Source of the DNA: Tomocerus qinae
Lineage: Eukaryota > Arthropoda > Collembola > Entomobryomorpha > Tomoceridae
Reading direction: 5' to 3'
DNA: 64,000 nt
NCBI GenBank assembly: GCA_020055645.1
Contig: CM034547.1
Location: 61,973,884-62,037,883, forward strand
A program made the position numbers and the translations under genes. Of the stretch, positions 1 to 64,000 are shown in pieces (the first letter of the stretch is position 1; each line of letters opens with the position of its first letter). The notes under the pieces were generated by a model. That model was given only the letters and a program-made list of their open reading frames with translations, ran no database searches and was not told the DNA's origin.

Positions 1-3000
1 ATTTGTTCATTAACTAAAGTAATGACATCCTAGACACATTTGGGTAAAAGCCTGCTATTATAATAAGTCACAATCATTCCATTTCTGCGAAACACTATTT
101 ACATAAATCATGCCACATATGTGTGTGCACTCGCCGTAGCAAACAAATACTAATCCTACGTACATCACATAATTAACTCAAATACCCTGCAACAATCAAA
201 TTTTAAGCTTATAGGTAGTAAATAAACTAGCCAATTAGAATTATGCAGGTATATTATTATACCGATTGAGCTATAATGACTTAATATAGACTATAGTATT
301 CAGTATTACAATAAGCATCATGGACTTGATACTATATGTATGTATGAGTGTATCTTATAAATTAGGAGAAAGTTGACTACAGGCACAGGTCATCATAAAT
401 GGAGTAGAAATAAAAATTAATTTCCGGAAGAAGGCAGGTTTATTGTAAGTTGTAGTGAGCATCCATCAAATTGGCTGCAGCAGGTAGTAATAGCGACCAA
501 GTGAAATGCTGGATGTTTTTGACATAAACCAACGATTATCCAAATAGCGCCATATGTACCTACCCCAATATAAAGTAGTGAGTCAGATTGGTAATGTCTG
601 ATTATTCTGATGTTCTGGATATATCGGCCACCTATACGACATAAAAGCCACAGGGAATTGTTTGCACCTGTTCCAATTCTGATTACAATTCGATAAAGCT
701 CACCCACACTATATAAAAGGTCAAAATGACTAGCACTTAGGTTCAGTGAGAGAAAGCCCACCTGCAATGGGAACTAATATTAGACAAAAGACACTCCCCA
801 CAGAGTAGATTACGTTCCTCATACTAAACTCCTTTCACCACACCATAAGAAGATACGATGCCACGAAAAAGAAAGAAAACGCTACGACAGCCAGCCCAAG
901 ACGAAACTAAGCCACACAAACAATTAGATGGGACATTAAAGAGAATAACCAGCCGCAAAAGAACAAGACAAGAAATACTAGTGACCTACTATATCTCTTT
1001 TCTCACATCCACAGCAAACTCAGTTTCCCCACTTTTCCTTACCGACAAACTACAAACTAATAAAAACTATGGACATACTGATAGACTACTATCGTTTTAT
1101 TTTCGTCTTTCCCTTCTCACAAGAATGATTTTTATATTTATTACTTGCTGACAATTAAGGATGCTACTATATTACTACCCATTTGTTTATCTCCAATTCT
1201 TCAGCAGCCCAAAATAAACAACGGCACAAAATAAAAATGATTTCAAAGGGCGCAGTTGCAGTTTCACTGCAATCATTGGGATAAAAATAAATCTTACTTT
1301 TCTGTGCTCAGATGAATGCATCTTAAGTTTAACTCCAAGAAACGAAGATGATCTGTTTAATAGCAGAGGGGGGAATAAAAATATATTTTTTAAACATTGT
1401 AGTGGCACTGACACTAACATGGGATTTTATATAAAGTCACAAAAATATTTTTGCAGAGATATTTTCACAATACACTATGCTAGGTAAAATTAGATGTAGA
1501 GGTAAGTGCGTTTAAATATTTGGCAATGAGGCATCTGTGTTACCATTTTTTATGACTTTCTACTAAACATCCCCGTTCATACTACCTACTATAAAGAATT
1601 CTGGTACATTTTCCGGCATATTATAAAATTAAAATCGCTGGCTAGGTAAAGATTCTTCAATTTTCTTTTGCAAAGGATGTAAAGCCGTAAAGCGTATAAG
1701 AATTCAGTAAGTCTTCAAGGGATAGAGTTATTTCGTTATGCAGCAGAGCTTAGCTGAACAGTTTTCACCTCCGAGGAAATCTTTTAATGCTTGCTTTGCA
1801 TAGCTCTATAGCTTTATGCGTTCTGTCCGGAGAAAATCTATTCAGTTCAACGACCTACTTATTGTCAACAAAGGAGACCACTGTGACGCATAATAAAGCA
1901 CAATGAAACGAACAAATCCAGGAATTGCTTATAGAAAGGCAGCCGACATGACTACATAACTCTCTGGCTTCCTCTTTCAAATGTAAAGCAACATTTATAA
2001 TTTCATATAGGTAGAGATTTTGTCGTGTCATTTCCGATATTTTCATCCTGTAGGCTATGAATAATTTTCTTAATGTAATATGTAGGTAGATGACACTGCT
2101 CTAGATACCTACACACAGGGATGTATACTATTTAAAAAATATTTCATTTCTCCCCCATCCCTATTGCTTAGGATTATGAGTGAAAGCTAAAATATTTAGT
2201 ATAAAAATAGACAAAGCAAAATAGTGGAGGAAAAGAGCCAGACGAATTCTCAGACTGCACACATTCATGATATTCATGAGGCAAGGGTCTTCTGCCAGCC
2301 AGATTTGAATTCATGTGCAATTAAGCGGAATTCAAGAAATGTAAAGGAGAAGGACAAAAGAACCGAGGAGAACCAGACAGAATAGCAGAACTACTACACA
2401 GAAATGCAAAGTCCTCTCTCTAGCTTCCTCCCTGTATAACTAACATTGTACTGCTTTCCACATCCTACCTTCCTGGTATATATTTATAAGCATTAAATGT
2501 TATTATATCTGCCCATACATAAGTACCCACAGTTGCATAACAAATCTTACATCTCCCTGACTAGGTATTTCTCTACAATACACAATCTCCTATTAAATAA
2601 CGTAGCACAGTGTAATGCAACGTCAAATCTCGTCATCCCATCTGAGCATGCATATATGCACGACAAGTTGCTTCAATGACTCTTCCTCTTACTTTATAAA
2701 TCTCAGGCCAAGTTCAAGAATGAAAAGAGAAGCACAAGGAAGCAAATTCAAATTCAACTGCCTGGAGTGAAGTGAGCCATGCCAAACCACCTAGACCCAC
2801 TATTGCATTTTACACAGAGACTACTTTGCAATGGTCTTCCTCGTCCTGCTCGCCCGAGTTTTCTCGTCTACCCGACTTTAATTTCAGTTCCTGACTAGGC
2901 CTTATAAATCTCCATGCTTTCTTTCCCTTTTCCTTTTCATCTCCTTTACATTTCCATTCTTCACTTGACTCATTCAACTCATTTAATCCTTATAAATGCA

Positions 3001-6000
3001 AATATTCCTTCCCCATTAACAGATTCTTAGTTTTACTCTCAGCCAGTTATGCAGAATTCATATTATCCATATACAATATCATTATTTATAAAATAAATAC
3101 TATACTACCCAGTGTTGAAATTCTAGCACAAAAATATATCTAGTGTAATTGTATATGGCACAAATTAAATAATATCATAACTGTCTGGTATAAAATGTTC
3201 AGTGCACAATGCACATAGGAGTCCACGCAATCTTATATCATAGTTTGTAGCCTTTAGCCCAGCGCTAAATCAGAGGAGACAAGGCGAAATAATGTGGCGG
3301 CCGCATTGCATCCAACAAGACAAGACTTAATGATTTATGAACCTACTATATCATTCTTCAATGTGGAATAGCAAATGATATCAAGAGAATAGAGATGCAC
3401 TAGAGAACGTGTATGCGATATAAATAGACTCTGTACCATCTATTTACAAACATTGCACTTTACCTACCGTTTATATATCTTATTTCTCAAAACAAAACGA
3501 CGGGACTTAGCAGAGTGGAACAAAACAGATTGCAACACAAAGTGTCGTGTGTCTCCTTTCCAACTGCATTTGCCATTCGATATAACATCCTACTACTAAT
3601 TCCAAACTACAGCGGAAATATTCCATGGTTGTCTCAGAGTCACAGTGTCTAGTAGGCACCATGCAGTGCACTTATATTTAGCTATATATGTGACTAGCAT
3701 TAAATAACATCTTGAGTAGACTTCTTGAGATTCTGCTAAGGTCTTAAATATGTACGCTATGAAACTTACCTAATAAGTTACAGACGTACTGTGAATTCGG
3801 GATTTCTATGAAGCACTCAAGTTTACAGTATCGAACGAGACTAAAAATGCGTTACACATGTAGTGCATGTGAGGCATGTAATTCATTTAGCGATAGAGAT
3901 AGATACATGAGATTACAAAAGCTTTTTAACAATGAGCTAACCAAGTAGCATGTTACACAGAAAACAGTAGTACCTTACTAAAATATAGCACGTCATATAT
4001 CATAAAGAAACTCAGTGTACGGAAACAACACGGAATATTACAAGTTGTAATGGGAGGACGTCCTACAGAGTCATGTCTGCAGACAAAACCTCAAATTCCA
4101 TAAACAATGTCACTGCTCTTCCCTTGCGTTTTGTCTGCTGCTTCTCTTTAAGCCATTCTCGTCCCGTATTGATTTTCTCGTTTCACTATTCCAGTTATAT
4201 CTAGAATTGCATTTATATACCTGAGTAACCTTAATAGTGGTTACACATTGTTAAAACAACTTAAAGGTCCTGTATAATAGCCAAATAATATCTGTAATTT
4301 ACTTTTGAGCTTAAACTGCGCCCAGTCCACTAAATCCATTCATTACATTCAAAATCCAAATGCTCACTGCTTTTGTATAGGGAAATAACTACATGCTATA
4401 ATCGTAAACAAAACTAGAAACGTATTATTAAGTCTTGCTTGTGCATTGCTGCCTAAAGAGTGTAATGTTCTGGGGATGGCAAATATCAATCAACATTCTA
4501 CTTACACTTGTAATTTCCACTGCCCTTGAATATGTAATATGGTTGTGAACAGAGTAGACAAACCAAGACAAGTAAATAAGCATTTATCTCACACACACCC
4601 TCGCCTCTACATTTCTCTTCCTATGAAGTGCTAGCAGAAAGAAATAAAAATAATGTTGTGAAAGGAGAATAAACACATAATGTACAAATGTGAATGTTAT
4701 TACATACAATATAACACACAAACCAACCCTATAACTCTCTAGATAGTAAATGTATGCAATACAAACATGCAATCTTTACTTATGCATGTGTAATGAGCAT
4801 GGGGGATGAATGAAATGAAATAAGATGTCTCTGTGTCACTCATTCGTGTCTCATACGTTGCAATAGAATAAAATAACACTCCGTTATATTTATACTTTAG
4901 TTTGTACACATGTGTGAAGTTGGGATTATAAATAAAATCCTCGTATCCGGACAATACTAAATTGAACTGTATAGTTACACTATGCAATATGCAACATATG
5001 ATACATTGGATAATACAGCTACATGCATACACATATAACTACTTAAATGTACCCCATTTCCATTTACAATTCAGTGTAGTCAAATCTTCAGGGGAAAATT
5101 TGTCAAAGCTGAAATTACAGTGCACACGCATCCATAGTTATTGTTAGACTCACTACGCACACTTTACATAAGCGTCTACGTAAATATAGAGAGCAGGAAG
5201 AAGCAATATAAATACTCACATGTGCATATGGAACTATTAATGTAATCTATTGTACCATGCACAGAGTTTTCATTTTCATACCAGTAGTACACTGTATAGG
5301 GTTAAAGGACGAATTCGACTCATACAAGCCCAATGTAAACAAAACGCTAGTCTTTTGTAAGAACACTTTTGTAATCATAAAATACAAGTACTTACAATCC
5401 ACAAAGCGATTAAAGTTCAATTGAAGGACTAATGCCCTCTGAAGATTGGCAATAAGAATACATACATATGAGTTCCTTTCTCATGTGAATTATGAACTAC
5501 AATTATCTACTTAATCTGTAATTATCTTACATCTGTTTTACATATCATTTAGAATGCGTGATATAGTGGTAATGGGACGAGACGAAAACAGTTTAATACT
5601 TCAGTAGTAATACAGAATGTGATGATTTTCTCTAGATATCCTAATAAAAATATCCATTTGCATTTGAGAAGCAGGCAGGCAGTAGGTAGTCACTTTGGGG
5701 TGTGTTAGGAACCCAGTTTGGACTTGCTGTGCGTGGAATGTTTATGAGTGTGATGATAGGATGGGATAGTGTCTCTACGTATTGTAGTAGGAGTTGATTG
5801 TGTTGTGAGAGTAGCGGTGAAAGGGAACTTTCACCAATATCACGCAAAAATATTGCGCAAATGGCAAGGAGACCCGAGGGACAATGAAATATCAAGTGAG
5901 CAGCTGCCTCCCTTACGCTTACTTACGCTACCTGTCTGACATACCTAGTGTTTTCGCATATGAAGTCAGGTGGAAATTCAGCTATTAACTATGGTGTACG

Positions 6001-6509
6001 AGTACGGACTAGTATCTTTGTAACTACGAGCACATCCTAGTAAAGGTAGCCTACTTTACTTTTTTCTCTATTGCTTGATTCTACTCACACTCTGCTGCAT
6101 ATGTATGTCACATCCCCTTTCTCACTCACCAAGGTGCAATAACTAACTAAATACATTCAATACTCTTTCTATTCTGCAACGGTACATTCATATAAAACAG
6201 AACTGGAACTTAGCACGCGTAAAATGTTGAAATATCATCATGGTGAGCGTAGAACAAAGTGTTTGCTGTAGCTACATAGTAGTAGTTTATACAGAACATA
6301 TATTTTGTATTATAGGTTACAAAGTAAAAAAAGTCTTTTCATTCTCTGTATTCAGTATTGCTTTGAAGCAGTAGTCATGTCTATTTATATTATTACTTAC
6401 AGACGACGTGACGTAAGTAAAGTATGTTTTGAATTATCTTTATTTCACCAGCAGGTAGAGAGCTAAACTACATTACACTACTGAATTACTGCATCTATGT
6501 ACTGAAAGG
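1..6509. other. Non-coding DNA, probable intron of the kirre/roughest-like gene
   Basis: No coding region or RNA gene is recognisable here. The DNA is AT-rich with stop codons in all frames, and the short open frames have no domain or compositional sign of being genes. Because the host gene runs leftwards from 18210 and its next exon is not visible, this stretch is most simply part of that gene's intron. A NotI-type octamer (GCGGCCGC) at about 3298-3305 stands out in base composition but has no associated gene. Confidence 0.55.
6506..6509. repeat. Target-site duplication, left copy (AAGG)
   Basis: AAGG immediately precedes the TG of the 5' LTR and is repeated directly after the CA of the 3' LTR. 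A 5-bp reading (AAAGG) is possible if the terminal A of the LTR is assigned to the target, but TG..CA termini favour 4 bp. Confidence 0.85.
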
Positions 6510-6651
6510 TGGAAGGTAAATCCCGGCCTGTTGTCCAGGACTCACCTTCCCACGAGATACAAACACTACCTCATGGTAGTGTTCTTGCCACGTCTCTTCT
6601 CCTCTTCTCCGTCTCATCTTCCTCCCACACCATACACACTATCCCTATACA

Positions 6652-6657
6652 TATATA
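6652..6657 (+). promoter_or_regulatory. TATA-like element of the 5' LTR
   Basis: TATATA lies in an AT-rich part of the LTR about 120 bp before the polyadenylation hexamer, the arrangement expected for U3-R. Several nearby ACTATA repeats make the exact choice uncertain. The same site recurs in the 3' LTR. Confidence 0.35.
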
Positions 6658-6776
6658 CAACTATAACTATACTATAACTATACTAGAACTAACTATATTA
6701 TTCATGCACTCTGGACAATCAAACATTCCATTTATTCCTCATTCTCTCTTGGACTGTTGGGGACATACTTAGTCCC

Positions 6777-6782
6777 AATAAA
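6777..6782 (+). terminator. Polyadenylation signal AATAAA in the 5' LTR
   Basis: Canonical AATAAA within AGTCCCAATAAAGC. The equivalent copy in the 3' LTR should end the genomic transcript. Confidence 0.6.
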
Positions 6783-7093
6783 GCTAACTTAAACATTCAC
6801 TCCAATCTCTCATTCTAACTCTCATTCTCGGATTCATTCTACTTACACACATTCGGGGAACTAAGCATACTTCGGGACTCATACACAACCGCAGACATAC
6901 CCGGGTAACAGGCACACTCACATACACACCAGGATAGTCCCTCACATTGGGACAAGGACCGGACATCGTCACAGGACCGTGACCAACCCAGCCAGCCGTC
7001 AACACTGCCCGGTAAACGGCAAGACAGGTACGTACAGCTAAGTACGTGGCATACGGGGCATTCGGGGAGTAGGGAACAGCTACTCTACCCGCA

Positions 7094-8548
7094 TTGGGAC
7101 CGCGACAGCCGAACCGGGCAACTTCGAAGAGTTCGTTTTTTTAAAATTAAATTAAATTTAAATAAAATTAAATTAAATTCAATAAATATTTAATTACTTT
7201 CGTTCTTTTCTTTTCAGCCAAACAAAAGGAAAATTTTTTTTGTGGGTCACACCAGGTACCCTACTACGAAAAAAATTTTCTTGGCTTAACTTAATTATTA
7301 TTATCTTATGCCTAAACTAAAATTAAATTATTACATATAATTAAAAAAAAAAACACTCAATTTTCTTTATTTTTGAATTCCCTTGCTTCTATTCAGAAAA
7401 TACAAGCAAGGAAAAGCATAATTCTACGAAAATAAATATAGGGAAATCCAGGAAATCCCCTAAATTTAATAAAATCATTTAGGATTTAGGAATTAAATTA
7501 AAATTTTGATTTTTTTTGATTTTCTTGGATCGTCAAGCAGTAAATACACTGCGAAAAATTTTTCTTTTGGCCACGCCAGGTACGTTACGTACATGGGTTA
7601 TCTCTGGCCATAATTAACTTTAAATATTTCAATTAAATAATTTTCTATAGTTAAGGGTGACTTGACACTTCACAGAAAGTCAAGCCAGCCTTAATTAATC
7701 ATAATTCAGTTAGGAATACATTTACCTACATAAATAATTGTTATTTTCCCAAAAATAAACACTTTAGAGGAAAGTATTTCCGCATTTTGGTAAAATCTAC
7801 CCGTCCCCCTGCGCAAATTTTTCTTAAATTGTAAACACTTATAGAATTAAAAGCATAATAAATTCAAAGTACTAATAATATTGTTCTAACAGGTATTGCA
7901 GTACTACAGCCCAGAGACGGTCCTCAGTTTAACAAAAACGGAAGGATCTCTTTGGAAAAATATACAGTTAATTAGGTACAGCTTTAGAACTTACGAAATA
8001 AATTCAACACAATTATTTAATAAATATTTCTATAAATAAATACAGTACAGAATCTAATTGCACTTTACTTATTAGTTTTTTACAGCGAACCGGGGTAGCT
8101 TTACTAATTTTCGAACAAGGAAAATTCAAGTAACACCTGGAATAATTTTGAGAAAAAAGGAAAAACTGGTAACAATCAAAATAATAATTTATAATAATAT
8201 TAAGTATACCTATATAATTATATTATGAGTATCCCCGCATACCATACCCTCCCATAAGTAAATTATATAGATATAAGGGTAACATAGGAAGGTAGTTGAC
8301 CCCGAAAACTTTTGTAAATTAAGTTTGGAAAATACCATTCTGTTGATTTACATTAGTTATTTCTTTTTGACGAATCTTTATCGAGTTTTGAACCGACAAG
8401 ACTTGATTACTTCATTTGTTCTTTTTCTGAATATTCTTGTCTGGACACTCCGGATTTTGGAATTATTCAAATTAATTTAAATTTATAATTAAAGTAGTAA
8501 GCAAAGGGACAGCTACCTACCACACATGCATATGCATAATATTTCATA
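7094..8548 (+). other. Retrotransposon 5' leader (1.45 kb, non-coding)
   Basis: This long stretch lies between the LTR and the first ORF and has no ORF above about 60 codons. It holds an A/T-only tract (about 7135-7196), an 8-bp perfect hairpin CCTTGCTT/AAGCAAGG (7381-7388 with 7404-7411), and two copies of a 15-bp module matching at 13 positions, GGTCACACCAGGTAC (7245-7259) and GGCCACGCCAGGTAC (7569-7583). Each module contains a splice-donor-like CAG/GTAC. Acceptor-like pyrimidine tracts plus CAG occur at about 7201-7217 and 8071-8085. The region probably carries the packaging signal and splice sites, which is inference from position. Confidence 0.75.
7095..7112 (+). other. Candidate tRNA primer binding site
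   Basis: TGGGACCGCGACAGCCGA starts one base after the LTR. TGG is the complement of a tRNA CCA end, and this is the expected place for a minus-strand primer site. I could not match the following bases to a particular tRNA. Confidence 0.45.
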
Positions 8549-8818
8549 ATGCAACGTATCACATTTCAATTTTTGGCTAGTCCATACTTCTTGCAACACG
8601 GTTTTCTTAAAGTTGTTGTACCTCAACCTGATCGTCCAATGACATATTTAGATTTTATTATGTCCACTCAACTTCAAGATATGTTTAATCATCGTCTTTT
8701 CGCATCCGACCAAGAGTTTTCAACTTTCATTGGATGTCTTCATTATTGTAATTTTCGTAATTTTGAATATTACAGCATTTTTGACATTGATGCTAATATC
8801 TTGGCACAATATTCATAA
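8549..8818 (+). CDS. Pre-gag small ORF A (89 aa), unknown function
   Basis: An ATG-initiated frame of 89 residues, the first ORF of the retrotransposon. I do not recognise the protein. It is rich in Phe and Tyr, with no signal peptide, membrane segment or zinc motif. It is clearly related to the next ORF: both begin MQRI, share a Pro-x-Phe-x-Gln-x-Gly block near residues 12-18, a VVV block (22-24 here) and an NFE-aromatic-YS block (71-76 here). This points to a tandem duplication followed by strong divergence. It ends in TAA 15 nt before the next ATG, and the intervening codons are stop-free and in the same frame. Pre-gag proteins are unusual for Ty3/Gypsy; accessory, capsid-assembly or silencing-suppressor roles are only guesses. 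Confidence 0.8.
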   Translation: MQRITFQFLASPYFLQHGFLKVVVPQPDRPMTYLDFIMSTQLQDMFNHRLFASDQEFSTFIGCLHYCNFRNFEYYSIFDIDANILAQYS

Positions 8819-8833
8819 TTTTCTTCATTTACA

Positions 8834-9115
8834 ATGCAACGCATTTACATTCATACACTAAATAATCCATTGTTTTTTCAATTCGGAACTGTTGTTGTTA
8901 GGCCTACACAATTACCTGCTATTACATTTCACCAATTTGTAGCAACAGAGTTCCAAACACTTTATAACAATAAATTGGAAAATATTTATTATATTCCATA
9001 CTTATGCGCATTGTATGACTACGGACTGAAAAATAATTTTGAATTTTACAGTACCCAGTTCATTTACTGCGACGATTTAGTTGACACACTTAACATTAGT
9101 GGATATACCAACTAA
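8834..9115 (+). CDS. Pre-gag small ORF B (93 aa), paralogue of ORF A
   Basis: An ATG-initiated frame of 93 residues between ORF A and gag. It shares with ORF A the MQRI start, the Pro-x-Phe-x-Gln-x-Gly block, VVV (residues 20-22) and NFEFYS (68-73), at similar spacing. No known domain is recognisable and composition is again aromatic-rich. The sequence before its ATG (TTCTTCATTTACA) resembles that before gag (CTCTTCATTA), so the duplication may have included the start context. Gag begins 21 nt after its TAA, in the same frame and with no stop in between. Expression by reinitiation, leaky scanning or readthrough is possible; the sequence alone does not decide. Confidence 0.8.
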   Translation: MQRIYIHTLNNPLFFQFGTVVVRPTQLPAITFHQFVATEFQTLYNNKLENIYYIPYLCALYDYGLKNNFEFYSTQFIYCDDLVDTLNISGYTN

Positions 9116-9136
9116 ATTTTTCAATTCTCTTCATTA

Positions 9137-10735
9137 ATGCCATCTCGGGCTGAAATTCAGGCTGGAGATAGAGCACAAAGACTTGAACAACGACGCCGCC
9201 GAGAAATTATTGATGATCGGGCCGCGCTTAGATGCAATAATAGTATTCATCAAAATAATTTAGATTTAAGCTTCTTGGAAATTCGCCTTGCTCACGTTGA
9301 TGAAGTCATTAACGCTGTAGTAAATAATTTGGACTTCCAAGCTCCAGATATTCCTGTTCATCAAATTGTTGAACCAATTCATCATATAAATCCAATTCAA
9401 GACAATTTATTCATCATGGCTAATGCTAATAGACAATTGCCTTTAGTTTTGCCTCCTGCCATGGGCAATCTAGATGATGATCAAATTGCAGCCATTAACA
9501 ATTATTTAGGTGCACAAATTAATGCAGCACAAGCGAACGTCATCGTTCCGCACGGAAAGGCTATTATTCCTATTCCAAAATACAAACCACATGAACACAC
9601 AGCTACTACGTATTTAAACGACATTCAGCTTTATTATGAAGCCATGAATTTTAGACCAGCTGTGTATGTCAATATGCTACCTACCATCTTATCATACGAA
9701 CAAAGACTCTGGTTCGATAATATTAGGACTCCTGAACTTACTTGGGATGAATTTAGAGTTAGATTCACTGCTAAGTATGATGATTGGGATGCTACAGAAA
9801 ATAGAGCGAAGATTCTACGTGAACGTCGCCAAAGAGAAAACGAACCTGTAGAGCAATTTGTCTACGAAATGGTTCGATTAGCACGTCAAGTGACACCAGG
9901 AGAGGCTGAAGCTATTTCAGTACTCCGTGCTAAAAATGCATTAGTCCCGGACTTGAAGTTAGCCATTTCTAACAGTGCACAAGCAACAGCTGAAGAGTTG
10001 ATTGCTAGTGCTGGTAGAGCTTTGCGCGATTTGCGTGAAAGAGATACACTGAATGGCATATCTTCTAAACTCCCTCCTCTCAATGAACGAGAAAAACGAC
10101 AAATGCAAAAGCAATCGTCTAATTCAAAACCACAGGGCAACCAATCATATAATGCTCGTGGTCAATCCAATAATCAAAGAGGAAACTTCAGAGGACAAGG
10201 AAATTCTGGGAATTTCCGTGGTCAGGGATATTCTGGTAATTTCAAAAGTCAGAATCCCACATCACAGTTCCAAAATCAAAATTCCTCCAACAACAATAGT
10301 AATAATGATGCAAACACTGGGAATTCTTCACAGAACTCCAGAGGGAACTCTAGAGGTAACTCTGGCACTGTTATGACAAGAGGTCAACCTACGAGAGGAC
10401 AGAATTCCAATTACAGAGGAACTACTTCTCGTGGTAATTTTCGAGGCCGAGGCCAAGCTATCAGTAAATATGATGCAAATGCATTCTGCACTATTCATAA
10501 TACTTATGGCCATCACACTCAACATTGCCGGAAACCAATAGCTATGGCTATTCAGGAAAACGAACACAATGACGATAGTTATGTTGAGGACATTACGTCT
10601 CAGCATGACGATTCACAGCAACTCGGGCCACCGCCTGGATTTCCGGATCGTGTGCAGCCTGCTGTGCAATACGCTGATTTAAACTTTGCAGGGAGTGGGG
10701 GAAGTCAACCAGGTCCTTCCTACTCCCGGTATTAG
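9137..10735 (+). CDS. gag: Gag polyprotein (capsid and nucleocapsid)
   Basis: A 532-residue structural protein that should form the virus-like particle and package the RNA. Residues 1-90 hold a strongly basic helix and a His/Ile-rich linker. Residues about 145-310 resemble the retrotransposon gag (capsid) family, with the hallmark Trp-Asp-Glu-Phe near residue 203 followed by charged helices. Residues about 330-440 are a low-complexity Asn/Gln/Gly tract with repeated RGQ and RGN elements, typical of RNA binding. A single zinc knuckle follows: C451, H454, H459, C464, a C-x2-H-x4-H-x4-C arrangement instead of retroviral CCHC. The ATG at 9137 is the first in frame after the previous TAA. The last 58 nt overlap the pol frame and contain the frameshift site. 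Confidence 0.93.
   Translation: MPSRAEIQAGDRAQRLEQRRRREIIDDRAALRCNNSIHQNNLDLSFLEIRLAHVDEVINAVVNNLDFQAPDIPVHQIVEPIHHINPIQDNLFIMANANRQLPLVLPPAMGNLDDDQIAAINNYLGAQINAAQANVIVPHGKAIIPIPKYKPHEHTATTYLNDIQLYYEAMNFRPAVYVNMLPTILSYEQRLWFDNIRTPELTWDEFRVRFTAKYDDWDATENRAKILRERRQRENEPVEQFVYEMVRLARQVTPGEAEAISVLRAKNALVPDLKLAISNSAQATAEELIASAGRALRDLRERDTLNGISSKLPPLNEREKRQMQKQSSNSKPQGNQSYNARGQSNNQRGNFRGQGNSGNFRGQGYSGNFKSQNPTSQFQNQNSSNNNSNNDANTGNSSQNSRGNSRGNSGTVMTRGQPTRGQNSNYRGTTSRGNFRGRGQAISKYDANAFCTIHNTYGHHTQHCRKPIAMAIQENEHNDDSYVEDITSQHDDSQQLGPPPGFPDRVQPAVQYADLNFAGSGGSQPGPSYSRY
10678..10727 (+). promoter_or_regulatory. -1 programmed ribosomal frameshift signal between gag and pol
   Basis: The heptamer T-TTA-AAC (10678-10684) is in the correct gag-frame phase for simultaneous -1 slippage. 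After a 6-nt spacer (10685-10690), GGGAGTGGGGG (10691-10701) can pair with TTCCTACTCCC (10717-10727) to give an 11-bp stem with three G-U pairs and a 15-nt loop. The heptamer starts right after the last stop codon in the pol frame (10675-10677), so slippage is possible only within the short window down to the gag stop at 10735. Confidence 0.9.
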
Positions 10736-13700
10736 ACACAAAACTTCATGCATCCAATTTACCTTTAATTACTATTCTCTCTAAAACTAAGAAATTCACA
10801 GCCTTAATTGATTCTGGTTGTTCTAAATCCATTATAGAAAAATCATGGGCTAACCTACTTGGGAAACAAATAGATAATAATGTAGAAAATTGCACTGTTG
10901 CTAATAATGAACAGATGCAAACCGTTGGAACTGTGGAAATCGAATTCCAAATGGGTTCCAAACGGGTTGTACATAAATTTAAAATTGCAAATAAGTTAGC
11001 ATTTCCTTGTTTCATTGGGAATGATCTGATTAGGCTATTGGGAATAATACCTAATCAGAAGAGAAGCACTTTTTGGTTCGACGACTCTCCGCAAATTACG
11101 TATCCATTAAAACCAGACAATACTGTCAACTTCTCGGTTTTGGATAGACCTACTGCTGAGTTCGACGAGCATTCATTAGAAAATAAGTTAAATGTATTAT
11201 TTCAAAAATATCCAACAGTAGTTAGGCCAAATGGCGAATTTGGAATTACGAGTTGGGCTTATCACAAAATTGAAGGATGTGATAAAGTTGTATATGTTAA
11301 GCCGTGGCCAGTTAGTCCAACTGTTGCCACTGAAATTAAAAAGCAAATAGACGAGTTATTGAGAATGAAGCTCATTCGGCCAAGTAGATCTCCCTACGCT
11401 ACTAATATTGTTTTGCGTAGGAAGAAGGATCCAAATAAGTGGCGAATGACGATAAACTACAAAGGCATAAATGCAGAAACTACTAAAAATGCTAATCCTA
11501 TGCATAATGCAAACCACATCTTACGTCTTTTGCCAACTGGAGGTTGGTACAGTGTCATAGATCTACAATCTGGATTTTGGCAAATTAGACTACATAGAGA
11601 TAGTATTGCAAAAACTGCATTTCACGCATGTGGACAGCTGTGGGAGTGGCTTGTCATGCCATTCGGGTTACGTAATGCCCCAGCTAGTTTTGTCACTTTG
11701 ATGAATAGAGTCTTAGCTGATTGTATAAATAAGTTTGCTTTCGTCTTCATGGACGACATTGTGATTTTTTCAAAAACAGTTCAAGAACACTTCACTCACT
11801 TAGAATCTGTATTTGATAAATTAAAGTTAGCCGGGTTAACTATTAATAAAGAAAAATCACACTTCTGTAAGCGAGAATTATCGTTTCTCGGTCATATCAT
11901 CTCACAAGATGGTTTAAAAAAGGAACCAGAGAAAGTTCGGGCTATTGTAGATTTTCCACGCCCGGCGAATAAAAAGGATATTCTTAGGTTCCATGGACTA
12001 TGTGTCTGGTATTCGTCATTTATTGATAAATTCGCAGACAAGTTTGAACCAATGTATAGATTGTTGAAAAAAGGAGTTCCTTTCATTTGGAGCCAATTGC
12101 AAGAGAATTCTTTCAATATTATGAAAGAAGCTATGTGCGAAGATGTAATGTTACATGGACTAGACTATAATTTACCAATTATTGTCAGGACCGACGCTTC
12201 GGATATTGGAATCGCCGGCGTTTTGGTCCAATTTGTCCAAGACTTGGAAAGAGTTATCTTCTATGCTAGTAAAGTACTGTCCAAAACAGAGAGAAATTTA
12301 TCTGCATGTGAAAGAGAGTTATTAGCTATTATTTGGGCAATTAATAAATTTAGTGCATATCTTTGGGGTGAAAAATTCACAGTTTGGACAGATAGTAAAG
12401 CACTCACATATTTAAATTCTAATAAAAATAACAGTAAAAAATTAACTAGATGGGCACAGGAAATAGATGAATGGGGTTGTGAGTTAAAACACGTCCATGG
12501 AAAGGACAATGTAGTAGCAGACGCTTTATCACGAGCGCCAGTATCACCTTGCGAAAATGAGCCTGATCATCTTATTGGAGCTAGGGATATCATGTACACT
12601 CCAACCAACTTTCTAACCTATGTACCTTCGTTTTTCGATAGGCTTTTGGCTGCTCAGAAAATTGACAGCGAAGTAAATTCAATTATCGATTCAATTAAAA
12701 ATTCTACAGTTTCATCCCGTGCACAGGAGAAACTCAAAACTCAATATATAATTAAAAACAGTTTACTACATAGACATGTTAAACCCTTAACTGGGCGTAG
12801 TACTACTAGCATAAAATTTAAATCTTCATCTAGCTCTGCTCCACGACCGACAAGCCAGGATAATTTACACACAGGTCAACAACTACACAAAAACCTTGGA
12901 CTGCAGCCAATGTGTCAGTTGAATGTTGTACCGTATGTACCAGAAGGAATATTAAGGAAAGAGTTGTTGGAAATGTTCCATGATGCACCTGAGGGTGGTC
13001 ATTTCTCTTCCGAAAAGACTAAGAATAGATTGAAAGTACGATTTTTCTGGAATAATATGAATAAGGAAATCGCTGACTATGTCAAATCATGTGATATATG
13101 TCAGAGACATAAATATGATACTTTGAAACCGCAAGGGTTACTTGGATCTGTTGAACCAGCCAAGTTCATTTTCGAAAAAATCTTCATTGACTTCATTGGT
13201 CCACTTCCAGTGAGTTGTGGAGGTCGTAAGAATAGATTTCTGTTAGTTGTTATTGACGAATTGAGTCGCTGGGTGGAACTCAAACCGATGCCGTCGGCGA
13301 CTGCAAAACGCGTCAAGGACTTTCTCGAAGATGACATATTTTGTAGATTCGGTAGTCCAAAAGTTTTGATTACTGATAATGGATCTCATTTTGCTAACAA
13401 AACAATCAGAAAGTTATGTAAAGAATGGGGTGTTAAACACAATTTCACAAGTGCTTATCACCCACAGCAAAATCTTGCTGAACGAACAAACAAAGACTTA
13501 AAGCGTATAATTTCTTGTTACGTAGGCGACAGACATGGAAATTGGGATGAGCATATCCAACACTTCGCTTTAGCCTTACGTACTATGGTTCATAAAACTA
13601 CGCAAGTCACACCTGCCTTATTGAATCTTGGAAGAGAAATTCAACTTCCAATAGATAGAACTATGAATTTCGACAATTCTACTGTGACTGATATTCAATT

Positions 13701-14187
13701 ATCAAATGCACTTTCAGACGTGCCATCTTCTTTGATCGAAGTCATTAAATGGGTTCGAAATAATATAATTAATGCACATACTGTAACTAAAACTCGCTAT
13801 GATAAATCACATAGAGACGTTCAATTTAAAATTAACGATAAAATATTAGTTAGGAATAATCAAATATCAGATGCGGATAAACACGTAACTGCTAAACTTC
13901 AACCTAAATGGATTGGTCCTTATAAGATCAATAAAATCATTTCTCCACTTACTTATACTGTAGATATACCTAAAGAATCTAAAATTAATGTTAAGAGACA
14001 TGTGGCTGATTTAAAACCATATGTCGAACGTGTAAAATATAATACATCTCTGCCTATTTCTCTGGCTGAAGCACAGTTAGGGAAACAGCCAGAAATTCCG
14101 ATTGGGCGACAACTTAGAGCTCGTTCTAGAGTTGATTATCGCGTTTTGGGAGGTGTTAGACCGAAAAAATCTAATAAAAACCTTTGA
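10684..14187 (+). CDS. pol: Pol polyprotein: aspartic protease, reverse transcriptase, RNase H, integrase
   Basis: Made as a Gag-Pol fusion by -1 frameshifting; the first pol-frame codon after the slip is at 10684, giving about 1167 pol residues. The first internal ATG (10915) would delete the protease active site and is not the start. Protease: Asp-Ser-Gly at residues 43-45 and a Gly-Asn-Asp block near 118. Reverse transcriptase: about 205-410, with catalytic FMDD at 355-358. RNase H: about 500-620, with D504, E545 and D570 and a final ADALSR block. A Ser-rich linker separates it from integrase: His-His-Cys-Cys zinc domain near 765-805, then D836, D898 and E933 (34 residues between the last two), then a GPY-type C-terminal domain with KWIGPY near 1075. 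No chromodomain is visible. The frame is intact and all catalytic residues are present. Confidence 0.96.
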   Translation, partial: LCREWGKSTRSFLLPVLDTKLHASNLPLITILSKTKKFTALIDSGCSKSIIEKSWANLLGKQIDNNVENCTVANNEQMQTVGTVEIEFQMGSKRVVHKFKIANKLAFPCFIGNDLIRLLGIIPNQKRSTFWFDDSPQITYPLKPDNTVNFSVLDRPTAEFDEHSLENKLNVLFQKYPTVVRPNGEFGITSWAYHKIEGCDKVVYVKPWPVSPTVATEIKKQIDELLRMKLIRPSRSPYATNIVLRRKKDPNKWRMTINYKGINAETTKNANPMHNANHILRLLPTGGWYSVIDLQSGFWQIRLHRDSIAKTAFHACGQLWEWLVMPFGLRNAPASFVTLMNRVLADCINKFAFVFMDDIVIFSKTVQEHFTHLESVFDKLKLAGLTINKEKSHFCKRELSFLGHIISQDGLKKEPEKVRAIVDFPRPANKKDILRFHGLCVWYSSFIDKFADKFEPMYRLLKKGVPFIWSQLQENSFNIMKEAMCEDVMLHGLDYNLPIIVRTDASDIGIAGVLVQFVQDLERVIFYASKVLSKTERNLSACERELLAIIWAINKFSAYLWGEKFTVWTDSKALTYLNSNKNNSKKLTRWAQEIDEWGCELKHVHGKDNVVADALSRAPVSPCENEPDHLIGARDIMYTPTNFLTYVPSFFDRLLAAQKIDSEVNSIIDSIKNSTVSSRAQEKLKTQYIIKNSLLHRHVKPLTGRSTTSIKFKSSSSSAPRPTSQDNLHTGQQLHKNLGLQPMCQLNVVPYVPEGILRKELLEMFHDAPEGGHFSSEKTKNRLKVRFFWNNMNKEIADYVKSCDICQRHKYDTLKPQGLLGSVEPAKFIFEKIFIDFIGPLPVSCGGRKNRFLLVVIDELSRWVELKPMPSATAKRVKDFLEDDIFCRFGSPKVLITDNGSHFANKTIRKLCKEWGVKHNFTSAYHPQQNLAERTNKDLKRIISCYVGDRHGNWDEHIQHFALALRTMVHKTTQVTPALLNLGREIQLPIDRTMNFDNSTVTDIQLSNALSDVPSSLIEVIKWVRNNIINAHTVTKTRYDKSHRDVQFKINDKILVRNNQISDADKHVTAKLQPKWIGPYKINKIISPLTYTVDIPKESKINVKRHVADLKPYVERVKYNTSLPISLAEAQLGKQPEIPIGRQLRARSRVDYRVLGGVRPKKSNKNL

Positions 14188-14261
14188 ATTTAATGTACAA
14201 ATTGTAGCTAAAATGGATACGTAACATAACTGTAAATAATTACTCTATTCTAATTATACGT

Positions 14262-14282
14262 ATCATTTTGGTTTGTTAATAG
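14262..14282 (+). promoter_or_regulatory. Candidate splice acceptor for the exonuclease ORF
   Basis: A T-rich run ending in TTAATAG lies just upstream of the ORF3 ATG at 14288. Joined to a donor-like CAGGTAC in the leader (7255/7256 or 7579/7580), it would place ORF3 first on a subgenomic RNA, as for env of retrovirus-like elements. This rests on consensus resemblance only; the tract is not a strong one. Confidence 0.35.
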
Positions 14283-14287
14283 TTATT

Positions 14288-16003
14288 ATGTGGACACGGA
14301 AACAGGAAAAAGCTCTCGCCTACAATAAGAGCAAAAGGAAAGGTCCACGGGTTGAGATCCGTCCTCAAGATCTTTCTCCTTCTCTATTAGAGGCCAGGCT
14401 TAAAATTAACAAACTCTTTCCTTTCTCTACTAATCCTAATGAGGACCTAATTTATTCATGGCAACCACCAATTTCTGTCTTCAAACCTTTTTCCATTGCT
14501 AGAAATAAAATCTTTAAATTAGTTGGGTCAGTTAAAGAGTTGGAAGAAGCAGTAGCTATCATTTCTCAATCAGAAGTAATCGCAGTTGACAGGGAAGGGA
14601 ACGCGGACGACAGTTATGCTGACATAACGTGCTTTGTCCAAGTTTCTACTACTACGCATGATTTTGTAATAGATGCGTTAGAACTGCATAAAGAAATTAA
14701 AACTCTTCTTTCACCTATCTTCGAGTCCTCTAAAATCATAAAATTGTTTCATGATGCTAAAAATGATCTGTGGTCTCTGCAGAGAGATTTTCACATCTTC
14801 TCAGTAGCTGTGTTAGACACACAAGAATATTTCGAGATTTTAGAAGGGCCTAGATTAACTAAAGTCGGTCTTGGGGAATTATGTTTACGCTATATGAATA
14901 CAGTCGTGGACAAGTCCGGACAAGTGTTCGACTGGCGCTTCAGACCCCTGCCCTCTAACATGTTAAAATATGCTAAATTAGATTCTCAACTTCTTCTTTC
15001 AGTCTTTAATTTTATGAACAGAGAGGCCAGAAAGAGAAATCTTGACTTGACCGACTTCAAGTTTGTAAAATCTTCTGACTTCACTCTTTCTGTGTATAAA
15101 AGACCTACTATTAAGTTTTTGAGTCGTCTTAATGCAGCAATGCATAGTTTAGAGATAACCTACAGAAAAGCCTATGATCTTTCTCACCTCCATATCAATC
15201 TCTTTACGTCCCTCTTATTATTCGTGGACACTCTTGCTCGTAAAAGAGATAAACCAATCGCAAAAGTGTTGTCTGATGCGAAAATTGGCATATTGATCGC
15301 CGAAAAGCCTAAATCTCTCGAAGATCTTTCAACTCCTCTTCACTGTATTCGGTCATGGCCATTTTCGGATGTTCAATCTCTTTTCTGTGAACTACACCGT
15401 CACCAACGCTCCAGTTTCTCCGACAATGGCGAAGTAGCAGACTCCATTGAATACGTCTTCAACCTCTCTGATGACGATTCATGGGCATCCCCTCCTCCAA
15501 CCCCACGCACTGTGAACTTTCCTTGTATTGACCTTGGATCGTGGGGCGAGGAAATGACTGACGTTTCTTCTCCAGCAAATCTCCAAGTTGCAGTTCCGAA
15601 GACATCGCCACGCTTTGTCAACTTTTCCGATGCCAACTCGGAATCGTGGCCAGAAGACTCAGGAGCAGCAGCATCATCATCAACAAGAGCAGCAACGACA
15701 ACCACGGCAACAACACTTTCATCAATACCAGCTCCTCCACCTCCTCCATCAAATCATAAAACATGTTATTTGTATAATACTAAGATTATAGATAAGACAT
15801 GTAAACATTGTAAATCTATTGCTAGAGGTAGGAGACGATTGCGCTATCGCGCTAATTTAAAAATTAGGAGAGCTGATGCCAAGTCTCGGGGTGTTACTCC
15901 CCCTAGATTATATCAGAGTCACGGGCCAATTAAATACGCTCGGAGCATAGCCAGGTTTATTGCCCATAAAGAGAGTAAGAGGCTGGCTCGGCTTAATTTG
16001 TAA
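14288..16003 (+). CDS. ORF3: Rrp6/RNase D-like DEDDy 3'-5' exonuclease with HRDC-like domain
   Basis: 571 residues from the first ATG. Residues about 80-245 form a DEDDy exonuclease domain: motif I VDREG (D101, E103), motif II in HDAKND (D160), motif III YAKLD (Y228, D232). The stretch TCFVQVST after motif I and DWRFRPLP before motif III are signatures of the Rrp6/EXOSC10 and RNase D family, which trims RNA 3' ends with two metal ions. Residues about 299-355 resemble an HRDC domain, which follows the exonuclease in those enzymes. The C-terminal third differs from cellular Rrp6: an acidic Ser/Pro/Thr-rich region with three similar motifs ending in W399, W419 and W454, a poly-Pro run, C493-x11-C505-x2-C508, and a highly basic tail. 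It has no signal peptide or membrane segment, so it is not an envelope gene. It follows pol after a 100-nt gap in another frame, so separate initiation or splicing is needed. A role in processing 3' ends of element RNA or cDNA is inference. Confidence 0.9.
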   Translation: MWTRKQEKALAYNKSKRKGPRVEIRPQDLSPSLLEARLKINKLFPFSTNPNEDLIYSWQPPISVFKPFSIARNKIFKLVGSVKELEEAVAIISQSEVIAVDREGNADDSYADITCFVQVSTTTHDFVIDALELHKEIKTLLSPIFESSKIIKLFHDAKNDLWSLQRDFHIFSVAVLDTQEYFEILEGPRLTKVGLGELCLRYMNTVVDKSGQVFDWRFRPLPSNMLKYAKLDSQLLLSVFNFMNREARKRNLDLTDFKFVKSSDFTLSVYKRPTIKFLSRLNAAMHSLEITYRKAYDLSHLHINLFTSLLLFVDTLARKRDKPIAKVLSDAKIGILIAEKPKSLEDLSTPLHCIRSWPFSDVQSLFCELHRHQRSSFSDNGEVADSIEYVFNLSDDDSWASPPPTPRTVNFPCIDLGSWGEEMTDVSSPANLQVAVPKTSPRFVNFSDANSESWPEDSGAAASSSTRAATTTTATTLSSIPAPPPPPSNHKTCYLYNTKIIDKTCKHCKSIARGRRRLRYRANLKIRRADAKSRGVTPPRLYQSHGPIKYARSIARFIAHKESKRLARLNL

Positions 16004-16126
16004 CCCAAATATTTTTGTACAGGGTAATGGGTTTCATATCACTGGTGGGAAATATTTCTTTTTGTTAACCCCATTATTTTTTTTCCCCTACTACCCGGGG
16101 ATTATTTCCCCCTGGGGATTATTTTT

Positions 16127-16135
16127 GAGGGAGGA
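16127..16135 (+). other. Polypurine tract (plus-strand primer)
   Basis: GAGGGAGGA lies three bases (CCC) upstream of the 3' LTR, where the plus-strand primer should be. It is short, and the CCC between it and the TG is somewhat unusual. The preceding 3' UTR (16004-16138) is T/C-rich, with a GGGGATTATTT block occurring twice. Confidence 0.6.
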
Positions 16136-16138
16136 CCC

Positions 16139-16721
16139 TGGAAGGTAAATCCCGGCCTGTTGTCCAGGACTCACCTTCCCACGAGATACAAACACTACCT
16201 CATGGTAGTGTTCTTGCCACGTCTCTTCTCCTCTTCTCCGTCTCATCTTCCTCCCACACCATACACACTATCCCTATACATATATACAACTATAACTATA
16301 CTATAACTATACTAGAACTAACTATATTATTCATGCACTCTGGACAATCAAACATTCCATTTATTCCTCATTCTCTCTTGGACTGTTGGGGACATACTTA
16401 GTCCCAATAAAGCTAACTTAAACATTCACTCCAATCTCTCATTCTAACTCTCATTCTCGGATTCATTCTACTTACACACATTCGGGGAACTAAGCATACT
16501 TCGGGACTCATACACAACCGCAGACATACCCGGGTAACAGGCACACTCACATACACACCAGGATAGTCCCTCACATTGGGACAGGACCGGACGTCGTCAC
16601 AGAACCGTGACCAACCCAGCCAGCCGTCGACACTGCCTGGTAAACGGCAGGACAGGTACGTACAACTAAGTACGTGGCATACGGGGCATTCGGGGAGTAG
16701 GGAACAGCTACTCTACCCGCA
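16139..16721 (+). repeat. 3' LTR (583 bp)
   Basis: Same TGG..GCA ends as the 5' copy. The first roughly 445 bp and the last 56 bp are identical to the 5' LTR; the seven differences fall in the stretch corresponding to 6955-7037. Confidence 0.97.
16406..16411 (+). terminator. Polyadenylation signal AATAAA in the 3' LTR
   Basis: The equivalent of the 5' LTR hexamer. It is the most likely signal for 3' end formation of the element's transcripts. Confidence 0.6.
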
Positions 16722-16725
16722 AAGG
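16722..16725. repeat. Target-site duplication, right copy (AAGG)
   Basis: Matches AAGG at 6506-6509, showing that the two LTRs belong to a single insertion event. Confidence 0.85.
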
Positions 16726-18209
16726 GCACAAAGAGGTGAAATGAATAGTTACTGCTCTACGTCTGTGCTTAGAATACGTAGGTGTCCATTTCTTCAAACG
16801 TCTACATGTATATCTATCTACATGAAAGGAATGTGTTTGCAGTCTACACCTTTCTATTTCTCCAAGACGGAGAAATCACTGATTGTGAATGTATGTATCT
16901 GCTGTTTCTCAATCTGTGTCCGCTCTGGATGTGTGTGTACGTAAGAAATGCAGGTTGGTAGTCATCACAGCGTTTGTATGTAAACCATAGTGGCTCACTT
17001 GACTTTCCTCGACTTTTCCCAGTTTCTTTTCCTTTGGTTTGACTTGGTGATAGGAAGAAAAGGAAATGTAAATGTAAATGCAAAGTGTCTATATCACTCA
17101 CAACAGTCAGTTCACTTCAAAGCAGGAGGCAATACATGGCAAGGCCTTCCATTCCAATGCAATTCAAGGAAACCGACCAAAAGGAATTCTTTTTCTCGCT
17201 TTCTCTACCACTCGCACTCTCTCAGATTTGAAAATCAGTATGTGGAGAGTGTCGTAACTGTCAAGCTATTCCGTACTTAAGCTACAATTCCATGAGGATA
17301 TATAGCTTACGCCATACCAAATTACTTCCCTACTACTACTACTCAGAAAACACACACATTATGCTATCCTCAGACTTTATATTACTAACAATAAGTAATA
17401 TACTGCATACATTGACTTTTCTATATATCTATATTATCGCAGATGCATCGTAATAATATAATATACTAGTGTATATGTGATGCAATAGAGATTTCTTATT
17501 GTTAGCTGCGTTCATAAAGTATCTAGACCTACTATTTCTCTTTCCATGACCCAAATTTAGAGTTCTTCTTTAATATACACTGTGCAGTAGCTACCTATCT
17601 ACAATAAGTACATTTCACAGACAGAAAAACAAGGAAAAGACGTAGCTGCATGCTCCACTTGCATTTATAAGCTCTAGATGATATGTGTGAAAGAGACTGG
17701 TCGACAAGATACACAAAATAAGTAGGTCCAAATGTCCTAAGCTAGTTAGAACTCTTTCCTAACTACCTACTACTACAACCATTTCATTTTTCTGACATAT
17801 TCCCAAACCGTATTGAGACTCAATTTTCTCGCTCAGGAAAATAACTAGGAATATATTTCAACGAATACAGATACACTAACGTAGCTGTAATTATATCATC
17901 GATTGCACCACGAAAGATATATCTATATCTTCACTTAACACTAACTTTCCAACCTATACGTAGGATTTTTGTAATAAGGGTGCCTTGTGAGTTAATAATT
18001 CAAAAAACTATGTACGGTACTCCATGAACGTTGTAGATGTCATGTACCTCCATTTTGTCAGCCTCTACTATAAATTGAGAATACAACTAGACAAATGGAG
18101 GGAGACGTATGTTAATAGATATTATGAGAGTATATATAATAGATTTGTGATCTGATGTGAAGAAGGTGATGCTCCATTATGGATTAATAAATAAAAATGA
18201 ATAACTTAC
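16726..18209 (-). other. Intron following exon C of the kirre/roughest-like gene
   Basis: No coding region is recognisable. On the minus strand it begins with the donor GTAAGT (18209-18204). It continues past the retrotransposon insertion and off the left edge of the window. A short (TAC)n run is present at 17331-17344. Confidence 0.75.
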
Positions 18210-18672
18210 ATTTGATATCCAAGGTCTCTGACTCTTCACTTTTGCCAACTTGATTGGAGACTTCACACTTGATGATGGCATTATGATCGGATCTGGTGAC
18301 ATTGTGAAGGATGAGATGAGTGCCCTCTGCATTCTGGACTTGGTCATTTTTGAACCATCTGTAGGTGGTTGTGGGTGGGTTAGCCTCTGCTCGACAAGAG
18401 ACTCGGACCGAGTCGTACTCTTGTATCTTGGGAGAAAGGATTTTGACGGTGACTTTAGGAGCATACTTGACTTCAAGACGGATGAAAGCACTCATGACTT
18501 CTTTGGCAGGGCGATTGTGAGCTTGGCATGTGAACGTTTTGTTGTGATGCTCTTTCTTCGGCCGAAGTTTGAGAATGGAGCGAGCATTGAAACGCTTCCC
18601 ATCGTCCAGTGGCTCCTTTACTGTCTCCACACCCGACTTGATCTCTTGCCCGCTCCCATCAATCCATGTTAT
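18210..18672 (-). CDS. kirre/rst: kirre/roughest-like gene, exon C: end of Ig2 and complete Ig3
   Basis: This 463-bp exon has an acceptor TTTCTGTGGCAG ending at 18673 and a donor GTAAGT starting at 18209. It enters in phase 0 and leaves in phase 1. The translation starts ITWIDG, the second half of Ig2 with its Trp, then PKKEHHNKT and FTCQAHN with the second Cys. EVKYAPKV, a hallmark junction of the Irre/Kirre family, leads into Ig3 with Cys in VSCRAEA, Trp in YRWFKND and Cys in IIKCEVSN, ending ETLDIK. N-glycosylation sequons are seen at HNKT and HNVT. The match to Drosophila Kirre/Rst and vertebrate Neph proteins is by motif order recognised by eye. Ig4, Ig5 and the membrane segment are outside the window. 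Confidence 0.93.
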
Positions 18673-20737
18673 CTGCCACAGAAAGAAAAGAAAGAAAAAT
18701 TCAATTTGAGATGTCTTCATCTTGTCTCCATCCCTATCTCACATATCTCCCATACAGAGATACTCACATCCGATAAACCTCACTCATCCCACTCCATCCC
18801 ACCCACCTTACACATACCATCCAGTTTACATTATACCAATCTTATCTCCGACTCTTATCCATCTCTGTCTCTCCCTATCTATCTATCTCCTTTCTCCTAC
18901 ATACTCTTCTCCATAGAAAAATCTCATGCTACACGTCTCCTCAGTCATCTATTTATCTTTATCTCCCTATCTATCTCACTGACTCTCTCTCTGCACTCCA
19001 CTTCCTTTCTGTCTTGTTTTCAGTTAAGTGGAGTTGACTTGACCTCTTCCTCTATATACCCTTTCTCATATATGCATTGATATCAAATAGGAGACTGATT
19101 TTAGCTTGATACACACACAAAACATATTGCATTATTTTCTGTGTACATTTCTACATATGTATACACAGACAAATAATATCTGCAATTTCTTGTGATAATA
19201 GAATAGAATACAATATGCACGCTTTAATATGCTACGATATTATTTTATTATACACATGTACCATGTACTATTCTTGGTATTTGTCTATGTTATTTATATA
19301 CGGACCATAATATTATTAATATATCATGTTGTGCAACTGTAAGCTGAGTTTGATTTGTTCTCTTTCTGTCCAGCTAGTTTGTGTGATGTAGTTTTGTAGA
19401 CAGGATGTAAGTATGTAAGTTCTTGTACACAGCAGAAACAGTTCAATTTCATCGTAGATCTACTAACAATACGTAAAGTCCGTCTGGGTTCAGCTGGTTG
19501 TTGTTGGTTGACGAACGACCTGTCAAAATCAGATCCTTCGCTAAGATACGATATGTCATGTTCTTATTGCTATATGCGTCCAGCAAAAGAAAATAGAGAA
19601 ATGGCATTCTTATCTCCTCTGCTCTACTGTCTTGATACTTCCTTCTACAAATATTAACTTTCCCAATGATAAGTATCGTACACATACCAATGCACTTATT
19701 ATTTAATGAATCTATCTTTAGAATTCCCTATCCAATTTTCCTTCACCAAAATATAGAATTTCTAATTACCAAAGATATCTTTACTAAAGCACCTAATCAC
19801 AATTAGTACTAGTAGCCCTACATTTTTCTCTGCAGAAGTAATGGATGGATGGAATTTAGTCATTATCTTGAACAAGTTTTGAGCGATTCAACCTAATCCA
19901 GGTCAAGCCAAGCAGAAGGAATAATTGCTCATTCTTTCTTCATGTTTGTTCTCCCTTTGCCCTTTTTAGATGGACAATTAAGACTGGGCTGGAGACTCAT
20001 GTTTTGTAAGGTGTAGGTAGCTTTCATTGTTACACTTAGTTTCAGACACATCTATAATTTAATGGGTACACTAGATGAATGTATATCCAGTATAGGAACA
20101 GTAACGTCATTTCTTTATGACACCTTTTATCTCACTCTGCGGGAAATGTCATGTACTAGTGCCAACACCTTGTCAAACCTTCACATGTCCCTTTTTGGCT
20201 CTCTCCATTATCAGCCCTGCCTTTCAAAAACCGGAAGAAAAAACTTAATGACTTTATTGAGCTTCCCTGTCCGTCCGTTTATTCTGTAAACTAGTCTCTC
20301 CTTTCGTGTGACTATCTACCTAATAGTTTGACTTAGATCACTACGGAACTTGGATTGATGAAATACACAGGTAAGTTAGCTCATCTCTATCTGCCTCCCA
20401 TTCTTATATAGGCCAACGTTTTAATTTGTATGGGAAAGAAGAGTCAACCTGCCATGTCCCGTCATGTCAGTGACACGGAGTAGCTACATAGAGGCCGAGC
20501 ACAGAACACACGTCGCAGCATGTTTATCTGTCTATCTCCCTTCACCTTATAAGATTGCTGTCATGTACTCTCATGTCATCGGAAATCTTTTCATCTCACT
20601 TCACAAACCATAACGTATATTTATGGCATACTATATACTTTCGGTATGAATACTATTAACTTGATTACGAATATAAATGCCAGGCTAATCCAGCACATTT
20701 TTTGACTGAAACTAACTCAATGGTTATTAAAAAATAA

Positions 20738-21200
20738 TCCTTTATTAAACAACATAAAAATCAAGACGAATTTTACGATTTCAATGATAAAATTGATTTA
20801 ACTTTTGTAGCGCCATTAAATTTATTAGGTAGATTAAAAAATACATTAACATATCTTTACAGGTGTGTAGATCAAAAATTTTCTACATTTCAATGTAGTA
20901 TTCTAAATAGGACAAGAAAACAACGCAACTATTTTAAATGGGCAGAGGATGAGGAACGAAAGTTGTGATGAAATTGTAGATTTGTGTATTCTATGGAATT
21001 CAGTTAAGTTAACTCAACTCTAGCCGAGCGAACTCAACAACTTTTACCAACACAGCCTTTTCAAGTGTGTTTCTGATCGTTTAATTACTCCAAAGAAAAT
21101 TAGAAATGACTTTATTCAAACTCAGAAAATAAGAGGGGCACATTGCCAGTCCAGTCTTATATCGCATGACTTAACTATGCAAGTAGTGTTTTATACTTAA
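20738..21200 (+). pseudogene. Possible decayed coding fragment, unidentified
   Basis: Two adjacent stop-bounded frames without ATG starts, 20738-20968 (76 codons) and 21024-21200 (58 codons, a different frame), have a protein-like mix of charged and aromatic residues, for example FKWAEDEERK and ITPKKIRNDF. The A-rich composition differs from neighbouring intron sequence. I do not recognise the protein. A frameshifted transposon remnant is possible, but open frames of this size also occur by chance here. Confidence 0.2.
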
Positions 21201-23742
21201 GTGTAAACCGAGGAAACACAAACGCTGTTATACAAGATTAATATATATAATCTCTGGAATAAGACTACATAAATATGCCATGCAGCTTTACTTCACCTAC
21301 TAGTCCATACATACAATAAGTATGTGAGTTTACTACTACTACTAAGTAAGACTAAATAAATGTAACAAAATAATGTCATGCGAAGCACGTGCCTTTCTCT
21401 TCCTTTCACTTACTCAAATCGTTTCCTTCTTCTTCAACTCATTTTCCTTCCTCCACTCTTGAAACTTTCTTTAAATGTCTTGAGTATTTCTCCCTGACTT
21501 GTCTTTGGCTTCCTTTGACATTACTACTCACTTCCTACCAACTAACTGCCATTTCAAGTACAAGAAACATTTGTTCGATTACTTTGTTTAACCAAAATTT
21601 TGTTTACAATTACTAGGGTCCTCTAATTAGTAAGTTAATTACTTACCATTCTCCGTTAATTTACTAATTTATCTTTTTTCCACTTTCTAATCAACTTTAG
21701 AACTTAGGTAAACAGTGACAATAAAATATTTAATGTAAAGGTAACAAACAACAAACTCATTAAATAATGACACCCGCGTTGAATTACGTATTATTCTGCT
21801 GAATTTGAATATTTCATTACTTCTCGTTATTTGTTTGTTTTTTGAAAACGCCCACTTTTCTTCTAATGTGCTGAGGGTTATCTACCCACACACTCTTGAG
21901 TTTGACTTTCTTCGGAGAACTGAGAAAGCTTTGAACCAACCCACCTACACCCATTTCTATTTTGTTTCATGATATACAAAAACAGAAATTCACTTCCAAT
22001 TATTACCAACTGTGACTTTTAGGTTTTCTCGTAATTTCCTTGCAGTCTATGGGATTAGTATTTGTTGTATCTTATTTAATGTAGTGGCTTTGTTTGAATT
22101 CAATTCAGAATTGCTTTTCACAACATTTAATAAGCCAAGCGTGGCACTTTGCAGAGCAGAGATATGATGCTCACTATTAGCTAACAAATTATACCGAAAG
22201 ACAATATGTTTTCTGTCAGTAACTAAATCAAATGGAAAATTTATCATGGAGAAACATGACTTATTGTTCCTGAACACGTGCCACGAGACGCGAATCGAAA
22301 CTCCATTGAAACTGAACATGTGCATTGTGCATAAATACATTATGTATGAGAAATTTCCACTATCTACTATGTCTGCATTACATATATTAACTTCCTCCTC
22401 TTACACAGCATTGTAATGTGCATAATAGATGAGCACACCTACGTAAATATACTCTATCTACATGGTACAAAAACAACCTACCCTCTTGTATAATACATCC
22501 ACCTTCAAATGCACATACAAATCATAAAATAACGTTTTTCACAGTTGATTTCTCCACAGACCTTTGGTAAGGTAGAGCTAAGCATTCGCACGATGATACA
22601 ATAACAATATTTGGCAGTGCATAAAAATATTTTCCTACCATTATCTGTTGTTTCTCAATGTCAATGTCAAGGAATTTTGAAAAACAAGGTTTGCTTTTTT
22701 CCGTGCTGCGTAAAAAAATCTACTTCAACCGGAAGAATGATTATCCATAAAGGTACAATAGGAATATGAAAAGCAATAGTTTATGGCATGACGTTTTTTA
22801 TAAAACAGATGTTATCTACAGATGCTTTCATCACAGATATCGCTACGCAGTACGTACCACTATCTCAAGGCACTTAATACCTTGTGGTTTAAGCTAAAAG
22901 AGTGCATATAAAACTCATGTTGCTTTTAATTCCAACTTGTTTGCAATTGGTGACTAAACTGTGACTAAACGGCCTGTAGCACAATTTAGGAAATGCATTT
23001 TTTAGGGTAGGAGAAGGAGGGGTGGCGTTATCTGAGCTAATCTGCCCTAGGACAGGTTCAAAATATTAATATTAAGAAGTAAAGTGACAGTAATATTAGA
23101 AAGGGCTGGTGGTGCACATATGGAATAGATAATGGATACAATGAAGCATAGTACATAGGTAGTGAGTGCAGCAGAGCAGAGGACCACATCTAAGAGTGGG
23201 ATTGGGAATTCCAATAATGAGCGTAATGTAATAAGATAGAAACAGGTAGAGGAATATAATGTAATGTAATACAGGGTGGGTAATGGAATATATTGCGATA
23301 ATATAATGGAGGTTAGGTTATAAATAGGTTGCCTTGCTCTCTTCTCTCATCACATCATCCTCTCCCCTTTCATTCCGCCACCAAAGACTACAAGGGAAAT
23401 ATGTAAAAGAAAAAGAGGAGGAAGAAAAAAGTCCTGAGAGAGTTAAACGAGCAAAGTAGAGAGGGAAAGAGCATGCAATACACTTCAAGACACTTCTCTC
23501 TCTATCTCCTCTTACAGAATCCTCTAACTATAATACCCGAATATATATATATTATACTAGTTATGAAATATAGTAGTGAGACATGGGATTGCATGGGAAG
23601 CCATGTGATGTGGATGTGATATGGTCTGGCCTGTTCTTTCACGCACTAATGTAATGTAATGCAATGAAGACTCTTCTTTCCTCTCTCCTCGTTTTTTCAG
23701 ATGATGAACGAGTTAGAGAGTAAAATAAAATTAGAGGAGAAT

Positions 23743-23834
23743 GAGAGTGGAACAAAGTATAAAGAGGTTGTTGGAAATAAGCGGTCTTTTCCTTTGGCTT
23801 CCCTTCCAACAACCATTTACATTGCATTACTCTC
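23743..23834 (+). ncRNA. Pre-miRNA-like hairpin candidate
   Basis: A perfect 11-bp inverted repeat GGTTGTTGGAA (23766-23776) / TTCCAACAACC (23804-23814) surrounds a 27-nt loop. Outside it, TATAAA can pair imperfectly with TTTACA, and GAGAGT (23743-23748) pairs with ACTCTC (23829-23834), giving a roughly 92-nt imperfect hairpin of pre-miRNA size. Either strand could be transcribed. Chance hairpins are common in intronic DNA. Confidence 0.2.
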
Positions 23835-23844
23835 GATAGTTCGT

Positions 23845-23867
23845 TCTCTCTCTCTCTCTCTCTCTCT
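23845..23867 (+). repeat. (TC)n microsatellite / GAGA-type tract
   Basis: An uninterrupted TC dinucleotide run of about 11.5 units. In arthropods such tracts can act as GAGA-factor sites. It is followed at once by a GC-richer stretch with an ETS-like GCGGAAGT (23904-23911) and a palindromic E-box TCACGTGA (23943-23950). Confidence 0.8.
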
Positions 23868-26800
23868 GTGTTCGGTGAGGTAACATTGTACTACGTTGTG
23901 GCGGCGGAAGTTCCTATTCAGGGGCTTTTGACACCTTTTCCGTCACGTGAAGGACATCAACACGCAATTAATCATTTGGACAAGAGAATTCTAAATTTCA
24001 CATAACACTCTGAGAAATTATGTCCCGTTACATTCCATTATAAACTACATTCTACCCGGCATGCTAATTTATACTGTGCATTTCACTACCTACTTGTAGT
24101 TCACTGAATAATGCTAATAGATACTTGTAATTCCCTGGTATGCCATGCAAATCTAAGTAGGTCTCTCTCATTATTGTTACTACCATGTATCCACTACAAA
24201 GACACTCTTCAGAACTCTATATATTAACTATTTATACATGATGTTTGTGCCTGTCTATACTCTGCACTGCAGTCAAATGAAAATGAAGCAGCCGTGCCAT
24301 GGCTGTGGCTTAGACTCACTGGGTTAACCGATAAAAGTACATATCTACATAGCAAAAGCATCTGATAGGTTTTAATCAGATAGGAAGATGGATAGAATAG
24401 ATGACTATACATTCCATCATGTCAACTTCCATGATTCACCTAAAATGCAACTCCATGCACAATTTCTCCAGAATTCCATTTCACAGTCCAGAATCCAGGA
24501 CGCGACAGTTTGCGAATAGCACCATTGCACTGCCTGGTGTCGGCTTTACACTCTCCCTAACAAACTTGAGTCCTATAGTCATTTGTGTATTAGATATGTT
24601 ACATAATATATCTATTAGCAAACTCATATTACCTTTCACTCACTCAGCCCACTCTCTACCAACCGAGAAGGAAACCAAAGCACCTACTACTCCCAATCAG
24701 TTTCTCTCTCGCTTCGCTCTACTTCCATTTTAGTTTATGAAAAGCTCATGATCATCATCACTAGCTCAATGAATCACCACTCTGAATTGAACTCAACTAC
24801 ACATACTGAAATCCAGACTAGTTCCGTTGTTCCATTCCTTCCGTCCGCTTTTCTCTCAAAAACGAATTGCTCCATCGAAAATATCTGCAGATTGTAGTAG
24901 GTTGTTATATCTAGATAGATGATCCTTCATACTACTTAGTATACGGACAGGAAACAGAGCTATACTCTCTACAGGGAAATAATGGACGGACATAGAAAAC
25001 ATTGAATCAATTAGAGCTGAGGTGACGAGCTATTATCTTCACCCCATGCATTCCCTTTCCTTTCAATCTACCATTTCTTCCCTAATATCAGTCATTAACA
25101 ATAGGATATTATATACAAAGACAAAATGAGTTTTCACTGCACTATATGCCCAACTATTTTAAGCATACTACATGCATATACATTTGCATTAACTACGTCA
25201 GCCAAAAAGCTTACTGCAATATGTTCATGACATTCTTACATCATAAAATTAGATCTAGAGACTTAAGTAAAAAGACTGGGAATTTGTTTCTTTAGAGTGT
25301 TACCTCAATTTTTGGTATTCCTCCGTGCATTTGCTTACATAACTCTCTGTATTGCATTCACATACCAAATAAGCACTCATCCTATCTTTCGTGCCAAGAT
25401 GAGTCACGAGATACTGCGAGTATAACTCTGCTATCTATCATCAAAATCAAATGGAACCCCCACTGAATATTTCTCTTTCTTTGGTTTCTGTCTCGTGGGA
25501 GCTTTGGAACTTTCTTACCCTTTTCTTTCTCTACATTGCTTTGAATTGCTGCAATAAAAACCGCTTTGATTGTAACGTTGGCTTGTGTTTCTTTCTAGGT
25601 ATATAAAGTATGTGCTACTAACTATTACAATGCACCGACAGATTATAGCAAAGGTAAAACAGCTATCTGTCTTAGCTCTCTATTGAGACACCGTTCTATA
25701 GAATGGTAAATGTTTCCAAAGGATACTTTGGCTTTCGTAATGACATTTCTCATTGTGAAAGTAACAACCTTTAAATTGCCCGAAGCAGCTGGAAGCCCAT
25801 TTATGTCAATGTCCTACAAGAACACAACCTTTATACAATTAAATCACAATATCAGTACGTTTCTCCAGTTTGATGTACAAAACAATTCTATAAAATAATT
25901 TATACAAATCATTACTAACATACATACATGTCCAGGCGGAATCTGATAAAGTACTACATGCTGCGAGATATACTACCGTGCAAGTATTTAATTCATTACT
26001 ATAAGCATCAATTAAATAATAATCAACGCTTCGAATCACTAAAACTATGTGCTGCTGAATTGTCAATTTGTCAATGAGCTATAACTATAACAGTGTTGAG
26101 TACAATTTAATATTCCCCACCCAAAATTTTAAGGATGACCGAAGACATTTTCATTATTCATAGAAAGAGAATATACAAGCGTATCACATGACTATAGGGA
26201 AAAGTATTATAACTAATTAACTAAGAACGGGAAATGATATTACTGTATAATACTGTTTTAGCTTTGCAGGATCATAATGTTGAGTGACGAGTGCAGTGCT
26301 CACTGTCAGTGCACTATTTCTATTGCAGCTTGTCAAGTGCTTTCTCTTTTGGTTATACGAAGAAAAGAGCAAGAAGAAAAGGGAACAAACTCCAAAGTGT
26401 CACGAACAGGATAGTCAAGTAAGAAGGAAGTGGCTCGTGGCGATTTGAGTCATCTGATGTTAAGTACTACATCCTTACAGCATCCTATTCTATCTACTCT
26501 TCCTTCCTGTCACTAATACACATATACAAGGGTACATGGTACACGTAAATACCAAAGTACTACTGTATACGAGATTTTCTGCAGAAATATGAGATGTAGG
26601 AGGGAGTACCTATGGATAGCGTGTCACAAGAGAGTATATATAAGAAAGCACGTAGTGGGTTTGCAACTCACCAAAAACGAAATGACAAGACTTGGTTGAG
26701 GATTTACAAAAAACGAAGCCTAAGAAAAGAGAAAAAAAGATGAAAGGACAGGACAGGGAACGGAGGATACAGATATATCAATGCATAGTAATATTATACA

Positions 26801-29800
26801 ATAATAGAACTCGCCTCGTTGCGTACAACCGACAAGAGTCTTTACTCGTGTCATGCCATCATTGAATCCTACACACGAACATACGGCTTGCAAATACACA
26901 AGTACACAGATGACAATACTTGCCTGTCATATCAAACCATTACATTACACTGCTATTCTAAGCAAGAATTACGTATCATACTGGGATATAATATCATGAA
27001 GAATTGCCATCCTATACATAGTCTTACTTCTATAACTATAATATGAAGATTTAATAGGCAGTTGCAATAATGCATACACCTTCCTAGTATTCATACTAAA
27101 CATACTTTACACAAGGTTTGTGTGGTAGTTGAACATTGGGAGCAGAAGGACCTTAGGTAGTGTAAGTGTAAGTTGCACTATAGACTCACTCGACTCAACG
27201 ACCGAAATCCTTTATTGCACTCTACACTGCCATAAAATGTCTATTGAACGTCTCCAAGTGCTGATATATTTCTCGAGAGACTTCATGTCCAAGACCAAGA
27301 AGACCCCACATACATTTCCCGTCTTTCCATTATCTACGCACAAACTCATGCAAATCCATTCATCCTATTCCTATCCTCTTCTCATGCTATACAAATCTAT
27401 CCTGAGTTTTCTACGCTCAGAACGGAATAAGCTTAGCTTAGCTCAACTCAAGTATTTTCTTCTATTCCAAATTCTGTTTTTTTACTTTTCTACATCACAC
27501 AACAGATAACTTTGCTTTAAGCTCTTTCCAACTCAAATCACATTACTTAAGCATTTTCCTATCTCATTTGCAACTATATCGCTCCGCTAAAGTCGGAGTG
27601 AAACACGAGACTCTTAAAGCGAATGGCACATACCTATACAAAAGATCCCAGGTTTAATAACCTATCTCTTGCTACTTTCTTTTAAATATGATTTTTGACA
27701 ATGACAGGGAAAGACACATGATATTTTCTGACATATAAGCAGTAAGGTAGTAAATAAAAGTCCCTAACCTCTCTTTTGTTCACTATTACTTCCTACACAC
27801 TTCCTTTATTTCGGTGCATAATAAATATGTAGATGTGTATATTATTGTGGAAAAGTTTAGAGTAAAGTACATGCGGGAACATTGTACTATTAATGTCACC
27901 GTTTTCCTTTTAGCTATATAAATTCTCTTTATTTAGGATCAACCACTCATTCCTGAATTATGACTTTCAGTTTATATATAGTAGGCCATTGCCTTACAAT
28001 AGGAGTAGATACTCAGAAATAGGAGTTAGGGACCCACTTGAATTGCTTAGCTCTCCTCATAACACATAAATACACAGCCGTGGTAAACCCGTTGCACTAA
28101 AATGCATTTAGTTAGCAACATATACAACTTCCAACAAAACTATCAGTCAATTCCCCCTTTTCAGCTATTCTAATAAAAGACGACTCACTTTACTTTTGTT
28201 GGTTAGCTGTGCTTTTCTCTAGTCTGTAGTGTACTACTCTGTCGCTTGCTCTTTCAGTGATTTCCTATTGCCATCCGTCTCCACTCTTTTCTCTTCTCCA
28301 TTCTCTGCGTTTTAAGGTATAGAATCTTTTTATGTCCTAATGTGTTTTCCAAATCCCTCTTTGTCATGTGCACTATTTATGGAGGAGAAAGACACATTAG
28401 GAGCGGATTTACACAATTTGAATTTGAAACCCTCCCATTCGGTTCTACCGGTGAATTTTATTGAGCTCAATTTCAACTCTTTCAGCTCAACTCACTCCTG
28501 CCTTAGGACTGTCCTTTAGGCATCTATTGCTTTCTACCTATATCCACTTACAGATATTTACCCCTATAGTAGATATGGTAGGGCAATTTATGTATTATGA
28601 AGTGTGTTGAAAAACTACACAATGCAGTGGAGACGGAAAGCAATTTTAACTTTCGGAAACGAATATCTAATTTAAAGTTTTTCTTTCCTGTGCCATTTCA
28701 ACGGTTCTCTTCCAATCAGTTACTTCGCTATGCAGGAAGGCATAATTTATCTTTGAGCTAGTGACTGGGTTAAAAGGTTTATAAATATGGTAATAGAATA
28801 ACTCGGATGTTATCTATTCATTGTCCCATTCGGCTTTTATCGTTGCGAGAGTTAAAGTTAAGTTATTGCTCTAAAGGGCTTAATTTCCATTGTTTCAGAA
28901 ATTCACACATACATTTACGACTAAATTGAAGGTACTGAAATCAAATCAAGTCAAAAGCAGTAGATCACGGTAATTGGAAAGGCTTTGTCTCTGGAAAGCT
29001 ATGGATCAAAGTTATCTTTAGTGTTTCAATTTAATTTGTGTGTTTATTAAGCATTTTAACAATGAGACTTAAAATAATAGCAACAGTTACAGTTACACCG
29101 ATTCTCTCAGATCTCTAGAAACAGAACGGTACTTGTGAATTGATATGGCTTTATTAGTACTCTGTCATCAACATAATATTTCATTATGTTGACTGTGTAA
29201 ACAACAACGGAATATGATAGAACAGAAACACTTAGTATTATCAAGGATCTAAACCGCTGGAGTGAATAGACATGAATATTATCGTTCCAGAACAGTCCTG
29301 GGATAAATCCCTTTCCTGATTTGTATTCCTTCCTCATATTATGTGGAGAGCCTCTGAATGCACAACTTTCAACGATCGTACACACTCGTCTCGTTTTTAT
29401 GAACCACGTTAATTATTATCAACCTCATCTCCTAGCCATAACGATTCTTATGTTTTCTAATGTCACGTCATGTCATGTTGATGGTACTTTTACTAAAGAT
29501 AAGATTTATATATACTTGACACGTACGCAGTCTAGTCTACGCTGATATAAAACAGAAAACCATTGAAAAATGCGTAGAGAGTTAGGAATGAGCCGGAGAG
29601 ATATATTAAGGGGATTTCTTCCAACATTGTGCTTTACACGCATTTTATTTGCGTGTGAATATTTCCTGCATACCTTTCCTTATGCTCCTCCATACATTCC
29701 ACCTACTACCTATCTATCTTACGATTAACCCTACTGTGTGAGTGTGTGCCTTTTTAAACAAGAGAGAAAATTCCACGGAATAGATTCCTGTGTAATTGAA

Positions 29801-32020
29801 TCGGCGTTAGTTCGGCTTGAAGAAAATGCAAATGACACCCTTTATTTATAAGGCAACTCAAAATGTTTTCTTTCTGAGGATTCTGTCCACTTTGGAAAAG
29901 GTCCAAATCACACGACAAAATAGAACTCATGATACATATAATGAAACACTCTAGCATACTAAATTCACTTTGCTCTCGTTTAATTTACTCGCGGTAAGTT
30001 GTGGTTCTTTCCACGGCTGAATTATAACGGGATTAATAATATCCCTCCAGTTTACTTATTTTTCCCATAAAAATGTCCTTCAGTTTGATGAAGAACTTTT
30101 GCTAGTTTTCTGTAGCAAATATCACAGCTTTTATAAAGTGTTCCAATTTATGCAGATCGTTATTAAAAGCACATCTAAATTCATGAAATTGTCACTGCTT
30201 CTTACGAATTCTATTATAATGGTCCTTAGCAATGCATCGTGGAATTCAAGAATGACAATAAATACGAGTATTCAGACGTTATTCATTCTACTCCACGTTT
30301 GTGTTCCACGTTTATCAACTAAAGCTACGAATGTACAAAGAGGAGCACATGGATTAAAACAAAACAGCCGATTGTTGGTTTTCGGTTTACATACATTGAC
30401 TTGAATTGAATTGAATAAGCCCACATTCTTGAGTTAGCTAGAATTCATACTGAAACGTATTTATTACCGTGGATGTGGATATTCGCCTAGCGCTGTTAAC
30501 TCTTATTTAGCATTCAAACAAAACAGATGAGATAATTAAAGAGAATCTAGTTTTGTTTTATGTAGTTACTGCGTCGGCAAATTCAGCAGTTCTCACTTTC
30601 TGCATAATGTTATTTGGATTTGCTAGAATTAGGAGTGGAGAGGCTATAGAGACTGAGTTTAACTGACTTGACTTTGTTTGTCTAACTTGAAACGGAGGCA
30701 TTACTGCTGTAGTTGTACTAATGTAATGTGACATGCCGTCATGTAATTATGTGCTTCTCGCATATTTTCTTGATATTATTATCATCATCGTCTTCTTAGG
30801 AAAACTTGGCGTTACACTTTCCAGACTTTGGCCCAAGCTACGATAATTATATTTGGCTGTCAAGGAGGCTTTTATGCTACTCTCCATTCTAACTGCACAT
30901 ACCTTAAGTACATACACGCTTTTGATGCAACTTGCAACAACAAGAGTTAACAATATTAAATGACATGACAAAGACAAGATGTCCTAGTGTACTCTTAACC
31001 CTTTACGTTTATACAGCATTCTTATATTATCTGACAAACTAAATATGTTGTCGCCAATAATAATACTATATATGCATATATATTTGTGGTACTACCTATA
31101 CAGAAGCTATATAATATGTTGCAATTTGGAGACACGACTATCTATATCATATAGCATTGCTCATGACCATTCTAGTAGTCAACTTTAGAAACTACCAAAA
31201 TGCATAGTCATTCTAACAGGCTAAACTTTAGTGGAGGAGACGATAGAAGTTGGCTAACTCTGAGCTGTAGGATTGCTCCGTCGTCTCCTCAGTTTCTTTG
31301 ACTTTCCTAATCCTTATCTCATGTCAGCATTTGTGTTCTCTCATGAATAACCTAATGTTCACTCTGGATTATCATGGCATGATTATTACATGTGATTATT
31401 ATCATAGTAGGCGATAACGTAGTCGTTACCATCATCTAAGCTTTATCCTTTATCTTCTAAAGAATTCCTTGTAGTATTCTTGCTTTGCTTAGTCCCTTAC
31501 GAAATGTACATAAACTTACGACTACATATTGTTACTCTCCTGTTATGCATGAACTTTCTCCATTTGTTATGAGTCTTTGTCTACCTGGGCTCTCCAATGG
31601 AATCCTCAACTTATATTTACCTTATCTTACAAACTCCTTTCTTTGTCTTTATCTCTAGATACTACTTTCTCCATTAAACTTTGTCAAATATTGTTTTCAC
31701 AAACTCAGGAGACAGCAATTTAAATTACATAGGCAAGGCACAACTTTTTTCAGCCTCATTACTTATATTAAAATATTATTCACTTCATACATAACCAAAA
31801 GAGATGCCTAATTGGCGGCTCTACAAACTCATACGTGAAAATGTTATTATGAATGACCACGCTTTGAAATATCTTATTAAACTTATTGAATGAAATAAAT
31901 CTCCAAAAAATCAATTTTAATTAATCGCTCAGTAAAAACAAAGCGATATGGCCTTAACTCAATCTATTTTCAGCATAAATGAATTTAAATTAAACGCTAA
32001 GTAAAAACAAAAAGGCTTAC

Positions 32021-32250
32021 CTCTGCAGCAGGTTTTCCTCCTCGTGAAATACACTCGAGTTGTATTTCGCGATCTTCAGTCGTCGGAAGAAAATCACCCT
32101 GAATAATTTCTGGAGGTTGAGTTGGTACCTCCACAGTCAATTTGGCATTTGCTGAACGTAATTCCCTGGTTCCATCAGCAGGACCCACTTGGCACTGGAA
32201 AATTGCGTCGTCTTCAAGTGTCACATGGTCTATTACCAATGTGTAGTCAC
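32021..32250 (-). CDS. kirre/rst: kirre/roughest-like gene, exon B: end of Ig1 and start of Ig2
   Basis: This 230-bp exon has an acceptor GATGCAG ending at 32251 and a donor GTAAGC starting at 32020. It enters in phase 1 and leaves in phase 0. It completes Ig1: DYTLVIDH, then AIFQCQVGP with the second Ig1 cysteine, then AKLTVEVP. It opens Ig2 with PPEIIQGD, TTEDREIQLEC (first Ig2 cysteine) and GGKPAAE. These blocks are nearly invariant in Kirre/Roughest/Neph adhesion molecules. The protein is a type I surface receptor that binds Nephrin/Hibris/SNS-type partners in myoblast fusion, eye patterning and slit-diaphragm-like structures (family knowledge). Confidence 0.94.
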
Positions 32251-32341
32251 CTGCATCATAAATGTCAGAGCATATTAATCAATTTCCATACTTGCCCTCA
32301 TTTTGCATCAGCAGAGTGTGTCATGCATATTTATTACATAC
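32251..32341 (-). other. 91-bp intron between exons A and B
   Basis: GTATGT at its 5' end (32341-32336) and GATGCAG at its 3' end (to 32251). It interrupts the Gly codon after the EEEG block in phase 1. It is tiny beside the neighbouring introns. Confidence 0.9.
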
Positions 32342-32765
32342 CTTCTTCTTCACTTCCAATCATTCTGTATCTATCGTATCCGACCAGACTTCGATCCACT
32401 CCCATTCCGAACCCGTCTCTCGTCCATTGCAATGTCCCTGCTTTATTGATGACGCTGCAAGCGAGTGTGACAGTGTCACCCAGAGTTGCAGTCTGATTGT
32501 CGGGAGTGCGTCGAAATTGTTGCTGGGGAACATGGGTAGCTGTGGAGAGCCGAGGAGCCCAAAGAAGCATTAGCCACCAAAGGAGCCATGAGGGATACAG
32601 TCTTTTATTCCATAGTACACTTGAACTTCTACTAAGTCTTATATTTCTTCCATTTCTTCTAGATATACTCGTTAGGCTACAACAATTAATAGAGGAGCTT
32701 AAGAGGCTGTTGCTGCCGCTACTACTGCGTTCTGTAGTCTCAGCCATTTGGCACCATCCAGAGTC
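32342..32765 (-). CDS. kirre/rst: kirre/roughest-like gene, exon A: start codon, signal segment and most of Ig1
   Basis: Coding starts at the ATG at 32747-32745 (context CCAAATGGC, a good eukaryotic start), 18 nt inside an exon whose acceptor GAATTGCAG ends at 32766; an upstream 5' UTR exon is therefore expected. The translated part is 135 codons plus one base. The first 48 or so residues are Ser/Arg-rich, followed by a hydrophobic signal core LYPSWLLWWLMLLWAP. Ig1 follows: FRRTPDNQTA (an N-glycosylation sequon), Cys in VTLACSV, Trp in LQWTRDGFG and RMIGSEEEG at the donor. An in-frame ATG 33 nt further upstream lies before the acceptor and is probably intronic. The n-region is long for a signal peptide. 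Confidence 0.92.
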
Positions 32766-35700
32766 CTGCAATTCATCCAACCAAAAATAATATTTACATT
32801 AGTCTTAGGAATACACTACATCAACTTAACCCATCTCTCCCTACTTTTACTCATCAACTTCCCTCGCTGACATACTCCATCCAACTCTCACCATTAAATT
32901 ACTCCGAATATGTAGACTCAAGTTCACGTGCATTAATACCAGCTTTTTCTTATAACTTCCACATTGTATAAGGATATCTATGGGATTTGATTATATTAAA
33001 CTACTAATGTATCAAATCCTAGATAGAAGGATAGGAGAGACTCAAGATCTACCTTCTCCCAAATAATCACCTTCAACCCTTTAAGCCTCTCTATGATCCT
33101 CACACAACAGTCACAGGCACTTTACAATAATATTTCTATTACTCCTCCACTCCTTCCCGTACTCGCACTTTATTTTCAACGAAAACACGCATGCATGGCA
33201 AACTTATTCCACCACTTTCAGCACATCCACTATGTATATTTTCCTTTGCACATCCTTTACTTTTTCATTACCCACTACCAACCAGAATAATATGTGTAAT
33301 CTAACAAATGACAGAGCGAGGAAACTAATTTAGCCCTTCACTACTCATTTCCCTTTTGTGGCTAATTGCAATTTCCGTTTGAGGAGCTTAAATGGGAAGT
33401 CCTTATAATCTTTTCATCACATCATCTTTGAATACGAATCATTTTTCTCTGCACATACAGTTATCTATTATTGTGCTCTATTGTTAATACTCAAACCTTC
33501 CAGTTCATATATTTGTTAAACTACTAACGATAGAAAATGGAGGCAAAACCCACTTCAAAAATAAAAGCAGTAGAAATAGGTAAATAGAAAATGTTTAACA
33601 GATTAGATGGTTTCGCGACTAAGTATGTTCAGTATGTGCTACACTAGTTACACTACTAGGAAATAAGCTTCATGGGTGTAGTGCAGAAACATTAAAGATT
33701 TTCAGTGGAAGACACTAAGTAGAAGTATTTCTTGTACGCTTCGTACTTTCCTAACATCTTTGCAAAATGTATTCTAGGTATTCAAAATTCTAGGGAATCT
33801 ACTTAGTCTCAGTTGAAGTTACATAGGATTACATCATGAAAGTTGATTGGGGACTTCACTCATGTGGTTTACCAGGCACAAAAGTGCAAGGAGCAGAATG
33901 CGATTTACACGAATTGATCTACCTACAGGATATCCTTACACAAAATTGAAATATTGTGTAGAAATAGGTATGTAAAAGACTAAATAGGTATCCACAACTC
34001 AGAGAGGAAACTACTACAGCACTCTACAAATATGTACCATTAGATGGAAAGCATAAGGAAGCAATAGATAGCAACCTAACTTTGTATATGGAGATTTCAG
34101 AGTAACTTTGTGTAGAGTTAGCTAGGTATCCCTTTATGTTGTCGCTTTCCTTGTAAAGAATCTTTATAGCATATTCTCCTTTCCGTCATTCCATTCCCAA
34201 GTTGGAATATGCTATTTCTTTAGGAATGCATCTACTTATATCTTTCACCCTTTTTACCGCAACAACGAATCAACATCAACAATTCCCAGTAACGGAGTAT
34301 AACTCCTTTAAAACTTGCAACCTAGCTACTTTACTAAGCATGAACTTCAATATCCAATAAGTGAGATAAGGCATTGACAGAGTGCATTGATTGCAAGCGA
34401 ATGTTATTCTGTGCCTAAGAAACCTAGTTGGTGTAGTATTTCGGTGGAAAGTCTAAACTCCATAAACTCGCCTTTCTAAGATTTTACCAAGTATCAAGTC
34501 CTTAAAATGTCTAAATTCATATTTGATAGGAAATCGAATGCAGGTAGATTCAAACGTTATGGGAACTTGAGCTGCTTAACATTGCATAGGCAAAGTTACT
34601 TTTTCTAACGTTGTCACATGAGAATAACAAACTATTATTAACACAAGCACCTAACGTCTTCGATTTTTAAATATATTTAGGAACTCAGAGTCTCAGCACA
34701 ACATTCTCACCACAATAGACAACAAAAGATACACTGATATAGTTACTGTGCAGAACGATATTCTATTCCTGTTGAATATTGGATATCGCTAAAAATAGAA
34801 GTTCTCCCACACAAAATGTAAGAACTTTTTATATGTTGTCATTGTCAGCTAATATTTAGCAGGTAACGACTATGGATATAATATATAGTAACTATATACA
34901 TGAAATATTTTTGTATTGCAACATTTCTCAACTCAGGAATACAATGGATAATACTATAACAGGCAACTATGCATTTTGATCTTACAGATACAGGATACTT
35001 TTGAGACGTAATAAAGATACCTAAATTCTACCTTACTTGTATTCTTTAAGCTAACATTAAATCCAGAATATCTTTCTCCGAAAAATTTGAGCGAAGCGTA
35101 CAATGGACACTTTCAGCTGACGAAGGAAGGGAAGCGAAGAAAGATAAACCAAGAGAAATCATAGCGCTTTAGATGAATCGAGGCATCTAGGAAATGTCGC
35201 AGTTTTTGTGTCTGAAGTTGTAAGAGCGTATAATTCTAACAGTACAAAGTAGCAAACTCCTACGCATTGTAATCTACAGAGTACACAAAAAAGTGATCTG
35301 TATACTAATAATACACCCGTTAGATAGAATTATGCTCGCATAATTGTGCTTTGAAAGATTAAACTTTTTGTTAGCTGCAAACTGGAAATAGAAAATATAG
35401 TGTGGGCTGTAAAGAATCAAAGGAAAAAGAATAAAGCATTCGTAATAAGTACATTACTACTATGAGTGCTAGTCAACATGGACAAATACTAGTTAAAATA
35501 AAGTACAAATAGATAGCAAGTCTTATAAAGCATAACCGTGTAATTGCACTCATTTATAGTAGATGATACTACTTTGTTACATCATTTCTGAGAAAGTAAA
35601 TGGTGACTCCCAAGATACGAGTGGGACAGGAAGAGACATGTTTACTAAATCATTAGATTATTTAAAATTAAACAGACAGCTAGCAAGAGTTTAATTTCTC

Positions 35701-38700
35701 TTCCGACACGTTAAGGAAATTTGTCATTCGATGATAAGATGAAGGAAATATTTCGGCTGTGTAGCGTGCCAACTGCCAACTTGTCTGGCATCATCCTTTC
35801 CACGCACTATATACATACGCACAACTGTGCAGAAAAATTGGCACAGATTCCAGTTTTTCATGCCACGAAATTGTATTTACGCACAGATTAATGTCAAACC
35901 GCACTAAATGATACAGTGAATACAAGTCTGTGTTTCTTGGCCAAGTTCCTTCCTCTTCTAGGGAACCTATTAAATGAGAGGTGAATTGGCTAAAGAGTTG
36001 ACAGACATGTTTGTACAGCCCCTTGATTCTTTAAGTCGACTCTCTATATTCTATTAAAATATCTTCTTTTTCATTGAGCACTACTTAAGACTCGACTATC
36101 TCCTCTACAATTATCATTAAAGAACAAAGTATCTTCACATTTCACTGCTATCTCCCTCTACATCTATACAATCATTTTCTAAATGTACCTAAACACTAAA
36201 CATAATTTACTTTGCATAATATAAACAATAGAAAATTTACTATTTTCCTCGCACATAAGTTTCTATTTAAGTTATTGCCATTTAGTAGGTAGAATTGGCA
36301 GGAGATGCGGTAAAAAAGAGAAACAAAGCAAAAATGTAAACAAACTGAAGTTACATAACATATGATGATAGTTATAATAATCTGTTGGCAAACGGTGAGA
36401 TGTAGAACAAACAGATAGGCTATTTCAGTTGAACTAGATTACTCTCGCGTGGATTATAAATACATCGATAAGAGAAGTCTATACTGTCACTTTTTTCTAT
36501 TTCTGCAAATTATTACTCTCAGATAAACTCTGAGAGAAAAATAGATTTCAATTTAATCACCAGAGTTTAATAAAGATGAAAAGTTTTCAAACAAACTACT
36601 ATAGAACAAAAAAGAAATGCTAAATTCTGCAACCGCTAATACTGGTGTCAGTAATACTAAGTACATAGGGAAATATGAATATACAAATACCATGTCTTTT
36701 AGTGGATATTGTTATTACTTATAGTGTAAGTATGTATAACTAAGCAAAAAGTCAAGTCAGTTTGAAATTCTCGTGGAGCTAATTATAACTGTGATTTCAA
36801 GCGAGACTTGCGCTAATTTTTCATTCTCAACACATTCCTTTCCCCACTCTCAGTATTCATCAACCTCGAAGAAGAAACGTATAATTTATTTGTACGGAGC
36901 ATTTCTTTAGGAGCATGTAGTGAAACTTATTGCACAATGCAACTGAGCTGAGGAAAAGAAATTTCTGCCATTTGTCAGATTTTGCATCTCAACAATGCAA
37001 TTTGGTAAATTGGCTTTCCTGCGTTTCAATCTTTAGTAAATTTGTCAAAATTATATATATTTCTGAGTTGTAGTCCACACATGCCTGGAGTTATATGAGG
37101 ACAAGGACGGGCCAACAATGTATTTCATCTAGTTAGGAAAGAAAAAGTGAAACTTTTCAACTGAATCAGGAGATACAATACGACCACGAAATTCTTTCAC
37201 AACTGCACGGAATAACTATAAATCGTTAGGATTCTGTGGTTCTGTATTATAGACGTTTTGAGTGAGCAGGTAACTGGATGGAAGGAAGTCGTTCACAAAC
37301 GCGCACCGTGGTGTCAGCCATACCACAAATGCATGTAGCCAGAAATATTCACAAATCATTGCTACTTTCACGCTGATAAAAGTTAGCTACAATATTCCCT
37401 ACGTGTAGATACACACATAGTTTGAATTGCCAAGCATAAATTGCATATCTTCCTCCTCATGTGATACCCTCACAATGGAAAAGCTTCAATTTTCTACAAG
37501 TTTCCATCGGAAACGTATAGCATTACCTAACTCAACGTTGTCATTGCCAACATTCAAGTGTGTCAAATGAAGGGGAATGCCAGTTTGCTAAGGAAAAGTA
37601 AGAAACTTATGTGGATGATGGATGAACATTACTAAAACTCTCCACAGTTAGTAGTAGCGTGACTTTCCTTGGCCTAACCTCACCTCACTATCACACCGAG
37701 ATACTAAATCCTAATAGGTACATACACACATCTACAGTCCTGTCATGTCACCCAAGCTGTCACATCACACGCAGAGCAAGATGCTACCTCCTCTTTCAAT
37801 TGATCACATCACACATAAAATATACCAAAAACTACTCGCACGTTTAATAATTGTACCCCTCCTAAAAATTATGTCCCTCTAAAATTACACTCTTCTTCTA
37901 CATTTAATAGGTACAAGCCCTACTTCGTAACTTCCCTCGTACTTAACCTACGAAAGTTGTGTTGGATGTATGAGAAACAAGCCTATTTATCTATTGTTAC
38001 TGAACTGATACCCAGATATGTGCTTTTAGAGAAATTGATACCATTAATTAGCCTTTTACTTAACCGAAAAAATTGTAAGTTCTATTTATACTAAAAGATA
38101 AATATGTTATAGAGGAATACGAGACCAGACTTTGGATAAGGTCAAGAAAGTTGTAGTATTTAGGACATTTTTGCAAAACTGATGTGAACACCCATAGATA
38201 GTAAATGTATCTAATTTTTAGTACAATTTAGAGTAGTATATAAAATACGCCTACACAGAAACGCATAAGGGATTTTCTGCATTGCATTATGTATTTTATA
38301 GGTGGTAGCTTGAGCATCTAGCTCTGTAGATATATGTATTAGAGATGTTGAGGATAGAGTGTGATAGGAACTTTTTGAAAGTTTCGTTTGCCGTAGTAAG
38401 TAGAACTTGCTGTGTAGATTTGTAGTGAAAGTTGTGAGTATTTTGAGATAAAATGTCCAATCCAGTAAAACTCAAGCGGAGCTCCACAGAGAAAATGAAA
38501 GAAGAGACAGACAAATCGTTGAATTGAAACTCCAGTCAAGAGCAAAAAGCAAATGTTGAGTAGAGTTGACTGAATATATAGAAAATAAGGTAAAGTACTA
38601 GGAATAAGCAAGAGGAGGAAACCGAAAACGGAACAGAAGTAGGCAAAGGTATAAAGCCAGGAGAAATGCTCTTACTGTCTTGTAGTGTTTCTCGAATTGA

Positions 38701-41700
38701 GAAAGACAAAGACTTCTCTAGTAGGATTGTATTCGTTCTACTTGGTAGCAGTAGTATATAGTAAGTAAGGTACGTAGTATTAGGTACTATTTTTTGCACA
38801 GTTGACATGAGTTTTACAAGATTCAGAAAAATACTTTTCCTCTTTTCGTTTCTTTTGTTCGTGGTTTGGTCTCGTCTTGTCTGCCCCAATGTCTCAAAGG
38901 GAATTCAGGTCAAGTTGGGACACTTGAGTTGACTCTGTGGACTCAGACGGTACAGGCCAGGCCAGCAATATTCTTCTGTGGCTCTTGTTTTCTTCTTCTC
39001 AATTCATTCACCTACTTGAGAAGTTGAAGCTATAAAAATAAGTGCACTTTCAGTGCGTAAGTGTATTAGCACGCTCTGTTCTTCCTTCTTTCAATTCAAA
39101 TGACGAAACCAAAAGCCGAGCACGGCAATGGACTAGCTTTACGCATACATTTTTCTTTTATTTTTGGATTATTTCCAACCTTCAGGTTCGGGATCTTCTA
39201 TAGTGGTCTGGTTTGATCTTCTCAACCCTCACTGAATTAACTTGAACTATTTCAACGCATCTTGAGCATGTGGCTTTCTTGATTACGTCAAAATTAAAAT
39301 ACAATTGCCTCTTACTGATAAAAGAATTCTTTAAATAAAAATACCTTAACTTGTTTTACGGCCAACATTTGTCACACTCCTAAGTAAACACAACATATGG
39401 AACGGCCATGCCATTATACTCTCTACTTGTTTCAACTTTTCTTACGTATTATTAGACTGCAAAATACGATAAGGCGCTAGTGGGTAAACTTAAAATAACA
39501 GATTGTTTCAACTTCATAGCAATAAACGGGCAATTTCGCTTGTTAAACGATGACTTTGCGTTAGAGAATAAATGTGCAGGAAATGTTCTACCATTTAATA
39601 AACTCCACAATCAAAATGCATTGTACTACCACTTTCTAAATACACGTCTGCCTATTTTATATTGGCAAACTTTGCAAATTGGAGACAGGATGTGGTACTA
39701 AACAGCTACTAGCAGCAGCATGCTACACAACATATACACCAGCTATAATAGCATGTAAATGGCTTTTACGACTCTTTTGCTCTATTAATAGTTATAAAAC
39801 ATAAATTACTGGAGTGAACTAGGCAACTGCTGCCATTGCAGATACAAATTACTTTTGGTATACATAACTTCATAACCAATCTAAGGTATCTGCTCAAATA
39901 ACTACTTTGTTGACTTTGTACTCTTTGTACAGATATAATAAGTATCCTTAGTGCATGGTGCACTTTCGTATATGAACGGGTTGTCACAAGTAGAATCAAA
40001 TAAGTTTGTACTAAATAACTGTTATCGTATTGCAACACAATTCAGACAATTTTATGCCAAACCATCACATATATTGTTGTAGATTGTTATTTATTCTCCA
40101 ATACGACTTTTCTAACTTTATATGTACACAAGTGGATCAAATGAAATCATTCTGATATTTCTACTCAAGTGGATAACAAAGCAAACCTGGCTTTGACACA
40201 AATGACCAATTGATGTTCTCTAGATTCGCCAAGCTGAGAATAAGACGATAAGAAGAGGACAATTGTGGTAATGTCCAGACTGCGGAAGAATGGTTTTCAC
40301 ATTCCAACTTTCTCTATAGCCACAAATTATGCAAAGAGCATTCCGATTTTAGTCATATAGTAGCTCATGCTCACGTTGACAATAAAATACCGCATCTTGA
40401 ATTAAAAATACAAATGGAGCAACATTTCGAAAGATTTCATTTGTTTTCCCAGAGTAGGTAGTTGGTATAGACAAACCATTAAGTGGCGTATCTTATATTT
40501 CGTCTTTTTTCTCGAAAGAATTGGGGCACCCAGCACAAGTGCATGTGTCTACAGTTGTTCTACTTGTATTGACACCAACCAAACATCTGTACCAGTGAAC
40601 TATGCAATTTTTAGTTATATTTTCACTGTTCTGGTACATGGGAGAACATAGTAATACATTTTCTGTCGTTATTTCTAACTCTGGTAGAAGGTAAATCGAA
40701 AACATTTGTCGACACATATATTTTGTGATAGAAAATGTATGGTAACTCTCAATGTGAAAGTACATACCTGTGTGCCTAGCATACGTACGTAGACATGGAG
40801 GAACGTGTTTTAGCTATTTACCATTAATACTATGTAAACTGTCTAACGACACCTAGAACTATTATGTCGGGGACAAGGCATTATTGAAAGAGTTATGGTC
40901 CCCCACAAATTCCCGTCGACTTGAGCACAAAAATAATGGGATAGTGAAAAGCGAAGTGAGCAGGAGTAACTGAAGTGGCGACGGCGAAGAGGAAAAACGC
41001 ACGTGTAGTGAAGAAAAGAAAGACACATAAGGCTAATCGCCCAGATATAACACAAGTGAATTAAACCTCTCATTCTTTTTTCTCTTATTTCTCGTGTCTT
41101 ATTGTATTGGGACGATTAATTGCTGCCAATGCAATAAGGCAAGTACCTTACTTTGGTAAGTAAGTCTGCCAACTCAACTAGCACCTAACTTCACTCCCCT
41201 GCCATACCAATCCTAATACCACCCGCTTCCTTCCTATTACATTACATTACTTAGTACTCTAATTCACGACGAACCGAATGACAAAACCTCTCTTGTAATT
41301 TCTTTCCCCCTTCACCTTCCATTACCTCACTTATTGGTTTTACAACACTGCTCACATAACTCATCACATCGAACTTCAATCCTACACCCAAATGTGATTT
41401 GAAAAAACTCCGCATTTGAAAATCTATCATCGCATTTAATATAGATATAAGAGTGCACTAAAGCTGTACATTTCGTACAAAACAAAGTATATACACGCCT
41501 ATTGTGTCCTTAAGTGTGTTTAGCTCTATCGTATTTCAAAAGGGGAACTATTAAAAACGCAACAGAAAAAGTGCGAATGCATGTGGCAAGGTATATAATG
41601 CTTGTAGGTACTACACATAGAGAAAAGGACATCAAAAAGAAATGTGGATGATGGTGATCAACGTAAAATACGATAGTGGACAGTTGGACAGCACTCTGCG

Positions 41701-44700
41701 TTTTTTACACTTATGACGGGAAGGGGGATGTAGAGCTATGGAATGGAATGGAATGACTGGACATAAATGCAGCACAGTCCATTAAATCTGTTATACAGAC
41801 TTCGTAAAGGTCCTCTCAGTCCAATTGATGACAAGGATCTGTAGGTACTATTGTGGACAGAGTCTTGTGTTATGTAGCCTTTATGATTATGAAGGAAGTA
41901 GACAAAACAGGACATGACAGAAAAGGAAGTCTTCAGGACAGTAATAGAAAAGTACATTAAAAATATAAACTTGTCTCTGAAGAAGAAGGAGATAACTCAG
42001 TTTTATGTTTTCCTGTGGAAGTGACGTATTTTTACTTATGATGTTTACACTACTGTACAAACTGACAAAGAGAAAGCAATCTTTTATTTACCTCTTTCAG
42101 CATCAAACGCATATAAGTTATTACTTCCATAGTGAAAGAGAAAAGAGCTAAAGAAATGCCAGGCATTCAACATGTAATTAAAATAATAATGAATACAATC
42201 CTATATAGCACTACAGAAGTAATGCCATTAGCTTATTGAAAGTCGCATGCAATGCATACAATTTCAATTTAGGATCATGATTATTAGTTGACAGTAGGAA
42301 TTACAAGAATTTAGTAGTACAGTAGGATGAAGGGATGTATGTGGTCGAATATTGGAAAATAAGCTTAAATAAATTGAGCAGAACTCGAGAGAATTGAGTA
42401 AAGTAGTTCGGAAATGTGTGTGGAGTTTCGTTGGAGAAATAAGGGGAGGATCTGTTTGCTGTGTGGAATAAAGAATAATTACTACATACATGTCTAGGAC
42501 TGTTACCTACAAACTACGAGGACTCCCAGACAAAGATAAGTCTCATTTGCCCAGAACCACAAAGGCAGACCCCACTAATTGCCATGTGGACAAATATCTG
42601 TAGTGTAATAGTAGTAGTTACGATTAGTCGTAGTCGGGAAAAGAACAAAGCCCAAATTCTAACGACGGGTTAGCAATAATCTATAGCAAGCCAAGGGAAA
42701 ACCCGCCACCACCAAGTGTTTATCATACTCATACCAGTCCAAAATGGGTTTTTAATTGGCAGTAGAATGAGCACGACTGAACAATACTAAGAGCTCACAG
42801 CTTTATAGTCTCCCTTCAAGCCACCAACCATTAGTTCTTCCTACACATAAGCCAGTAAGTAAAGTCTGTTAAAATGCAGCCACTTACTATTATCGCTTAA
42901 ATACACACAAGAGATACTAATTCCTCCTTCCCTTACTTATGTATGTTGCTAAAAATTATTATCATGTTGAGGTTACTCTTACTGTTTGCAAATACTTACG
43001 CATTCCGCAATTGTCCATTCATTAAGCCGACTATGGTGTCCTTTACAATTTACAATGAAATGACTTTCAGTCCATTGTTTATCTATTGGAACTTTCAATT
43101 TACAAATATCGTTACCCGTACTTTAGCAATGTAAACAAACGGTTCATTTTACGACCAAACTGGCTGTTTACATAACATTTAGAATATATTTAACAAGACA
43201 ATTAAATGCCCTCACGATTGATAAAAATTTCTTCAATGTTTTATACAGTAAAGAAAAGAAACAAAGGATCTTTAAGAGATTAATTTTTAATGAATAAAAG
43301 AGGTGCTGAGTTAAATTAGTCTAAAAAAGTTTCTCTGAAAGTTCAAAATCAATTCGTTGTTTCCGAGTTAGACAATAATTGCCGAGGGAGAGAGGGGAAG
43401 TACGTAACTCAGAGAGCTTGCCTGCCTGTTTGCTTTTTTATTGTAGAGAACAATAGTGAAAGTAGGTGAAAGCATGCAGTATGTGTATTCGTGCATACAA
43501 TACACTTGAGTTATTAAAATGAAAATTTAGTGGCATGACATGGTTGGGTAGCAGGTAACCAAAGTGTTTTCCCTGTAAGATCATGCTAAGTATTTCCATT
43601 CTTGAAAATGGCATTGGTTTTTGTGAGCACTGACGCGGAACATTTATATTGTTCTGTATGCAAGTTCTGGGAAAAGTCAAACAAAACAAAAAATTATGAT
43701 TTGGTTACTACAGGCTTAATGGTTTCCCCGAAGATTGAATGTAGAAAGTAAGTACATGCATAATATCCTGTCTTATACATATAGGGTGAGTGTGGAATGA
43801 GAATGCTGAACTCAACTTGTCTGCATGAGCTAACTGAAGTGAACTACTTCTAAACTAAAGACAAACAGGAGGAAGAACTAACGCGTTATTTTCCTCGAGT
43901 CGACGAGTTCAAACCAGCAGTAATATGTAGTCACAAGCACAAACTATGAACCGTAGAGGAGAAACAACGTTTTTCTGAAATCTCTGAGCTTAGGCCAGGA
44001 AACTCGATGACAAAGTAATAAATGAAGACTCGACTTCACAGTCGCAACGCAAGTACAGAACACAAACAACAGAGAGCTTACAACTACCTACATTACAAAC
44101 TACAAAGCTTATAAGGCTTATCATATTCTATGCATCCTTTATTATCCTTTGTGCAGATAACGTCCTAGGTGACTACAAGCCTTTTACACTGCCATAAGTA
44201 GTAATAGTGGCTGAGGTAGTCTATTACAAGGGAATGCATTTAATACACGTTAATATTATAACAAATGCTTTGCCAGTTTCAGCACTAGAAACGTATTTTC
44301 AAAAACTGTATCAACTACAATATCAAAGGTATTCATCCTATTATCCTATTCAATTCTTTCTCCGTATTCTTTGCACTAAAGGAAACATAAGCTATGTACA
44401 CATAAACACAAAAGAACTAGAAAACTAAAAGGCCAAACACAAGACAACTAACATTCAGAAACGACGACACATCAATTACAATAAGTATATGTACGCAAAT
44501 CTTTCTTACCATCGTACTTTTGTGAATCCAACTCCCTTCCCATCCATTCCTCCATGCATAATAGGTTCAAATTATATCTATCCTGTCATTCCTAGTACTC
44601 TTATTCTAAATAATAGCAGCACTGGTGCAGCTGTATAAACAAACAATTCTAATCTCACCTAATTTGATAGAAACTAAAGGAATCTATACCTAATTTGACC

Positions 44701-45863
44701 CGACTAAGCTGTCTGTTAATGAAACTGAGTATAAAGAACGTTCATTACTAATGAAGGGCTCTCTATGGGTTCCAACCTGATTTAGCTGATGTCTTTTATC
44801 TTTACTACTAAAGAATTTCATTATGGTATGTAATTCATGTCTTCTCGGTACGCTGTTGAATGTGTCAATACTTCTTTGAATTCGGACTGTATTGAAAAGT
44901 ATGTATTTGCTTATCATCAAGTGGAACAGACATACAATTAGGTAGAATTGTAAACTGTAAGCTACGGATAAGTACAACTGTGAAAGTATAACTACTCAAG
45001 TACCAAATCCACAATTTTTAGGTACTTATCCAGTATTGAAACTAGTTAATGGCAGGTGCAAAACATTTAGACTATCACCGACAGACAGACGGCATTGTGA
45101 GTTATGTGCATACAAATACCGCACGTAGTTGTGTACATGACATACCAGAAACTTCTAACTGCACACGCGATAAATAATCAATCGCCAAATAAAGCGATTC
45201 AAAGTTTCAATGAACACCCATGGAAAGTAAATTAATTCAGTTCCTACTAAGTACAATTATACTTGTAACTCTACTTTTGCCTACACTGTTACAAGTCGAG
45301 GTAGGAGTAGGGAAATTGTAAGCTTTTCTCCGTTATTGAGGACAACGGAAAAGAAGAGGAGTAAGGTGGGACGTGGCAGAGTTCGATTAAATTCAGCCGG
45401 AACAGAACAGAGTGGCAGGTTACACCACAGAACTAATTGTTTGTTTACTTTTCTCTACAGGACGCTTTCTCTTAGGTTATTTGCTTGAATGTAGTTTAGT
45501 TCATTTTAGTTGACGGAGCTTCCCAGGACAGACCTTAATGTTCCTGTATTGAATGTCATATTTTACTTATTATGATGTTGCGCAAACCAGCGAGCGTGTC
45601 ACTCTTCATCAAACGCAAACCTGAGAAATAATAATTTCCCTAAACATAAAGGCCACGCCAGACCAATCTTCGCGGAAATAAGGTAGTAGCTTCAAACTCA
45701 GATTGTTTTCTATAAATTATAGGAATTCAACTTTATCATACTGTGAGGATGTCTTAAACATAATAGAAAGGCGAGGCGCCGTTCAGATTGGCAACGTGGC
45801 TTGTACGACTGCACACGTCTGTCTTACATAATGAGTGCGAGCATCAAGATGCCTTGATTGGTC
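32766..45863. other. No recognisable gene: upstream intron or intergenic DNA
   Basis: Next to exon A this is probably the intron leading to one or more unseen 5' UTR exons. I found no domain-bearing open frame, tRNA or rRNA on either strand. A short (GGAAT)n run at about 41740-41755 is the only repeat that stood out. Confidence 0.5.
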
Positions 45864-46032
45864 CCATGGCTACGCCTCTCATTAGCAAGGTGACGACGTG
45901 CTCCAGAAATCTGGTTTCCCCCAACCAGTCCTTTCCAACTACTTTACCCCCGATTTCGATTAGGAGAACTGGTTGGGGGAAACCAGTTTTCTGGAGCATG
46001 TCGTCACTTTGTCCCTGAGGGCGGAGCCCTGG
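45864..46032. repeat. Foldback (MITE-like) inverted repeat
   Basis: The inner arms 45890-45932 and 45965-46007 are inverted copies matching at 40 of 43 positions, around a 32-bp centre. Pairing continues more weakly outwards through CCATGGCTACGCC and the complement of GGCGGAGCCCTGG, and possibly to about 45780 and 46110. The element is GC-richer than its surroundings. It has no coding capacity, which fits a miniature inverted-repeat element. Its outer ends and any target duplication could not be fixed. Confidence 0.75.
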
Positions 46033-49000
46033 AAACATTCAAATCACTTTGGCGAGCATTATAATTTCTTCGTCTCAAGCATAATTTTGGCAACTTTAGC
46101 GGAAACCTTGCAGCTGCTACCCTTTCTGTCTAAGATAATAAGTTGAATTCTGCTTTCTCTTTCCTTTCTATTTCACTTTGAATTAGAATCGTAACACCAT
46201 TAGAATGAATGCTTCTACACTCAAGTACAGATAAAAGACTACCTTTGAAAAGTATTATTATTATTTATGCTTCTCTGGTGTTGTAACACTTATATCTTTA
46301 CAAGAGTATATGACAACAGAGTACAAGACATCAACATATACACAAACAAATAATTTATACAATTCCTAGCTACGGAAATGTGTATATTGTGGCTGTAAAC
46401 ACTCTATTGACGAGTAATGTTCATAATAAACATTACAAAAACTTTCAAACTGTTTGCAAATAACTACAACTGATTCTTCCTTTCATTTTTTACATGTTCA
46501 AGTATATTTCAAGTGGGTCAATACACATAATGTGCTATACATTAAAAGGGTAAAATCAATTTTGGCACACCATTGAATTTTATCCATTGTTATGAACATG
46601 GAAAAATTACTAAGAAATTACAGTAGAAAAAGTCTTACAAATCTTTTGTAATAAAAGCAGCCTTCCTTTTCTATACTAATGTTTGTTGGAGCTAATTTAC
46701 CTTACACACAGTTCAATAATCTACTAATGTATTGAAAATGGAAATTCTGGTCCAAAGTGTACAAAATACGCTCATTTTGCAAGTTTTAAGTGCCAAGTAC
46801 CTACCAACATTTATATTATGATGTGGCTATCAGTAGAGTATGTAAGTCCTACTAAAAGATGTATTTTTCCCTAGTGCGCTTTGCTCTGTTCTTTTCTGCT
46901 GTATCCTATATATTACAAAGTTTGACTAGGAGCGAAGTAGATTACATGCGAATTTTGGCTCGTTTCTATCTTTCTTTCTGCACTGGCATTATTGTTATCA
47001 GAGCCACTAATATTTATATAGGGAAAGCTTTCAAGGACTAGTGCTACACGTTACTATGATGAGAATTACTATTCCAAATATTCAAAAGTGTTTGTAAGCC
47101 TAACCTTAAATGTCACATCATCGCTACTGCATTATAGATATAGGCAGGCCAGGGTCGAAAAGATAATACTTATATAGAGATATTTAGGAGAAAGTGATAG
47201 AAAATACCTATTATGTAGGTTGTTTATGTATTCTGGATTCCGTTTTCATTGTATCTGTGTATGTTATAGATGTTTGTGGGCCAAGTTAAATCAGGTAAAA
47301 GGAGTTGGTGCTAGGAAGATAGACACCCAGCAAAGTAGGATGAACATGCGAGTATTAGGTATGGAGGAGAGAAAAGCGTAGATATTCTTCCGTAATACAC
47401 AATAATATGATATAATGCATCATGACAAGCCACTAGGATTTTTGCAAGTGAACACAAAACTGCGTCATATGGCACTATTCTCTGGCTCCGTCCCATTAAT
47501 CATATTGATATACGGCTCTGTATTTTCTCCTTTCCTTCCTTTGCTCAACTGGACTGAACTGAAATAGTGTGAGTCGTCTACGACTTCTTTCTCTCCGTTT
47601 CTATCATCAAGTCGCTCATGGCTCACATCACACACGCTCATTCATTATAACATCTACTGTTATGTTATATAGTAGGCCCTGTTATATAATAATGTGCATT
47701 ATTATTATTATACGGGATATATCAGGGCCACGAATCCAATCCAAATAGAGCGCGAGGCAAACAAGGCATACTTATCTTCTTACGATATCACATTCACTTC
47801 AACTTTGGAGCCTGTACAGATATGTAGGTGAGATAGCAATTTCAAACCATGAGTAGTCCCAACCAACTCGTTCGAATCGCATGCATGACGTTATTTTATA
47901 TTTATACGGAAAAGGTTGTTGCTTGTCTGCCCCTTCTGTACTTTCTTCCTACTTAATACAACGCATTACTACAAGAGCGTAGAGAACGGAAAAATTTTAT
48001 TATTATAGCAAACTTCCTCAACCATATTATATAATGATGTAATATTACTAACTAATATAATAATATACAGAGTGAGACGCTTGTGAAGTGTTCCGCAAGC
48101 AAACCAAACCACTTTACTTCAGCAAAGTCTCACAGCAGTTCAGACTGACAAAAGTTTTACTCTTGCCTTGTTACCTCAAAACACAATGACATACATAAGT
48201 AGACATGTCTTGCGTAGATTCCCTTCCTTTCTCTTAACTTTCTCCGTAAAGAATGGTCCTTGGTACTTAAATTCATAATAGGCTTACCAATATATCATCG
48301 CCTGCCTAAAACATGCTCACACTTTCCACTTTCACCAGACTCATCGTCACTTTCCAGTTCAGCTTCAGCCTCACATCTCAACTCAACTCCCATAAGTGGA
48401 GCAATTAGAAATGGCCTTTCGCCATTCGCTACACTTGAATCTTCCTATCATCTAAAAATCGAAAGCCTACAAAAGGGGTCACAGACTCTTCCCATTCACA
48501 GCGCATTCATAATTAGACACGTTTTACCCTTATCACACGAGAAGACAAGAGGGGAAACGAATTGCCAAAATGTTGCAATACAATTCCCATGGATTATCTC
48601 TCTGTCTCCTCCCAATCATTCTTTCCACTCAAATTACAATAGAATTTTTTATGCATTTACTATATACGCAGCGAAATTGAAAGAATTGTCAAAGTGTGAT
48701 AAGATGGAACATTCTGATACATTCATTCCACACAAAACTTTATATACTCCGTACAATGGCAGCCAGAGGAATTTCATTCCTTTCCTTTTATAAATGGAAT
48801 TCTATTGTGTTCAATATTATAAAACTCGCAGTTAAGGTAATTTATATACGCAATATTACACGATTTAATAGAGCACTGACTAGACTCAATTTAATGATGT
48901 ATACTGCTTTTCGCTATTTCTATTGTCCAATATCTTGGTTATTGCTTCACCCCACTCATACAGCCTATTATACAAGTTGTAGTGGAATAGCAAATGCAAA

Positions 49001-52000
49001 TTAGATTTCTACAATAATGGGTTCAAATATAATTAGCCAATTTGAAATGTTCCATGGTTAATTCTGGTATAATTGGATTATTTCTATCACTCTATCACCC
49101 TAATATTATTATAAATACAGTAAAAATGAATATTAGACAAGTACTTTAATTTTTAGGAACCATGCACTTAGCAAACACTTTGATATGCCTATGTAGCATT
49201 TGTATTGCAGGAGGAAATAAAATTCACAAAATATTATGTGGGAAGCACAAGTTGCCTACTTGACTTTATCAAGATGATATTTGCTATCAAACTCTTGAAA
49301 CAAAAGAGAATCTGTGGAGAGTCTCTATTTCTCTGGTAGCGATGAAATATGTGAATAAACTTTATGGAGCATGGATTCATTTTCATGATGCATATAAAGC
49401 ATATAATCTTTTGTTCCGTTTTGCCGCTGACACACATAGTCAACAAATCAGTATATTATGTAACAGATATGGCAGAGTGCTAACATATCTAAATATTATG
49501 CCATGTAGACAAAGCATTCAAAGGAATGTTATGATGAAATGTGTAACATCTGATTATAACAAAGTGTCTTTCAACAAAGTGGGACAAATAAGCAATAGAT
49601 GTGCAATTTAATTTATCTGCTATTCTAGTGGTCACTTTTCTGATTCTGGTCCTTTTTGGATAGAATATATTCGCATCTTTATTCCCTTATGTATGCAATG
49701 GAGACTATCTCATACTATTGTCACACTAGCTATGATTATGACACAAAATAACTACTCAGGTATCTAAATTCTTCATTGTCAGTATCTGAAGAAGAGTGTG
49801 GATGCGTAACACATGAAAGTTCCTATGTAAATGATTCGACTTTAAAATTCAGTGGTGAGGGTGTGATATGGCAAAATTAATATGAGCGCGTCTCTCCTGT
49901 GCAGCCTTAAATCAGCTCAATTCAGTCAAGCCAAGCCATATCTCACACCGCAGGCTATTGTTGCAACGGATTTGCCAAATCGTTTATCCTCCGTATTATT
50001 ACATTACATTGCGTGAAGTTGACTGCAGGGGAACAGTGAGTTACTGCTCACCATCCGCTACTATCGCCAAATATATTATTAGCTTTATGTATACGTTTGC
50101 CTGTATCAGGTGAATTCTTAACTGTTATCCCACGTACATTTAAGTTGCAGATGCGCTTTTGTTGACAATATAGAAAGATATTCTTGGGATATGCATTTGC
50201 ATCATAATGTATGCAGATATAAGTTATTAAACATTACTACTGTACAGTATTAAGAATATACCGTAAAGGGAGAATATTACATCAGTGGCGTGACATCACT
50301 AGTGAGCTATCATATCAGACCATTTGCGCTATAGCCTGTAGCTACATAGGAATTGTCCCAAAAGTTAGATAGGATCCTGAAACAATGGATTCTGTTTCGG
50401 AGAAATAGTTTAACAATACATCATTGAGTACAATACATATGTATACCTTCACATGCTTCAATTATTACTACATAGCTAATTAACGCCTATTATTTTGCAT
50501 AGGTATGTTATAACTTCCGAATGCTATTCATACCAATTCCTAAAAGGAATGTATGAAATTGCTCTTTATTATTAGCTCTTAATTATTCAGATTACATTTT
50601 TGGGATATTATTGCACTATTTTCATCTTTGCAAATGTGTTTAGCAATAAAACACATTTTCTGTGTAGAAATACATTTCATAAACTGTTTACATGATTAAC
50701 ATGATTTACTAGAATGCCATAATGTGAATGGAACAGTCTTGATTGTGTTATTCCCATATTGTGCATTAGTGCTGAAATCTAAATTGCTTAAGTAGATAAT
50801 GGATCAAAATGTAATTTATGACTGCAATCTGTAATGTTAAGATGTGATTGCATAAATATGTCATTAAAGAAGGAAAGAACATTTACCATTAACGTTTTTA
50901 CACAGAAAACAGAAACTCTCATTCGCATTACAGGTGATACTAATTGCATGTAACTTCTACATTCACTACTTTAGCCGCAATGGTTAGCTTAAGTGTCTTT
51001 TTCACATTTAGGTAATGCATACATATTAAGCACAGCTATTCAAGTTCCCACGCAGCGTCTTATGCATTCATTTGAAAAGGGTAAATGTGTCGGAATGAAT
51101 TATGATGAGGACAGACTGAGCATTTTCTTACTTATAGTACTTATTCCACCTTTTGCTACTCCCTTCCTCACCTAAATAATAATATTATCTATATCATACT
51201 GATATACTCTTTTGGTAGTTTGTCCTGTGTGGGGTAGTAGCTATAAAATATTCTTCGTTTGTCCTATATAATAATATTTTATCCAGGGTTATCCAGCTTT
51301 CTCTATCAGTTTTGCTTTCTCTATGGTGCCACAAGTGAATTACTTAGCTGGTTAGCATTCCTATTCCTGCATACTATAAGACTGATTATCACGATAGTGA
51401 TATATATCAGAGCGACTTCAGTGTGCAAACCTTCTTAAGGCTTTTGCATAATAGTAAACCAAATCCATGCCTTTGGGCATCCCGCTAGTGTTGTGGCTTA
51501 TTCGTGGCATATCCGTGTCTCCACTTTACTCTCAACATCCGAACAACCACTACTTTGCACTACACAATCTACAAACTACCAAAATAGAGGATGTAAAACA
51601 AGATTTACTCATGTAAAATATAGACGAGAGGAAAATGTGTTTGCATTTAAGCATGAATTTTAATAGCCGCTTGCATAATAAATGCATTGCACTTCAGCTC
51701 ATCTATTGTTACCTTTGCTACGTGGCTATAGTAGTAAATTCAGTCCTTTTAATCGATTAGGAATGTTTATGAGTCATTCTAGACCCGATGACCTTCTAGA
51801 TTACTTTATTTTCACGTAAACGTACATTGAGACATGACAATTGTACAATCCTTCGTTCCCATTATTTCTGTTGCACATTCAAATGACTACCTGTAAATGC
51901 AAGTAATAGCTCAATAACTTTGGTTACTACCATCAGGAAATGCAGCTATTGTAAAATATTAAAACACTCATTCATTGGGAACAATACAAAATGAATCAGA

Positions 52001-55000
52001 TTCCTTAACTAACAAGTGTAATAGTCCTTTTTGTCCTTCTAGGGGTCATTTTCAAATAAAATATTCCAATCATAACCTAATTGCTACCTGTACTTTACAA
52101 GTCAAACGCTTCAATTACTGCACAGATACTTGTAAAATGCAAATTGAGGTTATTTAGATTTTCCTTATGCTTGAGATCAATAAACACATTTCAATTCCAA
52201 CCCTCATTTCCAATAAATGTCATTTAACAATAAATAATTATAATCAAAATGTTTATCTCTGTGAATTTCAAATCGGTGTTGTAGGTATTTCATCACTAGA
52301 AACAACTATGAATAGCAGTCAGCAAAATTAGTAGATAACAAGACTGGCGACTGTCATATGATGATACGGTACTATATAATGTACCGATAAGAAACAAAGG
52401 TTACTGTAAAACAATATAGGTAAACTTATCTACTCGTGCAAACATTATTTACTATATGGGAGACAGATCGGAAGACATCAATTATATTACATTATCTGGC
52501 GATGAGGAGAATTCATCTTGCTTTTATGTGCGAAAAGCGGGCATTCCTCTCCAGTCAACTTTTGTCAGGCGTCTCAACTGAATTCTAACAAATCATCTAT
52601 TTGCATATAATGTGAAAACTACATGGATCATGGTTTGGTCGGATAGTTGAAAGCACCTACGTCTACTTATATTATTATTACGACGCTTTAGTGTTGTTCA
52701 TTGCACTGGAAGACAAGACACGCAACGCAGCTCCATCCTGGCCAATCAACCAGTCCATGCGATGCGAACTACAAAGACAGTTCTAGTAAACGTTTGCTCA
52801 CGTAAAGTACTATCGGGAGCCAAGCCACATTTTCCTTCTTCTGACTTGGCTTAGACAATATTAATTATAATTAGTCTCTCCCATCTCAACTGAAACTGCA
52901 AGCCAAATGAAGATTCTCCTTTCATAAATAAATAGTTTCAAACCTTTGAGTGATATGCGTATGCCAAGATGATGAGTCTGCGCTTTGTGAGTATAGTTTA
53001 ACTCAATATAAGTAATAAATACTTGGTATAACAGTAAATGTACGCATTGAATTGAGAACTAGTATATGATCACTAAGTGCTACGTCATATACGTCCCGCA
53101 ATATACAGAGTGCTGAATACCTTTCTTATCCAAGGTTGCCTGTTTTCCCATGATTAAATATATGACTGTGGTTTGCTCCGATGACGGTTAATTTTCATAA
53201 AGCATTGGGAAGCGCAGACTGCGTTATGTCCCATACTAGAAGATGCAATGATCTAACCGAGAAGTGAGTCAACGAGAGGCTACCGCTACCTTGACAGATG
53301 AGAAAAATTTCAAACATGGAATTCACTACCGGTCTACCCTTTAAAAAGGATATCTGACAAGTTGAAGTCTTGTAAATGGGAATTTTCACGAGAAAATCTA
53401 TTAAATTTTACTTCTCTGTTTTGTGTTATTGAGCTGAATCTCTATAGGAGAACACACAGATAGCTTTTAGTGGGTAATGTTGGATGATGAGTCTTGTAGG
53501 CATTAAATTCCTAGAGAGCTAATAAACAGGTTTCATTCTACTGTCCCTCAACAAAGCATAGGCCTAATCCTTAACTGAACTCAAGTCGGCAAACTAATTG
53601 GCAAAGGCTTCAAACGAGACGTGGAATGTGTATTTAAGACAGATAGCTGTAATGCACTGGCTAACTAATTGTAAGGAAGCTTTACTTTTATTTCACTGAA
53701 GAGCCATCAGTGCTCTGTGTGACTGCTCCACACAACCTTTACTAGTAACTTTCAGATACGTACATAATATTATTAGTTCCACATAATCTAGAAATTTTTT
53801 CACAAATACTAAACGCACTAATACACTTATTTCTAACTAATTGCAACTTTTAAGCTTCTTATTGTCTATCTGTTAATTATCTTTGTATTTGGAGCAAAAA
53901 AAACCTACACTACATTGTATCAACTAGTATCACAGTAATAAAGCCATGATCTTATACCAAGAATCTAAAGTAAACAAGAGCCGATAGGATGTTTTTATTT
54001 GACAGATGAGCATGAAACAATGCTATACGCTTCTTCCATTATTCTTTTAAACTGACATTATATACAAATACTTATAAATGACATAAAAACTATCTCGGTC
54101 TACAGCTTCTTACTGTTTTACGACGTGTACAGAGTTCAGAGATACCTATTAATGTGCTATTGGCTAACCAGCAACAGACTAGTTTTTTCACCGAGAAAAC
54201 AAACAAACGGTATTGTTTTAGCATTACATAGTTTTCTATCTGTATCATTCTCTTTTTTCTTTCATTTAAGCTGTCTTTAGTAAAGCTAATAGAACAGGAG
54301 CACATACATTGAAAGAAGCTGCAAGCTAAGAAGTAATTATGATCTGACCCGCCCATGTATCATGTATACGTGAGAGAAAAACTTAACCGAGTAAGTCAAG
54401 CTGAACTGTTGCTGTCTTCTCCAAAAGTCTAAAAACTTTACAACCAGCTTAAAGTGAAATTACAAATACTACAAAGTACGACAGACAAACCATAAGAGAT
54501 GCTCTTGGGTAATTATATAAATGGTATAACCACTAACAAAATGTACAATCAAATTCTACCATCCGTCTCTGTACAACAATACAAGTATAGTAACTAGTAA
54601 GACTAATTAGTAATGTGTATTATTATGATACTTACATAAGAATGTCTCTTCTGAGTATAAACAAAAAGTGAAGAGGAGAAACGATACTTGCATAAATGAT
54701 CTTCTTTGGACTGCGTACAAGAAAAACATACAGAACAAACAGTAAATAACCCTAATATCTCGTGTGGTAGTATATTGTGGTCTTGTGCTGTGAAAATCAT
54801 TGTATAGATATATAAATATATGATGATAGTGTAGAAGATGATAATAAAGCGGGGATATCTTATGTAACTTGCCATTGCATCTTGGCCTGTCACTCTCCTC
54901 CCTAAAAAAGGAGAAGAGACTTGAAAGTAAACGAGGAGGCGAGTGCAGTAGAGCATCTGGAGCACAGCACAAGAAAACCAAGTCAGCAACCAGTAACCAG

Positions 55001-58000
55001 ACTAGAATTTGAACTAACTAAACTCAAACAACTGAACTGTCTGAACTAAAGACAAAAGCAAGTCAACTCAACTGGCTGGCTGCATCAGCTTCTTTCCACT
55101 GCTCCCTACTCGCCCGTCCGTCTGACAACGATAACTAAAGCAAAGAAAAGCAAACCAAGCCGGAACAAAACAGCAGAGAAAATTGCGAAAAATAATTAAT
55201 TGAACCAGTTTGTTGATGCCTCTTCTGTTGCTTATACGTTATTGTGTGTATGGAGTTCAGTTGACTCGGCTTGGCTCTGTTGGAGTTCCTCACTACGTAC
55301 ACTAACTAAACTACTACACGCACACACTTGGTAATACAGAAGGATGTGAATGATGGGATGAGCTCCGTCAGTTTGCTTTTCTTTCGTTTACTTTATTCTA
55401 CTATTATGTGGTCATCTACTTAGTACTATACTGTTTCTACCCAACACACACTCTTTCTTACATCCGTTTTTTTTCAGGTCCCGATCAAACATTTCAAAGA
55501 ATTTTGCATTAGAATACTAATCATATTGTAGCTGGTCTTTTAAGTTGCTTTGAGCATATCAAATCTATCTGATCAAACATGTGTGATATTTAAACAGTTC
55601 ACTTCGCAATTTGACCAAAATTCGTTATGATTAACAACAAATAATTAATAAATAATAAAAATTATAAGTAGATAAGTAACTTGATCGATTCTGCAGATTA
55701 TGTAACATACCTACTCGTATCATACATAATTGTATACCAAATTGCATATAATATATATTCAGTTCACTTCAACCAACAGTACCTACTTATACCATCAAAT
55801 GCCGACCCAAATACATTACCCATTGAACATGAACGAACTCTTTACCAAATATATGAATACGTGATGTCAAAAAACTGAACCACATCAATTGCAGCTCGTC
55901 TTATCACCTATCGTCGCCTCTATGTAACAGTAGAACAACTTTTTACTTGATCTATTTAACCAAAGTAATAATAATATGAAGATGAGAAGAAAACCAGAAA
56001 TTACACAACTCAAGTCGAAGGAAGTAAAAATTGTATGAAAGAACAGCGAGCAGTTTCTTCTTTCTAATTGTAAGTATAGGATTGCTAAGCATGATATTGC
56101 CCTTTGACTTGTACTTAGGCAACTGCAAAGCAACAGAACAGTTAAACATCAAGCCTCATTCAACCAATTGCTGCTGCGACAAAAACTTAGAAACATTAAT
56201 GCTCATCATTTTCTTGTTTTTCCCTTTCAACTGATTAACTTGGTGCGTTATACACATACATAATCAGGAATTGGACCCAGGAGCTTGTCAAATTTGGTAT
56301 GATAACAAACTCGAATGTAGTTGGACTCATTGAAATTCTTTTAATATTTGCTAACTGTGTAGATAGCATCTTGAGCATTGGATTTTGTAGAATTGTGTTT
56401 TCATTTGCTTGACTATTATTCTGTACCACGCATGCCATTTAGCAATTTCTCAGGGAAAATCAAGTTCCGCAAGTGCATAAAACGCAAAGAACGATGTTAA
56501 TCTTGAGAATAAAATCATTTTACGATTTGACAAGGAAATGAAATATTTTAGTATGTATTTGTGAAGGAGGTAGGTTAGGTGAGACGAGTGAGTTGAACTG
56601 ATGTATATAATAAAGCAATCAATAGATAGATTTCTTTTTAGGATTAAAAACTCAAGTGCAGTGTAGTACAGTTTAAGTGTAACAAACGTAACCTTGAGTG
56701 AAACTTGTGGAAAATTGAATCTAGCTTCACAGTATGAAGTCAGCTTAAGAATTGCACTAGAGAAGTAGGTACAGGACTGTGACTGAACTGAAAAGGTCTA
56801 GTAGTTGGCAATTTTCGTCTTTTTCTTTTACAAGAGCGCGAGAGTTCCCATTCAATTTCGACATCCTTATATTACTCCTAACCATTTAGTCGTATACTTT
56901 GTTATGTATAGTAAGTAGTTACCTAGCCTAGCTACTTCAACTTGAAAAGTTGCAAAAACTTTGTAATAGATTTAGGGGAAAGCTAAGGAGGTATTCTATT
57001 CATGTAGCCGGATCTGAAGTTCCAGTCTCCTTTGACGGAGCCGCCATTTTCACTAACACGACGCATTTCCTACCTTCACTTCACTTCAGTTCACGCTACA
57101 GAAAGACTTCTTTACTTTCTCTTTCACTTTATGTGAGTATCCATGTCTTTGCAGCTACCATTTACACTTACGGTTACGTACAACAACACTTGCAAATGTC
57201 TATACACCTTATATAGACTACTACTACACACACAAATATATTTATACTGTTTATTTTTCACAGAGAATTCCTTGTACCACTAACATAACATAACTCAACG
57301 CACAACATCTTCTATAGAGCATATTCCACAGGGTCCTTCTTCAGCAACTTCAGCAGTTCCAGTCCAGTCAGTCTAGTCCTAACTTTACTAGATGTAAGAA
57401 CCATAGCCTATGTTACTATATCTGCGTAACACTCAAATACTAAAGGAAAGAGGTGAAAATAAAACAAGTGAACCGAAAGCAAAGAATCTAAACCAGAGAA
57501 AACCCTTGGAGCCAAAGGAGAAAGTTATCCTTATGCATTGCACTCCTCTGGTCGCTTTTCCTGACTCTGTCTGACCATTCTCTAGAGTACTTTCCAACTC
57601 TAACTCGCACTTCTCTTCAACTTTTAGCCTCGATCATGATTTTCTCGTTCCCAGCTTCTTCTTCTTGGACATTGAGCTTTTCCCTCCATGTACATACCTA
57701 AATATGTATAATATACCAGTTTATACCTCACTGGAGTAGAGGTAGGTTTCTCCCTTTGGCTCAAACGGAACTCTACTTTCGTATGTACGTCCAGAGAAAG
57801 CAAACCTAAGCCTAGCCAGACTAGCTAGCCACTTGAGATGCAGAACCTGTCTCTTCATCGCTCGTCTTCCTCTTATTGTACGTTCTCTCAACCCAATTTC
57901 TCACGCACGATTACCAATGGCCATTCCTAGCCTTTTAATCTATTACCCTGACTAGCTCAGTTCAGACGAGAACAGAGTGTACAGTCCAGCCATGGATGGA

Positions 58001-61000
58001 ATACTGTCCTCAGTTAAATATATATCAAATAGAGAGACCTTAAGTGTACTCACTGTCGGAATACACACGAACACAAATCGAAAGGAACCCATCTTTCTTA
58101 AAAGTATTTCACATAAGTACATACCTACCTACCTCATAGGTAACCAACAATGTCTGCATTATATATGTATTACCAACTACTCCCAACCTAGAGATTCTAA
58201 CATAGATAAAAGCTGTATCTATGCATGTTCTGTCTACCAGGTAGTAGGTAGGTACATAATGCTATATTTAATTCGAGTGAAATCGAAAATGGAAAGGACA
58301 TTCTCAATTCAACCTCAATCGTTCTATTTTCTTTGAATACCATTCCATTATTTCACTAAGGAAAAGGCATAAATGCTCACTATCAGTAGGTTAACGAGAA
58401 GATATGTTTGTTTGGAATAGTATTTTGGGAGTATGGAAACTGGAAGCTTAGAACTACCCATACACAAATTACGCATTTCCTCTTAGGAAAATAGAATAAA
58501 TGCTTGAATACACTTGAAGCACATGAATATAATAGCTAAGATACAGGAACAGTCATGGAATTCTATACATAGAGATAATGTTAATTTTTAAGTAATAAAA
58601 CCAAACCAGATTTACTCCTTTCCTTCCCTACGAAAGTTAGACTGTGTTTGTTAGTACAGTTCTACTATATGAATATAATACAACAAGCAAGGACAGCGAA
58701 GAAGGTAAAAGGTACAAAAGCATATATTGACTTGTACGCTAAATGTTTCAGTTATCTATTCACCAATTCTCTCAAACTACACTCACTTTGGTTAAGCCTT
58801 CGTACATAACTAAATAATTCATTCTCCATTTATTTCCTTCCTGCAGTTGTGCTTGTTTGAACATATATAGTATTGTAGTTAAAGCTACATAGTGCATACA
58901 TTACTAATAGGGAAATCCATAGCATATGTACCTCTACTTTGTAAACAAGAAATGCTACAAATATTACAGAAAAAACCTGCCAAGTAAACTCCCCTTGCGT
59001 ATTGGCACTTCATTGCTTTTTCAGCATGTACATATTCAGCGCTTTTATATCATATTTAAACATATTTGTTCTGTAAACAAACATTTCTGATTTTGATCTC
59101 ACATTCTACAACTAGACGCAAAGTGTTCTGGTTTATGTCACGACAAATATGGTCAAGACTATAGTTGGGGAATCTGTTAGGTAAGTTAATGCAAATAGGC
59201 AGCCTGTTGTAAATGTTGTAGAAGCTGGTTGCAACATTTTTACTTAAAATAAAGCAACTCTGCAGATGCAATGTTGAAAGTGTAAGTGAACAAAACAGGA
59301 GTAAGACTGTTGTAAAATTCTCTACAGAGAAGGAGGGAGCGTAGTCTTAGTTTATTAAATGTGTTTTTATTATTCCATTATGTCAGAGAAAGTTTAGAGA
59401 AGTTTTAAGTAAGGAATGCATGTTGAAGTAAGTAATTATAAAGAGTAGACAATGGGAAAACTATAACCAAAAACGACAGAAAATGAAGGCAGTAGGTCAG
59501 AAGTTATCAGAGAGAAAGTTTAGTGGAGTTTGGAACGTAACACATGCACCAAGTTCCAAGTAGCACTAATAAGTTTGTAAGCACTATAACTTATTGTTTG
59601 GTGCATATTGCATAATATGATTTCCTCTTTACTAATACGGGTACAGTGAAACTACGAGGCAGAAAAGACAAGGAGAGACACTGTAGATTTTATATAAGAT
59701 AATAATATCCACCTAACAAAGTAGTAATAGGGTTTACTTAGTTTCTCCAAGAATTTCCGCATGAGTGGAAATTTAAGTCAGCATGCAGAGAAGGAAAAGG
59801 TTCCAGAGAAAAAGAAACATTGTCTTGCCATGCTTTATACATTGGTATATAATATACCTAACCCGATATTACTACTACTTCTGCTAGTTAAACATAGTGA
59901 GTCTATCAAAATGGATTTTCCTTTATGGCTTATGTTTCCGAATCTAGAGAATCTTTTACTTTTTACAGCTTCCGAAAGCAATGTAAAGTTCCTATAGAGT
60001 ATATCTCAAACTAGGTATTGCCTTTTCTAAAGAATCTTGGGGAATGCAAAAATAGAGAGTGAAAAGCAAACTTTCACTTTAGAACATTCTATCACCAAAC
60101 TATGGCAGAACGCCCTTTTCAGACACATTACCTTGCTCTTTCACAAATGTTTTGCTTTTTCTTTTTCCTTTATCTATTTAGGTAGGTATATCATGTACAC
60201 TGTTATATAAATAGTACTTTGTCATACACAGCAATGCAGTAACAATACTTAATACAAACTAATACACACTGGCTGGATAAATATAAACTGTTTCTCAGAC
60301 TAAAAGCAGGTAAGTATTAATAAACAGGAAAGTCTTTTACAATATACAGATCTAAATGTAGTCCGTTGCTGACAGATATATCCTTTTGGTACACAGTAAT
60401 ATACGTTCTTATGAACTGTATTTTACTGGTATTCAATTTTCATTATATTTTTAGACATATCTAAACATACTAAAGTATACTCACAACAAACTACAAACCC
60501 TGTGAACTTGTATCCTCTGTCTGTTGCACGAAACTTGTGATGTGAAGGCAAGAAATTGCCCGACATAAACACAACGCAAAGCAATGTAATCCAACAACTT
60601 TGATATTGACAGCAGAACAAGAAAACCAAATGGAGAATGACAACGATACTTTGCTCTCTTTTTCGACTTGCTACTCGTGAGATCTGATTTCTTTCTTATT
60701 TTATGTTTTAGTGAAGCTGGAAAGTTCCTGGTATTCCTGGAACGTACAAAATATACTTATGGCTGCGGCGAGAGTAAAAAATTCATTGTAAAATGGTCAG
60801 TAAATGATGTGGACTTTTCTTTTGAGAGTACAATGCATTCTAGGCACGAAAAAAATACTCGGAGCCAGCGATACAAAACGAAATAATATTGTATCTTTAG
60901 GTATGTTGGTAAGAATGACATAATACAATATACGCTCTAACCGGTCTATTTTCAACTAGTACTTTGTATTTTCTACAACCTTGTAAACTAACAGAGAACA

Positions 61001-64000
61001 GCGAGGAACGAAAAGAAAATATTGGTTTTCCAATCTTTCCATCTCGTACGGAGCTCAGACGTAGAAAGAATTTCTTTGTTTACTTGAATTTCAAGTGTAA
61101 ATTTGAAAATAGCTAGCACACAGTTTGGCAGTTGGCACTTTCTTCATGCTGATCTTCTAAGCACTAAATAAATACTAAAAACAAAAACAGAGCTTTTCAA
61201 TTTAAACTTTTCATGTTTACTACTGACGTGCTTGTTTGTTTTCATAATGCTTTTCGTCTTTGTCTGATAACTTCAAACTTGATGACCTGAAAAGGAGCAT
61301 CAACAGTGGAAAGGTTCCTTTTCGTATACCATTTCTTACATCTAAATCAAAGAATTCTCTTTACGTAATCTCTCGGTAAATTGTCTACATACTTGAGACT
61401 AGCTATACTTGCAGTAATAGAATCTTAGTACGACCAAGTTTTACGAGAAACAACATAAAACTGGAAAATGGAATCCAAAGTTTTACTACTGTCCATAAAA
61501 GGCGTTTAAATTCCATGGGATTAATTGCGCATCAAATTGAAAAGTCAGCAGTGATTCGATATCAAACACGGAGATCCAGAAAAGTATAAAATTCTTCATC
61601 AGATCGTTGATCGCTTTCTCGCAGAAATAAATTGCAATTTTTAGCAAATGAAAAGCAAAAGAATTTCAGCTTTCTTTTTGATGGTTTATGCTATGTCATT
61701 CAACAACTTCAGAAAAGCGGATTTTTTTCTTGTAGCAAACCTGTTACGATCGCTAAACAATAAGTAAGATGGCTATCAAAAATAATGCGAGCCTTTCTCC
61801 ATTTCGGTAAGTAATCATCATTACGATCCTTTGCTTTGTGGTCATGAATGTTGTAAGTTGTTAACGTAAATGATAGGATGAATCACTGGATATTTCGCTG
61901 ACTCTTCCACAAATACGACCAAGAGACCCAAAAAGTAATCGAAAGTTGACAATGACAACGATTCCAAGATAGATGAAAGTTATAAACGCATTTATGTTGT
62001 CGAAAGCAAATAAAATACCCACAAGAATCGACGTAAAAGAGAGTAGTGTACCTATAAATGATAAAGTCGCGAAAGAAGATGCCTATGTGTCCATGCAGCT
62101 GTTAAAATTTTCGCATACTGTTTTTCCATCGTAGTAAAGGTACCCATAATTTTGCTATTTGGATGAAAATGAAACGTAGTTTATGGAAATACATACGGGA
62201 TCCCTTTATTGTAAGTCACGGCGATAATGTATTGTATAGTATATCGTAAAAAGTAGATGTAATAATGTCAACTGTTTCTTTTTAATAAGCAAATGCCTGC
62301 TGAGCAAGGAATTATTGCATATTAAATAGCGTTTGGCCAATGGAATTCTATCAAAATTCCTATCCACCAGTAATAAATATCTTCCTGGGCATCCATCAAT
62401 ATGCTTATCTAACATTGAGAATCTAATCATAAGTGAATATGCATCGCGCACGAGAACTACTAATGTATGCTAACATGACAATATGATGCTCCTGCGTATA
62501 TTATTTAATACGATCTTTGAACTCTCTATGCAAAGAGACATAAAATATGAGTGCACGTGAATGCACATGTACTATACTGTTGCAGCGAATAAAACTTGAG
62601 CCTGTTTAAGGATAAGGAAATAGAATCATTTCCTGCCCTCTGCTCAGCCGCTTACTTCAGAAATGCATGAAACATCTTTTATGACTTTCTATTAGCTCCA
62701 CAACTTACTCTCGTAGAATGACCTACGTGTATGGAAAAATGTGATGCTTAATGCCTTCACTAGCAACAGAAAAATTCTTTACATAGTACACTATAATCAT
62801 TTCTCGTATTTAAGAATTTTCACTAGGCTTAAAACTTTAAGTGAAAATGGTAATTCCCAACAACCTTAACCCATGTCTGTTAAAACGAAGATGCAACATT
62901 AATACAAATTTTTTTAAATCAATCAGCTAAAATTGTAAGTGATAGCAATATTCTTAACTTATAGCTATTTTTGGGTAGAATTAACATTATTTCGTTCAAC
63001 AGTTCCACTTTTTTGGAGGAAGGTTACTAGATAAAAGAGATTGCGTAGTAATACTTATACGGACTACAAATGCTATGCGTTTAAAAGTAATGACTGTCTC
63101 CCACTGTCGCCCATCAACGCATTGCACAGATAACAAGAGAGTGAAAGAAGAAAAGAAAGGGAATCTGTTTTCTTTTTTCGCGACTAAACTGACTGAGGTT
63201 GTTGGTTGGAGGAGTCTGGAAGTAGGAATTGTTGAGTGAGTAAAATAAAGTATGTGAGTGAGGAAGAGGGAATGAAGCACATGGAGTCGAGTGTAATTTT
63301 TTGTGATTTTTGTTCCATCAACCTGCTGACACATTACAAATGACAAAAAGAAAGAAAATAATGCTGCTGATTTACGAGCGAGCTTTATGAGGTTTGTACA
63401 CGGAAACCAAAAAGTGTCTGTTCTCATCAAAAGCGACGATGACGACGACACTTACTCACTCGACTCTTTCATTTCATGACTCTCCAGCAAAAAATGTTAC
63501 CTGTCGTCCCCTCTTTCTCTTACACACTCACAAACAATCTCTGAACAAAGCTATATTTCTGTTATAGTACTAGGCTGGGTACAAGTGGCTAGCAAGTAGC
63601 AAATAGGTTCGTATTTGTATAGTTACCTTGTATTAAGTATTTGCCAACGGTCGTATTAGCAGTTATTTACGCAGGCCGTGAGAGAGAACTGTGAGAAAGA
63701 ACAAAGCTATTTTTACATGTTTGCTTCTGCTGTGATATATGATATTGAAGCCAGCTTCACCAAGCCTTCTAAATGAAACACTTTGCCAAATTTTTCATAC
63801 TACATATTCAGTAGAGTATAGTAATGCAAAGGAAGGCAACAGATCTAGTATTATTTAACTCCCACTGGGTTATTGCATGTTTCCTTGTGATTTTTAGCTC
63901 GGCTAATATTATTTTCTGTGATGCATAGCTACAATGTATCATTTTATTACGTAACCATTTACTTTCCATACAATAAACACACCACTAAGCTACATACTAC
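46033..64000. other. No recognisable gene: intronic or intergenic DNA
   Basis: AT-rich sequence with no convincing exon, RNA gene or mobile element on either strand. The longer open frames (48260-48793 plus, 54603-54989 minus, 62996-63451 minus) have no domain, low-complexity compositions and no good start context, so I do not call them genes. A YY1/Pho-like motif at 57040-57050 is listed separately. Confidence 0.45.
57040..57050 (-). promoter_or_regulatory. YY1/Pleiohomeotic-like site
   Basis: On the minus strand the sequence reads AAAATGGCGGC, close to the YY1/Pho consensus (AANATGGCGGC), in a locally GC-richer patch. In animals this motif often sits at promoters or short 5' UTRs. On this strand it could mark a start region of the leftward host gene, but there is no transcript evidence. 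Confidence 0.25.

Follow-up and report, generated by a model that had tools for sequence, protein, structure and literature searches.

DEDDy-type 3′–5′ exonucleases encoded by mobile elements are known from bdelloid rotifers, where they form the ORF3 of the LTR elements Juno and Vesta and of the Athena/Terminon elements (PMC5408684). According to that paper, these rotifer ORF3s are RNase D-like, carry a DEED motif, were acquired at least twice and are shared with Penelope-like elements; the selection tests in its section 3.6 concern other ORF3 types, not the DEDDy type. DEDDy exonuclease domains have also been reported inside the transposases of Dada DNA transposons from Laccaria and Ectocarpus (PMC3706591). 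The portions of PMC5718144, PMC6431247, PMC6338049 and PMC7998251 that were available add no arthropod case, and the springtail genome report PMC5644144 names Gypsy as the most abundant LTR family, with exonucleases unmentioned in the portion available. A literature search by titles and abstract openings, with subscription papers and preprints mostly outside its scope, returned no exonuclease ORF in an arthropod LTR element, and the only exonuclease ORFs located after pol in LTR elements that turned up in the literature searched were those of bdelloid rotifers.

Here we describe a Ty3/Gypsy element of the springtail Tomocerus qinae in which pol is followed by a gene, ORF3, for a predicted DEDDy exonuclease. 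The rotifer precedent, named in a preliminary description of this DNA, is real, and the likeness to Juno and Vesta is one of layout: in each case a retrovirus-like LTR element has an ORF for a DEDDy 3′–5′ exonuclease downstream of pol (PMC5408684). The differences lie in the protein and its history. Where the rotifer motif is DEED, the Tomocerus ORF3 has D, E, D, Y and D intact; and where the rotifer proteins are RNase D-like, with the term HRDC absent from the main text of PMC5408684, ORF3 is Rrp6-like with an HRDC-like region. Unlike the repeatedly acquired and shared rotifer genes (PMC5408684), the Tomocerus gene appears to be largely co-inherited with pol, and its siblings are further set apart from the rotifer ORF3s, as these are described, by a CCHC motif in many of them and by purifying selection. 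The Dada elements likewise encode a DEDDy 3′–5′ exonuclease with catalytic residues (PMC3706591), but there the domain lies within the DDE transposase of a DNA transposon, whereas ORF3 stands as an ORF of its own in an LTR retrotransposon. ORF3 shares the exonuclease core and HRDC with cellular Rrp6/EXOSC10, from which it differs in being LTR-encoded, in having no PMC2NT match, and in having an N-terminal module of its own and a basic or CCHC-bearing tail. With bacterial RNase D it shares the order of exonuclease and HRDC, but its core scores only about half as high against RNase D as against Rrp6. Among named elements, the nearest pols are those of Gypsy elements of Folsomia candida and Orchesella, with an ORF3-like exonuclease seen in one Folsomia protein. 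The novelty lies in the host lineage, probably one other than those known before, in an Rrp6-type enzyme with HRDC and CCHC, in its having long been inherited together with pol, and in the signs that purifying selection acts on it.

The element and its third gene

The window, the whole stretch of 64,000 nucleotides that was analysed, contains at positions 6510–16721 a Ty3/Gypsy LTR element that looks intact and encodes gag, pol and ORF3; all features of the element given below are on the + strand except the target-site duplication, which has no strand. The 5′ LTR (584 bp, 6510–7093) and the 3′ LTR (583 bp, 16139–16721) have TG…CA ends and are 98.8% identical, differing by six transitions and one indel, all within the last quarter. 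They are flanked by a 4-bp target-site duplication, AAGG, read from the sequence at 6506–6509 with its partner at 16722–16725. A putative primer-binding site, placed by its position abutting the 5′ LTR (7094–7110), starts with TTGGG; we found no tRNA genes within the window and no Rfam families at 6400–17000. A purine-rich tract, GAGGGAGGACCC, is read directly before the 3′ LTR at 16127–16138.

Two small leader ORFs, of 89 aa (8549–8818, no Pfam match) and 93 aa (8834–9115, no Pfam match above cut-off), are related to each other, sharing 32% identity across 77 aa (E 2e-6 in a comparison of just these two). They are followed by gag (532 aa, 9137–10735; Pfam Retrotrans_gag, E 1.7e-5) and pol (10678–14187), in which Pfam detects protease, RT, RNase H and integrase (H2C2 and rve) with an SH3-like end, the protease match being weak (E 0.03). 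Pol overlaps gag in the −1 frame relative to it, and a −1 frameshift heptamer, T_TTA_AAC in the gag-frame register, occupies 10678–10684, starting exactly where the pol open frame begins. The stem-loop 3′ of the heptamer (10687–10731; −19.6 kcal/mol for a 63-nt stretch) is unexceptional, with a z of −1.26 and 24 of 200 shuffles folding equally well. The LTRs, the target-site duplication and the gag–PR–RT–RNase H–IN order bear out the earlier assignment to Ty3/Gypsy.

ORF3 lies inside the LTR pair about 100 bases downstream of the stop-free PR–RT–RNase H–IN pol, and the gag, pol and ORF3 frames are all open in the window copy. The ORF3 reading frame opens at 14240, has its ATG at 14288 and runs to a stop codon that ends at 16003. 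A splice-acceptor-like AG (14281–14282) stands five bases before the ATG with a weak pyrimidine tract (8 of 12), and donor-like GTs occur at 6516, 7028 and 7580; these are weak consensus matches only and no proof of splicing. Beyond the element, an Ig-domain exon lies at 18184–18738; its second-best PDB match is Irregular chiasm C-roughest, an arthropod protein.

Domains and kinship of ORF3

ORF3 (14288–16003, 571 aa) is, by its Pfam and PDB matches and its residues, a predicted Rrp6-type DEDDy 3′–5′ exonuclease. Pfam DNA_pol_A_exo1 matches residues 83–246 (14534–15025) with an E of 2.8e-33 and 115.6 bits against a cut-off of 23.6, so that the exonuclease placed at residues 80–245 in the preliminary description is clearly present, and the five catalytic residues named there, D101, E103, D160, Y228 and D232, are all found at those numbers. 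The HRDC-like domain that had been proposed after the core is less uniform: in the window copy (residues 304–348, 15197–15331) it falls below the Pfam cut-off (E 0.011, 16.1 bits vs 23.8), but it exceeds the cut-off in three of the eight siblings scanned (L029, 27.9 bits; L034, 27.1; L036, 37.2), is sub-threshold in four (L010, L025, L040 and L043) and is unlisted in L015. PMC2NT (PF08066) is not among the Pfam matches of the window ORF3. This domain serves cofactor binding by animal and fungal Rrp6, and some Rrp6-like proteins are without it. Its absence from ORF3 says little, because it is likewise unlisted for three of the six cellular Rrp6-type proteins compared (P0001, P0003 and P0008). 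We call the predicted enzyme Rrp6-type, not an Rrp6.

The core is flanked by two further modules. The N-terminal one (14360–14515), with the pattern RPQ...NP...I..W.P, is common to the siblings and weakly to Folsomia ORFs; it is found in all 12 representatives, the RPQ part varying in three. A profile of this module recovers most of the other ORF3s of the genome, reaches Folsomia P0057 (E 1e-3), L047 (0.002) and L031 (0.004) as edge matches, and gives sub-threshold values for Folsomia P0028 (0.07) and for the host RRP6 (3.7). By eye the module had seemed likely to be homologous to the part of Rrp6 that precedes the exonuclease; the profile, with its E of 3.7 for the host RRP6, lends this no support, and in pairwise comparison with six Rrp6 only one reached a z of 3. 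The C-terminal tail of the window ORF3 (15728–16000) is basic, with 24 K/R vs 3 D/E in 91 aa, and a CxxC takes the place of the CCHC motif found in many siblings. The motif C-x2-C-x4-H-x4-C occurs near the C-terminus in 17 of 37 stop-free ORF3 frames and in one of 34000 shuffles of those frames, and the last 80 residues hold 14–30 K/R in the six CCHC-bearing representatives. Pfam zf-CCHC is listed, below cut-off (E 0.06–0.08), in two of six CCHC copies scanned and is unlisted in the other four. The full motif is absent from the subclade of the window copy itself, which keeps the CxxC and the basic tail.

The enzyme had been characterized as Rrp6/RNase D-type; by scores, PDB matches and tree it is closer to Rrp6. 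Its best PDB matches are Rrp6/EXOSC10 (3e-27), and the EXOSC10 alignment extends to residue 344, covering the HRDC part. The exonuclease segment scores 233–275 against six Rrp6-type proteins and 138–141 against a pair of bacterial RNase D. For the HRDC segment the likeness to RNase D is no weaker than that to Rrp6, with z values of 7.3 and 6.3 against the two RNase D, 5.7 against fish EXOSC10, 5.7 against a plant RRP6-like protein, 4.7 against the Blyttiomyces protein and 1.1–2.7 against the remaining three Rrp6-type proteins. NCBIfam TIGR01388 (rnd) matches ORF3 at an E of 2.7e-21, its 76.2 bits being far under the cut-off of 298.95. The tree places ORF3 on the Rrp6 side vs RNase D with a support of 94/89, not starred. 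Capture from an RNase D is disfavoured by this placement, the half-size core scores and the sub-threshold TIGR01388 match.

In the kinship tree of 28 rows, which includes 18 ORF3-type exonucleases of the same genome, a branch (82/85, not starred) separates all 18 from the other rows. The host RRP6 is a separate multi-exon gene (C4:9054829-9056407) that groups with five other cellular Rrp6 (98/95, starred), and a tree that joins it to the ORF3s is rejected by a narrow margin (p-AU 0.037); all three observations disfavour a recent capture from the host gene. A clade of 13 rows, made up of the 12 pol-linked ORF3s and P0028, is rejected (p-AU 0.0001), and the near-identical pol-less copies L033 and L048 nest within that set. 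No confirmed relatives came from viral or bacterial/archaeal contig scans with ORF3, nor from viral contig scans with pol or with an Rrp6-core alignment; the last of these argues weakly against capture from a DNA virus. A protein search with ORF3, in which the 8000 candidates sharing most words were scored, returned five cellular or bacterial proteins, and a search with the ORF3 region returned three cellular Rrp6.

Among the best 120 of 845 matches, the pols nearest to that of the window belong to springtails and metagenome contigs, and in a tree built from 46 selected pols that of the window lies in a 98-starred group of 11 that contains all five springtail rows, from Folsomia and Orchesella. 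Within those 120, precomputed domains place an exonuclease only in Folsomia candida P0028, a pol gene model with DNA_pol_A_exo1 after the integrase (E 1.8e-12); P0028 spans ExoI and ExoII without ExoIII and is known from the gene-model protein only. Its alignment with ORF3 starts at residue 24, before the exonuclease; the z is 25.9 overall and 5.0 when the N-terminal part is taken by itself, and in neither case did any of 500 shuffles do as well. ORF3 and P0028 as one clade have a p-AU of 0.41 and a support of 48/19 in the 28-row tree. A second Folsomia protein, P0057, is related to the exonuclease stretch of P0028 (41% over 91 aa); it has no Pfam exonuclease match, and its pairwise similarity to ORF3 is not significant (17 of 500 shuffles as good). 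Homology of the basic tail to Folsomia tails, and of the HRDC part to Folsomia P0081, whose HRDC match is just below the Pfam cut-off, found no pairwise support.

A pol clade marked by ORF3

The genome (334 Mb, 115 contigs) contains at least 105 matches to residues 1–351 of ORF3, ranging from 100% to about 25% identity and many of them lying in open frames longer than 500 residues; one, C4:9055817, is the host RRP6 gene. ORF3 is thus far from unique to this copy. Gypsy RT and/or integrase lies upstream on the same strand in 34 of 40 sibling loci examined, the loci without either in the stretch examined being L022, L031, L033, L046, L047 and L048. L047 has a hAT transposase next to a 386-aa exonuclease ORF. 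Counting the window, 37 of 41 places have no stop in the best ORF3 match and four have stops. Of the 37 without stops, 33 retain the full DEDYD set, even where identity to the window copy has fallen to about 25%. The exceptions are L014 (ExoI residues unaligned), L035 (a short frame), L022 (a fragment) and L046, a stand-alone copy with the residues DEEFG.

We found that ORF3 marks a pol clade in the genome. A search with the window integrase listed 107 matches, a sample in that 106 of 818 candidates were scored. An ORF3 match lies on the same strand no more than 3.5 kb downstream of 48 of the 51 listed integrases of at least 44% identity and of none of the 56 below 44%, where much diverged ORF3s near distant pols could be missed, as the partners were found with the window's own ORF3. 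At one of the three exceptions, C1:51230396, an ORF3 lies about 6 kb further on (C1:51237438). Seen from the other side, a listed integrase precedes 52 of the 105 ORF3 matches; the remaining 53, for which none is listed, include fragments, stand-alone copies, the host gene and sites with unscored or broken integrases (e.g. L029).

The ORF3 and pol trees, compared for 25 copies with stop-free RT, integrase and ORF3 matches, have 16 of 22 splits in common. When reduced to 12 subfamilies they share six of nine splits, a number reached in 0 of 5000 permutations, and every disagreement between the trees involves a fork with support below 80 in at least one of them. The two genes thus appear to share their descent largely, and the pattern fits a single acquisition of ORF3 followed by co-inheritance with pol.

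Among close copies, ORF3 is under purifying selection. In ten disjoint close-copy pairs the pooled omega of the ORF3 match region is 0.169 (bootstrap 0.125–0.225), with 0.054 for RT and 0.105 for integrase (nine pairs each); deep comparisons with saturated synonymous sites were left out. Leaving out one pair at a time gives 0.155–0.220, the upper value (0.150–0.316) being reached without L015/L016, the source of 55 of the roughly 117 synonymous changes. Taken singly, young pairs are uninformative or give a higher omega, as with the window and L009 (0.55, from one synonymous and two non-synonymous changes). An omega of 0.43 for the C-terminal part of ORF3 was set aside, as it includes the pair L027/L028, whose 77 non-synonymous counts are probably out of register.

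Between subfamilies ORF3 changes faster than pol. The dN between the window copy and L010 is 0.25 for ORF3 and 0.06 for RT, and that to L015 is 0.41 and 0.07, and over the 14 shared splits with a pol branch above 0.02, ORF3 branches are 1.1–9.3 times as long as those of pol (median about 5). Part of this change could reflect recombination, because synonymous sites are saturated in the deeper comparisons; the agreement of the ORF3 and pol trees argues against much of it. The fast evolution fits an arms race, and also looser constraint.

Possible roles of the exonuclease

The whole reading that we favour, and consider rather probable from the sequences compared here, is that a gene of the Rrp6/EXOSC10 type at one time entered a Ty3/Gypsy lineage and has stayed there ever since as a third gene, coding for a trans-acting exoribonuclease. 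The enzyme, which probably trims RNA, would be a metal-dependent 3′–5′ exoribonuclease working outside the exosome and brought to RNA by its C-terminal tail. It would be made apart from Gag-Pol, via a subgenomic or spliced RNA, and would therefore act in trans as an accessory protein. Its likeliest single role, proposed tentatively, may be to trim or destroy 3′ ends of RNA and so keep them from feeding the host's silencing or surveillance of the element; a role in processing the RNA or cDNA ends of the element itself is also possible, and nearly as likely. The data speak for some function under selection, without singling out any of the roles proposed in the preliminary description. We slightly favour the host-directed role, since ORF3 is a gene of its own and changes fast while its core stays fixed. 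A specific form of it, in which ORF3 would be a silencing suppressor guided by its zinc knuckle, destroying or trimming small-RNA or surveillance intermediates in trans and evolving fast in an arms race, we regard as somewhat doubtful.

A place inside the particle, where ORF3 would trim the 3′ ends of the element RNA, the tRNA primer or the cDNA during reverse transcription or end processing, is a possible alternative. DEDDy enzymes act on the 3′ ends of RNA and ssDNA, and the CCHC/basic tail of the siblings resembles a nucleocapsid tether. Enzymes of the particle are usually fused to Gag-Pol, however, whereas ORF3 is a separate ORF, and a rate of change about five times that of pol would be unusual for a core replication enzyme. 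Comparable functions have been proposed for related proteins, namely RNA 3′-end processing for the rotifer ORFs (PMC5408684) and processing of cleaved 3′ ends for some Dada exonuclease domains (PMC3706591).

It is improbable that catalysis is irrelevant and that ORF3 serves RNA binding or RNP assembly, like Maelstrom and EXD1 among animal DEDD proteins, given that 33 of 37 stop-free frames keep the five catalytic residues. This alternative would draw on HRDC and CCHC, both of them nucleic-acid-binding modules. It also has a parallel in the inactive DEDD derivatives described in piRNA biogenesis (PMC5408684). That ORF3 replaces env, whose position it occupies, and aids the exit of the element from cells or its entry into them is very improbable: in the window ORF3 the Kyte-Doolittle mean over 19 residues peaks at 1.29, so that no stretch is likely to span a membrane. 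One of 12 representatives, L010, reaches 2.24 over its whole open frame, residues before the first ATG included. PMC5408684 mentions that LTR elements capture host genes at random, but a recent capture without function for the element has almost no likelihood here, as ORF3 is clade-wide and under selection and the separate, multi-exon host RRP6 sides with cellular Rrp6, its joining to ORF3 being marginally rejected.

With an Rrp6-type exoribonuclease acting in trans as our preferred reading, the clade offers an exonuclease that was apparently gained once, travelled with pol and has been kept under purifying selection within one genome. The reason why a retrotransposon would keep an RNA-trimming enzyme therefore becomes directly testable, and the test ground is probably the hexapods, in which small-RNA silencing can be studied.

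Leader ORFs and LTRs of the element

Upstream of gag, the Ty3/Gypsy element carries two small tandem leader ORFs of 89 aa (window 8549–8818) and 93 aa (8834–9115), which are 32% identical to each other over 77 aa and are possibly duplicated accessory genes. Neither matched a family above cut-off in a Pfam scan. The 5′ and 3′ LTRs are the same over their first 440 bases; the six transitions and the single indel that distinguish them are confined to the final quarter, at 6954–7037 in the 5′ LTR and 16582–16665 in the 3′ LTR. This clustering is perhaps an effect of recombination, conversion or assembly.

Ig-domain frames in the window

On the minus strand, we found two open frames with Ig domains (18184–18738 and 32334–32798), and the second-best PDB match of the former is Irregular chiasm C-roughest. 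The retrotransposon may lie inside or next to a large host cell-adhesion gene.

ORF3-like exonucleases elsewhere in the genome

Three genomic loci that match ORF3 (L031, L046 and L051) encode an Rrp6-like exonuclease in open frames of 428–431 aa, and no pol was found near these frames. The catalytic positions of L046 are altered, aligning as DEEFG, and its DNA similarity to L031 covers only 284 bases. These loci may be domesticated copies or a different mobile family. Four further, dispersed matches (G000:C1:31817907, C1:114091355, C4:3403126 and C3:10898922) have identical scores and equal open frames of 181 aa, which suggests an additional repeated family containing part of the exonuclease. 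Finally, locus L047 (G000:C4:1234084–1239748) has an ORF3-like exonuclease ORF of 386 aa with the DEDYD residues present and HRDC slightly below the Pfam cut-off. Two hAT transposase pieces lie ~1.5 kb upstream on the same strand; this may be a chance neighbourhood, or the exonuclease may be carried by a DNA transposon as well.
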